From Bacteroidota bacterium (GTDB lineage: Bacteria > Bacteroidota > Bacteroidia > B-17B0 > Aurantibacillaceae), in the NCBI GenBank assembly GCA_018267655.1, contig JAFDYB010000042.1:1-64000 (forward strand): a DNA stretch of 64,000 nucleotides, read 5' to 3'. Position 1 is the first letter of the stretch. Every line of letters begins with the position of its first letter. Shown here one piece after another: positions 1-64,000 of the stretch. A program made the position numbers and the translations under genes. The notes beneath the pieces are model-generated. The model did not search any database and was not told where the DNA came from. It saw only the letters and a list, made by a program, of their open reading frames with translations.

Positions 1-2
1 AA

Positions 3-260
3 AGAAAAGAAAGCTTTGCTTTGCACACCCTCGAACTAAAAAAAGGAGAAACCCTGTATTTATACACCGATGGCTACGCCGACCAATTTGGTGGTGAAAA
101 AGGAAAAAAGTTTAAATACAAACAATTTAACGAATTACTTTTGCAAGTAAACCAACTACCAATGAACGAACAAGAACAAAAACTTTCTACCACTTTTAAT
201 AATTGGAAAGGAAACTTAGAACAGGTTGATGATGTATGTGTGATTGGGTTGAGGGTTTAA
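3..260 (+). CDS. SpoIIE/PP2C-type serine phosphatase, C-terminal fragment
   Basis: The gene enters from the left edge: the frame is open from base 3 and only about 85 C-terminal residues are present, so no start is assigned. Visible are the LYTDGYADQFGG segment, whose Asp belongs to the metal site of PP2C-type SpoIIE/RsbU phosphatases, a basic KGKKFKYKQF stretch, and a final VDDVCVIGLRV strand typical of the family's C terminus. Relatives in this phylum are usually long sensor proteins with N-terminal TPR, 7TM or propeller domains; none of that can be seen here. The substrate is unknown, commonly an anti-sigma-factor antagonist. The family call is firm from the C-terminal motifs; any pathway is inference. 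Confidence 0.75.
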   Translation, partial: RKESFALHTLELKKGETLYLYTDGYADQFGGEKGKKFKYKQFNELLLQVNQLPMNEQEQKLSTTFNNWKGNLEQVDDVCVIGLRV

Positions 261-280
261 CTAAAGTTTAGAACAAAGCA

Positions 281-294
281 TTTTACTAGTAAAA
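281..294. repeat. 14-bp perfect palindrome after the phosphatase gene
   Basis: TTTTACTAGTAAAA is a perfect palindrome 20 bases after the phosphatase stop codon. Flanking AGCA and TGCT could lengthen the stem across a 5-base bulge. It could be a weak terminator or a protein-binding site. The rest of the gap up to the tmRNA promoter shows no gene. Confidence 0.3.
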
Positions 295-367
295 ATTAGT
301 GCTATTTGCTTACCGATTTGTGAAATGCTCGTTATTTTAAAGTTTTTATTGATTTGAATTTTTAGCA

Positions 368-400
368 TTGTAAAAAAATCAATTATATGTCTTATCTTTG
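368..400 (+). promoter_or_regulatory. Bacteroidota-type promoter of tmRNA
   Basis: TTG at 368-370 and TATCTTTG at 393-400 are separated by 22 bases. This matches the -33 TTG and -7 TAnnTTTG consensus known for this phylum. Transcription would start near 405-407, about 28 bases before the mature tmRNA 5' end, leaving a short leader for RNase P to remove. Confidence 0.55.
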
Positions 401-433
401 TTTTGTTCTTTGAATTTTAATACTAAAAAAATA

Positions 434-798
434 GGGCCCGACCGGTTTTGACAGCAAGAGCAGTTAGTATGTAAGCAGGTAGTGCGTTGTAGATATGGCA
501 CTTAAAAATCAACCTTCACAATTTTAACTGGCGAAGATTATTCTTACGCTATGGCTGCCTAATCCAAGATTACGCAACCTTTGCAAACCTTGTAGCATTG
601 TTGCTTAGCGACAAGAATTTTGCATCATAAATAAGCAGCTTGTTTTAGTAATGCTATTAGCTAAAACAATATTAATAGCTAAGTTTTAGTTTGGTTTGAT
701 TGCATACCGGCCTAAAATCGAAAATTAAATGTTATCTAAACTTGTAGAAAGCATATCAATTCCTTGTTTGGACGAGAGTTCGAATCTCTCCGGGTCCA
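434..798 (+). ncRNA. ssrA: Transfer-messenger RNA (tmRNA)
   Basis: tmRNA rescues stalled ribosomes by acting first as an alanine tRNA and then as a short mRNA. The 5' GGGCCCG at 434-440 pairs with CGGGTCC at 791-797 to make the tRNA-like acceptor stem, with discriminator A at 798. The T arm GAGAG-TTCGAAT-CTCTC lies just before it. The tag reading frame at 530-562 encodes GEDYSYAMAA then TAA; with the alanine from charged tmRNA the tag is A-GEDYSYAMAA, ending in the hydrophobic MAA expected of a protease degron. The CCA end is not encoded (CT follows the discriminator). Length of about 365 nt is normal for a one-piece tmRNA. Confidence 0.95.
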
Positions 799-801
799 CT
801 T

Positions 802-840
802 AGAGTGAAGAAAAAGAACTTTTTTCTTCACTCTTTTTTT
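802..840 (+). terminator. Rho-independent terminator of tmRNA
   Basis: GAGTGAAGAAAAAG and CTTTTTTCTTCACTC form a long stem with a very short loop, followed immediately by a run of seven T. It begins four bases after the tmRNA 3' end. Confidence 0.85.
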
Positions 841-1128
841 GCTAAAAGTTCAAACTACTGCTTAATTAATATCAAGTACAAAGAACAGCAAATAAGAAAA
901 ATAAAACGCCAACAACAAAACCTTGGATTATAGGCAGTTGATATAACTGTTACCTAAGATCCAAAAGAAAAGAAACAAAATTATTTTATTAAATTTGGAA
1001 AGGTAAAATAAAAATGTTTTAATAAAAAGATATAAAGTTTTTATTGATGTTTTTTTGAAAGAGAATTAAAAAACTATTGCTAAAATGCGTGTAATTTTTC
1101 ATATAATATCCTAAATTTAAACCATAAA
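841..1128. other. Gap between tmRNA terminator and ccmB, with a strong hairpin
   Basis: No open reading frame of credible length or composition is seen. The clearest structure is an extended hairpin at 923-964: TTGGAT/ATCCAA, a 2x2 internal loop, TAGG/CCTA, a three-base bulge, CAGTT/AACTG and a GATAT loop, fifteen base pairs in 42 bases. It has no T tract, so it is not a classical terminator. No clear TAnnTTTG promoter for ccmB was found. Confidence 0.4.
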
Positions 1129-1779
1129 ATGCTGAAACAATTAGTAGTAAAAGAATTTAAACTTGAATTTAGGCAAAAATCAACCATTGCAGCGGTTATT
1201 TTGTACGTTGCCGGCACAGTGTTTATTAGCGCTTTAAGTTTTAAAATTAAGCCCGACAAACCCACTTGGAATGCTCTTTTTTGGATTACTTATTTATTTA
1301 CCGGAGTAACGGTGAGTGGAAAATCTTTTTTAAAGGAAACTGGTGGACAGGCATTATTTAATTATTCATATTACTCACCACACCATTTTATATTCGGAAA
1401 AATAATATATAACATGATTTTTTTAAGTGCATTAAATTTTATTTTATGGCTTTTATTTTTATTTTTTCTTGGCGATGCTGTGGATAATAAATTATTCTTT
1501 TTTATTGTCTTGGAGCTTTCAACAATAGGCTTGTCTGCCTCTTTAACATTAATGAGCGCAATTGCAGCTAAGGCTAATAGTGGCTTTGGTTTAATAAGTA
1601 TATTAAGTTTTCCTGTGGTAACGCCATTGCTGCTAGCGTCAATAAAAGCCGGTAAACAGGCTGTTGATGGAATTGAGTGGGCAGGAGTAAATTTTAATAA
1701 TTTAATTGTGTTATTGGCTCTTTCAATAATTTCTATTTTGCTCGCATTAATATTATTTCCGTTTATTTGGAAAGAGTAA
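1129..1779 (+). CDS. ccmB: Heme exporter protein CcmB (cytochrome c maturation)
   Basis: This 216-residue protein is predicted to be the inner-membrane permease of the CcmAB ABC transporter, which works in cytochrome c maturation. Its length and six hydrophobic segments match CcmB. Family features are the N-terminal LVVKEFKLEFRQKSTIAA, the amphipathic stretch before the first membrane segment, and SGKSFLKETGGQALF after the second. The start ATG at 1129 is preceded by AT-rich sequence without a Shine-Dalgarno, which is normal here. No ccmA or ccmC is adjacent, so the partner genes must lie elsewhere. It converges on argS with only three bases between the stop codons. Confidence 0.85.
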   Translation: MLKQLVVKEFKLEFRQKSTIAAVILYVAGTVFISALSFKIKPDKPTWNALFWITYLFTGVTVSGKSFLKETGGQALFNYSYYSPHHFIFGKIIYNMIFLSALNFILWLLFLFFLGDAVDNKLFFFIVLELSTIGLSASLTLMSAIAAKANSGFGLISILSFPVVTPLLLASIKAGKQAVDGIEWAGVNFNNLIVLLALSIISILLALILFPFIWKE

Positions 1780-1782
1780 AGT

Positions 1783-3573
1783 TTACATTTTTTCAGGCAC
1801 TTCAATACCAAGCAGTGCCATAGCATTTTTAATAACGCTTCCGCATAAGTTTGATAAATCAAGTCGAAGTAATTTTATTGAAGTGTTTTCTTCTTTTAAA
1901 ATGTTTACTTCGTGATAAAATCTATTGTAGAGTTTTGCCAAGTCGTAACAATAATTAGCAATTATAGCAGGATTATATTCCTTTGCCGCTTCTGTTAATG
2001 CGTTTTCAAATGTATAAATATGCTTAATTAAATTTTTTTCACAGCTGTGTAATTGGTAAGTTTCTGCATTTAGAACAATATTGTTATTAATATAGTTAGC
2101 TTTTTTAAGTATGGAGCAAATTCTGGCATGCGTGTATTGAATAAAAGGTCCTGTATGACCATTAAAATCGATACTTTCTTTTGGATTAAAAAGCATTTTC
2201 TTTTTAGGATCAACTTTTAAAATAAAATATTTTAAAGCGCCTAAGCCTATTGTTTTATACAACTGCTGCGCTTCATCAGAATTAAAATCACTTATTTTTC
2301 CAAGCTCTTGCGTGGTTTGCTTAGCAGTTATAATCATTTCGGCTATTAGGTCATCGGCGTCAACTACAGTTCCTTCACGACTTTTCATTTTTCCTTCGGG
2401 CAATTCAACCATGCCGTAACTTAAATGATAGCACTCATTGGCTTGTTCGTAGCCAAGTTTTTGTAATATTTTAAATAACACCTTAAAGTGATAATCCTGT
2501 TCATTTCCTACAGTGTAAATTAATTGGCTTAAATTAGGAAATTCCTTAAATCGTTCAATGGCTGTACCTAAATCTTGGGTGATGTAAACACTGGTTCCAT
2601 CTGAACGCAATACAATTTTCTCATCTAATCCATCATTTGTTAAGTTAATGGCAACACTACCGTTTTCTTTTTTATAAAAAATGTTTTTTGATAAGCCGTA
2701 ATTAACAACTTCTTTGCCTAAAAGATAGGTATTACTTTCATAATAAATTTTATCAAAATTAACGCCCAACATTTTGTAAGTTTCTTTAAAACCCTCATAA
2801 ACCCAGGCATTCATCGTTTTCCATAAAGCAATAACATCTTCGTTTCCGGTTTCCCATTCTTGCAACATTTGTTGAGCTTCTTTTATGGCAGGGGCGTTTT
2901 TTTCAGCCTCTTCTTTACTGTTACCTTCGCTAATTAATTGCGTAATTTGAGATTTATACAATTTATCAAACTCAACGTAATATTTACCAACAAACGAGTC
3001 GCCTTTTAGGCCTGTACTTTGTGGCGTTTGGCCATTAGCAAATTTTTTCCAGGCTAACATGCTTTTACAAATATGTATGCCTCGGTCGTTAACTAAATTT
3101 ACTTTAATAACATGGTGGCCATTGGCCTCAAGAATTTTAGCTACAGAAAAACCTAGTAAATTATTACGAATATGCCCTAAATGCAGGGGTTTATTGGTGT
3201 TAGGCGAAGAGTATTCGAGCATTATTGTTTTACCGCTTGAGTTATGCTTGGCAATACCAAACTGTTTGTAAGATTTTATTTCAGAGAAGTAATTTAACCA
3301 ATACGCATTGCTTAATGAAATATTTAAAAAACCTTTAACTACATTAAAAGAACTTATAAACTCATTATGGATTTGAATATGGCTCCCAATTTGATCACCT
3401 AATCGTTCAGGGCTTAGCTTAGTTTTTTTTGTTAAATTAAATGTTACAAAAGTATAATCTCCTTCAAATTCGGGTCGTGTAGTTTGAATTTGAACTTTTT
3501 CATCAGAAATTTGATACAAAGTATTAATGGCATTTGAAATTATATTTTCAAGAAACAAAACAGCAGAAATCAT
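1783..3573 (-). CDS. argS: Arginyl-tRNA synthetase
   Basis: This class I aminoacyl-tRNA synthetase charges tRNA-Arg in the cytoplasm. The 596-residue length is typical. It has the N-terminal Arg-tRNA-synthetase domain (about 1-90), the HIGH motif as HLGH at 131-134 within SSPNTNKPLHLGHIRNN, the KMSKS equivalent KMKSREG at about 395-401, and the C-terminal DALR anticodon-binding domain ending in LLGIEVPEKM. Start ATG at 3573 gives the normal N terminus. It is convergent with ccmB and divergent from the polysaccharide operon, so probably monocistronic. Two tRNA-Arg genes lie elsewhere in the window but are not linked to it. Confidence 0.97.
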   Translation of the reverse strand: MISAVLFLENIISNAINTLYQISDEKVQIQTTRPEFEGDYTFVTFNLTKKTKLSPERLGDQIGSHIQIHNEFISSFNVVKGFLNISLSNAYWLNYFSEIKSYKQFGIAKHNSSGKTIMLEYSSPNTNKPLHLGHIRNNLLGFSVAKILEANGHHVIKVNLVNDRGIHICKSMLAWKKFANGQTPQSTGLKGDSFVGKYYVEFDKLYKSQITQLISEGNSKEEAEKNAPAIKEAQQMLQEWETGNEDVIALWKTMNAWVYEGFKETYKMLGVNFDKIYYESNTYLLGKEVVNYGLSKNIFYKKENGSVAINLTNDGLDEKIVLRSDGTSVYITQDLGTAIERFKEFPNLSQLIYTVGNEQDYHFKVLFKILQKLGYEQANECYHLSYGMVELPEGKMKSREGTVVDADDLIAEMIITAKQTTQELGKISDFNSDEAQQLYKTIGLGALKYFILKVDPKKKMLFNPKESIDFNGHTGPFIQYTHARICSILKKANYINNNIVLNAETYQLHSCEKNLIKHIYTFENALTEAAKEYNPAIIANYCYDLAKLYNRFYHEVNILKEENTSIKLLRLDLSNLCGSVIKNAMALLGIEVPEKM

Positions 3574-3674
3574 GCTATAAATTTAGTAAATAATAACATT
3601 GCATGGTTAAAATGAAATTAAATAGAGAAATACGAGGCAATAAAAATTCGTATATTTAAGACTTGTAATTTTTA

Positions 3675-4502
3675 ATGAGAACAATAATAAAAAGTACCGA
3701 TAAAGCAAGCTTAGACCTGTTAGAATTAAAGCGCTACGCAGGGTTATTAAAGTATTTGTCGATGCGAGATGTTATTGTGCGCTACAAACAAACCTGGATT
3801 GGGCTTGGCTGGAGCATTTTTAGACCACTTATAAATATAGCAATATTTGGATCGCTTTCGCTTTTATTAAACAAAGGGCAATCGGTCCGCGAAAATTATA
3901 TTACCGTTTCGGCAGCAATAATTTTTTGGCAATTAATCTCAACTTCAATAACAGATGTAAGCAACTCACTAAGCACAAACGCTAATATACTTTCAAAAGT
4001 ATATTTTCCTAAGTTAATATTTCCGGTAACAAGCCTTTTAGTTTGTATAATTGACTTTTTAATTTCTTTTGTGCTGTACCTTATTTGCTATTTATTTTTA
4101 AAAGACCTTCCGCCTTGGCAAATTTGTTTTTTGCCAATTGTTTTAATAATAGGATTACTGTTTTCGTTTTCAATTGGTGTTTGGTTTGCGGCTGCATCGG
4201 TAAAATTTCGTGATGTAAAATTTATATTGCCTTTTTTATTACAAATAATATTTTACGCATCACCAATTTTTATTTCGAGTAATTACATAATGAGTTTACA
4301 TATCCCCAATTTTTTAAAAAAAATATACTTAATTAATCCCTTTGTTGGTTTAATGAACGCCTATAAATATTGTTTTTTTGGAGAATTTGAGTTTTTTAGC
4401 ATAAAATTACTTGTAGTAAACATTATTACACTAGCATTATTGCTAGTAGTGTCAATCAGGTATTTTTTAAAATTCGAAAAATCTTTTGCAGATTATATAT
4501 AA
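3675..4502 (+). CDS. wzm: Polysaccharide ABC exporter, permease subunit (Wzm/TagG type)
   Basis: This 275-residue integral membrane protein belongs to the ABC-2 family of polysaccharide/polyol-phosphate exporters. The N-terminal cytoplasmic RDVIVRYKQTWIGLGWSIFRPL is the family signature and is followed by six hydrophobic segments. It should carry a lipid-linked O-polysaccharide across the inner membrane with the ATPase encoded next. Its stop is immediately followed by the ATG of that gene, so the two are surely co-transcribed and probably translationally coupled. It is the first gene of a plus-strand operon reaching 12196. The permease call is firm; the symbol assumes an LPS rather than capsule or teichoic-acid-like substrate. 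Confidence 0.88.
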   Translation: MRTIIKSTDKASLDLLELKRYAGLLKYLSMRDVIVRYKQTWIGLGWSIFRPLINIAIFGSLSLLLNKGQSVRENYITVSAAIIFWQLISTSITDVSNSLSTNANILSKVYFPKLIFPVTSLLVCIIDFLISFVLYLICYLFLKDLPPWQICFLPIVLIIGLLFSFSIGVWFAAASVKFRDVKFILPFLLQIIFYASPIFISSNYIMSLHIPNFLKKIYLINPFVGLMNAYKYCFFGEFEFFSIKLLVVNIITLALLLVVSIRYFLKFEKSFADYI

Positions 4503-5732
4503 ATGAGCGATTTTGCAATAAAAGTAGAAGGATTGAGTAAAAAATATAAATTAACTCATGCAAATAGAGAAAAATCTTTAGTGGGGTCATCTATATCGTC
4601 AATAAAAAATATTTTTACTCGCAACACAAATACAAAAGAAGACTTTTGGGCATTAAAAGATATAAATTTTGAAATAAAAAAAGGCGATCGTGTTGGAATA
4701 GTGGGCAGAAACGGTGCCGGAAAATCAACTTTATTAAAAATATTGAGCCGCATAGTTGCGCCAACTACTGGAAAAATTGAGTACGAAGGAAGAATGGCAA
4801 GTTTGCTCGAAGTGGGAACCGGTTTTCATGGCGATTTATCGGGGAGAGAGAATATCTATTTAAATGGCTCAATTTTAGGAATGAGTAAATCTGAAATTGA
4901 TAAAAAATTTGACGAAATAGTTGCATTTAGCGAAGTAGAACGTTTTTTAGATACGCCTGTAAAACGATATAGCAGTGGTATGTATGTTCGCCTAGCTTTT
5001 GCGGTTGCCGCACACCTCGAACCAGATATTTTAATAGTTGACGAAGTGCTTGCCGTTGGCGACGCAGCTTTTCAAAAGAAAAGCATGGGTAAGATGGAGG
5101 AAGTAAATCAAAAAGATGGCAGAACGATTTTATTTGTTAGCCACAGCATGCAGTCGGTACAAAAACTTTGTAATGTTGGAATCTATTTAAAAAATGGAGA
5201 ACTCATAAAAAATGGAAATATTGATACTATTGTTTCTGAGTACGTAAACAACGGAGAGAACACGAATGGCAAATATATTCTTACACCACCAGAAACGATC
5301 GAATTTGGTTATGTAACTCAACTAACAATAGAAAATATTGATGAAAATATTTTAAACGAAATTCCTGTTGGTAGTGGGTGGAAAGTGCGAATAAAATTTA
5401 AAATAATTAAAAATACGCCTCATTTTATTGCCGGCTTGGGAATAGTAACTTCGTTAGATATGCCTCTTAGAACTGTTTGGAGTGAGCCAAATGATACAGG
5501 CGTAGGTGAATACGAAATTGTATTTGACTTAAGTGATATTTTATTTACAACCGGTGATTACAAAATTATTGTTGGTTTATCGAGCAATCAAAGAACATTT
5601 CAATACATTAACAACGTATTTAGAATTAAAATTTCAGATGCAGGCGAAATTGCACACAATAAAAAAGTTGTAAATACAGAAAGTGGTTTAATATTAAACC
5701 CTGCAAAAACTATAATTAAAAATATCTCATAA
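4503..5732 (+). CDS. wzt: Polysaccharide ABC exporter, ATPase with C-terminal Wzt-like domain
   Basis: The 409-residue protein has an N-terminal ABC ATPase (about 1-250) with Walker A GRNGAGKST at 68-76, signature YSSGM at 156-160, Walker B ILIVDE at about 176-181 and the switch histidine in LFVSHS. From about residue 255 there is an extra 150-residue beta-rich domain resembling the Wzt C-terminal domain, which in characterised O-antigen exporters binds the non-reducing end of the finished polysaccharide. That places it with systems that synthesise the whole chain in the cytoplasm and then export it. It starts directly after the permease stop, and a methyltransferase gene follows two bases after its own stop. 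Confidence 0.88.
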   Translation: MSDFAIKVEGLSKKYKLTHANREKSLVGSSISSIKNIFTRNTNTKEDFWALKDINFEIKKGDRVGIVGRNGAGKSTLLKILSRIVAPTTGKIEYEGRMASLLEVGTGFHGDLSGRENIYLNGSILGMSKSEIDKKFDEIVAFSEVERFLDTPVKRYSSGMYVRLAFAVAAHLEPDILIVDEVLAVGDAAFQKKSMGKMEEVNQKDGRTILFVSHSMQSVQKLCNVGIYLKNGELIKNGNIDTIVSEYVNNGENTNGKYILTPPETIEFGYVTQLTIENIDENILNEIPVGSGWKVRIKFKIIKNTPHFIAGLGIVTSLDMPLRTVWSEPNDTGVGEYEIVFDLSDILFTTGDYKIIVGLSSNQRTFQYINNVFRIKISDAGEIAHNKKVVNTESGLILNPAKTIIKNIS

Positions 5733-5734
5733 TT

Positions 5735-6376
5735 ATGAAAATTCATTTAGGCTGTGGCCAAAAATATCTTGAAGGTTATACAAATATCGATTATCCGCCA
5801 GATGAACATACAGTTCAAAATACAAGCGTTGCAGATGAATACCACAATTTGTATGAGCTAACCTATAAATCAAATTATATTGATGAAATAAGATTACACC
5901 ATGTTTTTGAGCATTTTGAAAGATCTTGCGCCTGTGCTTTTATGGCATCATGGAATTCTTGGCTTAAAATAAATGGTAAATTACGAATAGAGGTTCCTGA
6001 TTTTGAAACGACATTTAAAAATAACTTTTCTCTTTTTGGAAATAAAAACGAAGGAGTAGGATTAAGACACATTTTTGGGTCTCAAGAAGCAAAATGGGCT
6101 GTACATTACGAAGGCTATTCAGAAAAAAGATTAAAAAAAATATATGAATCTTTTGGGTTTAAACTCAATTCTGTGAATAAAACTAAATATAAAGACACCT
6201 ATAATATTGAAGTTGAAGGCGAAAAAATTGAAACACTTTCACTTCAAAGCGCAAAAGATAGAGCTGCCAATTATCTTAAAGATTACTTAGTAGATGATAG
6301 TGAGTCTGAAATTAAAATGCACGGGGTATGGATTTCAAATTTTGAACAACAATTAAGTAAATCATTTGCAAGATAG
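5735..6376 (+). CDS. SAM-dependent methyltransferase-like protein of the polysaccharide operon
   Basis: The 213-residue product opens with MKIHLGCGQKYLEGYTNID, motif I of class I SAM methyltransferases, followed by an acidic strand end and LHHVFEHF, the pattern of predicted methyltransferases common in polysaccharide clusters. The IEVPDFETTF and HYEGYSEKRLKKIYESFGF segments match the later strands of the same fold. It starts two bases after wzt and overlaps the next glycosyltransferase by 11 bases, so it is inside the operon. Inference: it may methylate a sugar, perhaps the terminal residue read by the Wzt C-terminal domain. The substrate is not identifiable from sequence. Confidence 0.75.
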   Translation: MKIHLGCGQKYLEGYTNIDYPPDEHTVQNTSVADEYHNLYELTYKSNYIDEIRLHHVFEHFERSCACAFMASWNSWLKINGKLRIEVPDFETTFKNNFSLFGNKNEGVGLRHIFGSQEAKWAVHYEGYSEKRLKKIYESFGFKLNSVNKTKYKDTYNIEVEGEKIETLSLQSAKDRAANYLKDYLVDDSESEIKMHGVWISNFEQQLSKSFAR

Positions 6377-7181
6377 CTTTAAAATATCTGTAATAATACC
6401 GAATTTCAATAGATCTGAAAAGTTGGTTCGGGCAATTAATAGTGTTTTGCATCAAACTTTTTCTGTATTAGAAATTTTAGTTTGCGACGATGGTTCCACA
6501 GATGATTCAAAATCAAAAGTTTTACGTTTAAATAATTCAAAAGTGATATGGATTGATTGCGGAAAAAACGGAAGACCTGCGATTCCAAGAAACATTGGAA
6601 TTAAAAAAAGTAAAGGAAATTGGATTGCTTTTTTAGACAATGACGATGAGTGGCTACCTGAAAAAATAAACGAACAAGTAAGCGACTTAATTAAATACAA
6701 TAAAGTTGCAAGTTGTACAAATGCACTAAAAGTGTTTGATGGTGAGATTACTTCGGAATATGATGAAGATAAAAATTCAACCGTTTTCCGTTTTCAAGAA
6801 TTAATTCTCCAAAATAGAATTATTTGTAGCAGTGTATTAATACAAAAAAATATTATTGAAAGTGTAAATTATTTTTCAGAAGCATCTGAAATGAAAGCTT
6901 TAGAAGACTATGGATTATGGTTGAAAATATCTTGTAATTATGATTTTATATATAATAGCAAGTGTTTGGTGAAATATGAAGACGACTCAAGAACGAGCAT
7001 TCGAAAAGATTCATTAACTACCGAACAACAACTTAAAATAGTATATTTTGATTTTAAAAAATGGTACTCATCAAATAAAACTAAATGTACCTCTAATCAA
7101 TATAGTGAGTTAAGAAATCGTTTTTTTATTCGATTTCAAAATCGCTTTTTAAAATTTACAAATAATTTATTTAATGTTTGA
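6366..7181 (+). CDS. Family 2 glycosyltransferase
   Basis: This 271-residue GT-A enzyme has the family 2 N-terminal fold: ISVIIPNFNRSEKLVRAINSVLHQT, then the nucleotide-sugar-binding LVCDDGSTDDS, then the DxD-like FLDNDDEW, with LEDYGLWLKISC as the usual acceptor-side acidic motif. No credible ATG lies before the conserved core, so the start is taken as TTG at 6366, eleven bases inside the methyltransferase gene. The last eight bases overlap the next gene. The protein is soluble and probably works at the inner face of the inner membrane. Donor and acceptor cannot be predicted. Confidence 0.85.
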   Translation: MQDSFKISVIIPNFNRSEKLVRAINSVLHQTFSVLEILVCDDGSTDDSKSKVLRLNNSKVIWIDCGKNGRPAIPRNIGIKKSKGNWIAFLDNDDEWLPEKINEQVSDLIKYNKVASCTNALKVFDGEITSEYDEDKNSTVFRFQELILQNRIICSSVLIQKNIIESVNYFSEASEMKALEDYGLWLKISCNYDFIYNSKCLVKYEDDSRTSIRKDSLTTEQQLKIVYFDFKKWYSSNKTKCTSNQYSELRNRFFIRFQNRFLKFTNNLFNV

Positions 7182-8181
7182 TAATCATTTAATATCTGTA
7201 ATTCTCCCTGTTTACAATGGCGAAAAATATTTAAAAGAAGCCATCGATTCTATTTTATTTCAAACCCACAAAAATTTAGAACTTATAATTATTAACGATG
7301 GCTCAACAGATAGTACAAAAGAAATTATAGACCAATATTCGGATAAAAGAATTATTAGCATACATCAGAAAAATTCAGGACTAGCAGAAAGTTTAAACAA
7401 CGGATTAAAAATTGCTAAGGGCGAATACATTGCTCGCCAAGATGCAGATGATATATCTCTTCCAAGAAGACTGGAAAAGCAAATCCAATATTTAATTAAT
7501 CACCCAAAAGTTGTTTTATTAGGCACTAGAGCAAAAATTTTCACAAATACAAATGATAATTATGGAATCCATAACCATGCTACTAATCCTGCTCAACTTC
7601 ATTTTGATTTATTTTTTAATAACCCTTTTGTTCATAGCAGTGTAATGTTTCGAAAATTAGCAATAGATAAAGTTGGAATGTATAATGGAGATAGAAGTTT
7701 AATTGAAGATTATGAGTTGTGGTCGAGATTTGTGCAAATTGGGCAGGTTTCTAATCTGCCAGATATTTTAGTATTATATAGACATCATGATGCTGGTATT
7801 TCGAAAGAAAGCTCTAATTATTATAAAGAAAAACCTGTTATAAATCAGAATAAAATAAATTTTAACCGTTTTTTAAACCTTACAAATGATGAAATAGAAT
7901 ACTTTATATCTTCGGTTAATGGCGACTTTAATGGAATAAGCGATAAAAAACTAAATATAGAAAAATTAAACTTAGTAATAATTAAAATATCGAAAAAATT
8001 AAATACGATTTATCCTGAATATACAGATGAAATAGAAAAAAGAAAAAAGGAGTATTTGAAAATAATAAAATGGAGAGCGAACAAATTTCAACGATTGAAT
8101 ACAAAAAATCCATTAAAGTTATTTTTCCTAAAAGTATCCAGTAAATTACAACAGCTAATTTCAGAACCTATAAATGATTAA
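7174..8181 (+). CDS. Family 2 glycosyltransferase
   Basis: The 335-residue protein has a GT2 core over about 1-215: ISVILPVYNGEKYLKEAIDSILFQT, IIINDGSTDST, the DxD equivalent ARQDADD, and LIEDYELWSRFVQIG. The C-terminal 100 residues are lysine-rich and unassigned. ATG at 7174 overlaps the previous stop by eight bases and its own end overlaps the next gene by eight bases, so translation is likely coupled through the operon. It is close in plan to the GT2 half of the fusion at 10223 but not a duplicate. It is likely to add one sugar to the exported polysaccharide. Confidence 0.87.
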   Translation: MFDNHLISVILPVYNGEKYLKEAIDSILFQTHKNLELIIINDGSTDSTKEIIDQYSDKRIISIHQKNSGLAESLNNGLKIAKGEYIARQDADDISLPRRLEKQIQYLINHPKVVLLGTRAKIFTNTNDNYGIHNHATNPAQLHFDLFFNNPFVHSSVMFRKLAIDKVGMYNGDRSLIEDYELWSRFVQIGQVSNLPDILVLYRHHDAGISKESSNYYKEKPVINQNKINFNRFLNLTNDEIEYFISSVNGDFNGISDKKLNIEKLNLVIIKISKKLNTIYPEYTDEIEKRKKEYLKIIKWRANKFQRLNTKNPLKLFFLKVSSKLQQLISEPIND

Positions 8182-9361
8182 AAAACTTAAAATAACTCAT
8201 TGCGTTGAAGCGTACTACCCTTCTGTTGGAGGAATGCAAGAGGTTGTTAAACAACTAAGTGAGCGGTTAGTAACCCTAGGACATGATGTTACGGTAATTA
8301 CTCGATTTAATCCTGAAAGAAATTTTACAGAGTTAAACGGTGTAAAAATTATTGCTTTCAATATTATTGGGAACCCTATTGTTCCAAAAAGTGAAGAGGA
8401 TCATAATTATGTAAATTTTTTACTTACTCTTAATACCGATATAATTACCTTTTTTGCAGCCCAACAATGGGCTACAAATTTAGCATTGCCAATTTTAAAA
8501 AAAATAAACGCTAAAAAGGTATCTGTTCCAACGGGGTATTCAGGATTATATTGGAATGAATTTAAAACCTATTATGAAGACATGAAAACATACATTCATG
8601 ATTACGACATGAATGTATATTTAAGCGATGATTACAGAGATATAAATTTTGCAAGGCAAAATGGAGTAAGCAAAACAATTTTAATACCTAACGGTGCCGC
8701 TGAAGATGAATTTTTAAAAAGTACTGAAATTGATATCCGAAAATCTTTAAATCTAAAAAAAGATACTTTTTTATTATTGCATGTTGGTAGTTTTTCTGGA
8801 TGGAAAGGACACGACGAATTGCTTGAGATGTATGCCAATTCTAAAATTAAAAACTCTGCGCTACTGATGATTGGGAACAATTATGAATATTTTTTTAAAA
8901 ATTTTAAACGTCACCGTAAGAGATTGTGGAATCTAATTAAAATAAAATTTTCGTTTGGAAAAAAAGTTGTGTTTAATTTTTTTCCAAGAGATTTTACGGT
9001 AGCGGCCTATAAACAATCAAATTTATTTGTTTTTCCTTCTAACATCGAATGTTCGCCCATTGTTTTATTTGAATGTGCTGCTGCAAAATTACCTTTTCTT
9101 TCTTCTGATTGCGGTAACTCTGTTGAAATAGCTGCATGGACACGAGGAGGAGAAATAATGCCAACCCAAATTGGCAGCGATGGTTTTTCTCATGTAGACA
9201 TAGCTAAAGGAATTATTTTAATGGAAGATATGTATCGTAATAAAGAAAAACGATTAAAAATGGGCGAAACAGCATTTGAAATATGGAAAAACAAGTACAG
9301 TTGGGAAGTAATAACACAAAACTACGAACAGGTGTATTATTCTTTAATAAATAAAACTTGA
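8174..9361 (+). CDS. Family 4 glycosyltransferase
   Basis: This 395-residue protein has the GT-B fold of family 4. The N-terminal acceptor domain begins KITHCVEAYYPSVGGMQEVVKQLSERL with the glycine-rich loop; the donor domain includes HVGSFSGWKGHDELL and the retaining-enzyme motif SNIECSPIVLFECAAAKLPFL (E-x7-E pattern). ATG at 8174 overlaps the previous gene by eight bases. The stop TGA at 9359-9361 shares bases with the TTG start of the next gene. The sugar donor is not predictable. Confidence 0.87.
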   Translation: MIKKLKITHCVEAYYPSVGGMQEVVKQLSERLVTLGHDVTVITRFNPERNFTELNGVKIIAFNIIGNPIVPKSEEDHNYVNFLLTLNTDIITFFAAQQWATNLALPILKKINAKKVSVPTGYSGLYWNEFKTYYEDMKTYIHDYDMNVYLSDDYRDINFARQNGVSKTILIPNGAAEDEFLKSTEIDIRKSLNLKKDTFLLLHVGSFSGWKGHDELLEMYANSKIKNSALLMIGNNYEYFFKNFKRHRKRLWNLIKIKFSFGKKVVFNFFPRDFTVAAYKQSNLFVFPSNIECSPIVLFECAAAKLPFLSSDCGNSVEIAAWTRGGEIMPTQIGSDGFSHVDIAKGIILMEDMYRNKEKRLKMGETAFEIWKNKYSWEVITQNYEQVYYSLINKT

Positions 9362-10230
9362 TCATCACAAAACTCATAGGCGGTTTAGGAAACCAAATGT
9401 TTCAGTATGCGGCAGGCAAATCGCTTGCCCAATGCCATAATACCGACTTGAAAATTGATCTTTCTTTTTTAAACACAAACCCTAACGGCGCTTATACTAA
9501 ACGTAATTTTGAACTCTCTGCTTTTAAGTTTGATACTGAGATTGCAAGCGAAAGTGAAATTCAAAAATTTAATGCTAAAAAAACTTTTTTTAAAAAACTA
9601 AGTCAACCTTTTTTTAAACAAACTAGCTATCATATTGCTAATGAAAAAAGTATGAATTTTGATTCTAATTTTTTTTCACTACCCAACAATACCTTACTCA
9701 ATGGCTTTTGGCAAAGTGAAAAATATTTTGAGAAAATAAAAACCACCATTCAAAACGATTTTCAAATAAAAAGCAATTTGCTTAGCGGAATTGAAAATTA
9801 TAAAACGCAAATAATTAATACAAACTCTTTATCGCTCCACGTTAGGCGAGGCGATTATGTTGCGCTCCAGAGTGCAAACGACTTCCATGGACTTTGTTCC
9901 GAAATGTATTACAACAACGCTGTTACCCTTATAAAAAACAAACACGCTATCAACACTATTTTTGTTTTTTCTGATGATATACAGTGGTGTACCAATAATT
10001 TAAAATTTGATACAACTACAATTTTTGTTGAAACCAACTCGCATTTTTGCGATTTGCATTTAATGTCCTTATGTAAGCACAATATTATTGCCAATAGCAG
10101 CTTTAGTTGGTGGGCAGCTTGGTTAAACAAAAACGAAGCTAAAACAGTTATTGCACCAAAACATTGGTTCCATAAAAATAAACCACAACCCATTAGTTTA
10201 ATTCCAAAAAATTGGCTTCAAATTGAATAA
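9358..10230 (+). CDS. Family 11 glycosyltransferase (alpha-1,2-fucosyltransferase-like)
   Basis: The 290-residue protein belongs to GT11, whose characterised members transfer L-fucose from GDP-fucose in alpha-1,2 linkage. Diagnostic segments are IITKLIGGLGNQMFQYAAGKSLA at the N terminus, HVRRGDY at about 161-167 (the GDP-binding arginine motif), HLMSLCKHNIIANSSFSWWAAWL and the C-terminal IAPKHWF. The conserved core starts at the second residue, so TTG at 9358 must be the start; it overlaps the preceding stop codon (TTGA). The presence of GT11 suggests fucose or a similar deoxysugar in the polysaccharide. No GDP-fucose synthesis genes are in the window. Confidence 0.9.
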   Translation: MIITKLIGGLGNQMFQYAAGKSLAQCHNTDLKIDLSFLNTNPNGAYTKRNFELSAFKFDTEIASESEIQKFNAKKTFFKKLSQPFFKQTSYHIANEKSMNFDSNFFSLPNNTLLNGFWQSEKYFEKIKTTIQNDFQIKSNLLSGIENYKTQIINTNSLSLHVRRGDYVALQSANDFHGLCSEMYYNNAVTLIKNKHAINTIFVFSDDIQWCTNNLKFDTTTIFVETNSHFCDLHLMSLCKHNIIANSSFSWWAAWLNKNEAKTVIAPKHWFHKNKPQPISLIPKNWLQIE

Positions 10231-12196
10231 CCAAAAACATAACCCGCTTATTTCGGTACTGATGCCTGCTTATAACTCTGAGTTGTATATTGCAGAAGCC
10301 ATTCAAAGTGTGCTAAATCAAACCTATGTAAATTTTGAGTTTATAATTATTAACGATGGTTCAACGGATAATACAGCTAACATTATCAAATCATTTAACG
10401 ATAGCCGAATTAAATACATTGAAAATGAAAAAAATTTAGGCCTAATAAAAACTTTAAATAAAGCAATTGATTTCTGCAAAGGAGAATACATTGCGCGTTT
10501 TGATGCCGATGACGTGTGTTTTTCTGAAAGGCTATTCATTCAATTAAATTACTTACTTGAAAATAAAAATTATACTCTGGTAGCAAGCCCTGTTGAAATT
10601 GTATTGTCAGATGGGAGTTCTCATGGCTATTGGAATTTAGATATTTTAATGAATACTCCTGCTAAAATAGCCAATACAATGCCTTACGAAAATTGTATAT
10701 CGCATCCAAGCATAATGATTAAAGCTGAGATTTTAAAAAAGTACAAATACAACTCGTCTCAAAAAGGCAGTGAAGATTGGGATTTATGGCTTCGGTTATT
10801 ACGCGATAAATTTATTATAGCAAAAACTCCACAGCAATTACTGAAGTATCGCATACATCAAAATTCAGTTACTATTGTGCATAATAAAAAGCAATCTCCC
10901 CAAATCAAATCTGCACTTGTAAAAATTAAATTTTTTATGCACTCTGTTTTAACTTTAAAAGTAAATGCACTTGTATTAAAATCATTGTATAGCATCGCAA
11001 TTGATCTTGGTTATTGGGCTAAGCTTAATTTAAAAAATAAATTTTTACCTAATCTTAAACGATTATTTACAATTAATTATTTCACTGCTGCAAAGCAATA
11101 TAAGGCATTATTTCAAGCGCTAAAGACTACCAATTTTGATTTAATATCTTTTTTTGCATGGTCAAAAATTGGTGGTGCTGAAAAAGTACATTCTCATATT
11201 TGCAATGTATTGCAAAATAAAAAGCAACTTGTTATTTTAACATCAATAAATTCTCAACAAAGTTTTAATAATTTTTTTAATCCAAACGTTAACGTAAATC
11301 ATTTTGCAGCGTGCTTGTATCACCCATTTTTTTCAATTAAATCGCACCGGCTGTTACTAAATTATATTACGGCCAATAAGCCTACTTTATTTGGCTCAAA
11401 TAGTCAATATTACTACTCTATTTTAAATAGTGTGCCACACAACATTAAGTGTGTTGATTTAACACATGATTTTATTGAATCAACTAAAAACAATACAAAT
11501 TTAAATGCGTATTTGCGTTTAAACGCCCGTGTTTTCATAAGTAATAAAGCATTAAATTCAACGACTGCATTTTATTTAAAAAACTACATTTCAAATAACT
11601 ATAATAATCGCTTAAAATTAATATATAATGCTATTTCACCTCAAACTATAAATACGAAACAATTTGATGGAATAATGCAAATTACTTTTGTTGGGCGCGA
11701 TTCTCCTGAAAAGCAAATCAATTTTCTTATAAAAATTGCAAATGAGTTAGCACATTTAAAATTGCCATTTGTATTTAATTTAGTTGGAGATATAAAAAAG
11801 CGAAGCGAAGGTAACTCAAACAATATTACGTATTATGGCGAAATTCGCAACAGTTTGCAATTAAATGATATTTACAATAAATCTCATTTTATAATTATTA
11901 CTTCAAATTCAGAAGGCTTTCCATTATCGTTAGCTGAGGGAATGAGCTTTGGTTGTATTCCTATTTCCACACCGGTTGGCGATATTCCTTTTCATATTCA
12001 AAACAAACAAAATGGTTATTTATGCACTAATTTTGATGAGCGTTGCATCAACGAAATAGTTTTAATTTTTACGGAAATTTATGAAAGTAATAAAAGCGAG
12101 CTGTCAAAAATTTCAAAAAATACACTTGAATACAGCAGGGTCAATTTTTCAGAAGAAAATTTTAAAAAAGCTTACAGCCAGCTATTGCAAATCTAA
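10223..12196 (+). CDS. Bifunctional GT2-GT4 glycosyltransferase fusion
   Basis: At 657 residues this is about twice the size of a single glycosyltransferase. Residues 1 to about 215 are a GT2 domain (LISVLMPAYNSELYIAEAIQS, IIINDGSTDNT, ARFDADD, SEDWDLWLRLL). After a linker near 220-300, residues from about 310 form a GT4 domain (FAWSKIGGAEKVHSHI, FVGRDSPEKQINFL, ITSNSEGFPLSLAEGMSFGCIPISTPVGD). The start is TTG at 10223, overlapping the GT11 stop by eight bases. The next in-frame Met is inside the GT2 core. It is the last gene of the operon. Inference: two consecutive sugar additions by one polypeptide. Confidence 0.87.
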   Translation: MNNQKHNPLISVLMPAYNSELYIAEAIQSVLNQTYVNFEFIIINDGSTDNTANIIKSFNDSRIKYIENEKNLGLIKTLNKAIDFCKGEYIARFDADDVCFSERLFIQLNYLLENKNYTLVASPVEIVLSDGSSHGYWNLDILMNTPAKIANTMPYENCISHPSIMIKAEILKKYKYNSSQKGSEDWDLWLRLLRDKFIIAKTPQQLLKYRIHQNSVTIVHNKKQSPQIKSALVKIKFFMHSVLTLKVNALVLKSLYSIAIDLGYWAKLNLKNKFLPNLKRLFTINYFTAAKQYKALFQALKTTNFDLISFFAWSKIGGAEKVHSHICNVLQNKKQLVILTSINSQQSFNNFFNPNVNVNHFAACLYHPFFSIKSHRLLLNYITANKPTLFGSNSQYYYSILNSVPHNIKCVDLTHDFIESTKNNTNLNAYLRLNARVFISNKALNSTTAFYLKNYISNNYNNRLKLIYNAISPQTINTKQFDGIMQITFVGRDSPEKQINFLIKIANELAHLKLPFVFNLVGDIKKRSEGNSNNITYYGEIRNSLQLNDIYNKSHFIIITSNSEGFPLSLAEGMSFGCIPISTPVGDIPFHIQNKQNGYLCTNFDERCINEIVLIFTEIYESNKSELSKISKNTLEYSRVNFSEENFKKAYSQLLQI

Positions 12197-12407
12197 GTAA
12201 AGGGTTAATTGTTTTGTAATTAAGATAAATTGCAGCCTTATGCCAAACACAGATATGCTTAGCTTGACATAATACTATTAGCAGATAAAAAATACACCTG
12301 AATTTTACGCGACAGATTTAATCAAAATTAACTCAAAGTTGAAATCGTTTTTTTGCGCCTTAATCAATTTAGCTACTAATAAAAATGTTAAATCTAAGTA
12401 TTTCTAT

Positions 12408-12415
12408 TATATTTG
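12408..12415 (+). promoter_or_regulatory. Candidate -7 element for the secreted PLD pair
   Basis: TATATTTG matches the TAnnTTTG consensus, 28 bases before the ATG at 12443. No convincing -33 TTG is seen at the right distance. The 246-base gap after the glycosyltransferase operon holds no other feature. Confidence 0.35.
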
Positions 12416-12442
12416 ACTAATTAGTTTTATTATTGTAATCCT

Positions 12443-13678
12443 ATGAAAAAATTTACTTTAATTTTATTATGTGCTATTAGCACACAGTTGTTTTCTCAAA
12501 AAAAAATATTATTTGATTGCCGCAAAGCAGAAACTGCAGGTAATGCCGATTGGGTAGTAGATGCTGATATTGATAATTTATTTTATAACACTTCCGGAGG
12601 TATAACTACCTCCGGTAATAAATCAAATGCTCAGCAAGTTCCAACTCCTGCACAGTCGGCCATTAATGCTTCTACTCCTGAAACGTATTGGACAGGAGGA
12701 CTTTCTGCATGGGGAGTTGATATGGCAAAACAAGGCTTTAGCATTGAAAGTATGCCCTATAACGCCTCAATAACTTACGGCGATTTAAGTAACCCACTTG
12801 ATTTATCAAACTATAAAGTATATATTGTAGATGAGCCTAATATAAAATACAACGATACCGAAAAGGCGGCAATAATTAATTTTGTAAAAAATGGTGGTGG
12901 TTTATTTATGATTTCTGATCATAATCTTTCTGACAGAAACAACGATGGTTGGGATTCACCGCACATTTGGAATGACTTAATGCAAACAAACACTGTTCAA
13001 ATAAATCCTTTTGGCATTACCTTCGATTATGTAAATATTTCACCGGTTTCAAACAATGTGGTTACAACACCCTCTGACAGTTTAACGCACGGACCTGGCG
13101 GAACTGTTGCTCAAGTCAAATGGAGTAACGGTACAACAATGACTTTAAATAATGCAAACAACTCAACCGTTGCAGGCGATGTGTATGTAAATGCTCCGGC
13201 TTCGGGCAGTTTAAATGCTTTGGTGGCACATGCTTATTATTTTAATGGCAGAGTTGCTGCTATGGGCGATAGCTCTCCGTCTGATGACGGTACAGGAAAT
13301 CCTTCGTGTACTTTGTACAATGGGTATTTTACAGATGCTGCCGGGAATCATCAAAAATTTTTTATTAATACTACCATTTGGCTTGCGGGCGGTAATGCTT
13401 TAGTTACAAGTATTGAAGAAAAAAATCCATTTAACTTACCGCAATTGAATGCCTATCCAAACCCCACAAAAGATATGCTTATAATTGGAAGTCAAAATAA
13501 CAACCAAGTTTACAGTATTGAACTAATTGATATTACCGGAAAACAATTAAATATTCAACCAGAAAAAGGACTAAACAATGAATATAAAATTAATTTAAGT
13601 AATTTTAATTCGGGTATTTATTATTGTAAAGTAAAATCAGAGTTTCAAACTCAAACGGTTAAAGTAATTAAACAGTGA
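12443..13678 (+). CDS. Secreted protein with T9SS sorting domain, unknown function
   Basis: The 411-residue product has a signal peptide (MKKFTLILLCAISTQLFSQ) and a type A T9SS C-terminal domain from about 335 (LNAYPNPTKDMLII ... NSGIYYCKVKSEFQTQTVKVIKQ). The middle part, about 20-320, contains YKVYIVDEPN and then FVKNGGGLFMISDHN, reminiscent of a glutamine-amidotransferase-like or DUF4350-like fold, then SDRNNDGWDSPHIWNDLM. I see no certain catalytic triad. Its stop TGA shares a base with the next gene's ATG (TGATG), so the two are translationally coupled and likely act together outside the cell or on its surface. Export and sorting are well supported; the activity is unknown. Confidence 0.8.
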   Translation: MKKFTLILLCAISTQLFSQKKILFDCRKAETAGNADWVVDADIDNLFYNTSGGITTSGNKSNAQQVPTPAQSAINASTPETYWTGGLSAWGVDMAKQGFSIESMPYNASITYGDLSNPLDLSNYKVYIVDEPNIKYNDTEKAAIINFVKNGGGLFMISDHNLSDRNNDGWDSPHIWNDLMQTNTVQINPFGITFDYVNISPVSNNVVTTPSDSLTHGPGGTVAQVKWSNGTTMTLNNANNSTVAGDVYVNAPASGSLNALVAHAYYFNGRVAAMGDSSPSDDGTGNPSCTLYNGYFTDAAGNHQKFFINTTIWLAGGNALVTSIEEKNPFNLPQLNAYPNPTKDMLIIGSQNNNQVYSIELIDITGKQLNIQPEKGLNNEYKINLSNFNSGIYYCKVKSEFQTQTVKVIKQ

Positions 13679-15072
13679 TGATTATTTTTTTTAAAAAGAA
13701 ATTGTATCTATCAATAATCACTGGATTATTTACAACCTTATTTTATAGTCAAAACTCTAAAATCACATGCTATTTTAATCACCCGGTAAACACAAGTTTA
13801 TCAACAGGTGTAAATGCAACCTATTTAAATGCAAGTATTTTAGATACCGCTGCCGCTTTTATTAATCGTGCACAAAATAGTATTGATTTTTGTATTTACG
13901 ATTTTTTATCTACCGGAACTGGTATTATTACTACTGCCATAAACAATGCGTATGCACGAGGCGTTAAAATTCGTTGGATTTACAATGGGTCATCTTCAAA
14001 CAGCGGCTTAAGCACGCTAAACACAGGAATTACTACATTAGGCAGCCCAACTACTTCTGCTTATGGTATTTGCCATAATAAATTTATGATAATTGATGCT
14101 GCATCAACCAACTCAAACAATGCTTTTGTTTGGACGGGTTCGTGCAATTTTACAGCACAACAAAATGCAAGTGATTACAATAACGTAATTATTTTTCAAA
14201 GTCAATCAATGGCGCAAGTTTACACCGGTGAGTTTAATAAAATGTGGGGTAGTACTACTACAACACCTAATTTATCAAGTTCTACATTTGGCCCATACAA
14301 AACACCCACGGCAGCAAACCAACACACATTTAATGTTGGAGGTAGTGTTGTTGATGTTTACTTTTCGCCAAAAGATGGGGCTGATGTGCAATTAAAAAAT
14401 GCAATTTCTACTGCAAACTCAGATTTGTTTTTTGGTATTTATACATTTACTGATAACTCCATTGCACTCGCAATTAGCACTGCAATTTCATCGGGAGTGT
14501 TAGCCAAAGGAATTGAAGACCAAAGCAGCAAAACCTATCAACCTTATGCCACCCTAACAAGTGTTATGAGTGCAAATAATTTTAGAATATACTCAGGCGG
14601 CTATTATTTATATCATAATAAAATAATGTTGATTGATGCAACAGCTCCAACGTCAGACCCTCTTGTGTGTACAGGTTCGTTCAATTGGACCAACTCTGCA
14701 GAAACTAAAAATGATGAAAATTTTGTAATAGTTCACGACGCATCTATTGCCAATCAATATTACCAATCGCTTTGTAATGATATAACAGTATTAGGTGGTT
14801 CTCCTTGTCCGCCTATTGCATCGGGTATAGTTGAAAATCAAAAAAACAGAGAGCTGCTAATATACCCAAACCCAACTAAAGATATAGTAAATATAAATTT
14901 AGCAGATATAAAAAGCGTAAAGCTATTCAATCAAACGGGCCAAGAATTTAAAATTGACTTTAACAGCGATTTAAAAATCATTGATTTAAAAAACATAACT
15001 AATGGCGTTTATTATCTTCAAATAAACTCTTCACAACAAACTATTAATAAAACAATAGTTGTTTTACATTAA
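13678..15072 (+). CDS. Secreted phospholipase D/nuclease-like protein with T9SS sorting domain
   Basis: The protein (464 residues from ATG at 13678; a GTG one codon earlier is the alternative) has a signal peptide ending near LFYSQ and two phospholipase D domains. Both HKD motifs are complete: HNKFMIID near 133 with the GSCNFT follow-up, and HNKIMLID near 313 with GSFNWT. Family members are Nuc-type endonucleases, phospholipases or transphosphatidylases. The C-terminal 75 residues (LLIYPNPTKDIVNINL ... GVYYLQINSSQQTINKTIVVLH) are a T9SS sorting domain, so it should be exported and surface-bound or released. It is coupled to the preceding gene by TGATG. Nuclease versus lipase cannot be decided here. 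Confidence 0.85.
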   Translation: MIIFFKKKLYLSIITGLFTTLFYSQNSKITCYFNHPVNTSLSTGVNATYLNASILDTAAAFINRAQNSIDFCIYDFLSTGTGIITTAINNAYARGVKIRWIYNGSSSNSGLSTLNTGITTLGSPTTSAYGICHNKFMIIDAASTNSNNAFVWTGSCNFTAQQNASDYNNVIIFQSQSMAQVYTGEFNKMWGSTTTTPNLSSSTFGPYKTPTAANQHTFNVGGSVVDVYFSPKDGADVQLKNAISTANSDLFFGIYTFTDNSIALAISTAISSGVLAKGIEDQSSKTYQPYATLTSVMSANNFRIYSGGYYLYHNKIMLIDATAPTSDPLVCTGSFNWTNSAETKNDENFVIVHDASIANQYYQSLCNDITVLGGSPCPPIASGIVENQKNRELLIYPNPTKDIVNINLADIKSVKLFNQTGQEFKIDFNSDLKIIDLKNITNGVYYLQINSSQQTINKTIVVLH

Positions 15073-15099
15073 ATAAATTTTTAACAACTACATTTGTGC

Positions 15100-15894
15100 A
15101 TGACATACTTTGAAGCACTTATTGTAGCCATAATAGAAGGCTTGACTGAATTTTTACCGGTATCATCAACGGGGCACATGATAATTACAACTGCACTGCT
15201 TGGCATAAAATCTACACCATTTGTTAAATTATTTACAGTAGCCATACAATTAGGCGCTATTTTAAGCGTAGTTGTTCTTTATTTTAAACATTTTTTTAAA
15301 AAGATTAATTTTTATATAAAATTAATTATTGCTTTTATTCCTGCCGCAGTTATTGGCGTGCTGTTTGGAGATATGATTGACAGGGCTTTAGAAAATCTGT
15401 TTGGCGTTGCAGTGGCATTATTTTTAGGTGGTATTGTTTTACTTGTTATTGATAATTTTTTTAAAAAACCTTTTATACATAATGAAGAAGAAATCAAAAA
15501 CATAACGGCATTAAAAATTGGAGTATTTCAGTGCTTAGCTTTATTTCCGGGAGTTAGCAGAAGCGCGAGTACTATCATCGGAGGAATGGCACAAAAACTT
15601 ACAAGAAAAGCTGCCGCAGAATTTTCCTTTTTTTTAGCTGTTCCAACCATGGCTGCAGCAACATTTAAAAAATGTTATGATTTTTATAAAGAAGGAATTT
15701 CAATTAACCAAAACGAAATAAAACTGCTATTATTTGGGAACTTAATCGCTTTTATAGTAGCCTTACTCGCTATTAAAACATTTATTGGAATACTAAACAA
15801 ATACGGCTTTAAATGGTTTGGAGTTTATAGGATAATTATAGGCGGCATTTTAATTGCACTCTATTTAATGAAAATTTCTATTGAAATAGTGTAG
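15100..15894 (+). CDS. uppP: Undecaprenyl-diphosphatase (bacitracin resistance family)
   Basis: UppP dephosphorylates undecaprenyl diphosphate to regenerate the lipid carrier for peptidoglycan and O-polysaccharide synthesis. The protein is a polytopic inner-membrane enzyme of about 264 residues. It carries the N-terminal [14 protein letters not shown] and the central [14 protein letters not shown], the two motifs that form the active site. I take ATG at 15100 as start because it gives the family N terminus [14 protein letters not shown]; a TTG two codons upstream is possible. It lies 27 bases after the PLD gene and may share its transcript. The link to the polysaccharide operon just upstream is functionally sensible. 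Confidence 0.95.
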
Positions 15895-15960
15895 TGTTTA
15901 GCGTACATTTATTTTCTAATACCAATATGGATAAATGTTTTTTCAATCATCTTATCACAT

Positions 15961-16002
15961 CAAGCGAAGCAGTGCTGTATCAATCTCTCTCTCTTTCGCT
16001 TG
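15961..16002 (+). repeat. 8-bp inverted repeat between uppP and rlmD
   Basis: CAAGCGAA at 15961-15968 is perfectly complementary to TTCGCTTG at 15995-16002, with a 26-base pyrimidine-rich loop. It could be a weak terminator of uppP or a leader structure of rlmD. No T tract follows. Confidence 0.35.
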
Positions 16003-16074
16003 AACTAATGTGGAAATTAATTAATTTACATAGGTATAATTTATCAGCCTCATTCATAAATTTACAAACATATA

Positions 16075-17481
16075 ATGGAAAAAATTAAATACGGCGATAT
16101 TGTTTCGCCACTCGAAGTTATTGATATAAATAACGAAGGAAAAGCGGTTGCTAAACTTAATGGTTTAGTTTATTTTATTAATGGCGCTGTACCGGGTGAC
16201 ACAGTAAGTGTTAAAGTAATTAAAAAGAAAAAGAATTTTGTTGAAAGTACTTTAAATGAAATTATTTTACCATCGCCTAACCGAATTGAACCTGTTTGCA
16301 AACATTTTGGAACCTGCGGTGGTTGCAAATGGCAAAATATGAGCTATAAAACGCAACTCGAACTAAAACAAAAGTACGTTGAAGAGGCACTGCTTAGAAT
16401 TGGCAAGCTAGATGTTAAACAATTTTTACCAATAGCAGGCAATAGCTCTGAGTACTACTACCGCAATAAAATGGAGTTTGCTTTTTCAAATAAGCGCTGG
16501 CTAACCAAAGAAGAAATTAATACAAGTGTAGAAAATATTAATCGAAATGCATTAGGGTTTCATATTCCAGGCATGTTTGATAAGGTGCTTGATATAAATG
16601 AGTGTTTTTTACAAGAGTCGCCGTCAAACGAAATTAGAAATGCTATAAAAAGTTTTGCTATTGAAAATAATATTTCGTTTTTCGATATAAGAAATAAAAC
16701 AGGTACGTTGCGAAATTTAATGATACGCAGCACATCTAGCGGAGAAATAATGCTTTTGCTTCAAATTTTTGATATGAATACTGAACAGGTTACATCTTTA
16801 ACTAACTTTATAAAGCAAAAATTTCCGTTTGTTCATTCTATTCAAATTGCTCACAATACCAAAGGTAACGATACGCTGCAGGATGTAAATATTGAAACAG
16901 TTTTTGGTAACGACACTATTAGCGAATATATGAACGATTTAAAATTTAATATTAGCGCAAAATCTTTTTTTCAAACCAACTCAAAACAAGCATTAACACT
17001 TTATGAAATTGCCAAAAATTTTGCCGATTTAAAAGGAAGTGAGACTGTTTATGATTTATATACCGGTACCGGCACTATTGCTAATTTTGTGGCGAGGCAG
17101 TGCAAAAAAGTAGTAGGCATTGAATACGTTTCTGATGCGATAATTGATGCAAAAAAAAATGCAGTATTAAATAACATTAGCAACACATCTTTTTTTTCGG
17201 GCGACATGAAAAACATATTAACTGATGAATTTATTAATATTCATGGAAAGCCTGATGTTATTATAACCGACCCACCTAGAGCCGGTATGGCCGAAGAAGT
17301 AATAAAAGTAATTTTAAATGCCGCACCAAAAAAAATTGTGTATGTAAGTTGTAATCCATCTACGCAAGCGCGCGATTTAGCTTTACTAAAAGATAATTAC
17401 TCAATTGAAAAATCACAAGCGGTTGATATGTTCCCACAAACAGCTCATGTTGAAAATGTAGTGTTGCTTAAAATAAAATAG
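16075..17481 (+). CDS. rlmD: 23S rRNA (uracil-5-)-methyltransferase, RlmD/RumA family
   Basis: This 468-residue enzyme methylates a uridine of 23S rRNA at C5. It has an N-terminal TRAM RNA-binding domain (about 1-60), an iron-sulfur cluster motif with C75-x5-C81-x2-C84 (CKHFGTCGGCKW) and a later cysteine in INECFLQ, and a SAM-binding domain with DLYTGTGTIANF. The catalytic region shows TDPPRAGM and VYVSCNPSTQARD with the nucleophilic cysteine. Some members act on tRNA or on both RNAs, so the exact target base is not proven. Start ATG at 16075. An uncertain 64-residue frame upstream overlaps it and is not accepted. Confidence 0.9.
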   Translation: MEKIKYGDIVSPLEVIDINNEGKAVAKLNGLVYFINGAVPGDTVSVKVIKKKKNFVESTLNEIILPSPNRIEPVCKHFGTCGGCKWQNMSYKTQLELKQKYVEEALLRIGKLDVKQFLPIAGNSSEYYYRNKMEFAFSNKRWLTKEEINTSVENINRNALGFHIPGMFDKVLDINECFLQESPSNEIRNAIKSFAIENNISFFDIRNKTGTLRNLMIRSTSSGEIMLLLQIFDMNTEQVTSLTNFIKQKFPFVHSIQIAHNTKGNDTLQDVNIETVFGNDTISEYMNDLKFNISAKSFFQTNSKQALTLYEIAKNFADLKGSETVYDLYTGTGTIANFVARQCKKVVGIEYVSDAIIDAKKNAVLNNISNTSFFSGDMKNILTDEFINIHGKPDVIITDPPRAGMAEEVIKVILNAAPKKIVYVSCNPSTQARDLALLKDNYSIEKSQAVDMFPQTAHVENVVLLKIK

Positions 17482-17590
17482 TTGCAATTAAGTTTTTTTA
17501 ATTTAAATGCTTTTGATTTTAACTAGCCTGTTTAATATTATTGATTTTTGGCTAATAAAAATGGATAATATGCAAATGCACTTACAAGCT

Positions 17591-18400
17591 TTAAACAGCA
17601 ACGTTGTGTTCTCTTAAAGCGTTATTGAGGCTGGTTTTTAAATCGGTACTTGATTTTCGTTTACCAATAATTAAAGCGCAAGGCACTTGATATTCGCCTG
17701 CAGCAAATTGTTTGCTGTAACTGCCTGGTATTACAACACTGCGTTCCGGCACAAAGCCTTTGTATTCAATTGGCTTTGCATTAGTAACATCAATAATTTT
17801 TGTTGACTGTGTAAGCACCACATTTGCTCCAAGCACAACTTCTTTTGCAAGTCTAACGCCTTCAACAACTATGCAGCGGCTCCCAATAAAACAATTATCT
17901 TCAATAATTACCGGAGCAGCCTGCACCGGCTCAAGTACCCCACCAATTCCTACTCCTCCGCTTAAATGAACATTTTTACCTATTTGAGCGCAACTGCCAA
18001 CTGTGGCCCAAGTATCAACCATTGTTCCTGTATCAACGTATGCACCAATGTTTATAAATGAAGGCATGCAAATAACTGAATTGGCAACGTAAGCACCATA
18101 CCTAATTATTGAACCGGGCACAGTACGAATTCCTGCTTCTTTCATGCCTGTTTTTAAAGGTATTTTATCATAAAATTGCTCCGGACCATCTTGCATTATT
18201 TTCATTGGCATTATTGGAAAATAGAGTATTACCGCTTTTTTTACCCAATCGTTCACTTTCCATTCGCCATCATTTAATGGTTCAGCTACTCGTAATTCGC
18301 CTTTATCAATTTTTTCAATTACTTGATGTATCGCAGTTTCAACAGTTTTATTTTTTAGTAAACTTCTGTCTTCCCAAGCTTTTTCAATAATTTCTTTCAT
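17591..18400 (-). CDS. dapD: Tetrahydrodipicolinate N-succinyltransferase
   Basis: DapD adds succinyl from succinyl-CoA to 2,3,4,5-tetrahydrodipicolinate in the succinylase branch of lysine and meso-diaminopimelate synthesis. The 269-residue length is standard. The N-terminal helical domain contains the substrate segment VRTVPGSIIRYGAY (here GIRTVPGSIIRYGAYVANSV), then come left-handed beta-helix hexapeptide repeats (CMPSFINIGAYVDTGTMVDTWATVGSCAQIGKNVHLSGGVGIGG), and the C-terminal strand domain ends LREHNVAV. ATG at 18400. It is convergent with rlmD and divergent from the nearby tRNA gene. Cytoplasmic trimer by family. Confidence 0.97.
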   Translation of the reverse strand: MKEIIEKAWEDRSLLKNKTVETAIHQVIEKIDKGELRVAEPLNDGEWKVNDWVKKAVILYFPIMPMKIMQDGPEQFYDKIPLKTGMKEAGIRTVPGSIIRYGAYVANSVICMPSFINIGAYVDTGTMVDTWATVGSCAQIGKNVHLSGGVGIGGVLEPVQAAPVIIEDNCFIGSRCIVVEGVRLAKEVVLGANVVLTQSTKIIDVTNAKPIEYKGFVPERSVVIPGSYSKQFAAGEYQVPCALIIGKRKSSTDLKTSLNNALREHNVAV

Positions 18401-18501
18401 TTTCTTTTACTTAAACTATAAATGTAATGTGCTAAAAGCGCAATGACTAAAAAGCTGCAAAAAATTTAATTAATTATTTTATTACAAATAAATAATATTT
18501 G

Positions 18502-18510
18502 TATATTTGC
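18502..18510 (+). promoter_or_regulatory. -7 promoter element of tRNA-Arg(ACG)
   Basis: TATATTTGC is an exact TAnnTTTGC match located 22 bases before the mature tRNA, as expected for a tRNA promoter in this phylum. No strong -33 TTG is seen. Confidence 0.45.
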
Positions 18511-18532
18511 GGCTCTCAATTTTACTGAGAAT

Positions 18533-18606
18533 GGTCCCGTAGCTCAACTGAATAGAGCATCTGACTACGGATCAGAAGGCTAGGGGTTTGAATCCCTTCG
18601 GGACCA
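18533..18606 (+). tRNA. tRNA-Arg (anticodon ACG)
   Basis: A complete cloverleaf: acceptor GGTCCCG/CGGGACC, D stem GCTC/GAGC, anticodon stem TCTGA/TCAGA with loop CTACGGA (anticodon ACG), T stem AGGGG/CCCTT with loop TTTGAAT, discriminator A. The CCA end is not encoded (CT follows). A34 would be converted to inosine by TadA, reading CGU, CGC and CGA codons. Confidence 0.97.
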
Positions 18607-18630
18607 CTTTTAATCCAATTATTTCTTTAA

Positions 18631-18831
18631 TTAATGTGCTTCTGAGTGTTCTGTAGTAACTTGCTCACTTGCATGTTCTTGATGCTCGCCGGATGCATGA
18701 TGTTGCTTAGGATCGCAAAAACTTACAAAAAGTAATATAATTATTACAGTTACCATACCTAAAATAAAGGGTACAGTAAATGAAACAGGTTTGTGTTCTG
18801 AAACGTGGCTATCGTGATTGTGTGCTCCCAT
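18631..18831 (-). CDS. Small histidine-rich membrane protein, unknown
   Basis: A 66-residue protein with a single membrane span (about 17-39, FTVPFILGMVTVIIILLFVSF) flanked by histidine-rich tails: four His in the first 13 residues and six in the last 25, plus one Cys right after the membrane segment. The composition suggests metal binding, but no family is recognised. It is coded on the minus strand between tRNA-Arg and a solute-binding lipoprotein gene, 52 bases downstream on that strand, so it could be co-transcribed with the latter. The clean composition and start make it a likely real gene; function is not inferred. Confidence 0.6.
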   Translation of the reverse strand: MGAHNHDSHVSEHKPVSFTVPFILGMVTVIIILLFVSFCDPKQHHASGEHQEHASEQVTTEHSEAH

Positions 18832-18883
18832 AATATATTTTTTAATGTTGCTAAATTAAGAGTATTAAATTAATAGAAAAAAA

Positions 18884-20536
18884 TTATTTTTTTACCTTTT
18901 TAAGGTTTAACAAATTCATTGGATTAATTGGCAGTCCACTTACGTTTTTGCTTACTAAGCGAATTACCTCATCGTAATATAATGGAATTACGGGTGCGTC
19001 TTCAATTATTAAATTTTCCATTTTTTGCACTAATTCAATTTTTTTAGATCTATCTGTTTCGCGCAGGCTTTTTTCGTATAAATTATCAAATTCAACGTTT
19101 TTGTAGTGAAAATAGTTAAATCCGTTCGGCGTAAAATTATTGCCATAAAAAATACTCATAAAATTTTCTTCGTCGGCATAATCAGCTACCCATGATTTTT
19201 TAAACATATTATATTCGCAACGATTTACGCCTTGGCTTAACACGCTTGCTTTTTCAATACTAACATTTAAATTGATGTTTATTTTTTGTAGTTGAGATTG
19301 TATAAATTCTACTTGTTCTTTATATGTTTCGGCAGTATATAATGTAATGGCAGGCAAACCTTTTCCATTAGGGAAACCTGCCTCGTCAAGCAACATTTTT
19401 GCTTTTTCAGGATTAAAGGTATAACCTTTTACTTTTTCAGGATTATAACTTTTCATTCCCTTTGGAACAAAACCTGATATTGCCGGCTCCCCTACATTAT
19501 TGCGCAAAAATTTAATTAATTTAACTCTGTCAAAACCATAATTAATAGCTTTACGAATAGCTTTTAGCTTAAGTGGCGACTGTTTAACAGATGGTATGTT
19601 TTCATCAATCAAAATGCCTATGTAATCTGTTTTCAAAAATGTTTGTTTTTGTAAATTAAATTTTTTTGAATACACATCTTTTAAATTTCCCTCTTTATCA
19701 AGCACTTCATTTATGTTTAAGGCATCGGCTCCGCTTAACATATCAAAGTGGCCGTTAAGCAGTTCCATAAATGCTGTTTCGCGGTCTTTAATAAACGATA
19801 CTGTTAGCGCATCAAGGTAAGGTAAGCGTCCTCCTTTTTCATCTTTTTCAAAGTAATTAGGATTTTTAATTAAAATTAATTTACTGCCTTCGTCCCAAAC
19901 ATTAAAATAAAAAGGACCGGTGCCAACCGGGTTTTTTCTAAAGTTGCTGCCGTACATTTCAATTGCTTCAAAGGGAATAACGCTAAAATATTTCATGGTT
20001 AAAATATTTAAAAAGGCGCTAAAAGGTTCGCTTAAATAAATTACAAAAGTACTGTCGTTAGTGGCTTCAAAACCTTTGTAAGATGTTTTTACCGACCTGT
20101 CAATATAATTTAATAGTGAAATGGCGTTGCTTACCTTTGAATCGAACAAGCGGTTAAAACTGTACACAAAATCTTTTGCTACAACTTTTCGCCCCATTCC
20201 TTTGTTAAAGCATTTATTATCGTGAAAATACACATCTGTTCGCAAGTTAAATGTGTAAACCAAACCGTCATTACTTACCGAAAATTTTTGTGCTATACTT
20301 GGTAATACGTTTAAGCTATCGTCCATTTGAACTAGCCCGTTAAATAATTGGTTAACAGGCCAAATATTTTCAAAACTTGAAGCTGCCGCAGGATCGAGCG
20401 AGGTAACCACTGCGCTTTCATTATAATTAAAAACTTTTTTTGAATCAGCTTTTGTGTTAGCGATCTCTTTACATTGAGTAAATAAATTAACTATAAACAA
20501 TAAGCTTAGTATTTTTATTTTAAATAGCTTAACCAT
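18884..20536 (-). CDS. Oligopeptide-type ABC transporter substrate-binding lipoprotein
   Basis: This 550-residue protein belongs to the SBP_bac_5 (DppA/OppA) family of extracytoplasmic solute receptors. The signal sequence ends in LFTQC with the lipidated Cys at about 22, so it is a lipoprotein. Family segments are SLDPAAASSFENIWPVNQLFNGL, YTFNLRTDVYFHDNKCF, NPVGTGPFYFN and IRKAINYGFDRVKLIKFL. The expected ligand is a peptide or similar oligomer. No permease or ATPase genes of the transporter are adjacent, so it is an orphan receptor here. It is in the same direction as the small His-rich gene downstream. Confidence 0.9.
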   Translation of the reverse strand: MVKLFKIKILSLLFIVNLFTQCKEIANTKADSKKVFNYNESAVVTSLDPAAASSFENIWPVNQLFNGLVQMDDSLNVLPSIAQKFSVSNDGLVYTFNLRTDVYFHDNKCFNKGMGRKVVAKDFVYSFNRLFDSKVSNAISLLNYIDRSVKTSYKGFEATNDSTFVIYLSEPFSAFLNILTMKYFSVIPFEAIEMYGSNFRKNPVGTGPFYFNVWDEGSKLILIKNPNYFEKDEKGGRLPYLDALTVSFIKDRETAFMELLNGHFDMLSGADALNINEVLDKEGNLKDVYSKKFNLQKQTFLKTDYIGILIDENIPSVKQSPLKLKAIRKAINYGFDRVKLIKFLRNNVGEPAISGFVPKGMKSYNPEKVKGYTFNPEKAKMLLDEAGFPNGKGLPAITLYTAETYKEQVEFIQSQLQKININLNVSIEKASVLSQGVNRCEYNMFKKSWVADYADEENFMSIFYGNNFTPNGFNYFHYKNVEFDNLYEKSLRETDRSKKIELVQKMENLIIEDAPVIPLYYDEVIRLVSKNVSGLPINPMNLLNLKKVKK

Positions 20537-20613
20537 AAAACAAATATGGCATATTAGCCCTAAATAAAATGGCTGTTAAAAAAAGTATGCTAACAGTTCA
20601 CTGTTATTAAATT

Positions 20614-21867
20614 TTAAGGCTGTGGTGCAGAGCCATCGGTAGGAGCATCGCCTTTTTTAGCTTCAGGGAAGTTAAATGACAACGAGAATCTAAAGGTGTT
20701 TTGCAATGGGTTGTTTATTACAGTTGGTATTAAATACGACATATCAATTGTAACTTTTGAATAGCTTAAACCTGCCCCTAAGGTAATGTATTGCCTAGAA
20801 CCTTTTGTTCTATCTTCATGAAAATAGCCTGCTCTAATTGCAAACACATTGTTGTACGAATATTCTATACCACTCGCTATATTTATTTCTTTTAACTCTT
20901 CTTTTGCGCCACCTGGTGCATCGTAAAACGATTGAAATATCCCTTGCGTTACAGGCACATTGGGGTCCATACCGGCAGCAATTTCTTTGCCTCCGGTTGA
21001 AGGATTAATTATAATGTTTCCATTTGCATCGCGGTTGTAAATGGGCGGAGTTGGTACTAGCAATTTATTCGCATCTACGTAAACGCCAAAAGTATTATAC
21101 TCATCTATTATCGTTTTTAAGCCTCCTCCTAAGCGCATGTTTTGCGGCAAAAAGTTTTTGTCGGTACCATTATAACTTAATTTATTACCAACATTTGTAA
21201 TGGCTAAACCGCCGGTGGCATAGCCTTTTTTATCTCCCATTGAAAATACAGGACTTTTATAATACATAGTTACATCAACTGCGGCTGTTTGTGCTGCTTT
21301 ACCTTGATTACCGCTCCCTGTAAATCTTCCTATTCCTGAGTTAATGTATCTTAAGGCAACTCCCATGCTAAATACTTTTGATAATTTTTGTGAAGCTGCA
21401 ACGTCAATTGCAAATTCATTTGGGTTGTATGAACCAATTGAAACGCCATTAATATCTGTTAAATCAATTTTCCCTAAACTAAAATACCTAAGTGAAGATC
21501 CAATGGTTGTGTTTTTTCTTACTTTATAGTAACCGCTTAGGTAATACAAATTAATATCGGGAACTAAGTTTCTTAACCATGGTGTTACTGTAAAGCCTGC
21601 ACCAAACTTATTTTTATCCATAAAAGCAAGCTTACTGCAATTCCAATGAATTGAATTTACGTCAGGATCGGTAGCAGCTCCTGCATCACCCATTGCTCCT
21701 TGTTTACTGTCGGGGCCAATGGTTAAAAAAGGCACCGCCGTTGTAATGGGGTTAATTGTTTGACCATTTAGTGCTTGTAATGCTATGGTATTTTGAGAAA
21801 AACTCTTAGAGTTATGTAGTAAAAAAAGTGCTACTAAACAAATTTTGAATATTATTTTCATTTTCAA
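20614..21867 (-). CDS. porV: Type IX secretion outer-membrane protein PorV
   Basis: PorV (LptO, PG27) is a FadL-like 14-stranded outer-membrane barrel that binds the C-terminal sorting domain of cargo and shuttles it from the translocon to the PorU attachment complex. The 417-residue product has a signal peptide (cleavage near SKSFSQ), the conserved start AVPFLTIGPDSKQGAMGDAGAATDPD with NSIHWNCSKLAF, repeating amphipathic strands and a final barrel strand (NTFRFSLSFNF) followed by an unusual Asp/Pro-rich tail. It lies 14 bases after porU in the same direction, the usual arrangement, so the two are an operon. Confidence 0.95.
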   Translation of the reverse strand: MKMKIIFKICLVALFLLHNSKSFSQNTIALQALNGQTINPITTAVPFLTIGPDSKQGAMGDAGAATDPDVNSIHWNCSKLAFMDKNKFGAGFTVTPWLRNLVPDINLYYLSGYYKVRKNTTIGSSLRYFSLGKIDLTDINGVSIGSYNPNEFAIDVAASQKLSKVFSMGVALRYINSGIGRFTGSGNQGKAAQTAAVDVTMYYKSPVFSMGDKKGYATGGLAITNVGNKLSYNGTDKNFLPQNMRLGGGLKTIIDEYNTFGVYVDANKLLVPTPPIYNRDANGNIIINPSTGGKEIAAGMDPNVPVTQGIFQSFYDAPGGAKEELKEINIASGIEYSYNNVFAIRAGYFHEDRTKGSRQYITLGAGLSYSKVTIDMSYLIPTVINNPLQNTFRFSLSFNFPEAKKGDAPTDGSAPQP

Positions 21868-21881
21868 GGGTTACAAATTTA

Positions 21882-24800
21882 CTAATTTAAAATCACTAAT
21901 TTTTCAATTTTTTCAGCTTTTTGATTTTGATTATCTACTATTGCTAATTTATAGATGTAAACTCCCCTGCCAAGTTTATCTCCATAATCATCTTTTCCGT
22001 CCCAAGGAATGGCTTCGGGTCTAAAGCCATCGCAGCTAACGCTTGTATGAAAGGTTTTAACAACTTTACCACTAATGGTAAAAATTTGCAAGGATACTTG
22101 TAATGGATTGCATGGTTGGTTATATTCAAAGTAAAACTTAGTGGCAGTTGTAAACGGATTAGGATAATTTAACACGTGAGTGAGTGCTAATTGCGCACTG
22201 TTTGCCACCACAAAATCAAGATGCCCCACACTTGAATTGTTTTGAATATCCCATGCTTTAAATGTTAATTGATGAGGACCGTTGCTTAATTGATTAAACG
22301 GATACCTTACCCTGCCGCTTTGATAGCTGTTTATACTAGGTTCATAATAAGTATTTAAAATAATTTGACTACTTGTATTTGCATCAAGCACTACTGATAA
22401 ATCGTGCCCTATACCTAAACCCGACATGTTAATTCCACTCGAATCAATTAAATTTGCATAAAATATAGGGCTCTCATTTGTAGTGCCTCCTTCTACAAAA
22501 TTAGTACTATTCATAAACAACGTCATACTTGGGCCTTGGTTATCTACTATTACTGAGCTAGATGAATATCCTCCTGCAATTATTTGTGTGTAACTACCGC
22601 TTGCATCTATGGTGCCGTTAGTTGCGTAATATGATATTTTTGCCCTGCCTTGTGCAAAGCCAATGTCTTTTGGCACTATAAACGAAAATGAAAAATTTCC
22701 ATTTATTACAGATGATTTGCCTTTGTAAATAACATCTTTTTGTGAATTGACTGTAAATGTGGTGCCTAGTCCGGCAATAGTACCTGTTAAAACACTTACT
22801 TTGTTAAACACACTTGGATATATTATGCCATTAAAATTAGTTAAGAGACTACCTAAAGTATCGGTAATGGCGCCACTAATAGTCATTTTTTTTAATGAAG
22901 TTAGGGTGTCGCTGCTGGTAATACTTACATTATTTAAATTTATTTTTTGAGTTTTTGCTTTTTGGGTTGGAATTGCCGGAGTAATTGCCGGATCGCCAAA
23001 TAAATGAAAATTACCAAAGTATATATTCGTGCCTACGTATGCTTTTGTGAGTTTTATAACATCGCCAAGTGTGGGGATTTTACCTGCTATTTTGCTAAAA
23101 AAGTAATTATAAAAAACAGTATTTAAAACCAAATTAGTGCTTGCAATGGCTAATCTGCAAGTAGAAAATAGTGAAACAGCACCGCCACTCGGGTTTAGCA
23201 AACATAATTCTCCTGCCGAAACCCTTGCCGGGTTATCATATCTTGTAAACTCGCAAGTGGCTGTAACAAAAATCGGTAAATTAATTTTATTAGTCCATGC
23301 ATTTATTTTATTTATGTCTATTAGTCTGGCAGCACTTAAGCTTAACTCGCTGCCGTGCCCAACATAGTTTACCAAAAGTGCGCCATTGGCAATTCTGTTT
23401 TGAAACTCATTATCGGCATCAGGGTATTGTACATTACCGGCCGTTGAAAATGACTGATAGGTATCTAAATAAATTTTCTCAACATTTATATTTGGTGCTA
23501 GGGGTGTAAAGCTGTTGCATAAAGATTCGCAATCACTTGAAAAAAGTCCTCCTTCGCCGGCATCAGCAATTAATACTAACCAGTTACGCCAATCGCGCAT
23601 GGTTAAAGTGTTTCCAAAACAATTAGTGGGGCCTTGATTAAAAATTGCATTCCCATCTTTTGAATAATAAGTTTCTATTTTTGACACTACGCCTTCCATA
23701 TCCGATTGTGTTACAGCGATTATACGTCCTACGCCCAAGTCAACTATTTGTGGATTTCCAGTAAATTCATTTAGCGCATCAAAGCCTTCGTTAGGATCCA
23801 TCATTCCAAAAAAATCATCTGAGGTTAAGCTGCCTACGGCATCTGTTGAGTTCCAACTTTGATACGTGGGTATTAAATTTGTGTTGCCATTAATATTTCT
23901 AAAGCGATTCATGTAAGAGCCATTTCCAAGTAAACATAAATATTTTACTTGTTTGCCTAAGCCAATATTGCGGGAGTATAGCATGCGTGTAAAATCTCTA
24001 ATTGCTGAAACATCAGGCTTCCCACTTGAAAATTCATTATAAATTTGTTCAGTAGTAACTATTGCATAAGTTAAGCCTTCGTTTTGTTGGTGTAGATTTG
24101 CCAAGCGTTGGGCATGCGATAAAAAAAGCGGGTGAGTTACCAACACGTAATCTGCTTGGGCAATGTTATGTATGTTTTGATTTGTAATTTTACCTACATA
24201 GCTGGGCGTGTAGGTATTTGCTGTAGTAAAAGCGGCAAACTCAATAACCGAATCAGTTGCACATGTATATGAAATAGAAGTTCCTGTTTGCACGTATTTT
24301 TGATTACTTACATTCAAAATATCGCTAACGTTCCAAATGTTTAATGTTTGTGTATTGTAAGCTGTGAGCTGAAATGAAGTTATGTTACCCGGTGCTGCCA
24401 CGCGGCTGTCTCTATAATTAAATTGATTTACATTTGACAGTAAATTTGCCCTAGCATTAACCATTACTTTTTGCACCCAACCAATTCCGTTAGGAGTATT
24501 TCTAATTAAATTTAAGTTAATAGCATTGGGCGATGTGTTTAATGCTTTGCCTCTTAAACTATCCATATTAGCGTATAAACCTTGCCAATCTAGTAAATTT
24601 ACCGAAGCAACATTGTCTGCAACATTAATACCATTGCCTGTAAGCGTAAAAGGTAAGCTGCTCGAACTTCTTCCGGCAATTATGCCAATACTCCTAATAG
24701 TATCATTAACAACATACCCGGCATCATTCCAACCAAAATTAAATGAATTTACAACGTCAAAATATTGTCCAAATAAAAACCTGCCACTATTCATAATATT

Positions 24801-25871
24801 AGTGGTTGCTAACTCATTTGTATTGTAATAATCATAAGTGTTTGTAGTGGCGTTATTTGTTATGTTTAACGAAGGTAAGTCAATAATCCGCTTACCGGCA
24901 CCCAAACTAGTGGTAATGAAATAAAAAGATGTATCAGAGTACAAATTTCGGTTAGATGTAAAAAGTAAATTATTTTTTTTATTTGCGGGGTTGGCGTCAT
25001 AACTGCTTTTATATTTCCAAGAGGTTGTTCCCGTGGCATAAAATAAAACATAGTCACTTGCATCAAATATACCATCGCTTTCACCAATTACCCGTATTGC
25101 GTTTTCTTGCAAGTCATCGTATCTAAAATCTTTGTTCCTCTCGGGTAACATAGCTCCACCGTTACCATATATTCTAATGTTTCGCGGGTCAAATGTGCTT
25201 ACATCTATTCCCATTGATGTAAAAAAACTTTTATCTATTTTGTAAACACCTGTGGTAGTTATACCAATTTTAAACCAATTGCCGGTTGCAAGTACGGAAC
25301 TGTTTGTAAACGAAGCTGCCGAGCTTTGCGCTTTTGCATTATAGTCAACATTGTTGGTATAGCTCCATGTTATATCGTAACTTACTAGTTCCTCAAATTG
25401 GCCGTTTTGATACCTGAAAGGAATAATAAGTGTATTATTTAAGTTTTTACCCGTTGAGTAGGCATTGTAATGGGTTAATTTAAAATCAGAACCAATGTAT
25501 TTGGCATAGTATTTTTGAAGCAACGAAGCTGTTTTTTGTTCTACTTTACTCACATTTTTTACTACTAAATGTGGGTTTGCAGACTGGTTCAAGGGCGTTT
25601 CTTTTTGAACGCTATAGTAAGGTAAAAAACCACGTTTAAAATCATAAAAACAATTCAACAGCTCTATTTTAACTTTAGAGGTATCTTCATCAAACACTCT
25701 AACAATATTAGTAGTTGGCACTAAAACTGCTGTTGCATTTGAGTAAACAGGAGAGCTTGTCGGCAAATTTTGTTGAAACGAAACCTTTTTTTGAGAAAAA
25801 ACGTTTAACTCAAATAATAAAAAAGTAATCATTAAAAAAAAGCACCAATTATTTATTTTTTTATAGCTCAT
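21882..25871 (-). CDS. porU: Type IX secretion C-terminal signal peptidase PorU
   Basis: PorU is the gingipain-family (C25) cell-surface sortase that removes the C-terminal sorting domain of T9SS cargo and transfers the cargo to A-LPS. The 1329-residue protein has an N-terminal signal, a pro-like region, and the C25 catalytic domain with the His in NYVGHGSE (about 839) and the Cys in TATCEFTRYDNP (about 873). It ends with its own C-terminal domain (YPNPFTTATKFYFEYN ... GRGVYIYKLAIVDNQNQKAEKIEKLVILN), which in the family stays attached. Both catalytic residues are present. It is upstream of porV (14-base gap) and divergent from the porP/sprF-like gene. Confidence 0.95.
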   Translation of the reverse strand: MSYKKINNWCFFLMITFLLFELNVFSQKKVSFQQNLPTSSPVYSNATAVLVPTTNIVRVFDEDTSKVKIELLNCFYDFKRGFLPYYSVQKETPLNQSANPHLVVKNVSKVEQKTASLLQKYYAKYIGSDFKLTHYNAYSTGKNLNNTLIIPFRYQNGQFEELVSYDITWSYTNNVDYNAKAQSSAASFTNSSVLATGNWFKIGITTTGVYKIDKSFFTSMGIDVSTFDPRNIRIYGNGGAMLPERNKDFRYDDLQENAIRVIGESDGIFDASDYVLFYATGTTSWKYKSSYDANPANKKNNLLFTSNRNLYSDTSFYFITTSLGAGKRIIDLPSLNITNNATTNTYDYYNTNELATTNIMNSGRFLFGQYFDVVNSFNFGWNDAGYVVNDTIRSIGIIAGRSSSSLPFTLTGNGINVADNVASVNLLDWQGLYANMDSLRGKALNTSPNAINLNLIRNTPNGIGWVQKVMVNARANLLSNVNQFNYRDSRVAAPGNITSFQLTAYNTQTLNIWNVSDILNVSNQKYVQTGTSISYTCATDSVIEFAAFTTANTYTPSYVGKITNQNIHNIAQADYVLVTHPLFLSHAQRLANLHQQNEGLTYAIVTTEQIYNEFSSGKPDVSAIRDFTRMLYSRNIGLGKQVKYLCLLGNGSYMNRFRNINGNTNLIPTYQSWNSTDAVGSLTSDDFFGMMDPNEGFDALNEFTGNPQIVDLGVGRIIAVTQSDMEGVVSKIETYYSKDGNAIFNQGPTNCFGNTLTMRDWRNWLVLIADAGEGGLFSSDCESLCNSFTPLAPNINVEKIYLDTYQSFSTAGNVQYPDADNEFQNRIANGALLVNYVGHGSELSLSAARLIDINKINAWTNKINLPIFVTATCEFTRYDNPARVSAGELCLLNPSGGAVSLFSTCRLAIASTNLVLNTVFYNYFFSKIAGKIPTLGDVIKLTKAYVGTNIYFGNFHLFGDPAITPAIPTQKAKTQKINLNNVSITSSDTLTSLKKMTISGAITDTLGSLLTNFNGIIYPSVFNKVSVLTGTIAGLGTTFTVNSQKDVIYKGKSSVINGNFSFSFIVPKDIGFAQGRAKISYYATNGTIDASGSYTQIIAGGYSSSSVIVDNQGPSMTLFMNSTNFVEGGTTNESPIFYANLIDSSGINMSGLGIGHDLSVVLDANTSSQIILNTYYEPSINSYQSGRVRYPFNQLSNGPHQLTFKAWDIQNNSSVGHLDFVVANSAQLALTHVLNYPNPFTTATKFYFEYNQPCNPLQVSLQIFTISGKVVKTFHTSVSCDGFRPEAIPWDGKDDYGDKLGRGVYIYKLAIVDNQNQKAEKIEKLVILN

Positions 25872-25961
25872 AATGTAACCTACGCAAAGGTATGCGCATT
25901 TATTAACGAAATATATATTTTTTTATTGTAATTATTTTTTATTTGATTAAAAATTTATTGT

Positions 25962-25969
25962 TATATTTG
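25962..25969 (+). promoter_or_regulatory. -7 element upstream of the PorP/SprF-like gene
   Basis: TATATTTG matches TAnnTTTG and ends 25 bases before the ATG. A TTG at 25943-25945 gives a 16-base spacer, slightly short. It sits in the divergent gap with porU. Confidence 0.4.
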
Positions 25970-25994
25970 TAAAATAGGCTTATTAACATTATTT

Positions 25995-26942
25995 ATGACT
26001 AAACGCATTTGTTTGCCACTGTTACTGTTGATGGTAATTTTTTCTGATCTGAAGGCGCAAGATCCTCAATTTACGCAGTTCTATGCGAACCCACTTTATT
26101 TGAATCCTGCCTTTGCAGGTACTGCTCGTTGTCCAAGGGTGTGTATGAATTACCGTAACCAATGGCCAAATTTATCCGGCACTTACGTTACCTACTCTGC
26201 GTCTTACGATATGCACATAAACGCTTTAGCTGGTGGTTTAGGTGTTTTAGCAACAACCGATGATCAAGCAAGAGGAACTTTAAAAACAACTAATTTAAGC
26301 CTTATTTACTCTTATTTAGCACCCATCACTCGCGAATTTTCAATGAAATTTGGTATCCAAGCTACTTATTTGCAAAAAGCACTTGATCGTAACAAATTAA
26401 ATTTTGGCGATATGATTGACCCACGTAGAGGTTTTGTTTGGAACACTCAAGAAGCAATTCCTGCAAATAATAAACAAAACGTTGATTTTTCTGCCGGATT
26501 ATTGGGTTACAGTAAACACTACTTTTTTGGTTTTGCCGCTAACCATATTAATCAACCTGATGAGGGTTTACTAGGTCAATCAAAGCTGCCCACTAAATTT
26601 ACAGGGCATGCAGGCGCTATTATTCCTTTAGAAAAAGGAAATGAGAGCTACCTCTCGCCAAATATATTGTTTCAGGCTCAACAAAAATTTATGCAACTAA
26701 ATATAGGTTTGTATTATGTTAAGGGAGCTTTTGTAGCCGGATTGTGGTACAGAAATGCCGACGCCGTTATAGCATTGGTTGGTTTCCAAAATAGTTTTTT
26801 TAAGTTTGGATATAGTTATGATGTAACTATCTCAAAATTAGCAGGTAACACAGCCGGTTCACACGAAATTTCACTCCAAATGCAGTTTGAGTGCAAACCT
26901 AAAAGAAAGAAATATAGAACTATAAGTTGTCCGTCATTTTAA
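25995..26942 (+). CDS. PorP/SprF-family type IX secretion membrane protein
   Basis: The 315-residue protein has a signal peptide (cleavage after LKAQ) followed by the family hallmark DPQFTQFYANPLYLNPAFAGT and NYRNQWP, and then alternating strands of an outer-membrane barrel ending ISLQMQFEC. PorP is associated with the T9SS ring/translocon; SprF paralogs help secrete particular adhesins, and many genomes carry several copies. With no partner sprB-like gene next to it I do not choose between PorP and SprF. It starts the plus-strand group leading to gldJ, with a 55-base gap to gldJ. Confidence 0.88.
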   Translation: MTKRICLPLLLLMVIFSDLKAQDPQFTQFYANPLYLNPAFAGTARCPRVCMNYRNQWPNLSGTYVTYSASYDMHINALAGGLGVLATTDDQARGTLKTTNLSLIYSYLAPITREFSMKFGIQATYLQKALDRNKLNFGDMIDPRRGFVWNTQEAIPANNKQNVDFSAGLLGYSKHYFFGFAANHINQPDEGLLGQSKLPTKFTGHAGAIIPLEKGNESYLSPNILFQAQQKFMQLNIGLYYVKGAFVAGLWYRNADAVIALVGFQNSFFKFGYSYDVTISKLAGNTAGSHEISLQMQFECKPKRKKYRTISCPSF

Positions 26943-26997
26943 TTATTTTTGTAACCTTTTTATAAATAATACGTTATAGCGTTAAGTTAGATTCAAT

Positions 26998-28665
26998 ATG
27001 AACCTTAAATTAATAAAAAACAAAAAAGTGCTTACGGCCATGTTAGCCGTTTTAGCCTTTTCTTGTACAAGAGAACGTTCTCCTATTACCGGTTGGTCAT
27101 ATAACGACCCAACAAATGGAGGATTTGAAAAACCACCTTATGAAGAGCAAGAAACAGGCCCCGGCTTAGTGTTAATTGAAGGTGGTACCTACACAATGGG
27201 GCGTACAGAACAAGATGTTACCTATGAATGGAACAACGTACCTCGTAGAGTAACTGTATCTTCTTTCTATATGGACGAAACCGAAGTAAGTAACTTTGGT
27301 TATTTGGAATATTTGTATTGGACTCAAAGAGTATTTGGGCCAACTTTTCCAGATGTATATTATAAAGCATTACCCGACACATTAGTGTGGCGCGAAAAAT
27401 TAGCCTACAACGAACCTTATGTGGAGTATTACTTACGCCACCCATCATACCGAGACTACCCTGTTGTTGGTGTTAATTGGCTGCAAGCCAATGATTTTTG
27501 TGCCTGGCGTACAGACCGCGTAAACGAGTTTATTTTAATTCGTGAAGGCTTGTTAGAGCACGTGCCAAACCCATCTGATCAAGATTATTTTAGTACAGAT
27601 GCCTATTTAGCCGGTAAATGGCAAGGACAATTAAAACAAAAATTACCTTCGTTTGATGAACAAAACCCTGAGCGTGATGTGCGTATGGAAGATGGTATGT
27701 TTTTACCAAAATATCGTCTGCCAACAGAAGCTGAATGGGAATATGCAGCTTACGGTTTAATTGGCAACACAATTGGTGAGCGTATTACAGACAGAAGAAT
27801 TTATCCTTGGAATGGACATGGCGTTCGTAATGCTCAAGATAAATTTATAGGTCAAATCAACGCAAACTTTGTACGTGGTGCTGGTGATTATATGGGAACC
27901 GCAGGCTTCTTAAACGATAATGCAGACATTACAGCACCTGTTTATTCATACTGGCCAAACGATTATGGCTTATATAATATGGCAGGTAACGTTTGCGAGT
28001 GGGTAATGGATGTTTACCGTCCTAATACATTGCAAGATGCCGATGAATTTAGACCATTTCGCGGAAACGTATTTACAACTCAAAAACGCGATAGCACAAC
28101 CGGAGTTGCAGGATTGGGTCAAGAAATTCAAACTAACGTAGATGGCCCCGTTTATCAAAAATATAAGCATAAAGTTAACCCTCCATCTGCACATGGGGTA
28201 AGTGGTGAAACTATTGAAGTTACAGACAGTGTTTCCACAATAATGACAAACCCTGATGGTAACGGTTATGCTAACGTTACTGCAGAAGGCAAAGCAGATA
28301 TACCAGGCAGAGTTCAATGGCGTGAAGTAAGTTCTGCTTTTAGTACAGATAATCTTGACGAGCGTAGAAATTATAAAACTGCCGATTACATTAATTACCT
28401 AGATGGAGATGTAAACTCAAGTATATATTACCCTGATGGGGAAGATGCTTACACAGAAAGAGGCGATAAATTAATGTATGAATATGCAAAAACATCTTTA
28501 GTAAATGATAAATCAAGAGTTTATAAAGGCGGCAGTTGGCGCGATAGGGCTTATTTTGTAAACCCCGGCACCCGCAGATTTCTTGATCAACGACAAACAG
28601 CAGCTTGGTTAGGCTTCCGCTGCGCAATGACTCGCTTAGGAAGTCCGGTTGGATTAGGAAAATAA
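26998..28665 (+). CDS. gldJ: Gliding motility lipoprotein GldJ
   Basis: GldJ is an outer-membrane-associated lipoprotein needed for gliding and for stability of the T9SS. The 555-residue product has a lipobox ending FSC (Cys 23), the GldJ-specific segment YNDPTNGGFEKPPYEEQETGPGLVLIEGG, and a formylglycine-generating-enzyme-like (SUMF1) fold with TEVSNFGYLEYL, LPTEAEWEYAAYG, MAGNVCEWVMDVY and GGSWRDRAYF. The EEQETGPG region and length separate it from GldK/PorK. Family members lack FGE activity; the catalytic cysteine pair was not seen. It lies near porU/porV, as in other Bacteroidota, and a strong terminator follows. Confidence 0.9.
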   Translation: MNLKLIKNKKVLTAMLAVLAFSCTRERSPITGWSYNDPTNGGFEKPPYEEQETGPGLVLIEGGTYTMGRTEQDVTYEWNNVPRRVTVSSFYMDETEVSNFGYLEYLYWTQRVFGPTFPDVYYKALPDTLVWREKLAYNEPYVEYYLRHPSYRDYPVVGVNWLQANDFCAWRTDRVNEFILIREGLLEHVPNPSDQDYFSTDAYLAGKWQGQLKQKLPSFDEQNPERDVRMEDGMFLPKYRLPTEAEWEYAAYGLIGNTIGERITDRRIYPWNGHGVRNAQDKFIGQINANFVRGAGDYMGTAGFLNDNADITAPVYSYWPNDYGLYNMAGNVCEWVMDVYRPNTLQDADEFRPFRGNVFTTQKRDSTTGVAGLGQEIQTNVDGPVYQKYKHKVNPPSAHGVSGETIEVTDSVSTIMTNPDGNGYANVTAEGKADIPGRVQWREVSSAFSTDNLDERRNYKTADYINYLDGDVNSSIYYPDGEDAYTERGDKLMYEYAKTSLVNDKSRVYKGGSWRDRAYFVNPGTRRFLDQRQTAAWLGFRCAMTRLGSPVGLGK

Positions 28666-28689
28666 TAATCTTGTTAATAAAATTAATTT

Positions 28690-28722
28690 AACCCTTTGGA
28701 ATATAACCAAAGGGTTTTTTAT
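28690..28722 (+). terminator. Rho-independent terminator after gldJ
   Basis: AACCCTTTGG and CCAAAGGGTT form a 10-bp stem with a 7-base loop and a T-rich tail. It separates gldJ from murF. Confidence 0.85.
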
Positions 28723-28736
28723 TTTTAAACTTTACC

Positions 28737-30053
28737 GTGAAATCAATTGACATAAAAATATTGTATCAACTTTACTTAGAATGTAAACAAGTAGTTTGTA
28801 CAGATACCCGCAAAATTATCAAAGACTCTCTTTTTATTGCACTTCAAGGAGCTAATTATGATGCTAATGCCTTTGCTAATGAGGCGTTAAATAAAGGTGC
28901 AAAATATGCTTTAGTAAGCGATGCCTCTATTTCAAATAACAATTCGATTTTTTACACTAATGATACTTTAACTGCACTTCAAGAACTAGCTGCCCATCAT
29001 AGACAGCAATTTAATATTCCTTTATTGGCAATAACCGGCAGCAATGCAAAAACTACACACAAAGAACTTACAGGGGCTGTTATTTCTAAAAAATATAATA
29101 CCCTTATTACCGAAGGAAACTTGAATAATCATATTGGAGTTCCGCTTACGCTGTTAAAGCTAAATGAACAACATCAGTTTGCAATTATTGAAATGGGTGC
29201 AAACCATCAAGGTGAGATTAATAAATTATGTGAAATTGCAGCGCCAAATTTTGGACTAATTACTAATATTGGCAAAGCGCATTTAGAAGGATTTGGAGGA
29301 TTTGAAGGAGTAAAAAAAGGAAAAAGTGAAATGTATAAATACCTACAAAAACATGGAGGAAAAGTTTTTGTAAACGGAGACGATAAAGTATTGGTTGAAT
29401 TATCACAACCAAACAAAACTATAACCTATGGCACTCAAAATTATAACTCAGTCATCGGTATTAATACAACACAGGATGAATTTGTAAGGTTTAATTTTTC
29501 AATAAACAGCAAAAATCCTGATTGGAGCGATTCCGAAAATATTCAAACAAAATTAGTTGGACAATATAATTTTATTAATTGCTTAGCTGCTGCATGCATT
29601 GGTAATTGGTTTGGAATTACAAAAACGCAAATAAAAGAAGCGCTTGAAAACTATGAGCCTAACATGAACCGATCTCAATTGTACAAAACCAAAACTAATA
29701 CTTTAATTTTAGATGCCTATAACGCTAACCCCGATAGCATGAAACTTGCTATTGAGAATTTTGCAGCCTTACAACACAACAATAAATGGCTGTTTTTAGG
29801 AGCCATGTTTGAACTTGGAGAGTATAGCAAGCAAGAACATGAAAAATTAATATCCTTGTTAAATAGCCTAAAAATCAATAATGCTATATTGGTAGGAAAT
29901 GAATTTTGTAATATTGAACACAGCAATTATAAAGTAATTAATACGACAACCGAATGCATTAATTTTATACAAAATCAAAAAATAAATGATGCAATGATTT
30001 TAATAAAAGGATCGCGTGGTATGAAAATGGAGAGTTTAATTGATTATTTATAA
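28737..30053 (+). CDS. murF: UDP-MurNAc-tripeptide-D-alanyl-D-alanine ligase
   Basis: MurF adds D-Ala-D-Ala to the UDP-MurNAc tripeptide in cytoplasmic peptidoglycan synthesis. The 438-residue length is normal. Domains: N-terminal substrate domain with CTDTRKIIKDSLFIAL, central ATPase with FAIIEMGANHQGEI and TNIGKAHLEGFGG, and C-terminal ligase domain with LILDAYNANPDSM and LGAMFELG. The start is GTG at 28737; the following Lys-Ser gives the usual N terminus. Oddity: the P-loop reads TGSNAKTTHKE at about 100-110 instead of the usual TGSNGKTT-KE, with Ala 104 replacing the second conserved glycine. All other motifs look intact. Confidence 0.95.
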   Translation: MKSIDIKILYQLYLECKQVVCTDTRKIIKDSLFIALQGANYDANAFANEALNKGAKYALVSDASISNNNSIFYTNDTLTALQELAAHHRQQFNIPLLAITGSNAKTTHKELTGAVISKKYNTLITEGNLNNHIGVPLTLLKLNEQHQFAIIEMGANHQGEINKLCEIAAPNFGLITNIGKAHLEGFGGFEGVKKGKSEMYKYLQKHGGKVFVNGDDKVLVELSQPNKTITYGTQNYNSVIGINTTQDEFVRFNFSINSKNPDWSDSENIQTKLVGQYNFINCLAAACIGNWFGITKTQIKEALENYEPNMNRSQLYKTKTNTLILDAYNANPDSMKLAIENFAALQHNNKWLFLGAMFELGEYSKQEHEKLISLLNSLKINNAILVGNEFCNIEHSNYKVINTTTECINFIQNQKINDAMILIKGSRGMKMESLIDYL

Positions 30054-30161
30054 ACTTAAAAAATAATATATTTTTACACACTCATCCGAGCTTTTATTAA
30101 AACGAGTCAACAATTCTCTGTAACCCTTACTGTTACTGATTAAGTTTGGAGTTCCTACCTT

Positions 30162-30184
30162 TGTGCGGACAGTTTTTAGTTGAC
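30162..30184 (+). repeat. Candidate left inverted repeat of the IS3 element
   Basis: TGTGCGGACAGTTTTTAG and the following bases match the reverse complement of the right end at about 15 of 22 positions. Confidence 0.4.
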
Positions 30185-30206
30185 CTAAAGCAGCTACCTT
30201 TAACAA

Positions 30207-30491
30207 ATGGAAAACAGAACAACCCGTTACAGCGAAGATTTTAAAAATAAAGCTGTAGAATTAGCCATTGAGCGCGGCAATTTAGTCGCTGTATCAAGAG
30301 AATTAAAAGTTAGTAAAGTTTCTTTGCGAAGTTGGAAAACGAAGTACGAACAACAACTGAATCCAGTTGGTAGGACTTTATTAAAAGAACAAGAAGAGAT
30401 AAAGCGCTTGCGTAAAGCCCTGCGCGATGCTGAGGAGGAGCGAGATATTTTAAAAAAGGCGGTGAGCATTTTCTCCACGAAAGACCGATAA
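30207..30491 (+). CDS. IS3-family transposase OrfA (HTH protein)
   Basis: The 94-residue protein has an N-terminal helix-turn-helix (YSEDFKNKAVELAIERGNLVAVSRELKVSKVSLRSWKTKYEQ) and a C-terminal leucine-zipper-like coiled coil (LLKEQEEIKRLRKALRDAEEERDILKKAV) typical of OrfA. At 30452-30458 is the slippery heptamer AAAAAAG, in the phase A_AAA_AAG. A -1 slip there leads into a frame open through to orfB, making the OrfAB transposase, the usual IS3 mechanism. Without slipping, OrfA ends at TAA 30489-30491. OrfA alone is usually a regulator of transposition. Confidence 0.92.
   Translation: MENRTTRYSEDFKNKAVELAIERGNLVAVSRELKVSKVSLRSWKTKYEQQLNPVGRTLLKEQEEIKRLRKALRDAEEERDILKKAVSIFSTKDR
30452..30458 (+). 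promoter_or_regulatory. Programmed -1 frameshift site, orfA to orfB
   Basis: AAAAAAG lies in the correct phase for -1 slippage in orfA. From the shifted frame the sequence is open through GGT GAG CAT onward into the ATG of orfB, giving a fused transposase. Confidence 0.8.
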
Positions 30492-30499
30492 AAAAATAT

Positions 30500-31384
30500 A
30501 TGTTTATGAATAAATATTCATCAGAGCATTCGGTTGGGAAAATGTGTAGGGTTATTAAAGCCAGTCGTAGTGGGTATTACAAATGGAAATTAGGTATTGT
30601 ATCTGAGCGAACGCATCGTAGAGAGTACATTAAGGAAGAAATAAAGCAAGTGTTTATCAAAAGTAAAAATACCTACGGTAGCCCACGAATAACAAAAGAA
30701 TTGAAACAGCAGGGCATTAAAGTATCGCGTAAAATGGTAGCTAAATTAATGCAGGAAATGGGTTTAAAAAGTAAAGTGAAAAAGAAGTATAAAGTAACAA
30801 CAAATTCATCGCATCGCTATGTAGTAGCTGAAAATCTATTGAATAGAAATTTTACTGTAAGCAGAAAAAACGAAGTGTGGGTGTCTGATATTAGTTATAT
30901 AGATACTAAAGAAGGCTGGCTCTACATTACAACGGTGCTGGACTTGTTTGATAGAACGATTGTTGGCTGGGCATTTAGTAACACCATGTATACTACTGAG
31001 ACGAGTTTAGCCGCTTTTAAAATGGCTCGAATGCATCAGCCTATTGATGTAAACAAACCTTTGCTTTTTCATTCAGACAGAGGTATCCAATACGCTTGCG
31101 ATGAGTTTAAGAAGTTATTATCCCAGCATAACAATGTAACACAAAGTATGAGTAGAAAAGGTAATTGTTGGGATAATGCCGTAGCAGAAAGTTTCTTTAA
31201 AACCTTAAAAACCGAACACGTGTATCACCATAAATACATCACCCGAAAAGAAGCTGCTGCCTCTATTTTTGGCTACATAGAAACTTGGTACAACAAGCAT
31301 AGACGACACAAACATCTAAATAATTTAACTATATTTGAATACGAACAATTAATAAAAATCAATAACCTAAAAAATGCTGCTTGA
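30500..31384 (+). CDS. IS3-family transposase OrfB (DDE integrase catalytic subunit)
   Basis: The 294-residue product has an HTH_21 segment (SKNTYGSPRITKELKQQGIKVSRKMVAKLMQEMGL) and an rve catalytic domain. The DDE triad is visible: Asp in VWVSDISYI, Asp in LFHSDRGIQYA, and Glu in NCWDNAVAESFFKTLKTE. The tail YIETWYNKHRRHKHLNNLTIFEYE is typical. It is in the -1 frame relative to orfA and probably works as the OrfAB frameshift product; its own ATG at 30500 is only the nominal start. The reading frame is complete with no stop or frameshift. Confidence 0.93.
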   Translation: MFMNKYSSEHSVGKMCRVIKASRSGYYKWKLGIVSERTHRREYIKEEIKQVFIKSKNTYGSPRITKELKQQGIKVSRKMVAKLMQEMGLKSKVKKKYKVTTNSSHRYVVAENLLNRNFTVSRKNEVWVSDISYIDTKEGWLYITTVLDLFDRTIVGWAFSNTMYTTETSLAAFKMARMHQPIDVNKPLLFHSDRGIQYACDEFKKLLSQHNNVTQSMSRKGNCWDNAVAESFFKTLKTEHVYHHKYITRKEAAASIFGYIETWYNKHRRHKHLNNLTIFEYEQLIKINNLKNAA

Positions 31385-31385
31385 T

Positions 31386-31407
31386 GTTAATAAAAAATTG
31401 TCCACTA
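31386..31407 (-). repeat. Candidate right inverted repeat of the IS3 element
   Basis: Read on the minus strand it begins TAGTGGACAATTTTTTATT, an imperfect partner of the left end. The exact boundary is uncertain. Confidence 0.4.
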
Positions 31408-31590
31408 AATGGTTGCAATTCCAATATTTACGGTTACTCTTATACAAACAAAACACAAATGCTCGTTGCACAAACTGGCAATAACGACATTCAACTAAAT
31501 TTTGCAAACTATTATTCATACGGCAAATGCCGTATTGATTTTTACGAAAACTCTACACTTATTACAAAAACTAAATATTTAAAGTGGTAG
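31408..31590 (+). pseudogene. Possible 3' remnant of a gene interrupted by the IS
   Basis: From the right IS end a frame stays open for about 60 residues (IYGYSYTNKTQMLVAQTGNN ... FYENSTLITKTKYLKW) before a TAG. The composition looks like the end of a secreted Bacteroidota protein, but no family is recognised. No matching 5' part is found in the 108 bases between murF and the IS, so if it is a remnant the rest has been lost. The only start is a TTG/ATG inside the IS end. An 8-bp hairpin (ATACGGCA/TGCCGTAT, 31518-31535) lies within it. It may also be chance. Confidence 0.3.
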
Positions 31591-31633
31591 AAAAATTTAT
31601 TTTTAAGGGTAGTTTGTGTTAAGATAATTTTTT

Positions 31634-32791
31634 TTAACCAAGCACTTGCTTTAAATCTTCTAATAAATCTTCTACATCTTCAACGCCAACGCTTAATCTT
31701 AATAAATTATCAACTACACCGGCTTTATCGCGTTCCTCTTTTGGAATGCTTGCATGCGTCATAGTAACAGGATGGTTTATTAAAGATTCAACTCCACCCA
31801 AACTTTCTGCTAATGAAAACACATTAAATGATGAGGCTATTTTAAATGTTTGTTCTTTTGTGTGATTTTTTAGCACAATTGAAATCATTCCTCCAAAATC
31901 ATTCATTTGCTTTTTTGCAATTAAGTGATTGGTGTGATCTTCAAAACCCGGCCAATAAACCTTTTCTATTTTTGGGTGATTTTTTAAAAAAGTAGCTATT
32001 ATTTTTCCGTTATAACAATGGCGTTCCATGCGTAAATGAAGTGTTTTTATTCCTCTTAAAACTAAAAAGGAATCCATAGGGCCTGGCGTTGCACCACATG
32101 AATTATGTATAAAAGCCAAATCAGTATAAAGTTTTTCGCTGTTGGTAATTAAAGCCCCCATAATAACATCGCTATGACCGCCAAGGTATTTTGTAACAGA
32201 ATGCATTACTATATCTGCTCCTAATTTTAAAGGGTTTTGAAGGTATGGCGAAGCAAAGGTATTATCCACTGCAACGGTTATGTTTTTTTGTTTTGCAATT
32301 TCGCAAACTCCCTCTATATCAATTATTTGCATAGTTGGATTGGTGGGAGTTTCTAACCAAATTAGTTTTGTTTTTTGGTTAATATATGCTGTTATATTTG
32401 CGGGATTACTAAGATTAATAAAATGAAATTTAATACCAAAACGAGCAAACACTTTGTCGAACATTCTATAACTGCCGCCATACAAGTCATCGCCTGTAAT
32501 AACTTCATCACCTGGGTTTAGTAATTTTATAATGGCGTCAATTGCACCCATTCCGCTTGAAAAGCAAAGGCAATATTTGCCATTTTCAAGTGCAGCAATA
32601 TTTTTTTCGAGTGCCATGCGCGTAGGGTTTTTACCGCGGGCATAAGCAAAGCCTTTGTGCGTACCCGGACTTTCTTGAACAAAAGTTGATGTTTGAAAAA
32701 TTGGAGTCATTATTGCTCCTGTACTAGGGTCTGGCTCAAGACCTGCATGTATTGCCTTGGTGCCAAATTTATAATTTTTGTTGTGGCTCAT
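31634..32791 (-). CDS. Cystathionine gamma-synthase/lyase family PLP enzyme
   Basis: This 385-residue enzyme belongs to the Cys/Met-metabolism PLP family (MetB/MetC/CGL). Motifs: YARGKNPTRMALEKNIAALE, LFSSGMGAI-type phosphate loop as CFSSGMGAIDA, VDNTFASPYLQNPLKLGADIV, and the PLP lysine in HSVTKYLGGHSD at about 201. The C-terminal SLAESLGGVESLINHPVTMTHASIP is characteristic. Sequence alone does not separate cystathionine gamma-synthase, gamma-lyase and beta-lyase; the family is bifunctional in many genomes. ATG at 32791. It stands alone, 52 bases upstream (on the plus map) of recO's end and in the same direction. Confidence 0.92.
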   Translation of the reverse strand: MSHNKNYKFGTKAIHAGLEPDPSTGAIMTPIFQTSTFVQESPGTHKGFAYARGKNPTRMALEKNIAALENGKYCLCFSSGMGAIDAIIKLLNPGDEVITGDDLYGGSYRMFDKVFARFGIKFHFINLSNPANITAYINQKTKLIWLETPTNPTMQIIDIEGVCEIAKQKNITVAVDNTFASPYLQNPLKLGADIVMHSVTKYLGGHSDVIMGALITNSEKLYTDLAFIHNSCGATPGPMDSFLVLRGIKTLHLRMERHCYNGKIIATFLKNHPKIEKVYWPGFEDHTNHLIAKKQMNDFGGMISIVLKNHTKEQTFKIASSFNVFSLAESLGGVESLINHPVTMTHASIPKEERDKAGVVDNLLRLSVGVEDVEDLLEDLKQVLG

Positions 32792-32843
32792 AATATAAAA
32801 AGAGACAAAAATAAAACTAAAAATTGAAGAGAGATAACAATTT

Positions 32844-33545
32844 TTAATTTAAAACATCTTGCAATACTTCTATACTTTTTAAATAATTAAAATTTGGTAT
32901 ATGTTCAGCAAAATAACCGGTTAAAATTTTTACTATTAAATTTCGCTGTTGTTTATTAGTTGCTTGTTTTGTTTTTAAAAATTCGCTAAAGATAATTGAT
33001 TCTGAACCGTTTAAACCAAGCGGAAATGGAAATTCAACGTTAATAAATGAGCCTTCTTTTAAATTAAAAAAGCAATTATTGTCCGAAAAATTATTTAAAG
33101 GTTCAAAGCCTAAAAATATGGTTAAATCAATCATTAAAACGAGGTGTGTATTTTCAAAAGAGTTAGTGCTTTCATCAAAATTTTTTATTGATTGAAAAAT
33201 GTGATCAAATAACTCTTCATTAACAACGTGTTCTTTCAAGCTTTTTATAAATAGTTCGTTAATAAATTGAAATATGCAGAGTTTAAATAAATTAGTAGAT
33301 ACGCTTTTGTAATTATAATAGCAGTTAGCCTCATTTAAAAATAAAATTGAGTTAGCTGATTTTTTGCTATAAACAATATCTATAAAATGCAAAGGTTGTA
33401 CAACGGCATTGTAAGTATTGTTTTTTTTAGACCGAGCGACAATAAAACTGAGCAAGCCATTTTTTTTTGTAAAGCATTTAATAATTGATTTTTTATCGCT
33501 GTACTTAATTACTTGAAGTACTAGGGCTTTATCTGAAAAAATCAT
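32844..33545 (-). CDS. recO: DNA repair protein RecO
   Basis: RecO acts in the RecFOR pathway, loading RecA on SSB-coated DNA and annealing strands. The 233-residue product has the N-terminal OB fold (KALVLQVIKYSDKKSIIKCFTKKNGLLSFIVARSKK) and the helical C-terminal domain (LVLMIDLTIFLGFEPLNN). The usual zinc-finger cysteines of some RecO proteins are not present as a clear set, which is common in this phylum. Its ATG overlaps the porZ stop by one base (TAATG), so it is translationally coupled to porZ. Confidence 0.88.
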   Translation of the reverse strand: MIFSDKALVLQVIKYSDKKSIIKCFTKKNGLLSFIVARSKKNNTYNAVVQPLHFIDIVYSKKSANSILFLNEANCYYNYKSVSTNLFKLCIFQFINELFIKSLKEHVVNEELFDHIFQSIKNFDESTNSFENTHLVLMIDLTIFLGFEPLNNFSDNNCFFNLKEGSFINVEFPFPLGLNGSESIIFSEFLKTKQATNKQQRNLIVKILTGYFAEHIPNFNYLKSIEVLQDVLN

Positions 33546-35911
33546 TAATTAACAACCAATATTTTAGTAAGTGCTTTTTGTTGCCCATCGGTTGTTGCGG
33601 CATATACAATGTAAACCCCTGTTTTTACTCTGCTGCCATTTAAGCTTGTAACAGGCCAAACTATTTGCCCACCGCTTGATTTAGTTTCCCAAACCAAATT
33701 GCCCCCCTGATCTACTATTTTAATGATTGTGGCATCAATCAAGCCTTTAACATATACAGAGCCTGTATAACTTGGCCTTACCGGATTTGGGAATGCTGCA
33801 ATGCTATCATAATTATTAAGCCCTTCAATAATTGGGCTTCGGAAAGATTGTAAGCCAACGTCGGTTCCAAAATAAACATCACCGGTTGTTTGGTCGTATG
33901 CCATATCAATAATATTGTTTGAATATAAAGGGCAATTGTTAATCGTAAACCTATTTATTTGTTGCTGCCCGTCAGGTGAAAAACAGTACACACCACCGCC
34001 TGAAGTACCAACCCATTTATTATTGGCACCATCAATAACTATTGAGCTTACGGTGCTTTTACTAAGTAATAATTCAACTATATTATCTTGCACTATTTTT
34101 ATAGGCTGTGCATCATAATTAGATGCTGAAAACATTGTGTTTGGTGAATAAAAAACTGCAACGCCATTATCTGTTCCTACCCAAATTTTCCCGTCTTTGT
34201 CTTCACAAATAGAATAAGCAGCGTTGCTTCCTAAGTTACCACTCCCCTGCCCTGCGCTTAAATATCTTACATTCACGCCTTCAACCGGCGTGGTCATTGA
34301 GTTGCCATCATACACAGTAACGCCATAAGGCAAATTACCACGCTCGTGCAAAATCCACACATAATTATTTCTATCTACAATTATTCTACGAACAAAAGCC
34401 GGGTTTTTAAATTGAAAACTTATAATGTTCCCGTTAGGCTGCAGTACATTAAGGTAAGAGCCAACATCGCTCGATGCAAACCAAACATTGCCTTTATTAT
34501 CTTGCCCAATACCACTTACCCTTGCGCTTCCGGTGGTAATTTCTTGCATTGGAGAATTAGTGCCGTTATACGTTGCTACAAGCGTATTGTTTTTATACAC
34601 ATGAAAACCTTCGTACCAAGAGCTTGCATACATTTTGGTAGTATCATTTCTATCAAAATAAACATTATCAAAATCTAAAACATCATTGCCATCTAAGCCG
34701 GCATCGGTTAATTGATTAAAATAGTTTCCTTTTTTTACCTGAATGCCTTGATGTAAAAATATTGCAGTACCATCTTGATGAGGTGCAGAGGGAGCTATTG
34801 CTATTTTACCATTAAAGGCATCGAGCTTACTTATGTAATTACTTTTAGCTCCACCAAACGAAATTGACTTACTTGTAATAAAATTAGAACTTCCCATTGA
34901 ATACACACAACCATGTACGTTATCTGCATACCAAATATTGTTGAAGTAACTAAACGTTTGTTGATACTCAAAGTAAGTATCGTTTATTGAAATATTAGTT
35001 CCATTGTAGAGCGTAAAATAATCAGTTACAGCATCGGTTGCGGCATTAATTATTTTTAAACCAAATTGATCTATGTATGAAAAATATGCGCCGTTGCAGT
35101 ACAACATTTTTTTAAAGTAATTTGGGTAATTTTCATTAAACTTTGACCATGCTCCAAGCAGGGGCTTGTATTCATAAATTGTATCGGCTCCAATAATAGC
35201 ATTGTTAGCTGTGTAAGGCGAATATATTGCATACACTTTGTTTGCAGCAACACAAACTCCACTTACAGGAGCGTTAACGCTGTTGTTTGGAAAGTTTATT
35301 TTTGTCCAATTATTGTAGTTTGAAGCATTGCTTAGCAAATTACATTTTAAAAGCCCTATTGAGGTGGCTGCATAAATTAATGAATCAGAAAAGGCGACAT
35401 TATACACATTTACATTTGTGCCATTTGGTCCAATATAATACACGTCTTTTACTTCAATTTTTTGCATGTCAAATAACACAATGCCAAAGCCACAAGCTAA
35501 GTAGGCAAAGTTCCCTTTAAAAGCAATTTCGTTTATTACTTTTGAGCCATTAAAAGATTTATTTTTAAAATCCGGAAAATTTGAAACTGTAAGGTCGGGG
35601 TTTACTATATCAATGTTTGAGTTTGAGTAGGCTACAAACAATTTGTTAATGGTTTTATTTGTTCTTATTAACGAAATACCAACATCGCCTAAACCATTAG
35701 CTTTGCTTAATTTGGTTATTGAACTATCAAGGGGGTTAAGTATGCCTATAGCATTTGCATTTGAAAATAATACATTGCCGTTAAATTTTGTAACAGAATT
35801 TGGTGAATTAAATGAACTCCAATCAATCCAAGCGTTAGGACCAATTATTTGTGAAAAAAAAGATTGAATTGTTATGACAAAAAGGAAGAGTATTTTATAT
35901 TTGAATAGCAT
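33545..35911 (-). CDS. porZ: Type IX secretion attachment-complex protein PorZ
   Basis: PorZ is a surface protein that binds A-LPS and belongs with PorU, PorV and PorQ to the complex that anchors T9SS cargo. The 788-residue product has a signal peptide ending near IQSFFSQ, a PorZ N-terminal propeller start (KANGLGDVGISLIRTNKTINKLFVAYSNSNIDIV), a second set of propeller blades with regulator-type NVWFASSDVGSYLNVL, GKIWVGTDNGVAVF and NKWVGTSGGGVYCF repeats, and a C-terminal T9SS-like domain (AAFPNPVRPSYTGSVYV ... GVYIVYAATTDGQQKALTKILVVN). Coupling to recO by TAATG supports this call. Two-component-type propeller proteins are the alternative, but no kinase domain follows. Confidence 0.85.
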   Translation of the reverse strand: MLFKYKILFLFVITIQSFFSQIIGPNAWIDWSSFNSPNSVTKFNGNVLFSNANAIGILNPLDSSITKLSKANGLGDVGISLIRTNKTINKLFVAYSNSNIDIVNPDLTVSNFPDFKNKSFNGSKVINEIAFKGNFAYLACGFGIVLFDMQKIEVKDVYYIGPNGTNVNVYNVAFSDSLIYAATSIGLLKCNLLSNASNYNNWTKINFPNNSVNAPVSGVCVAANKVYAIYSPYTANNAIIGADTIYEYKPLLGAWSKFNENYPNYFKKMLYCNGAYFSYIDQFGLKIINAATDAVTDYFTLYNGTNISINDTYFEYQQTFSYFNNIWYADNVHGCVYSMGSSNFITSKSISFGGAKSNYISKLDAFNGKIAIAPSAPHQDGTAIFLHQGIQVKKGNYFNQLTDAGLDGNDVLDFDNVYFDRNDTTKMYASSWYEGFHVYKNNTLVATYNGTNSPMQEITTGSARVSGIGQDNKGNVWFASSDVGSYLNVLQPNGNIISFQFKNPAFVRRIIVDRNNYVWILHERGNLPYGVTVYDGNSMTTPVEGVNVRYLSAGQGSGNLGSNAAYSICEDKDGKIWVGTDNGVAVFYSPNTMFSASNYDAQPIKIVQDNIVELLLSKSTVSSIVIDGANNKWVGTSGGGVYCFSPDGQQQINRFTINNCPLYSNNIIDMAYDQTTGDVYFGTDVGLQSFRSPIIEGLNNYDSIAAFPNPVRPSYTGSVYVKGLIDATIIKIVDQGGNLVWETKSSGGQIVWPVTSLNGSRVKTGVYIVYAATTDGQQKALTKILVVN

Positions 35912-35968
35912 TACTGATTTGAACGCTAAATTTAATTGATTATTGCCTTATTTTGAAATTATTGGGCT

Positions 35969-35976
35969 TATATTTG
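35969..35976 (+). promoter_or_regulatory. -7 element of tRNA-Arg(CCG)
   Basis: TATATTTG matches TAnnTTTG, ten bases before the mature tRNA. A TTG at 35943-35945 lies 23 bases upstream. Confidence 0.4.
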
Positions 35977-35986
35977 TAAAAAAATA

Positions 35987-36060
35987 GGCTCCGTAGTTCA
36001 ATTGGATAGAATAACAGATTCCGGTTCTGTGGGTTGGGGGTTCGAGTCCCTTCGGAGTCA
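35987..36060 (+). tRNA. tRNA-Arg (anticodon CCG)
   Basis: Complete cloverleaf: acceptor GGCTCCG/CGGAGTC (one G-T pair), D stem GTTC/GAAT, anticodon stem ACAGA/TCTGT with loop TTCCGGT (anticodon CCG), T stem GGGGG/CCCTT with loop TTCGAGT, discriminator A. CCA is not encoded. It reads CGG codons. Confidence 0.97.
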
Positions 36061-36095
36061 CTTGGTGCTAATTTCAAATGTGTTGTGCTAAGTAC

Positions 36096-36129
36096 AAAAA
36101 AGGCTGTTAATTTTTAATTAACAGCCTTT
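36096..36129. terminator. Bidirectional terminator between tRNA-Arg(CCG) and a minus-strand gene
   Basis: AAAGGCTGTTAAT and ATTAACAGCCTTT form a 13-bp stem with a 5-base loop, flanked by an A run on the left and T residues on the right, so it can serve both directions. Confidence 0.8.
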
Positions 36130-36151
36130 GCTATTTTGATTTTAAAAAATT

Positions 36152-36865
36152 TTACTCTTTTGAATCTCCTTTTTGTTTTTCAAGTACTTCTTTGTACGAT
36201 AACATTTTGTAGCCTTCTGTGTTTATTTCAAAAATTTTGTCGTCAAGTGCTGCTGTGCTCACTTCTGAAGTTGAAATAAGTATTTTCATTTTTTGTCCTG
36301 AATTTTCAGTATCAATTTCAATTTCTAAAGGCATACCATTTATACCTTCAAAGTCAAAATCCATGCCTCCTCTGCTTTTCGAGCCTTTTGCATTTGCTGT
36401 TTTTGGTTTTTTTAATTTTTCGGTAAACCAAAGTATTGTTTTGTGCTCTTTTTTATCTTTATCTGTTGATGTTACGATAGCTTTTGTACACTCATAGCCT
36501 GCAATCATTTTTTTATCGCTTGTAATTTCAACTTTTGGTTTTTTTTCGTCTTTTTTAGCTTTCTTTTTTTCTGCTTCATCTAACTCTGCTTTTGTAGCTG
36601 AAAACCCGCTTTTTTCACCCATTTGTTCTGAAATAGACACTAGTTTATTTCCATCAAATGCTGTGGTTGATGCCCCCATCATTGAAGTCATTTCGGTTTT
36701 ATACTTATCCCCCTTATAATAATTGGTCATTTCTTGCTCGGCAAAACCGGCGTATTCAGCAGGTAAGCCGTCAATTTTCAAGTTCATTTTTATGGTGTAG
36801 TTTTCTTGTGCTTTTGTGCATAAACCGCTTACGGCAAACGCTAATAGAATTAATGATTTTTTCAT
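36152..36865 (-). CDS. Secreted DUF4412-like protein
   Basis: The 237-residue product has a signal peptide (MKKSLILLAFAVSGLCTKAQ) and a mixed alpha/beta domain resembling the DUF4412/GLPGLI-type periplasmic proteins of this phylum: an N-terminal strand ENYTIKMNLKIDGLP, a Lys-rich region near 95-110, IAGYECTKAIV, TILWFTEKL and a final EINTEGYKMLSYKEV. The function is unknown. It is a distant relative of the lipoprotein gene just upstream (37003-37695), sharing the order IAG(Y/F)-C-(T/Y)-K followed by (L/A)W(F/Y)T(E/K)(K/E)L. The two are separated by 137 bases. Confidence 0.65.
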   Translation of the reverse strand: MKKSLILLAFAVSGLCTKAQENYTIKMNLKIDGLPAEYAGFAEQEMTNYYKGDKYKTEMTSMMGASTTAFDGNKLVSISEQMGEKSGFSATKAELDEAEKKKAKKDEKKPKVEITSDKKMIAGYECTKAIVTSTDKDKKEHKTILWFTEKLKKPKTANAKGSKSRGGMDFDFEGINGMPLEIEIDTENSGQKMKILISTSEVSTAALDDKIFEINTEGYKMLSYKEVLEKQKGDSKE

Positions 36866-37002
36866 TTATTGTTTATTTAGATTGATTGTTTTATATGTTT
36901 CAAATATAGTACCAAACTGCGTTAGTTTTTATGTTAAAAATCCTAAATTGGTTAAGCGTATTTTTTTAGTTATAAAAGGTTAAAATGTATTTGCATTTGG
37001 TA

Positions 37003-37695
37003 TTACTTTTGAAAATTGTCAAAAAGTTTTTGCATTTCTTCTTTAGAAACTATTTTCATATACGCGGGCACCTCAAACTCTGAATCTTTAACCTCTTGGT
37101 GCTTGTATTTACGTGCTAAAAAGTGCATTTCAAGTCCAAATTTTTTAACTCTATAATCCATTAATACTCCTTTAATTCCTTTATAAGGCGATAGGTCGTT
37201 TGACTCTGCTAAACCTAATTCTTTAGTGTACCAAGCATCAAACGCTGTATTTGGCTGTGAAACATAAGTGCATTTAAGTTTATAGCACTTAAAGCCTGCA
37301 ATTTTTTTTGTTTCTTTTGTTTCGTCTATTTTAAGTTCATAATCTTTAAAGTCTTCTAGTATTGATTTTTCGTCTTGAATGCAGGCTTGTTTAATGTCCA
37401 TAAACTTTACTGTTTGTGTTATAGTTTTTAACTTTAAATCACCTATGATTGACGTGTTAAAAAAGCCCATAGTGCTCATTTCTATCAAAAATTTATCTTT
37501 TTTAAATTTTAAAATAGCCTCGCTTGGCGCTAAACCATACAGTGGGTGTTTTTCATCTATTCCTTTAGTATCAAACTCTATTATTCCTTCTTCATCGCCT
37601 CCTTTAACTAAATTGCTATTGCATGAGTAATTGATAAGTGCAATAACAAAAAACAAGACTAATTGACTAAGGTATATTTTGATTCTTTTTTTCAA
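37003..37695 (-). CDS. DUF4412-like lipoprotein
   Basis: The 230-residue protein begins with a lipoprotein signal (LFFVIALINYSC, Cys about 25). The mature part resembles the neighbouring 36152-36865 product: EGIIEFDTKGI, FKKDKFLIEMSTMGFF, KKIAGFKCYKL, FDAWYTKEL and a final FEVPAYMKIVSKEEMQKLF. Lipidation would place it on the periplasmic side of a membrane or at the surface. No catalytic motif is seen. The pair probably arose by old duplication. Confidence 0.65.
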   Translation of the reverse strand: MKKRIKIYLSQLVLFFVIALINYSCNSNLVKGGDEEGIIEFDTKGIDEKHPLYGLAPSEAILKFKKDKFLIEMSTMGFFNTSIIGDLKLKTITQTVKFMDIKQACIQDEKSILEDFKDYELKIDETKETKKIAGFKCYKLKCTYVSQPNTAFDAWYTKELGLAESNDLSPYKGIKGVLMDYRVKKFGLEMHFLARKYKHQEVKDSEFEVPAYMKIVSKEEMQKLFDNFQK

Positions 37696-37780
37696 GTATA
37701 AGCGAATAAAGTAAATTAATTTTTTTGAAATAAAAAAATAATTTGTCTGCGATTTTTTTTTGTATTAAATTGTTAATTTT

Positions 37781-38464
37781 TTAATGCTCATCTTCATCTG
37801 AAAAAGATTCGTAATCAGAGTCTCCATTGTCATCTTCATCAAAATTTTCTTCCTGCTCTTGATCTTCCTCTCCCTCTTCTGCTTCTAGGTTTTTGATATC
37901 ATCTTCTTCTATGCCTTCCTCAGCTGTTTCAATTTTTTTATAAATTTCGTCGTCATTAATCATTGGCTCATTTAATAATGCGGCAATGGCCATGTCAGGG
38001 TTTAGCTCTTCGCGCGCCATATTGGTTTGTTTATATTGTTTTGGCGCTGTGCCAATGCTTTTAATGCAAACAGGATATGTTTTTTTAGGATCTTCGTTGA
38101 GCATGCTTAGCATTTCAATTAAAAAAGTCCATTGAACATTAGGGTCGAAAACGTACACAAAACGCTGGTGTGGCTGCTCGATGTATTTAGCAATTTTTAC
38201 AGCCGACATTAATTTTTTTGGTTCAACCTTATTTTTAATTTCATCTTCTTCAAGTGGCAAATCCTCTTCGCGAAGGGTTATCTCTTGCGATTTTCGCCAG
38301 TAATCATCGCTTACAAAGAAGGATGCTGAATGTTTTGCATCAAACTTAAAAGCTTCTTGAATAATTGTATGAAATTGTTCAAAATTTTGAATAGATTTTA
38401 TGTCAATATCTCTTGAAATATCTTCATTGTCTTCTAAGCAAACTCTAAAACGATAAACTGCCAT
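37781..38464 (-). CDS. pRiA4b ORF-3-like / IS1096 passenger-family protein
   Basis: The N-terminal half of this 227-residue protein, VYRFRVCLEDNEDISRDIDIKSIQNFEQFHTIIQEAFKFDAKHSASFFVSDDYW, matches the plasmid pRiA4b ORF-3-like family (also labelled IS1096 passenger TnpR-like). The C-terminal 60 residues are extremely acidic (EEGEEDQEQEENFDEDDNGDSDYESFSDED). Despite the family's name there is no transposon around it, and it sits two bases downstream of a glycosyltransferase gene, in one transcript with it. The molecular role is unknown. Confidence 0.75.
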   Translation of the reverse strand: MAVYRFRVCLEDNEDISRDIDIKSIQNFEQFHTIIQEAFKFDAKHSASFFVSDDYWRKSQEITLREEDLPLEEDEIKNKVEPKKLMSAVKIAKYIEQPHQRFVYVFDPNVQWTFLIEMLSMLNEDPKKTYPVCIKSIGTAPKQYKQTNMAREELNPDMAIAALLNEPMINDDEIYKKIETAEEGIEEDDIKNLEAEEGEEDQEQEENFDEDDNGDSDYESFSDEDEH

Positions 38465-38466
38465 AA

Positions 38467-39216
38467 TTATTTTTTTGTTTTATAAATTTCTGACTTTGCT
38501 ATTCCTATTTTATTGAAAAAATGAATAAATGATGTTCCTAAAACACCCATTCCGTATTTCATGCTACGCGAAAAGTTAATGCTGCTAGCTTCTGGAAAGT
38601 ATTTGGTAGGGCATGTAACCTCTGCTATATCAAAGCCTGCATAAAATATTTGAGATATCATTTGGTTGTCAAATACAAAATCATCGCTGTTGGCATGATA
38701 ATTTATTTTTTCTAATACCTCGCGCGAAAATGCTCTATAGCCTGTGTGATACTCAGATAGTTTTTGTCCAATTAGCACATTTTGCGAAAAGGTTAAAAAT
38801 CTATTAAAAATGTATTTATACATAGGCATACCGCCTTTTAAAGCACCTTTGCCTAAAATGCGCGAGCCAAATGCAACCGGGTACAAATCATTTGCTATTA
38901 AATAACATAAGCTTTGTATTAATTTTGGGGTGTATTGATAATCCGGATGAAGCATTACTACTATATCAGCGCCTAATTCGCAAGCTTTATTGTAGCAAGT
39001 TTTTTGATTTCCACCGTAGCCTTTGTTTTTTTCGTGGCGAATAACGTGTTTAATTCCTATTTCACGTGCTACATCTGAAGTATTATCTTTGCTATGATCG
39101 TCAACCAACACAACTTCGTCAACAATATCAAATGGGATTTCATCGTAAGTTCTTTTTAAGGTTAAAGCAGCATTGTATGCCGGCAAAACAACAACCAATT
39201 TTTTTCCGTTAATCAT
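38467..39216 (-). CDS. DPM1-like family 2 glycosyltransferase
   Basis: The 249-residue protein starts with KLVVVLPAYNAALTLKRTYDEIP, EVVLVDDHSKDNT and VVMLHPDYQY, the pattern of dolichol-phosphate-mannose-synthase-like GT2 enzymes that make polyprenyl-phosphate sugars. Later segments are GSRILGKGALKGGMPMYKYIFNRFLT and HTGYRAFSREVLEKI, typical of the subgroup. It has no C-terminal membrane segments. The gene is divergent from the LptF/G-like gene and is followed after two bases by the pRiA4b-like gene. Donor and lipid acceptor are not known. Confidence 0.88.
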   Translation of the reverse strand: MINGKKLVVVLPAYNAALTLKRTYDEIPFDIVDEVVLVDDHSKDNTSDVAREIGIKHVIRHEKNKGYGGNQKTCYNKACELGADIVVMLHPDYQYTPKLIQSLCYLIANDLYPVAFGSRILGKGALKGGMPMYKYIFNRFLTFSQNVLIGQKLSEYHTGYRAFSREVLEKINYHANSDDFVFDNQMISQIFYAGFDIAEVTCPTKYFPEASSINFSRSMKYGMGVLGTSFIHFFNKIGIAKSEIYKTKK

Positions 39217-39294
39217 AGAAAGGCAAAAATAACAAAGTTTAATTAATAAACCTTCTGTTTACAATATAAAATAAATGTATTTTTAGCCTTATTT

Positions 39295-40716
39295 GTGCAG
39301 TTAAAAAAATTACATAGTTTAATATTAAAAGCGTTTTTACCGCCATTTTTTGCTACTTTGTTTACAACTTCATTTTTATTTTTTTTAGTTGAGCTTGTAA
39401 TTACATATTTAGATGAGTTTATAGGTAAAGGCATAAGCACCTTAAATTTTGCAAAACTATTTACGTATGCATGGGTGGCATTAACCCCAAAGTGCATTCC
39501 ACTTGCGGTATTACTTGCATCAATTATGACTTTTGGAAAATTAGCTGAAAATTACGAATTGGCAGCAATGAAATCGAGCGGACTTTCATTATTCAAAATT
39601 ATTAAACCTGCCTTTGCTTTTATTTTAGTTTTGGCGTTTTTTACGTTTTTGTTTGAAAATTATGTGCTTCCGGTGGTTCAACTAAAATTTGAATCGTTGT
39701 TGTTTGATATAAGGCAAAAAAAACCATCCGTAAGTATCAAAGAAGGGATTTTTTATAATAAAATTGAAAATTATACCATAAGGGTTGGCTCAAAATCGAC
39801 TAATAAAGATACGCTAAAGCAAGTTTATATCTATGACCATACTTCTAGAATGGGTAATATAATTCAGCTATATGCCGACAAAGGGCGCATGACTTTTACT
39901 GCCGACTCAAGCGATTTGGTATTAATTCTCGAAAATGGGAATCGTTACGAAGAAATAATAAATACTTCGCCTACCACAATTAAAAAGAAAACTCTTTCGC
40001 AACTAAATTTTAAAACCTTAAAAATAAACGTGCCATTACTTAATTTCAAATTTAGAAGAACAGACGAAAATAGTTTTAAGGGCTATGAAAAATTATTAAA
40101 TATTTGGCAAATTGATAGCGAGAATGATAGCATGAAAAAATTAATAAGCATAAGGGCTACCGATTTAAAGCGGCAAACTGGCGATTATTTTTTTTCGAGA
40201 ACAAACAACAACATTCGTCTTAATAAATTATACTCCAATTTTGATAAATTATACGATAGCCTAAAATTACAAGAACAAAAACGCTTGCTCGATAATGCCC
40301 TAAATATTTTGCGAAGCAATTCGGTTTATGTTGATGGCGTTGTGCAAAGCCAAGAAATGGACGACACAAAAATTAGAGCATTTAATGTTGAGTGGCATCA
40401 TAAAATAATAGTTTGCTTTGCCTGTATTATTTTATTTTTTGTAGGCGCACCATTAGGTGCAATAATTCGTAAAGGAGGGCTTGGATTACCGGTGGTTGTG
40501 GCTGTCTTCTTTTTTCTAGCTTATTTTATTTTAACCGACGCATTTACCGCATTAGCCATGAATGGAGAATGGGTTGTATGGCAAGCCATGTGGATGCCAT
40601 TGGCTATATTTATGCCATTAAGTATTTTTTTAACTTACAAGGCATCGAACGACAGCGTACTTTTTGATGTAACAGCATATTTTTTATGGTTTAAAAAACT
40701 AAATTTATTTAAGTAA
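39295..40716 (+). CDS. LptF/LptG-family LPS export permease
   Basis: This 473-residue YjgP/YjgQ-family protein is an inner-membrane component of the Lpt system, which extracts LPS and passes it toward the outer membrane. Membrane segments lie at about 10-40, 60-80 and 95-120, followed by a periplasmic beta-jellyroll region (about 140-350) and three C-terminal membrane segments (VCFACIILFFVGAPLGAIIRKGGLGLPVVVAVFFF). The start is GTG at 39295, giving MQLKKLHSLILKAF; no ATG nearby fits. The next gene's ATG follows its stop with no gap. Whether it is LptF or LptG cannot be decided; the partner is not in the window. Confidence 0.88.
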   Translation: MQLKKLHSLILKAFLPPFFATLFTTSFLFFLVELVITYLDEFIGKGISTLNFAKLFTYAWVALTPKCIPLAVLLASIMTFGKLAENYELAAMKSSGLSLFKIIKPAFAFILVLAFFTFLFENYVLPVVQLKFESLLFDIRQKKPSVSIKEGIFYNKIENYTIRVGSKSTNKDTLKQVYIYDHTSRMGNIIQLYADKGRMTFTADSSDLVLILENGNRYEEIINTSPTTIKKKTLSQLNFKTLKINVPLLNFKFRRTDENSFKGYEKLLNIWQIDSENDSMKKLISIRATDLKRQTGDYFFSRTNNNIRLNKLYSNFDKLYDSLKLQEQKRLLDNALNILRSNSVYVDGVVQSQEMDDTKIRAFNVEWHHKIIVCFACIILFFVGAPLGAIIRKGGLGLPVVVAVFFFLAYFILTDAFTALAMNGEWVVWQAMWMPLAIFMPLSIFLTYKASNDSVLFDVTAYFLWFKKLNLFK

Positions 40717-41925
40717 ATGAAATTATTGCAAATAGCAAACAAAGCTCCATTTCCGGCAAACGACGGAAGCAGTATTGCTATTTATAATTTAGCAACAGGC
40801 TTCTTAGCTAATAATGTTGATTTGCATTTTAGATGTTTAAATACATTAAAACATTTTAAGCCCGACGAAAATGTTCCAAATGACTTTAAACTTAAAGCCA
40901 ATTATACATCTTTTGCAATTAACACAACACCAACTATTTTTGGGGCGGTATTTAATCTCTTTAGCTCAAAATCATATTTTGTATCACGATTTTTTAACAG
41001 AACATTTTTAAACGATTTAAAAAATTATATAAAAGCACATAACTTTGATGTTATTGTGTTAGATGGATTATTTATGTGCGTTTATTTAAATGAAATAAAA
41101 AAAGTAAGTAATGCAAAAACTGTGTTACGTGCTCATAATATTGAGCACTATATTTGGGAAAGACACATTACAAATGAAAAAAACAAATTAAAAAAGTTGT
41201 ATTTAAAAATTCAAAATAAGCGGTTAAAAAAGTTTGAATTGAATTGCTTAAATGCAATAGATGCCATACTACCAATAACTAATTTTGATAAAGTAGCATT
41301 TAAAGAATTAGGATTTAAAAAACCACAATTCACAACAATTACCGGAGTAAATAGCAACGATTATGATTTAACCCCCAATAATAAATTTATTCAAAAATCA
41401 ATCTTTTATTTTGCAAGTATGGATTGGATTCCAAACCAAGAGGCGGTTGATTGGTTTTTAAATAAGTGCTGGCATAAAATTACTGAAAAAGAGCCTGATT
41501 GTAACTTCATAATTGCAGGACGTAATATGCCCGAGCGGTTTAAAAAATTAAATTTACCAAATGTAGTAGTAATTGAAAATGTTGAAGATAAAAAAGCTTT
41601 TTACGAAACATATAATATAATGCTGGTACCGTTATTGAGCGGAAGCGGCTTAAGAATAAAAATTATTGAAGGAATGTCGTTTGGTAAAGCCATTGTAAGC
41701 ACATCAATTGGAGCAGAAGGCATTAATTATGATGACAATAAAAACATAATTATTAAAAATCATTCAGACTTGTTTGCAGATGGCGTATTAGAACTATTAT
41801 CCAATGCTGAGTTGAGTAAAAATATTTCAGTAAATGCAAAAGAATTTGCCAAGCAAAATTTTGAAAATAATATAATTTTAAAAAACACTACTCAATTTTT
41901 AACTAATCTACTTGCTCATGATTGA
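40717..41925 (+). CDS. Family 4 glycosyltransferase
   Basis: The 402-residue GT-B protein starts KLLQIANKAPFPANDGSSIAIYNLA and contains RAHNIEHYIWERH, FYFASMDWIPNQEAVDWF, FIIAGRNMP and the donor-site motif VPLLSGSGLRIKIIEGMSFGKAIVST, the family pattern for sugar transferases of LPS or exopolysaccharide. It begins immediately after the LptF/G stop and overlaps the next gene by eight bases, so it is in an envelope operon. The sugar is not known. Confidence 0.87.
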   Translation: MKLLQIANKAPFPANDGSSIAIYNLATGFLANNVDLHFRCLNTLKHFKPDENVPNDFKLKANYTSFAINTTPTIFGAVFNLFSSKSYFVSRFFNRTFLNDLKNYIKAHNFDVIVLDGLFMCVYLNEIKKVSNAKTVLRAHNIEHYIWERHITNEKNKLKKLYLKIQNKRLKKFELNCLNAIDAILPITNFDKVAFKELGFKKPQFTTITGVNSNDYDLTPNNKFIQKSIFYFASMDWIPNQEAVDWFLNKCWHKITEKEPDCNFIIAGRNMPERFKKLNLPNVVVIENVEDKKAFYETYNIMLVPLLSGSGLRIKIIEGMSFGKAIVSTSIGAEGINYDDNKNIIIKNHSDLFADGVLELLSNAELSKNISVNAKEFAKQNFENNIILKNTTQFLTNLLAHD

Positions 41926-43096
41926 ATTTTTTTTTAAAATATTATTTTGGATATCTCTTATATTAATTATTCACTCTTATATACTGTATCCTTTACTAAT
42001 AAGCATTTTGGCTAGTTTTAAAAAAAACAAGGTTCATCATTTTTACAATTCTTCAGACAACAATTTGCCAAGCATAGGCATAATAATTGCTGCTTACAAC
42101 GAAGAAAAAGTAATTAAAACTAAAATACACTCTATATTAAAAACAAACTATCCGCTTTCTAAAATAAATATTTATATAGGTAGCGATGCCAGTAGTGATA
42201 ACACAAATAACATTGTATTAAATTTTTCTAAAACACACCATAATATACACTTAACTGCTTTTGAAAGCAGAACCGGTAAAGCGGGCATAATAAATAAACT
42301 TAGTAACAATGCCGTAGATGACATACTAATATTGACCGATGCAAATGTGTTTTTTGAAGAATCAACTTTATTTAATTTAATTAAATACTTCAAAAACGGA
42401 CGTGTTGGCTTAGTTGCAGCAAACATAAAAAAACTTTCTAAAACAAGCAGTGGAATCTCTGAACAAGAGATTTCATACATGTCATACGAAAATAAAATTA
42501 AGTTAAACGAAAGTAAACTATGGGGGAGTATTTTTGGTGCCGAAGGAGGTTGCTATGCTATTAGAAAAGAGCTGTATCAACCAATTCCTAAAAATTATTT
42601 TATGGATGATTTTTTTATTACACTCAACGTAATTAAACAAAAATATTATACTATATTTTGCGAAAATGCTGTTTGCTTTGAAGACGTTCTTTCAAACCCA
42701 AAAGATGAATTTAAACGCAAAGTTCGCATATCAATTGGTAATTTTCAAAACTTAAATTATTATAAACGCTTATTATTATTTTTTTGGAGAGGTAGTGCCT
42801 TTGCCTTTATGTCTCATAAAATATTGCGATGGCTAACGCCCTTTTTAATTATATTATTAAGCTTGTCTGCATTTGCATTATCCATATACAGCAATATTTT
42901 TTTACTCTTGTCTATATTTATAATATTAAGCATTGCCATTTCAATTTTAACTATAAATCAAAAATTTAAAAGCAAGCCTTTGCTGTTTTTTAGTCATTTT
43001 TTATACATGAACCTTGCTTTATTAAAAGGCTTTTTTATTTATGTAAAAGGCGTTAAAAGTAGTATTTGGCAACCTCCACAAAGAAATGTACAATAA
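41918..43096 (+). CDS. Membrane-anchored family 2 glycosyltransferase
   Basis: From ATG at 41918 the product has about 392 residues: an N-terminal membrane helix (FFKILFWISLILIIHSYILYPLLI), a GT2 domain with IGIIIAAYNEEKVIKTKI, YIGSDASSDNT and ILTDANVFFE, the QxxRW-like KRKVRISIGNFQNL region, and C-terminal membrane segments. The layout is that of processive or polyisoprenyl-linked transferases of the HasA/CESA-like group. A TTG two codons earlier is possible. It overlaps the upstream gene by eight bases and the downstream OstA-like gene by eleven. Confidence 0.87.
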   Translation: MIEFFFKILFWISLILIIHSYILYPLLISILASFKKNKVHHFYNSSDNNLPSIGIIIAAYNEEKVIKTKIHSILKTNYPLSKINIYIGSDASSDNTNNIVLNFSKTHHNIHLTAFESRTGKAGIINKLSNNAVDDILILTDANVFFEESTLFNLIKYFKNGRVGLVAANIKKLSKTSSGISEQEISYMSYENKIKLNESKLWGSIFGAEGGCYAIRKELYQPIPKNYFMDDFFITLNVIKQKYYTIFCENAVCFEDVLSNPKDEFKRKVRISIGNFQNLNYYKRLLLFFWRGSAFAFMSHKILRWLTPFLIILLSLSAFALSIYSNIFLLLSIFIILSIAISILTINQKFKSKPLLFFSHFLYMNLALLKGFFIYVKGVKSSIWQPPQRNVQ

Positions 43097-44723
43097 AAGA
43101 CATACACATATTTATATCATTTTATTTATTTTATTTTCCTTTTACTCAAACGCCCAAAATAAAATAAAAAACAAAAAAAAAGCGCACACTTCTTTTTTAA
43201 AAAAAGAAAAAATAAACGCAGTAGTTACACCTACGGTGCCAAGTAATTCTGAAAAAGTTATTCAAATTAAACACGCATCAAGTATCTCATTTGATAAAAC
43301 TAAGGGTGACCAAAAAGTGCTAAGCGGTAATGTTATCTGTGAGCATGAAGGAACAATTTTAAACTGCGATACAGCATGGATTTACGATGGCGATAAAAAA
43401 ATGCGAGCATACGGGCATGTTCTTATAACAAAAGGAGATAGCATTAAAGTAACGGGCGATACCCTTATCTATGATGCTAACTTAAAACTAGCCACGCTCA
43501 CACACAGCGTAATCTGCACTGAAAAAGATATGACCTTAACCACCGATTTTTTAACCTTTCAAACAGATAGCTCTATTGCAAATTACTACAATGGTGGGAA
43601 AATCGTAAACAAACAAAATACATTAACTAGTAAAAACGGCCATTACTATTCAAACAGAAAAACCTTAGCATTTCATTACGATGCAGAACTCATAAACCCT
43701 GAATATAAAATTAAATCAGATACACTTAAATATAACACAAGTAACAAAACGGCCTATTTTTTAGGCCCAAGCATTATTATTAGCAAATTAGATTATATAT
43801 ACTGCGAAAACGGCTGGTACGACACTAATAACGATAAAGCACGCTTTAGTAAAAATGCGCTTTTAGTTACAAAACAACAAAGACTAACCGGCGACAGTTT
43901 GTATTACGATCGAAATTTAAAATATGGGAAAGCCTATAACAACGTTAGATTAATTGACACTGCCCAAAAATCAATTATATATGGAAATTTTGTAGAATAT
44001 TTCCAAAAAAATTCAGAAGCGCTTGTTACCAATAAAGCGCTATATGCCAGGATAGTTGATAAAGATACCGTATTTATTGCCGGCGACACGCTCTTTCACA
44101 AAAGCATTGATTCAACCCACCGTATATTAAACGCATTTCATCATGTAAGAATTTATAAAAAAGATATGCAAGCAGTAGCCGATAGTGCTGTGTTGAGTAC
44201 AAAAGACTCTCTTGTACAATTATTTAAAAATCCTATACTGTGGAGCAAACAATCGCAAGCTACCGCAAAAAAGATTAAACTATTTTTAGGCAACAAAACC
44301 ATTAATGGCTTTAAGCTCGAAGGCAATGCCTTTTTAATACAACTAGCCGATTCAATTGATTCCATTCCAAAATACAATCAACTATCAGGAAGGAGTATTG
44401 AAGCCATTATTCGTAAAGACACTGTAAAAAAAGTACTCGTGATTGGAAATGCCAACGCATACTATTTTGCCAAAAACAAAACAAAATTTTTAGGCTTAAA
44501 CAAATCTAACTCCGATAACATCACACTTTGGTTTTCAAATAATGAAATAGAAAGAGTTACTTTCTTCCCTAAAACTACCGGCGATGTTACACCAATTAAA
44601 GATGTAGATGTTGAAGTTGCAAAATTAAAAGGGTTCTCATGGCAATACAATAAACGACCAAAAGGCCGTTTTGATTTGCACCCTTTAATAGAGCCTTTAA
44701 AAAAACAAAAAACTAAAATTTAA
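43086..44723 (+). CDS. OstA-like (LptA/LptD N-terminal-like) LPS transport protein
   Basis: The 545-residue protein has a signal peptide (IILFILFSFYSNAQ) and an OstA-like domain from about 60 to 250 made of repeated short strands (KVLSGNVICEHEGTILNCDTAWIY ... KVTGDTLIYDANLKLATL), a beta-jellyroll array that in LptA/LptD carries the LPS lipid across the periplasm. The remaining half repeats the same strand pattern (LTGDSLYYDRNLKYGKAYNNVRL, DKDTVFIAGDTLFHK). It shows no LptD-type barrel, so it is the periplasmic part only. It is coded with the LptF/G-like permease upstream, consistent with a common transport path. Confidence 0.8.
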   Translation: MYNKRHTHIYIILFILFSFYSNAQNKIKNKKKAHTSFLKKEKINAVVTPTVPSNSEKVIQIKHASSISFDKTKGDQKVLSGNVICEHEGTILNCDTAWIYDGDKKMRAYGHVLITKGDSIKVTGDTLIYDANLKLATLTHSVICTEKDMTLTTDFLTFQTDSSIANYYNGGKIVNKQNTLTSKNGHYYSNRKTLAFHYDAELINPEYKIKSDTLKYNTSNKTAYFLGPSIIISKLDYIYCENGWYDTNNDKARFSKNALLVTKQQRLTGDSLYYDRNLKYGKAYNNVRLIDTAQKSIIYGNFVEYFQKNSEALVTNKALYARIVDKDTVFIAGDTLFHKSIDSTHRILNAFHHVRIYKKDMQAVADSAVLSTKDSLVQLFKNPILWSKQSQATAKKIKLFLGNKTINGFKLEGNAFLIQLADSIDSIPKYNQLSGRSIEAIIRKDTVKKVLVIGNANAYYFAKNKTKFLGLNKSNSDNITLWFSNNEIERVTFFPKTTGDVTPIKDVDVEVAKLKGFSWQYNKRPKGRFDLHPLIEPLKKQKTKI

Positions 44724-44769
44724 AAAACACTTTATTTTATGCATGTTTCTGCTAATTTTGCAGCAGTTT

Positions 44770-46122
44770 ATGCAATTCGAGTTAACAACTGAAATAGTAA
44801 ATAAAATTAAGTCAGCTATAAAAGATAACAATCTCGTTTATCTTAATACTGAATTGCTACAACTATATCCACAAGACATTGCTCAAATAATCAATCAACT
44901 AGACGTTGAAGAAGCCCGTTTTGCTTATGATTTGTTAGATGAAGAAGCCGGTCCTAAAGTTTTGGCTGAGATGGACGAAGATAGAAGAGAGCAGTTACTG
45001 GCATCTTACAGTACAAAAGAAATTGCCGAACAATTAGATAATATGAACAGCGATGACGCTGCCGATGTTATTGCTGAATTACCTCAAAATATTCAGGAAG
45101 AAGTTCTCTCACAAATAGAAGATATTGAACAAGCCAGCGATATTGCTGAGCTAATTCAATTTGAAGAGGGAACAGCCGGATCTTTAATGGCAAAAGAACT
45201 AATTAGCGTTTACTCATTTGAAACAGTTAACCAATGTATTGAAGAGATTAGAAAACAAACAGACAATACCGAAATGATGTACGCCATTTATGTAGTTGAC
45301 AATAATGAGCGCTTGTTAGGTGTTTTACCTCTAAAAAAATTAATTATATCGCACCCTTTAGCACGCGTTGAAGAAATATACGATCCTGATTTGCGCTATG
45401 TAAAAACGTCGGCTACTTCATTAGAAGTTGTGGAAATAATGCAAAAATACGACCTCGTTGCACTTCCTGTTATTGACCAATTAGGACGTTTAGTTGGTAG
45501 AATTATGATTGATGATGTTGTTGACGTTATTAAAGAAACTGCCGACGAAAATATTGCACGCATGAGCGGTTTGAGCGATGACGTAGATAGCAACGATAAC
45601 CTTTGGGTAATTTCAAGAGCACGCATACCATGGCTACTCGTTGGCATGTGCGGTGGCATTGTAGGTTCGCGAATTATAGGTGCATACGAAGAACATATAA
45701 AAATACATCCCGAAATGGCCTTTTTTATTCCTTTAATAGGTGCTACTGGCGGTAATGTTGGTGTGCAAAGCAGTGCAATTATAGTGCAAGGCTTAGCAAA
45801 CAATACGCTTATTGGCAGCAATATTCCTCAAAAATTATTAAAAGAATTGGGCGTTGGTTTATTAAATGGGATAATTTGCTCAGGATTAATTTTTGCATAC
45901 GCCTACGTAATTGAAGATTTTAGGTTAGCGGCTACAGTTAGCATTGCGCTACTCACCGTAGTTTTATGCGCTTCGTTTTTAGGCACCTTTGTGCCTTTAA
46001 CAATGAATCGTTTTAAAATTAATCCTGCACTGGCCACCGGACCATTTGTTACAACATTAAACGATATAATAGGCATAACCATTTATTTTCTTACAGGCCG
46101 TTTGTTGTACAGTATTTTTTAA
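44770..46122 (+). CDS. mgtE: Magnesium transporter MgtE
   Basis: MgtE is a Mg2+-gated channel of the inner membrane. The protein (about 450 residues from ATG at 44770, which gives MQFELTTEIV) has the cytoplasmic N domain of helical repeats (about 20-120), two CBS domains (SLMAKELISVYSFETVNQCIEEIR ... VVDVIKETADEN) and five C-terminal membrane segments. The transporter signature GATGGNVGVQSSAI is complete. An upstream ATG at 44743 would add nine hydrophobic residues out of keeping with the family. It follows the OstA-like gene after 46 bases and precedes the OsmC gene. Confidence 0.93.
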   Translation: MQFELTTEIVNKIKSAIKDNNLVYLNTELLQLYPQDIAQIINQLDVEEARFAYDLLDEEAGPKVLAEMDEDRREQLLASYSTKEIAEQLDNMNSDDAADVIAELPQNIQEEVLSQIEDIEQASDIAELIQFEEGTAGSLMAKELISVYSFETVNQCIEEIRKQTDNTEMMYAIYVVDNNERLLGVLPLKKLIISHPLARVEEIYDPDLRYVKTSATSLEVVEIMQKYDLVALPVIDQLGRLVGRIMIDDVVDVIKETADENIARMSGLSDDVDSNDNLWVISRARIPWLLVGMCGGIVGSRIIGAYEEHIKIHPEMAFFIPLIGATGGNVGVQSSAIIVQGLANNTLIGSNIPQKLLKELGVGLLNGIICSGLIFAYAYVIEDFRLAATVSIALLTVVLCASFLGTFVPLTMNRFKINPALATGPFVTTLNDIIGITIYFLTGRLLYSIF

Positions 46123-46187
46123 TTTAATTGCAAAGGCTTGTATTTAAATTATTTTCAATTAATTTTACGAATCAAGAATATAAAAGC

Positions 46188-46595
46188 ATGACAACATCTT
46201 CAGTAAAATATTTAGGTAACTTGCGTACAGAAGCTACGCACACAGCTAGTAATAACAAAATTATTACCGATGCCCCAATTGACAATCACGGAAAAGGCGA
46301 AGCTTTTTCGCCAAGCGATTTACTAGCAACCAGCTTAGCTAACTGTATGCTTACTGTAATGGGCATAAAAGCAAACTCAGATACGATGACCCCAATAACC
46401 GGAGCTTACGCAGAGGTTACAAAAATAATGTACTCTGAGCCAAGAAGAGTTGGAGAAATACATATTAAACTCACTTTTCCAAAAAATAATTTTTCAGAAA
46501 AAGAAAAAAAAATATACGAAAATACAGCTCACACTTGCCCGGTTGGTAAAAGTTTGCACCCCGACTTAAAACAGGTAATTGAATTTGTTTGGTAA
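46188..46595 (+). CDS. OsmC/Ohr-family protein
   Basis: From ATG at 46188 the protein has 135 residues (MTTSSVKYLGNLRTEATH). The ATG is preferred over an earlier frame start (46128) because it yields the family N terminus. It has the two redox cysteines of the OsmC superfamily: C53 in SLANCMLT and C117 in HTCPVGKSLHP. Members reduce organic hydroperoxides with thiol partners, or act in osmotic stress. The frame continues into the peptidase gene only by overlap: the peptidase ATG starts after its stop. Which substrate is reduced is not known. Confidence 0.88.
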   Translation: MTTSSVKYLGNLRTEATHTASNNKIITDAPIDNHGKGEAFSPSDLLATSLANCMLTVMGIKANSDTMTPITGAYAEVTKIMYSEPRRVGEIHIKLTFPKNNFSEKEKKIYENTAHTCPVGKSLHPDLKQVIEFVW

Positions 46596-46608
46596 AATTT
46601 TAGTGTTT

Positions 46609-48726
46609 ATGAAAAATTTATTTATCTTAATTACCACCGCTTTAACACTAGTAGTAAGTGATATGACCTCTCAAGAACTAAAATATCCTGAAACAAAAAA
46701 AACAAACCAAATAGATGACTATTTTGGCACAAAAATAAACGACCCTTACCGATGGCTTGAAAACGATACCAGTAAAGAAACTGCTAATTGGGTGAGCGAA
46801 CAAAACAACGTAACAAATCAATATTTTTCAAAAATAACTTTTCGAAAAAAAATACATGATAGGCTAACAGAATTATGGAACTATCCAAAACAAAGTGGAC
46901 TTTACAAAATAGGCGATTGGTATGCATTGTGGAAAAATAACGGCCTGCAAAATCAGTGGGTATTATACGTTCAAAAAGGCATTAACGGCGAACCTGAAGT
47001 GTTTCTTGATCCCAATAAACTTTCAAACGACGGAACAATTGCAATACAAGCCAACTCATTTTCAAAAACACAAAAATATTTTGCTTATGCAACCTCAAGC
47101 TCAGGTAGCGACTGGCAAGAAATTTATGTAATGAGTTTTGCTAATAAAACTTTACTCGCCGATAAAATTGAACACGTAAAATTTACCGGAATAAGTTGGC
47201 TTGGCGATGAAGGATTTTATTATAGCGGATATGACAAACCACTCAACGAAAAAACAAAATATTCCGCAAAATCTGAATACCAAAAAATATTTTTTCACAA
47301 AATTGGAACTGCACAAAGCGAAGATAAATTAATCTACGAAGATAAAGAACACCCCTTAAGATATGTGGGTGCAGGGCTTACAGAAGATGAGCGATTTTTA
47401 ATTCTTCAAATATCGGAAGGTACCGATGGTTCGGAAATTAAATTGAAAGATTTACTTAATAAAAACTCAAACGAATTTATAACTCTTGTAGAAGGATTTA
47501 ACATTAACGCCTCTATAATAAATAACATTGGAGACCAACTACTCTTATACACCAATAAAGATGCGCCAAATTATAAATTAGTTGGTATTGACACTAAGCA
47601 CTTTGAAAATAAAAATTGGAAAACGTTAATTAATGAAAAGTCAGAACGTTTAGATGCCGTTAGCACCGGAGGCGGAAAAATTTTTGCAAGTTATTTAAAA
47701 GATGCTAATACAACAGTTGAGCAGTATAACAACGATGGTAGATTTGAACGCAAAATAAATTTACCCGGATTAGGCACTGCAAACGGATTTGGCTGTAAAA
47801 AAAATGAAAATGAATTTTACTATAATTTTACCTCATACATTTACCCAAATACTATTTTTAAGTATGATATAAAAACAGGAGAATCTATCCTCTATAAAAC
47901 TCCTGACATAAAATTTAATCCAAATGATTATGAAAGCAAACAAGTTTTTTATTCGGGTAAAGACGGCACAAAAATACCCTTATTTATTACCTATAAAAAA
48001 GGGCTAAAGCTAAACGGCAACAACCCTACTCTGCTATATGCCTATGGCGGATTTAATATAAACATAACTCCGGCATTCTCTGTATCTAACCTATTATTCC
48101 TTGAAAAAGGAGGTATTTATTGTGTAGCTAATATTAGAGGCGGTGGTGAATATGGCGAAAATTGGCATAAAGCAGGCATGCTTAAAAACAAGCAAAATGT
48201 ATTTAATGACTTTATTAGTGCCGCCGAATACTTGATAAAAGAAAAATATACCAATCAAAAAATGCTGGCTATTAGTGGCAGAAGTAATGGGGGCTTGCTA
48301 GTTGGCGCCTGTTTAACGCAGCGTCCCGATTTATTTAAAGTTGCTTTGCCACAAGTTGGAGTGTTAGATATGCTGCGATATCATAAGTTTACTGTTGGCT
48401 GGGGCTGGGCAGTTGAATATGGAAGTAGTGAAAATAAAGAGCAGTTTAACTACCTTATAAAATACTCTCCTTTGCATAATATAAAACAAAATACATGCTA
48501 TCCTGCAACACTTATAGTAACCGCCGATCATGACGATAGAGTTGTGCCCGCCCATTCATTTAAATTTGCGGCAACACTGCAACCGGCACAATCGTGTAAA
48601 AACCCGGTTTTAATCAGAATTGAAAGCAAAGCCGGCCATGGTGCCGGTAAACCAACCGCAAAAGTAATTGATGAAATTACCGACATTTGGAGCTTTGTAT
48701 TTTATAATTTTGGAATAGAATATTAA
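46609..48726 (+). CDS. Prolyl oligopeptidase (S9A), secreted
   Basis: The product (about 705 residues from ATG at 46609) has a signal peptide, the seven-bladed propeller N-terminal region starting YPETKKTNQIDDYFGTKINDPYRWLEND, and a C-terminal alpha/beta-hydrolase. The triad is visible: Ser in GRSNGGLL (about 559), Asp in DHDDRVVP (about 643) and His in AGHGAG (about 678). Family enzymes cleave proline-containing peptides; the signal peptide points to the periplasm. A reading frame open upstream to 46579 overlaps the OsmC gene and is not used. ATG is the second Met of that frame, followed by Lys-Asn, a proper signal start. Confidence 0.92.
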   Translation: MKNLFILITTALTLVVSDMTSQELKYPETKKTNQIDDYFGTKINDPYRWLENDTSKETANWVSEQNNVTNQYFSKITFRKKIHDRLTELWNYPKQSGLYKIGDWYALWKNNGLQNQWVLYVQKGINGEPEVFLDPNKLSNDGTIAIQANSFSKTQKYFAYATSSSGSDWQEIYVMSFANKTLLADKIEHVKFTGISWLGDEGFYYSGYDKPLNEKTKYSAKSEYQKIFFHKIGTAQSEDKLIYEDKEHPLRYVGAGLTEDERFLILQISEGTDGSEIKLKDLLNKNSNEFITLVEGFNINASIINNIGDQLLLYTNKDAPNYKLVGIDTKHFENKNWKTLINEKSERLDAVSTGGGKIFASYLKDANTTVEQYNNDGRFERKINLPGLGTANGFGCKKNENEFYYNFTSYIYPNTIFKYDIKTGESILYKTPDIKFNPNDYESKQVFYSGKDGTKIPLFITYKKGLKLNGNNPTLLYAYGGFNINITPAFSVSNLLFLEKGGIYCVANIRGGGEYGENWHKAGMLKNKQNVFNDFISAAEYLIKEKYTNQKMLAISGRSNGGLLVGACLTQRPDLFKVALPQVGVLDMLRYHKFTVGWGWAVEYGSSENKEQFNYLIKYSPLHNIKQNTCYPATLIVTADHDDRVVPAHSFKFAATLQPAQSCKNPVLIRIESKAGHGAGKPTAKVIDEITDIWSFVFYNFGIEY

Positions 48727-48832
48727 TTTTTTATGTTAACTCTATTTGAAAAAACACATAAAGTCAAACTACATTAATTAGTTTGCCAAACAAATATTTT
48801 TTAACTTGCTGAAATAGTCAATTATATTTTAA

Positions 48833-50047
48833 ATGTTTAAAAAACATATATTTTATCTTTTCCCGGCACTATTTTGTTTTTTACTTCCTTTCGGAGGTTT
48901 GTATTTGTCTGCAATAATTATATTATGGGGAGTTGCATCATTCTTAAACATTAACAAAAATGATTTTATAAATGGCATCAAGCAAACCCCACTATTATTA
49001 ATTTGGCTTTTTGCATTGTACACCTTTTTGAGTGCCTTGCTTTTTGGGGGCGAAGACCAGGAGGTTAACCATGCTATTGAAACAAAATTGAGTTTTATTT
49101 TTTTGCCTTACTTAATATTTTGCTTTAATTACCCAAACGCAATAATAAAAAGGTGTTTTGTTTCATTTGTTTCAGGTTGTTTTTTTGCTTCACTATTACT
49201 CATAATTAGAGCAGTTTATTTTGCGGCAAATGGCGCCCCTGAATACTTTTTCTATACAAAATTTTCGTGGTTTATCCATGCCTCCTATTTTTCAATGTAC
49301 TTATGTTTTGCGGGCGTTTTAATTGTAGCCTATTACTTTAAATGGTTTAACAAAAATAAAAGTATCATTTATTTTAGCTATGCTTTACTTTTAATTTTTA
49401 CAGTAAGCATATTTTTTTGCTCTTCAAAAATGGGAATAATTACATGGCTCATAATTTCTACACTGCTTTTATTTAAACAATACAAAACTAAATTAAGCCT
49501 TCAAAAAACAGCCTTATTACTTTTTACATTAATTTTAGTATTAATTAGTATTTATATTTTATTTCCTAAATCTTTTGAACGATTTACTAGTATTACACAT
49601 TTAAATACTGCATCAATTGATAAAACAAGCGCCGAAAGTACCACCGTTAGGTTTTTAATATGGGAACAAGCGCTTACTTTAATTAAGAAAAATTTATTAT
49701 TTGGTGTAGGCGTTGGAAAAACAAATGCTTCATTATACGAAATGTACAGTAATAACGGCTTAAGTGGCGCATTTGAACATAAATTAAATTCGCACAATCA
49801 ATTCTTGCAAACCTTTATTGGCTTGGGCATTGTAGGGTTTATTATACTTTTTTACTTAACTGCATATCAACTATTAAAGGCAATAAAAAAGCAACAATTT
49901 GTTTTATTACTATTTTCTGTTTTAATTTTTTGTAATTTTTTGGTAGAAAGTATGCTCGAAACATCTGCCGGGGTTTTATTTTTCACATTTTTTTACTCCA
50001 TGTTTAATTCTCAAAACGAAAGTAAACTTTATGAAAGCACGCATTAG
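48833..50047 (+). CDS. O-antigen ligase (Wzy_C family)
   Basis: The 404-residue polytopic protein has about ten to twelve membrane segments and the family's large periplasmic loop before the last segments, with LIWEQALTLIKKNLLFGVGVGKT and LNSHNQFLQTFIGLGIVGF; the His in HNQFLQ is the catalytic residue in characterised ligases. It transfers a finished polysaccharide from the lipid carrier to lipid A-core, or polymerises repeats (Wzy); the two are hard to tell apart by sequence. A Wzm/Wzt exporter in the window favours WaaL-type ligase. It overlaps the M23 gene by 17 bases. Confidence 0.83.
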   Translation: MFKKHIFYLFPALFCFLLPFGGLYLSAIIILWGVASFLNINKNDFINGIKQTPLLLIWLFALYTFLSALLFGGEDQEVNHAIETKLSFIFLPYLIFCFNYPNAIIKRCFVSFVSGCFFASLLLIIRAVYFAANGAPEYFFYTKFSWFIHASYFSMYLCFAGVLIVAYYFKWFNKNKSIIYFSYALLLIFTVSIFFCSSKMGIITWLIISTLLLFKQYKTKLSLQKTALLLFTLILVLISIYILFPKSFERFTSITHLNTASIDKTSAESTTVRFLIWEQALTLIKKNLLFGVGVGKTNASLYEMYSNNGLSGAFEHKLNSHNQFLQTFIGLGIVGFIILFYLTAYQLLKAIKKQQFVLLLFSVLIFCNFLVESMLETSAGVLFFTFFYSMFNSQNESKLYESTH

Positions 50048-51638
50048 AATTTTCATACTAATTTTACTTATTAAAAACGCATCCTCTCAAAACTACACGT
50101 GGCCAATTGACTCACCATTAATAATAACAGGTAATTATGGGGAACTTCGCCCCAATCACTTTCATGCAGGTATTGATTTCACAACAAACGGACGTGAAAA
50201 TTTACCGGTTTACGCTTCTGAAAAAGGCACAATATCTCGCATAAAAATTAACAGTGCCGGCTATGGAAAATGTATTTACATAGCGCATGATAACGGACAA
50301 ACAACAGTTTACGCACATCTAAATAAATTCGCAAACGAAATAGCAAAAGTTATTGAAGAAGAACAATACAAGCAAAAAAAATACGAAGTAGATTTTATTC
50401 CACAAAATATTAAAATTATAAAAAAACAATTAATTGCCTACAGTGGAAATACAGGCAATTCAACCGGACCACACTTACATTTTGAAATAAGAGACTCTAA
50501 ATCTGAAATTCCCCAAAACCCATTACGCATACTTAAATATAGCGATACCATAAAACCAAACCTAACACATGTTTTATTTTATAATTTAAACGACACATCA
50601 AATCCTAAACCCATTAAAGCTATTGCATTAAAAATTGATGAAATTAACCCAATCCCAATTAATTTACCTTATAAAACAATTGGTATTGGCTTTTCAGGAT
50701 ACGATATTTCATTACATAACGGAAACAAAAACAATATTTATGAAGCTAAATTATTTTGCGACGATAATTTAATTTATCATCACAAATTAGGGGGTATAGC
50801 ATTTGAAGAGCAAAAATTTGTAAATGAGTTTTCTCAAAAATTTGAAGAAAAAAAATTTCAAAAATGCTTTTTACCTACTGTTTTTCCTGTTGGACTGTAT
50901 GTAGAAGCATTTAACAAAGGTAGATTATTATTTAACGATTCTGCTATTCACAAAATAAAAATTTTAGTGTTTGACGAGTCAGGAAATAATAGTTCAAAAA
51001 CTTTTTATATAAAAAGTAAATTGCACTCAGAGTTTATAAAAAGCAAAGGCAATATTACTGTTAATTGCTCAGAAAAATATTACAACAGCGTTAGTGGCAT
51101 AAGTTTATTTATTCCAGAAAAAACGCTGTACTACACTCAAGCATTAACTCTTGAAAACAAGATTGAACAAAACGGGAGTTTTGCATTATTACCCTTATCT
51201 GTTAATTTAAAATCAGGAATAAAATTAGCCTTAAAAGTTCCTGAAAAATTTTCTGTGCAAAGAGAAAAAATAGCAATACAAAATGGAAACACTGTGCTGG
51301 TTCCTAAATTAACAAACGATTCGCTTGTTTTTTTCACTTCAAGCTTAGGAATGTTCCAACTAAAAATTGACAGCGTTGCGCCAACTATCAAAAAAATAAA
51401 TCGATCAAACAATCAACAATTAATTTTTCAAATTAACGATAACTTATCGGGCATTGGCAATTATAATTTATACTTAAATGAAGCGTGGACCTTAATTGAG
51501 TTTGATTTTAAAACTAAGCGGTTAATATACACACCAAATACTAAAACACCCAAAGGCAAAACTAATTTAAAACTCGAAATTGAAGATAAAGTTGGAAACA
51601 AAACAATACATCATGAAAAAATTATTTTTACCCCTTAA
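50031..51638 (+). CDS. M23-family metallopeptidase (LytM domain)
   Basis: The 535-residue protein has a signal peptide ending near NASSQ and an N-terminal LytM/M23 domain (about 20-170). Zinc ligands are present: H and D in NHFHAGIDFTT and the HLH of TGPHLHFEIRD. Glycyl-glycine endopeptidases of this family cut peptidoglycan cross-links; some are inactive activators. The C-terminal 350 residues form beta-sandwich-like repeats of unknown role (IKINLPYKTIGIGFSGYDISLHNG; DKVGNKTIHHEKIIF). The ATG overlaps the O-antigen ligase gene by 17 bases, so the two are coupled. Confidence 0.87.
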   Translation: MKARIRIFILILLIKNASSQNYTWPIDSPLIITGNYGELRPNHFHAGIDFTTNGRENLPVYASEKGTISRIKINSAGYGKCIYIAHDNGQTTVYAHLNKFANEIAKVIEEEQYKQKKYEVDFIPQNIKIIKKQLIAYSGNTGNSTGPHLHFEIRDSKSEIPQNPLRILKYSDTIKPNLTHVLFYNLNDTSNPKPIKAIALKIDEINPIPINLPYKTIGIGFSGYDISLHNGNKNNIYEAKLFCDDNLIYHHKLGGIAFEEQKFVNEFSQKFEEKKFQKCFLPTVFPVGLYVEAFNKGRLLFNDSAIHKIKILVFDESGNNSSKTFYIKSKLHSEFIKSKGNITVNCSEKYYNSVSGISLFIPEKTLYYTQALTLENKIEQNGSFALLPLSVNLKSGIKLALKVPEKFSVQREKIAIQNGNTVLVPKLTNDSLVFFTSSLGMFQLKIDSVAPTIKKINRSNNQQLIFQINDNLSGIGNYNLYLNEAWTLIEFDFKTKRLIYTPNTKTPKGKTNLKLEIEDKVGNKTIHHEKIIFTP

Positions 51639-51777
51639 TTCGGATTAAAAAAATAATGCTCACAAACCTTTTGTATCTTATTATTTGAACTTATTTTATT
51701 TTACTTAGTGCATTTAAGTGTAATTAAGTGCAAAATAAAAAGGGCTTACCCCTAATTTTTGCACCTCGAGCTTACAA

Positions 51778-51820
51778 GGTACAAATGAGGTACAAATGTA
51801 TTATAATACCAAGTACAAAT
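51778..51820. repeat. Short direct repeats (GGTACAAATG)
   Basis: Two adjacent 11-base copies differ in only the last base; a third, AGTACAAAT, follows after 12 bases. Confidence 0.5.
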
Positions 51821-51864
51821 AAACAAATATTAACACAAAATAAACTTATACTTGTAATATAAAA

Positions 51865-51887
51865 AAAGTCCTAATTTACAGGGCTTT
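51865..51887 (-). terminator. Terminator of mnmE
   Basis: On the minus strand AAAGCCCT and AGGACTTT form an 8-bp stem (one G-T pair) with a 7-base loop, followed by a T run. It begins 45 bases after the mnmE stop. Confidence 0.7.
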
Positions 51888-51931
51888 ACATTGGTTTCTT
51901 ATGGTTTTGGTGTTTGGTTGTTTTGTGGTGG

Positions 51932-53332
51932 TTACTTTCCGATACAAAACTTAGAAAAAATAGTTTCGAGCAGATTTTCGTTTGATATTTGTCCTGTAAT
52001 GTTTCCGAGTTCATCTAAAGCATAACGAATTTCGAGTGCTAATAAATCACCGGCTATGCCTTTTTCAATACCTTCTTCAACTTTTTGAAGCGCATTATTT
52101 GCATGGCGCAACGAGTTAGCATGGCGCACGTTAGTTACTACTGTTTCGGTTGCATTAACGGTGCGGGCATCAAAAAGTGTAACTAATTTATTTTTTAGTT
52201 CCTCAATATGTTTATGTGTTTTAGCTGAAATGTAAATAACGGGTTCATTGAATTCGGCAAATTCTTTTTTTACCTCTACTTCTCCTTCTACATCTATTTT
52301 ATTGGCTACTACTAATAATTGCGAGGACTGAATGTGTGTTTTTATTAAATCAACTTCTAAATTTAAGTCGCCTAAACTTAGCTCGTGCGCATCAAATAAA
52401 TAAATTACAATTGCCGATTTTTTTATAGCATCAAAAGCTTTATTTACGCCTATTTGCTCAATCACATCGCTAGTAGTTCTAATGCCTGCAGTGTCGATAA
52501 ATCTAAATAATACGCCATCAATTATAATCTCATCTTCAATAGTATCGCGGGTAGTACCGGGTATTTCACTAACAATGGCTCTTTCATCTTCGAGCAAAAC
52601 ATTTAGCAGCGTTGATTTGCCGGCATTTGGTTTACCAACAATGGCAACAGGAATACCGTTTTTAATTACATTTCCTAACTCAAAACTATTTAATAAATTT
52701 TCGATGATTGATTGTATGCTTTGAATTAATTTTTTTAAATCGTTGCGATTGGCAAACTCAACATCTTCTTCGCTAAAATCTAACTCTAGCTCAATGAGTG
52801 CTGCAAAATTAACTAAGTGCTCGCGCAGTATTTTTATTTTACTTGAAAAACCACCGCGCATTTGTTGCATTGCTACTTGATGTGAAACGGCAGAATTGCT
52901 TGCCACCAAATCGGCAATAGCCTCGGCTTGAGTTAAGTCGAGTTTTTGATTTAAAAAAGCACGCAGGGTAAATTCTCCCGCATCAGCAGGGCGACAACCG
53001 TTTAAAATAAAAAGCTGGAGCAGTTGTTGTTGAATAAACACAGAGCCATGGCAACTAATTTCAACAATATCTTGTCCGGTAAAAGAATGTGGGGCTTTAA
53101 AAATCGAGGCTAATACCTCATCAATTATCACGCCATTATGAGCAATAATACCAAAATGAATTGTGTTTGCACTTTTATCGGAAAGTTTTTTAGGTCGCAG
53201 TTTTTTTGTAAAAAAATTACGCTCAACAATATTAATTGCATTTTCACCACTTAACCGAATAACGGCTATAGCACCTAAACCGCGAGGGGTGGAAATGGCT
53301 ACAATGGTGTCATTATTCAATGCATTTGTCAA
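51932..53332 (-). CDS. mnmE: tRNA uridine-5-carboxymethylaminomethyl modification GTPase MnmE
   Basis: MnmE, with MnmG, modifies the wobble uridine of several tRNAs. The 466-residue product has the N-terminal folate-binding domain (TIVAISTPRGLGAIAVIRLSG), a helical domain, and an inserted G domain with GKPNAGKST at about 231-239, DTAGIR and NKID. The C-terminal FCIGK gives the catalytic cysteine motif. All motifs are intact. The amino-acid permease gene ends five bases upstream of its start codon and runs the same way. Confidence 0.97.
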   Translation of the reverse strand: MTNALNNDTIVAISTPRGLGAIAVIRLSGENAINIVERNFFTKKLRPKKLSDKSANTIHFGIIAHNGVIIDEVLASIFKAPHSFTGQDIVEISCHGSVFIQQQLLQLFILNGCRPADAGEFTLRAFLNQKLDLTQAEAIADLVASNSAVSHQVAMQQMRGGFSSKIKILREHLVNFAALIELELDFSEEDVEFANRNDLKKLIQSIQSIIENLLNSFELGNVIKNGIPVAIVGKPNAGKSTLLNVLLEDERAIVSEIPGTTRDTIEDEIIIDGVLFRFIDTAGIRTTSDVIEQIGVNKAFDAIKKSAIVIYLFDAHELSLGDLNLEVDLIKTHIQSSQLLVVANKIDVEGEVEVKKEFAEFNEPVIYISAKTHKHIEELKNKLVTLFDARTVNATETVVTNVRHANSLRHANNALQKVEEGIEKGIAGDLLALEIRYALDELGNITGQISNENLLETIFSKFCIGK

Positions 53333-53337
53333 TTTTA

Positions 53338-54909
53338 TTAACTTTTATTAAGATGACTTTTATTTTTACTGTACGAAAAGTAAATAATTAAGCCAATTGC
53401 CATCCACGAAAAAGCAGAAAGCAGTGTAAATTTATCTAAAGCCACTATCATTCCTAAACAAACTATTATACCTAAAATAGGCACTAAAGGAACCAAAGGC
53501 GTTTTAAATGGGCGTTCAGTTTCGGGGTTTGTTTTACGCATAATCCAAATTCCTGCACATACAAGCACAAAGGCAAATAATGTACCAAACGAAGTTAAAT
53601 CGCCTGCTACGCTACCCGGTACAAAAGCTGCAAATGCGCCCACAAATAAAAACAATATCATGTTTGATTTATAAGGCGTTTTAAATTTTGGATGCAAATC
53701 AGAAAAAACTGAAGGCAATAACCCATCTTTTGCCATAGAATAAAATACGCGCGATTGCCCCATTAACATTACAAGTATTACCGATGAAAAACCCGCTAAT
53801 ATTGCGATAGTTACTGATGTGCCTAACCAACCGTAGCCAACCATGTATTTATTAATAGCATAAGACACCGAAGCTTCTTTTCCGGCTGCTTCAAACTCTT
53901 TCCAATTAGCAACACCTGTTAAAACGTGTGCAAACAATATGTATAAAACAGTACAAACTACAAGCGATCCTAAAATACCAATGGGCATGTCTCTTTTAGG
54001 GTTTTTAGCTTCTTGTGCTGCCGTTGAAACAGCATCAAAACCAATAAAGGCAAAAAACACAATTGCTGCTCCGCCAAGTACACCGCCCCAACCATATTTA
54101 AAAATGCCTTCGTGTCCTTTTACACCTTCGGGTATCATGTATGGTGTATGATTTTCGGGGTTAATAAATTTCCAACCAATAGCAATAAAAACTAATACAA
54201 TTGCAACTTTTACAAACACAATAATGCCGTTAAAAATGGCAGATTCTTCGGTCCCTTTTATTAGCACCAATGATATAACAAGCAATACTAATAAGGCCGG
54301 TGCGTTAATTATTCCTGATTTTATTTGCACTAGCGATTGAATATCTGTGCTTAATGCCTTAAAATCGTGTGCATTTAAATACACTAAGCCTTCTTTTGCT
54401 GTTTTGGCAATAGTTTCAGGGAGTTTTGAAATATTTTCGCCTGCTACTAAATATAATTTTTCGAAGGGCGAATGACACCATTCGTAAGGAATTGTACCTC
54501 CCAATAAATTATTCAGATATTCGCTCCATGCGATTGATACAGTTGCAGCGCCTAGTGCGTATTCCATTACTAATGCCCAGCCTATAATCCATGCAACCAA
54601 TTCGCCCATGGTAGTGTAAGCGTAGGTATAAGCGCTACCCGATATGGGAATCATAGCCGCAAACTCGGCATAACACAAACCTGCAAAGGTACAGCCAATA
54701 GCGGCTATAATAAATGATAGCGTTACCGCAGAGCCGGCAGCTTCGGCTGAGGCAGCTGCAGTTCTAACAAACAATCCGGCACCAATAATTGCTCCAATGC
54801 CCAAGGCAACTAAGGATAGTGGTCCAAGTGTTTTTTTTAGTCCTGAACTACCCGAGTTTGCATCTTCGAGCAATTTGGTTAAAGATTTTTTTCTAAAAAG
54901 TGTGGACAT
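53338..54909 (-). CDS. APC-family amino-acid permease (CAT-like)
   Basis: The 523-residue polytopic protein carries the APC hallmark GIGAIIGAGLFVRTAAAS near residue 40, WSEYLNNLLG, FFAFIGFDAVSTAAQEAKNPKRDMPIGI and LVPLVPILGIIVCLGM. There are 13 to 14 hydrophobic segments, the layout of the cationic amino-acid transporter (YfnA/CAT) group. Family members take up amino acids by proton symport or exchange; substrate is unknown. The region about 155-205 (CHSPFEKLYLVAGENISKLPETIAKTAKEG) is a soluble insertion seen in Bacteroidota relatives. ATG at 54909 and mnmE downstream. Confidence 0.9.
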   Translation of the reverse strand: MSTLFRKKSLTKLLEDANSGSSGLKKTLGPLSLVALGIGAIIGAGLFVRTAAASAEAAGSAVTLSFIIAAIGCTFAGLCYAEFAAMIPISGSAYTYAYTTMGELVAWIIGWALVMEYALGAATVSIAWSEYLNNLLGGTIPYEWCHSPFEKLYLVAGENISKLPETIAKTAKEGLVYLNAHDFKALSTDIQSLVQIKSGIINAPALLVLLVISLVLIKGTEESAIFNGIIVFVKVAIVLVFIAIGWKFINPENHTPYMIPEGVKGHEGIFKYGWGGVLGGAAIVFFAFIGFDAVSTAAQEAKNPKRDMPIGILGSLVVCTVLYILFAHVLTGVANWKEFEAAGKEASVSYAINKYMVGYGWLGTSVTIAILAGFSSVILVMLMGQSRVFYSMAKDGLLPSVFSDLHPKFKTPYKSNMILFLFVGAFAAFVPGSVAGDLTSFGTLFAFVLVCAGIWIMRKTNPETERPFKTPLVPLVPILGIIVCLGMIVALDKFTLLSAFSWMAIGLIIYFSYSKNKSHLNKS

Positions 54910-55040
54910 ATTTCAATAAATTTCTACCAAAATAAGTAATATAAATTGATTAACGAATAATTTTTTTAAATATCAAAAATATTACGCTATAAAATTATTG
55001 TTTCGGGTATAGTGCAAGGGGCTTCATGCCGACTTAATAC

Positions 55041-55541
55041 TCAGGCAAAAGCACAAATTATTCCGCCCATAAGTCCCATTGAAATTATCCAATAGCCGGC
55101 ATTAATAGCAATGTATTTAAAACTTTTTTGTTCAAAAAGAGCGCTAATTGTGATAATAGGTGTTGCTAACATTATTCCCCCCATTGTTCCATGCAATGTA
55201 CCATGCTTAAATGTGCGAAAGTTTTGACCGTATTTAAGCATAAAGTCAGCTAGGTATTTTCCAATTTCTGAGTTTGGATCTTTAGCCGAAGGTTCATTCA
55301 TAAAAATTGAGAAAACACTATACTGATGAATGACCATAAATTGAATAATAAAAGCCATTAAAAAGCATAAGAGAAAACTTAGTGTAAAAACTAAACCCAT
55401 TTTCGTATTATTTGGCTTTTCCTGATTTAACCCGGAGGCTCTCATCCAAGCGCTACCAAAAACTTTTGGGTTATACCAAATAAAACCAAGTATCATTGGG
55501 ATTAGCGCTGCAATTAAAAGGATTAAAAAATTGATTTTCAT
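55041..55541 (-). CDS. DUF1761 family membrane protein
   Basis: The 166-residue product begins with a membrane segment, then IWYNPKVFGSAWMRASGL, the typical start of DUF1761 proteins, followed by three further segments (MGLVFTLSFLLCFLMAFIIQFMVIHQY; GTMGGIMLATPIITISALFE; INAGYWIISMGLMGGIICAF). Function unknown. It stands alone in the gap between the T9SS-sorted protein gene and the permease gene. Confidence 0.8.
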   Translation of the reverse strand: MKINFLILLIAALIPMILGFIWYNPKVFGSAWMRASGLNQEKPNNTKMGLVFTLSFLLCFLMAFIIQFMVIHQYSVFSIFMNEPSAKDPNSEIGKYLADFMLKYGQNFRTFKHGTLHGTMGGIMLATPIITISALFEQKSFKYIAINAGYWIISMGLMGGIICAFA

Positions 55542-55607
55542 AGGTTATTATTTATTTGTGTTTAACAAAACTAATGTTTTTTTTAAAGTATATTGAATGA
55601 ATAAAAT

Positions 55608-58019
55608 TTAATTTTTAATAAACTTTCGGGTAATCGACTTTTTACCATTATTTACCGTTACCATATAAACTCCAGAAGCTAATGTACCAACATTGTACAG
55701 TTGGAAGTTACGCCCCATATTTGAGATAAGAGTTTCTTGCTGCACAATTCTTCCGGCCGCATCGGCAAAAGTAATTGTTGTGCTAGCTTGTTCGCTCGAA
55801 AAAAATGTAATACCCAAGCCTCCACTTGTTGGATTAGGCTGTAAAAACACATTGTTCAATTCTACAGAAGCATCACTTTCGCAATAGGCATAGGTAATTG
55901 GAAGCATTGAAGTGCTGCCATCGCTATTAGTTTGTGTTAACCGGTAATACACAATAGTATTTAGCTGCGTTACATCGTTTACCGAATAACTTACATTTTG
56001 GTTGCTATTTCCCGAACCAGGTATTTTTTTAAAGAAACTAAAATTTATACCGTCGAGTGATTTTTCTAAAGTAAAATAGCTATTGTTTCGTTCGGTTGCT
56101 GTTGTCCAATTAATGGCGGTGCTATCGTTACCGCACTCTGTTTTAAAATCTACTAGCTCTATGGGTAAAGGCAGAGGGCAAGGGTTAAGTGCCAACGAAG
56201 CTACAAAGCCTTTACCGCAAGCAACTACTTCATTGGTAGTTTGATTTATATAAACATCGTAAACTGGGCCAGAGGTTGCGACAAAACCAGTTTGAACAAG
56301 AGAACTATTAAATTTATATACACCGGTACTTGATCCCACAAAAATATTTCCGCAATTGTCGGCAACAATGCCTCCGTTTTGCTCTACTACCCCACCCGGA
56401 AGCGCTGCGCTTGCAATAACAGCCCCCGTTGCAGGATTTCGAGTTTGCACATTAGTTCCATTGGTAGTATAAATAGTTGAGTTAGAAGCAAAAATGCCAT
56501 TGTATCCGCTGCCGGTATAATTATTAGTAGTACTGTACAGGAAACTTATTTCATCCCAATTATAACCGCTTGAAGTTAAGAAAGTGTTGACAAACGCGCT
56601 ATTTCCTCCTATAATGTTATCGCCTGTAGGTGCACTACCAGCAGGGGCACAAGTAAGTCCATACACATTTCCATTTGGGGCAATACAAACCGACCGAAAT
56701 TCATTTATTGAACCCATACTGGCAACTCCTGACGTTGAACCGTTAGATGGATTTAAGTTTGCCAATCTGTAGTTATAACTTGCATCAACCCATGTTACAA
56801 CTATCTGGGCAGCATTCGTTCTATTTATTGCAATAGCCCAATCTTCATAACCGCTACCCGAAGGGATAACAGCACTCCAAAGCACAAGTCCTGCAGGACT
56901 GATTTTACAAATATTCCCACTAAAAGATCCTTCTGCAAAATAAACATTTCCGGTAGGGTCAACTACCATATCTCCATAATAGCCATTAAAGTTAGTAGAG
57001 GCCGTCCATACCAACACACCTACTGAGGTGTATTTTGCAACTTTGTATCCCGCTGCTGTTTTACCTGCTCCACCTGCAACATATATATTTCCGCCACCAT
57101 CCACTCCAATATCAAATGCTCGCTGATTATTTATCAATGTTGTTAGCACTGTTGTAAAAGGGTCAATGATAATTTCTTTACTCGTATCATAATTATCGAG
57201 GTTAAAAGAAACGATGTTATTGCTAAGGTTAAAACTCGATTTAATTGGATTTTTATCCTTGCTATAAAAGGTTTTTGGGGCATTGTCTTTGTATTTAAAA
57301 TTCCCGAGTTTTATATTGATGTTACCATCACGATCGAGCCTTAACAAAGTATTTTCCATATCAGAATAAAGCATTTTAAGCATTGCCGGGTTAGCACCGG
57401 GGTGTAGTATAATATTGTATTTTATTCCTCCCTGCTCGTGAAAGGTATATTCAATATCTATAAAGGGGTAAATATTTTTATAAATTATTTTTTTGTAGGC
57501 AAGCGCTTTCACACTGCTTCTGCCTTGCATATAGGTATGATAGTGAGGCTGTTCATTTTCGGCAACTACATTTACGTTGGGATTCGAATTTGCCCAAGTA
57601 ATTTTTAAGTGCTTTGTTACAACTGTGTTTCTACGCAATTCATCTTCAGCTTGTTTTTTTTCTGCAAAGCTACGCCCGCCTTTTTCGTTCATCTCTTCAA
57701 ATTCTTCCAATTCTTTTTCACTTATTTTTTTTGGAATAACTTCAGTAAAACGGTAACACAATCCGGTTTTGGTGAAAAACAATTCAAAATTAGTAGTTTC
57801 AACCATGTACAATACATCTTCATTCAAGCGATTTTCTATAGCAACCGATTGTCCCTTATCTTCAATAAACCAAGTGTTTTCACCAAATTTTATTTCCTTT
57901 GAAAATTGAGCAAAAATAGGTTTTGGAAATAAAAAAATATTCAAAAAAACTATTACATAAATACATCTGCATTTAAAAAATACAGTATTGATGAATAAAC
58001 TTGAAAAACTTTTTTTCAT
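55608..58019 (-). CDS. Large secreted protein, DUF7948-like, with T9SS sorting domain
   Basis: From ATG at 58019 the product has about 803 residues: a signal peptide (CIYVIVFLNIFLFPKPIFAQ), a DUF7948-like N-terminal domain with the recognition WFIEDKGQSVAIENRL and YKNIYPFIDIEYTFHEQGGIKYN, propeller-like SBBP-type repeats (GGGNIYVAGGAGKTAAGYKVAKYTS), an Ig-like region (FTLEKSLDGINFSFFKKIPGSGNSNQN) and a T9SS C-terminal domain (LQPNPTSGGLGITFF ... GVYMVTVNNGKKSITRKFIKN). The frame is open 58 codons further upstream to 58193; the start is placed at 58019 because the signal peptide begins there. Expected to be secreted; function unknown. Confidence 0.82.
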   Translation of the reverse strand: MKKSFSSLFINTVFFKCRCIYVIVFLNIFLFPKPIFAQFSKEIKFGENTWFIEDKGQSVAIENRLNEDVLYMVETTNFELFFTKTGLCYRFTEVIPKKISEKELEEFEEMNEKGGRSFAEKKQAEDELRRNTVVTKHLKITWANSNPNVNVVAENEQPHYHTYMQGRSSVKALAYKKIIYKNIYPFIDIEYTFHEQGGIKYNIILHPGANPAMLKMLYSDMENTLLRLDRDGNINIKLGNFKYKDNAPKTFYSKDKNPIKSSFNLSNNIVSFNLDNYDTSKEIIIDPFTTVLTTLINNQRAFDIGVDGGGNIYVAGGAGKTAAGYKVAKYTSVGVLVWTASTNFNGYYGDMVVDPTGNVYFAEGSFSGNICKISPAGLVLWSAVIPSGSGYEDWAIAINRTNAAQIVVTWVDASYNYRLANLNPSNGSTSGVASMGSINEFRSVCIAPNGNVYGLTCAPAGSAPTGDNIIGGNSAFVNTFLTSSGYNWDEISFLYSTTNNYTGSGYNGIFASNSTIYTTNGTNVQTRNPATGAVIASAALPGGVVEQNGGIVADNCGNIFVGSSTGVYKFNSSLVQTGFVATSGPVYDVYINQTTNEVVACGKGFVASLALNPCPLPLPIELVDFKTECGNDSTAINWTTATERNNSYFTLEKSLDGINFSFFKKIPGSGNSNQNVSYSVNDVTQLNTIVYYRLTQTNSDGSTSMLPITYAYCESDASVELNNVFLQPNPTSGGLGITFFSSEQASTTITFADAAGRIVQQETLISNMGRNFQLYNVGTLASGVYMVTVNNGKKSITRKFIKN

Positions 58020-58351
58020 GTTTTTAGAATGTCTTGTTTTCAAAATTAAACTATAATAGAAAGTGGGTAAAAATAAATACGTATAAAATATGATTTTAAA
58101 AATCACAAAGCAATATTTAACTAACTGATAATCAATTTTTAAAAAATAATTATTTAATGTTTCTAAATTATTTTTTATCGAACAAACATGCACTTTTTAA
58201 TTAATAAACCTTAACGCGCTATGTGTAAAATATTTTAGTCCAATTCGTTCTTTTTTTACCATAACAAAAAAATAATTTTGCATCTTTGAATTGTGATGTA
58301 TCTGCAATTGGCTTCGCCATATTAGAAATAAGTTCAAATAATTAAAAACAC
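58020..58351. other. Gap between the T9SS-sorted gene and the M1 peptidase gene
   Basis: 332 bases hold no credible gene of their own. The minus-strand frame of the T9SS-sorted gene is open through its first half, but its composition is not protein-like. CATCTTTG at 58281-58288 is a one-mismatch match to TAnnTTTG, 64 bases before the peptidase ATG, and may be its promoter. Confidence 0.4.
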
Positions 58352-59977
58352 ATGTGCAACAAGTTTGTAATACTTTATATTTTCTTTATTTCATCTATTA
58401 CCGCACAAACAATCACAAAAGAAGATACTTTACTAGGTAGTAATACGGTTTATCGAAATTGGTGGAATGTTACCTATTACGATATTTCTGTAAAGCCCAA
58501 TTTTAATGAAAAATCTATTTCTGGATACAATCGTATTACGTATCAAGTAATAAAAGATAGCGTCAATAATGTCATGCAAATAGATTTACAACAGCCTTTA
58601 AGTATAGATTCTATCTACCTTAACAATCAAAAATTAAATCGCTATACACAGCAAGGTAACCGTTGTATCTTATCATTAGATAATCAAGTTCTTCATTCTA
58701 CACATACACTCACAGTTTATTACCACGGAAAACCAAAAGTTGCTATTAATCCACCTTGGAATGGTGGTTGGGTTTGGAAAAAAGATTCCTTACAAAATCC
58801 ATGGATGAGCGTTGCTTGTCAAGGTGCAGGAGCAAGTATATGGTTTCCTTGTAAGGATATACAAAGTGAAGAACCTGATAATGGTGTTACGTTATCTATT
58901 ATTGTCCCAGATAGTTTAGTAGCAATAGCTAATGGAAAACTAACTCAAAAACAAAAAATAGATAATAACTTCACTCAATACACATGGCAAGTTACTTATC
59001 CAATTAATAGTTATAATATTATTCCGTACATAGGAAAATACGTATTACTACATGATTCAATAAATGGTGAAAGCGGTACATTAATTACAGATTATTGGGT
59101 GTTAAACTATCATCAAGCAAAAATTGCCACGCATTTAAAACCTAACGTTACAAAAACTATTAAATGTTTTGAGCATTGGTTTGGACCTTATCCTTTTTAT
59201 AAAGATTCATACAAAATAGTAGAAGCACCGTACTTAGGTATGGAACATCAAAGTAACGTAGCGTATGGCAATTTTTATTTAAATGGTTATGCTGGAAGAG
59301 ATTTATCTGGTAGTGGTTGGGGATTAAAATGGGATTTTATTGTAGTGCACGAAAGTGGACACGAATGGTTTGGCAACAATATAACGGCTCGTGATGTAGC
59401 AGATAATTGGGTGCACGAAGGTTTTACCTCGTATAGTGAAGTTTTATTTACAGATTGTGAATTTGGAACACAAGCAGGAAATGAATACTGCCAAGGCGTT
59501 AGAAAAGCTATTTTAAACGACAAGCCAATTATAGGAAAATATGATATTAAGGAAGAAGGAAGTGGTGATATGTATTATAAAGGCAGTCAAATGATACACA
59601 TGATTCGGCAAATGATAAATGATGATGAGAGATTTAGAAAATTATTACGAGATATTAATCGCACCTATTATCATCAAATTGTTTCTGGAAATGAAATTGA
59701 ATTATTTATTGAAAAAGAATCTGGCTTAAACTTAAAATCTTTCTTTCAGCAATATTTAAGAACAACTCAAATTCCACATTTAGAATATAAATTATACAAA
59801 AATGAGTTTCAATACCGTTTTACAAATTGTATTAATAATTTTTCTATTCCTATAAAAATAATAGTTGATAAAGAACGTTGGATTACACCAACAACTCAAT
59901 GGCAAACAATCAGTTTAGAAAAATCAGTAAAAACTGTTTCATTGGATAAAAATTTTTACATAACCCTTAAACCCTAA
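58352..59977 (+). CDS. M1-family aminopeptidase, secreted
   Basis: The 541-residue protein has a signal peptide (ILYIFFISSITAQ) and an M1 metallopeptidase domain. Zinc ligands are complete: HESGHEWFGNN at about 333-337 and the Glu in WVHEGFTSYSE about 20 residues later. The substrate-binding segment is YLGMEHQSNVAYG, the GxMEN-equivalent. N-terminal strands (YDISVKPNFNEKSISGYNRITYQV) match the family's beta domain. It lacks the long C-terminal helical domain of larger M1 enzymes, ending near residue 540. It removes N-terminal amino acids from peptides; location periplasmic or extracellular. Convergent with accA, 12 bases between stops. Confidence 0.92.
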   Translation: MCNKFVILYIFFISSITAQTITKEDTLLGSNTVYRNWWNVTYYDISVKPNFNEKSISGYNRITYQVIKDSVNNVMQIDLQQPLSIDSIYLNNQKLNRYTQQGNRCILSLDNQVLHSTHTLTVYYHGKPKVAINPPWNGGWVWKKDSLQNPWMSVACQGAGASIWFPCKDIQSEEPDNGVTLSIIVPDSLVAIANGKLTQKQKIDNNFTQYTWQVTYPINSYNIIPYIGKYVLLHDSINGESGTLITDYWVLNYHQAKIATHLKPNVTKTIKCFEHWFGPYPFYKDSYKIVEAPYLGMEHQSNVAYGNFYLNGYAGRDLSGSGWGLKWDFIVVHESGHEWFGNNITARDVADNWVHEGFTSYSEVLFTDCEFGTQAGNEYCQGVRKAILNDKPIIGKYDIKEEGSGDMYYKGSQMIHMIRQMINDDERFRKLLRDINRTYYHQIVSGNEIELFIEKESGLNLKSFFQQYLRTTQIPHLEYKLYKNEFQYRFTNCINNFSIPIKIIVDKERWITPTTQWQTISLEKSVKTVSLDKNFYITLKP

Positions 59978-59989
59978 CAGTAAAGTTGC

Positions 59990-60958
59990 TTAGGCAGGCT
60001 CACTTATATCGTGAACTACGCCCATGTTTGAAAACTTTTCAATTCGCTGATTTATTCTTTCAGTATCACTTATTCCGTCTAGTTCTTTAAGCAATTCTAA
60101 AATTGTTTGTTTAACAGTATTAAAAGCTTCTGTTTGATTGCGGTGGGCTCCACCTAAAGGCTCTTTAATTATACCGTCAACAAGTCCGTTTTTACTCATA
60201 TCTTCAGCAGTAAGTTTTAATGCTTCGGCGGCTTTTTCTTTAAAGTTCCAGCTGCGCCAAAGTATAGATGAGCAACTTTCAGGCGAAATAACCGAATACC
60301 AAGTATTTTCGAGCATTAACACTTTATCTCCAATACCAATTCCTAATGCGCCACCACTAGCGCCTTCACCAATTATCACGCAAATTACAGGTACCTTAAG
60401 TTGCACCATTTCGAGCAAGTTTTTTGCAATGGCTTCACCTTGTCCGCGTTCCTCCGCTTCTAAGCCTGGGTATGCACCGGGCGTATCAATAAATGTTACA
60501 ATAGGTTTATTAAATTTTTCGGCAAGTTTCATTAACCTTAATGCTTTGCGATAACCCTCCGGATTTGCCATACCAAAACGACGAATTTGGCGCATCTTAG
60601 TATTAATGCCTTTTTGCTGACCAATAAACATAACTGTTCGGCCGTCAATTTCTCCAAAACCACCAACCATTGCTTTATCGTCGGCAACTGTTCTGTCGCC
60701 GTGTAATTCAATAAAAGTTTTATTACTTATGTGTTCAATATATGCAATTGTATAAGGCCTTTCAGGGTGCCTGCTAACTTGAACGCGTTGCCAGGGTGTT
60801 AAATTGGAGTATATTTCTTTAGTTTTTTCGCATATAAGAGTTTCAAGTTCGTTGATTTTATCATCGAGATTTACTTTACTTTTTTGGCTTACCTCTTTAA
60901 GTTTAGTTAACTCTGTTTCAAGATCTTGAATTGGTTTTTCAAAGTCCAAATATGTCAT
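59990..60958 (-). CDS. accA: Acetyl-CoA carboxylase carboxyltransferase, alpha subunit
   Basis: AccA forms the carboxyltransferase of acetyl-CoA carboxylase with AccD, making malonyl-CoA for fatty-acid synthesis. The 322-residue length is typical. Features: N-terminal coiled coil ([14 protein letters not shown]), [84 protein letters not shown] and [18 protein letters not shown]. Start ATG at 60958. It is followed on the minus strand by no close gene; purD lies upstream, 42 bases away, in the same direction. Confidence 0.97.
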
Positions 60959-61000
60959 TTAGCTTTAGTGTTAGTTAGGGTACAAAGATACGGTTTATTT

Positions 61001-62290
61001 TTATACTGATTGCATGTTTATTAAATCCATTCCTATGTCTGTTCTGTAATATTTATTTTTATAATCAATATTATTGGCGCAAGCAAGGCTTTTGCTAATT
61101 GCTTGTTGAATTGATTGTCCAAAGGAGGTTATGGCAAAAACTCTCCCTCCATTTGTTAAAACTTTGTTTGCATCTAATTTTGTACCGGCGTGAAAGACGT
61201 GAGAATCTGTTTCGATATTTAAACCGGATACTTCAAAATTATTTTCGTATTTTTCAGGATAGCCGCCACTTACCATAACCAATGCTGTTGCACATAGAGG
61301 AGAAACGGTGAGTAATTTTTTGTTTAGCGATTGAGTAACTACGCCTTGCAATAAATCTAAAAAGTCGCTTTCAATACGCGGAATTACAACTTCTGTTTCG
61401 GGGTCGCCCATGCGGCAATTGTATTCAATTACATAGGGAGAGCCGTTGCAGTTCATTAAACCTATAAAAATAAATCCCCTGTAATCAATTTGTTCATTTA
61501 TTAAACCATTTATCGTTGGAATAATAATATCACTTTCTACTTTTTGTAAAAAATCATTGGTGGCAAATGGTACGGGGCTTATTGCTCCCATTCCGCCGGT
61601 ATTGAGGCCTGTATCACCATTGCCAATGCGTTTATAATCTTTAGCTTCAGGTAAAATTTTATAAGATATGCCATCGGTTAAAACAAATACAGATAATTCT
61701 ATTCCGTGTAAAAACTCTTCGATAACTACTTTACTAGAAGCATTTCCAAATTTTGCTTCTAAGAGCATATTTTTTAATTCGTGTTTGGCCTCAGTTAAAT
61801 CATTTAGTATTAAAACGCCTTTTCCGGCAGCTAAACCATCGGCTTTTAACACATAAGGCGGATTCAACTCTTCTAAAAATTTGTAGCCTTCATTTATAGT
61901 TTGCTGCGTAAAGCTGGCGTATTTTGCAGTTGGTATGTTATACTTTTTCATAAACTGCTTACTAAAATCTTTACTTCCTTCAAGTTGTGCGCCATCTTTT
62001 TTAGGACCAATAACCGGAATATCTTTTAGTATTTCGTCATTCAAAAAAAAGTCGTGTATGCCTTTTACTAATGGATCTTCGGGACCAACTAAAACTAAAT
62101 TAATATCTTTTTCCCACACTAATTTTTTAACAGCTTCAAAATCATTTGCAGCTATTGAAACATTGATGCCACAATTTTTAGTTCCGGCATTACCTGGCGC
62201 TATATAAAGGTTTTGCAATTGTTTGCTTTGTGCAATTTTCCATGCAAATGCGTGTTCACGACCTCCGGAGCCTAGTATTAATACGTTCAT
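61001..62290 (-). CDS. purD: Phosphoribosylamine-glycine ligase
   Basis: PurD makes glycinamide ribonucleotide in purine synthesis. The 429-residue protein has the N-terminal MNVLILGSGGREHAFAWKIAQS, LYIAPGNAGT, VLVGPEDPLVKGI, the ATP-grasp region with VLKADGLAAGKGVLIL and VVIEEFLHGIELSVFVL, and the metal-binding EYNCRMGDPETEVVIPRI. No truncation. Start ATG at 62290, divergent from the aminotransferase-like gene. Confidence 0.97.
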   Translation of the reverse strand: MNVLILGSGGREHAFAWKIAQSKQLQNLYIAPGNAGTKNCGINVSIAANDFEAVKKLVWEKDINLVLVGPEDPLVKGIHDFFLNDEILKDIPVIGPKKDGAQLEGSKDFSKQFMKKYNIPTAKYASFTQQTINEGYKFLEELNPPYVLKADGLAAGKGVLILNDLTEAKHELKNMLLEAKFGNASSKVVIEEFLHGIELSVFVLTDGISYKILPEAKDYKRIGNGDTGLNTGGMGAISPVPFATNDFLQKVESDIIIPTINGLINEQIDYRGFIFIGLMNCNGSPYVIEYNCRMGDPETEVVIPRIESDFLDLLQGVVTQSLNKKLLTVSPLCATALVMVSGGYPEKYENNFEVSGLNIETDSHVFHAGTKLDANKVLTNGGRVFAITSFGQSIQQAISKSLACANNIDYKNKYYRTDIGMDLINMQSV

Positions 62291-62410
62291 TTTTTTTTGA
62301 ATTTAACCGCCGTAAAAGTAAAACTAAAATTGTAATAAAAATTATATTTTTAACTTAGCTATCACTATAATTTTTCGCTTTTTGTTTAAATTAGATGATT
62401 AAAATTCTAT

Positions 62411-63892
62411 ATGGAAAATTATTTTTTAAAATACAGAAAAAATATTATTGGTATTAATCAAACAATAAAAACGCCCTATCATAACTCAATTAAGCTTTTA
62501 TATGCCGATTGGACAGCCAGCGGCAGGCTTTATGAGCCAATTGAAAAAAGATTAAATACTGAAATATACCCACTAGTAGCAAACACACATACCGATAATA
62601 ATTTTACAGGAGCTACTATGACTTACGCCTACCACAAGGCACAGCAAATAATTAAACAACATGTTGGAGCAAATTCAAGCGATGTAATTATCTCATCTAA
62701 CTCCGGTATGACAGGTGTTGTAAATAAATTTCAACGCATACTTGGCTTAAAAATACATGAAAAGTTTAAACAAAAAATTTCAATTCCTGAAAACGAACGC
62801 CCTGTTGTTTTTACAACTCACATGGAGCATCACTCTAACCAAACAACTTGGCTGGAAACTATTGCAGATGTTGTAATAGTACCACCAAATAATAAATGCC
62901 TTGTTGACATTGAATTGTTTAATGCAGAAGTTGAAAAATATGCCAACAGAAAAATTAAAATTGCTGCAATAACCTCTTGCTCAAACGTAACAGGAATAAT
63001 TACTCCCTATATGGATATTGCTAAAATAATGCACAACCATAATGGTTTATGCTTTGTTGATTTTGCATGCTCTGCTCCGTATATTAACATAAATATGCAC
63101 GTAAACGATGAAAATGGAGCGTATTTAGATGCCGTTTTTTTCTCACCTCATAAGTTTTTAGGCGGTCCAGGAACTTGCGGTGTACTTGTTTTTAATAAAA
63201 AATTATATCATAATTCAGTGCCAGATAACCCGGGCGGAGGCACTGTTGATTGGACAAACCCTTGGGGGCAACATAAATATATAAGTGATATTGAGCAGCG
63301 CGAAGATGGGGGAACGCCACCATTTTTACAAACTATTAAAACAGCAATGTGTTGTTTACTTAAAAACGAAATGGGTGTTGAAAATATAAAAAAAAGAGAA
63401 GAAGAAATTTTAAAAATAATTTGGGATAAACTCGATAATATTTCTAATCTACACATTTTAGCGAGAGATCAAAAAGAAAGATTGGGTGTTATTTCATTTT
63501 ATATTGAAGGCTTGCATTATAACCTTGGTGTAAATATGCTAAATGATAAATTTGGAATACAAGTAAGAGGCGGCTGTTCTTGTGCCGGTACTTACGGCCA
63601 CTATTTACTTGAAGTGGATAAAGAGTATTCAAAATCAATTACTGATTTAATAAATAAAGGCGACTACTCTGAAAAACCGGGTTGGATAAGACTTTCAATA
63701 CACCCAACCCATACAAACGAGGAAGTATTGTTTATTTGCGATGCTATAAAAGCCTTGGCCGATAATTTTAAAACATGGAGTTTAGATTATAATTGTGATT
63801 TAAAACACGCGTCATTTAAAAATAAAATTTCAAGTTCAATTAACGATATAAGCGCAAGTATTGAAAGTGTATTTGTTAAGCCTTACTATTAG
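62411..63892 (+). CDS. Class V aminotransferase / cysteine-desulfurase-like PLP protein
   Basis: The 493-residue protein is a fold-type I PLP enzyme of aminotransferase class V. Visible: YADWTASGRLYEPIEKRLN (the usual cofactor-site start), VIISSNSGMTGVVNKF, CFVDFACSAPYINI, and the PLP lysine in FFSPHKFLGGPGTCGVLVF at about 249. A cysteine-rich segment, VRGGCSCAGTYGHYLL at about 385-400, resembles the active-site loop of cysteine desulfurases. It is longer than SufS (about 405) and IscS, and no Suf genes are near, so it is more likely an uncharacterised relative than the main desulfurase. ATG at 62411, divergent from purD. Confidence 0.85.
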   Translation: MENYFLKYRKNIIGINQTIKTPYHNSIKLLYADWTASGRLYEPIEKRLNTEIYPLVANTHTDNNFTGATMTYAYHKAQQIIKQHVGANSSDVIISSNSGMTGVVNKFQRILGLKIHEKFKQKISIPENERPVVFTTHMEHHSNQTTWLETIADVVIVPPNNKCLVDIELFNAEVEKYANRKIKIAAITSCSNVTGIITPYMDIAKIMHNHNGLCFVDFACSAPYININMHVNDENGAYLDAVFFSPHKFLGGPGTCGVLVFNKKLYHNSVPDNPGGGTVDWTNPWGQHKYISDIEQREDGGTPPFLQTIKTAMCCLLKNEMGVENIKKREEEILKIIWDKLDNISNLHILARDQKERLGVISFYIEGLHYNLGVNMLNDKFGIQVRGGCSCAGTYGHYLLEVDKEYSKSITDLINKGDYSEKPGWIRLSIHPTHTNEEVLFICDAIKALADNFKTWSLDYNCDLKHASFKNKISSSINDISASIESVFVKPYY

Positions 63893-63893
63893 C

Positions 63894-63925
63894 AAGCGTT
63901 TTAGCGCCCTTTAAAGCAAACGCTT
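63894..63925. terminator. Possible convergent-gene terminator
   Basis: AAGCGTTT and AAACGCTT form a perfect 8-bp inverted repeat with a 16-base spacer, right after the aminotransferase stop and over the last codons of the minus-strand gene. It has no long T run, so the call is weak. Confidence 0.3.
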
Positions 63926-64000
63926 TGAAATTTCTTTACTAACATTTCCAAACACTTGACCCGGGCTAAATTTTCGCCAATCAAAATCATCAAAATTCCC
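63911..64000 (-). CDS. C-terminal 29 residues of a minus-strand gene, partial
   Basis: On the minus strand the right edge is open and ends in NFDDFDWRKFSPGQVFG then NVSKEISKRLL and TAA at 63911-63913. The codons are protein-like and the gene is convergent with the aminotransferase-like gene, so it is probably real, but the fragment is too short to name a family. Confidence 0.5.
   Translation of the reverse strand, partial: GNFDDFDWRKFSPGQVFGNVSKEISKRLL

Follow-up and report, generated by a model that had tools for sequence, protein, structure and literature searches.

Two overlapping plus-strand genes in the 64,000-nucleotide stretch of DNA analysed here (the window) encode a pair of proteins bearing type A sorting domains of the T9SS. 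On balanced evidence we propose that they may form a surface unit that degrades nucleic acid outside the cell, with protein 2 cutting the substrate and protein 1 serving as a phosphoester- or nucleic-acid-directed partner. The pair recurs in a minority of relatives rather than forming a fixed unit, and literature searches brought up no title or opening abstract that describes either the pair or the protein 1 family.

Gene organization and export

The gene encoding protein 1 (12443..13678, + strand) begins with ATG and specifies 411 residues, comprising a signal-peptide-like start, a predicted GIFT/GATase1-like domain at approximately residues 20-326 and a T9SS type A tail at 338-411. Protein 2 (13678..15072, + strand) is 464 residues long when read from the ATG at 13678, with a signal-peptide-like start, two PLDc_2 domains and a T9SS type A tail at residues 395-461; its mechanical ORF opens three bases further upstream, at GTG 13675. 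The stop codon of protein 1 overlaps the ATG of protein 2 in the sequence TGATG (13676..13680, + strand), which bears out the original prediction of a coupled pair sharing this motif. An overlap this short would keep the output of both genes matched. Both proteins have relatives in other genomes that align along almost all of the catalytic region with approximately 40-65% identity, which argues that both genes are more than chance. Within the same genome no paralogues of either catalytic region were found, as the other matches all include the sorting tail; one of these (G000:C86) aligns with residues 210-411.

The preceding gene ends at 12196, and three overlapping glycosyltransferase genes (GT1, GT11, and a GT2/GT1 fusion) occupy positions 8174-12196. 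An operon joining these genes to the pair is unsupported, given the 246 bp gap before protein 1 and their unrelated functions. Downstream, the ATG of uppP lies at 15100, 27 bp past protein 2, and a shared operon of protein 2 and uppP is possible; rlmD is found two places beyond protein 2. A role in anti-phage defence was also considered and rejected: a PADLOC search at E 0.1 gave nothing for protein 1 and, for protein 2, a match to DrmC (1e-9) over a PLD domain, and a Pfam scan of the three upstream and two downstream genes detected none that are defence-like.

Both proteins are predicted T9SS type A cargo. The sorting domain scores 52.2 bits in protein 1 (residues 338-409) and 41.8 bits in protein 2 (residues 395-461) against a cut-off of 27, TIGR04183 agrees with both calls, and the genome contains one above-cut-off match to the T9SS translocon protein SprA. 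The sorting domains claimed for both products are upheld. The signal peptides that were also claimed correspond to signal-peptide-like N-termini on both proteins, recognized only by eye. Of 66 protein 1 homologues, 45 have a match to the sorting tail, and several of the tail-less ones start like lipoproteins, again by eye.

Protein 2 as a putative surface nuclease

Protein 2 contains two HxKx4D motifs, HNKFMIID at residues 133-140 (14074..14097, + strand) and HNKIMLID at residues 313-320 (14614..14637, + strand), followed by GSCN at residue 154 and GSFN at residue 333, respectively. Two complete HKD motifs were originally predicted and are indeed present, each with its GSxN, placing the protein in the PLD superfamily; its PLDc_2 score in Pfam is 125.2 bits (cut-off 27). 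Nine solved sequences are matched at E 0.001, the closest being Salmonella Nuc (to domain 2), Zucchini/MitoPLD (to domain 1), and then NucT. All of those that cover a PLD domain are named endonuclease, nuclease NucT or mitochondrial cardiolipin hydrolase (the Zucchini/MitoPLD group), and the sole "Lipase" among them, 7pzj, matches the sorting tail only. Judged by these sequence relatives, which also favor the surface unit proposed above, protein 2 looks more like the nucleases of the PLD superfamily than its phospholipases, and we infer that it is probably a surface enzyme cutting DNA or RNA. It would be a phosphodiesterase of the Nuc/NucT kind with a single active site built from both HKD motifs; metal independence is a feature of the superfamily.

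The same superfamily includes phospholipases, and the pair might instead be directed at lipid or glycan, with protein 2 acting as a surface phospholipase and protein 1 as a sugar-binding GIFT domain. Sugar binding has been proposed for GIFT domains (Beatson and Ponting 2004, as relayed in PMC7226087), but the names of the solved relatives of the PLD domains and the restriction of the 7pzj match to the sorting tail make a lipid- or glycan-directed pair improbable. Because some relatives bear the name "cardiolipin hydrolase", a lipid activity of protein 2 is conceivable. The secreted nuclease or phospholipase of the original prediction is thereby narrowed, with the nuclease favored by the sequence relatives and the phospholipase disfavored.

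Relatives of protein 2 at E 1e-5, some of them partial, occur in 89 of 296 phylum genomes and 15 of 87 family genomes, the window's genome being counted in each. Both HxKx4D motifs are present in 20 of the 24 homologues available in full, a subset of all matches that includes the window protein. In L108, L115_09, L194, and L126 the Asp of the second motif is replaced by Asn; the first three of these homologues are the PLD members of three of the five intact pairs with protein 1 described below, and the first GSxN is altered in the PLD protein of L190; both observations count against a nucleic-acid-degrading surface unit. A structure model of protein 2 was built on 3 sequences with a mean pLDDT of 54.4, and for that reason was neither searched nor used.

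Predicted fold and invariant residues of protein 1

In profile searches the only feature of the window's protein 1 above cut-off is its sorting tail (Pfam, NCBIfam). ABC_transp_aux (19.3 bits against a gathering cut-off of 34.7) and GldG fall below, and no other Pfam family of the fold is listed for it. Its homologues also give DUF4350, IFT52_GIFT, and ThuA, and none of these three families or ABC_transp_aux exceeds its gathering cut-off in the window protein or the scanned homologues. A structure model built on 16 sequences (mean pLDDT 69.5, pTM 0.78, poor at model residues 15-68, where model numbering is the protein number minus 16) matches IFT52, Salmonella STM3548 and STM1381, an oligosaccharyltransferase subunit, S1P, and ThuA-like proteins, with a best Foldseek E of 4.7e-6. 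From these matches protein 1 is predicted to have a GIFT/GATase1-like fold, at middling model confidence. The core described originally as being of unclear fold therefore corresponds to a recognizable domain in the model. As to whether protein 1 might match a well-known enzyme, the fold is a known one, but we found no named family that includes the protein.

Wherever a letter is present in the alignment of 66 homologues, D36, D40, W83, S88, E102, D120, E131, H160, R165, D171, D276, S277, S278, D281, D282, and N309 are invariant. Cys is absent from the columns conserved at 95% in these homologues, indicating that protein 1 is not a glutaminase (class I glutamine amidotransferase). Several of the invariant positions follow strands of the model, with E131-P-N after strand 110-114, D159-H160 after strand 137-142, and D276-S-S after strand 253-259, and the strand-end edge is the usual pocket site in this class of fold. 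Invariant Asp, Glu, His, and Arg residues may line a pocket where the beta-sheet has its C-terminal edge, and this pocket might hydrolyse or bind either the products of protein 2 or nucleic acid itself; of the proposed mechanism, this is the part of which we are least sure. The invariant polar residues speak for the surface-unit reading, to which the mean pLDDT of the model and the mostly non-catalytic nature of GIFT domains with known roles are opposed. A catalytic protein 1, suggested by the invariant polar set and its position, is the weakest step of the argument.

Recurrence of the pair

At E 1e-5, protein 1 was found in 19 of 87 genomes sampled from the family, 38 of 395 from the class, and 5 of 296 from the phylum; there is overlap between these samples, all of which contain the window's genome, and the search by order covered the same 87 genomes as that by family. 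Surroundings were read for 66 protein 1 genes, a set that leaves out those of G158 (missed by the ORF caller), G447 (broken), and G595 (a fragment) and retains the incomplete L117 and the near-identical L040 and L041. Loci L036, L042, L045, and L047 were excluded because their contigs equal in length those of G057, G060, G062, and G061, respectively, and were taken to be duplicates of them. Tandem duplicates of protein 1 are seen in L111 and L112 (G061 and G062), and PLD genes stand in tandem in L238 (four genes; G539:C16) and L239 (three genes; G611:C33).

A PLD homologue lies immediately adjacent on the same strand in five of the 66 cases. The window's pair has protein 1 first and a 1-nt overlap (gap -1), and those of G060, G066, G429, and G570 have the PLD gene first, with gaps of 15, 15, 16, and 66 bp. 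A sixth locus, in G447 (L237, G447:C36), has a PLD gene followed after 3 nt by a broken protein 1 remnant, consisting of approximately the first 80 residues with an internal deletion and a frame shift, and an apparent sorting tail. The remaining 61 genes have no PLD gene immediately beside them, although 10 of the 66 are within 1 kb of a contig end, where an adjacent PLD gene may be missed. The two genes are thus not a fixed unit kept together in most relatives of protein 1, which counts against the surface-unit reading, and their pairing is better described as a recurrent partnership in a minority of relatives.

Given this sparse distribution, it is necessary to weigh whether the two genes are chance neighbors, that is, independent T9SS cargo genes each with its own job. 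Besides the 61 unpaired genes, the closest kin of the window's protein 1 (L099 and L100) lack an adjacent PLD gene, and in G049 the PLD gene sits beside rlmD while protein 1 is on a different contig. Against this, same-strand adjacency has come up repeatedly, in distinct clades and with either gene first. Both families are matched in 26 genomes, comprising 7 of the 87 family genomes and 19 of 34 others that were chosen for having protein 1; among the 26, the PLD matches of G717 and G724 are partial or weak and protein 1 is partial in G447 and G595. Adjacency occurs in six of the 26, one being the G447 remnant. On a rough estimate that assumes independent genomes and 3000 genes, random placement would yield at least four adjacencies with a probability of approximately 1e-10 to 3e-9 and at least three with approximately 1e-7 to 8e-7, in round terms about 1e-7 to 1e-9. 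The PLD family, found beside protein 1 in six loci, also exceeds any other clustered neighbor apart from shared synteny.

The five intact pairs fall within three starred clades of the protein 1 tree, and the starred branches force at least four changes of pair state on that tree and at least five on the PLD tree, where changes may be gains or losses. Both trees were built by a quick method, and shuffled labels cluster on them as much as the pair label does. The two gene orders cannot be derived from a single origin by losses alone. In G429 and G523, which belong to one genus, the protein 1 gene lies between the same flanking genes; only G429 has the PLD gene there, G523 has no PLD match, and the two protein 1 genes are not mutual nearest kin. 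Taken together, recurrence in separate clades and both orders is not easily explained by random placement, and we consider chance neighbors rather unlikely. The check for conserved pairing in relatives that was originally suggested accordingly gives a mixed result, the pairing being absent from most protein 1 loci and yet recurring in separate clades of both trees, while the coupled, T9SS-tagged pair with a nuclease-like two-HKD enzyme stands.

Association with nucleases and DUF5689 proteins

The company kept by protein 1 points to nucleic-acid digestion in several places. On a single contig of 5.5 kb (L046), protein 1 is accompanied by an S1/P1 nuclease (E 2.2e-54), a DUF5689 protein and, on the opposite strand, a PLD gene. 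An N-terminal module is present on 10 of the 66 protein 1 proteins; a search of 41 genomes, all from a single family, matched it 14 times, seven on Endonuclease_NS proteins, four on DUF5689 proteins, and one each on a DUF4998 protein, a protein 1, and a protein without a family over cut-off; no solved relative of the module was detected at E 0.01. A 1289-residue protein 1 homologue bears a Phosphoesterase domain. These three observations and the recurrent pair itself favor the surface unit. Weighing against it, L046 is the only protein 1 locus at which S1/P1, Endonuclease_NS, or DUF5689 genes were detected nearby (using one seed sequence each, at low sensitivity), the other protein 1 fusions are to structural repeats (PKD, Big_2, CARDB, SprB), and the module is not specific to nucleases, as it is also carried by DUF5689 and DUF4998 proteins. 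Since the two genes lie side by side in some other bacteria, protein 1 probably also helps digest extracellular DNA, and its recurrent company and fusions suggest a partner in such digestion.

Relatives of protein 2 keep company of their own. The two scanned for it, L128 and L138, have an N-terminal DUF5689 domain in Pfam, which was found in L128 after a weak BLAST match (E 0.006) of its N-terminus to the DUF5689 domain of L046. Neighbors of PLD relatives include a CarboxypepD_reg/TonB receptor (by Pfam in L128 and L138, by clustering in L130 and L131), an Endonuclease I protein, or S1/P1 genes. In L128, L130, and L138 a Lamin-tail protein (by Pfam in L128), the receptor, and a DUF5689-fused PLD protein (DUF5689 scanned in L128 and L138) stand in a row; L131 shows the same Lamin-tail/receptor/PLD row as far as its contig reaches, and in L130 an Endonuclease I T9SS protein comes next. 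This row is possibly an operon for DNA capture and digestion resembling transformation genes of Riemerella, in which transformation depends on a DUF5689 protein and on an outer-membrane protein of the carboxypeptidase-regulatory-like type (PMC8459023).

The pair could by extension belong to a DNA-uptake (competence) unit, with the PLD protein trimming captured surface DNA and protein 1 holding it for a DUF5689/receptor system. The DUF5689-fused PLD relatives beside the receptor, the Riemerella precedent, and two tandem DUF5689 genes in the window's own genome are in keeping with this idea. However, the window's pair does not adjoin DUF5689 or receptor genes, the PLD proteins paired with protein 1 fall in the stand-alone PLD clade rather than the DUF5689-fused one, and DUF5689 had no match in G429, which has a pair, or G447, which has the remnant. 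A competence unit is an alternative to keep in view, though an improbable one.

The tandem DUF5689 genes of the window's genome (L246, G000:C29:79000-97000) encode DUF5689/choice-of-anchor J lipoproteins (M949_1556 family, below cut-off) and follow an 846-residue secreted protein and a divergent endonuclease/exonuclease/phosphatase-like gene (by eye). Similar rows (L125, L247, L248) are present in G060, G066, and G570, with a PLD gene next in G060. DUF5689 was also matched in 2 of 14 control genomes.

Returning to the surface unit, a more specific and decidedly tentative version would make protein 1 the founder of a new secreted family of GIFT-fold phosphoesterases or nucleases, with its own Asp/His/Arg active site on a fold otherwise known from scaffolding and sugar binding. 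Together with Nuc-type PLD enzymes, this family would reduce DNA outside the cell to fragments small enough for import. In sediment Bacteroidota, genes for extracellular nucleases are reported to be prevalent, and extracellular DNA to be an important phosphorus source (PMC8289736). An unnamed secreted family that recurs beside nucleases of this kind offers a concrete candidate for a step missing from DNA digestion. If this proves true, the GIFT fold would gain a possible enzymatic branch, testable by simple assays.

Comparison with known systems

A comparison of protein 2 with Nuc (1byr) and NucT (6ehi) shows likeness in the sequence of the PLD domain and in HxKx4D with GSxN, and the stretch TGSFNWTNSAETKNDEN of protein 2 aligns with TGSFNFTKAAETKNSEN of Nuc. 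Unlike these nucleases, protein 2 has two PLD domains per chain and a T9SS tail, and its best score against the NucT equivalog, 65.3 bits, is far under the NCBIfam cut-off of 297. Zucchini/MitoPLD (4gen, 4gel, and others) matches the first PLD domain of protein 2, residues 60-196; it is itself eukaryotic and single-domain, and its likeness to protein 2 is one of sequence.

The predicted fold of protein 1 is that of the GIFT/GATase1-like domains of IFT52, S1P, the oligosaccharyltransferase subunit, ThuA-like proteins, and GldG. Its best VIA-align match is IFT52 (5fmr, Z 18.9 over 205 residues at 3.4 A), with S1P (8uw8) at Z 17.1 and ThuA-like 1t0b at Z 15.0. Identity to these structures is 12-17% (10% for 1t0b), and no Pfam model of the fold is above cut-off. 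Unlike its relatives of this fold, protein 1 is secreted and possesses its own invariant Asp/His/Arg set. The surface nucleases Endonuclease_NS, S1/P1, and Endonuclease I are linked to protein 1 or to PLD relatives through a common fusion module or neighborhood, an association only, and their catalytic domains differ from those of the pair.
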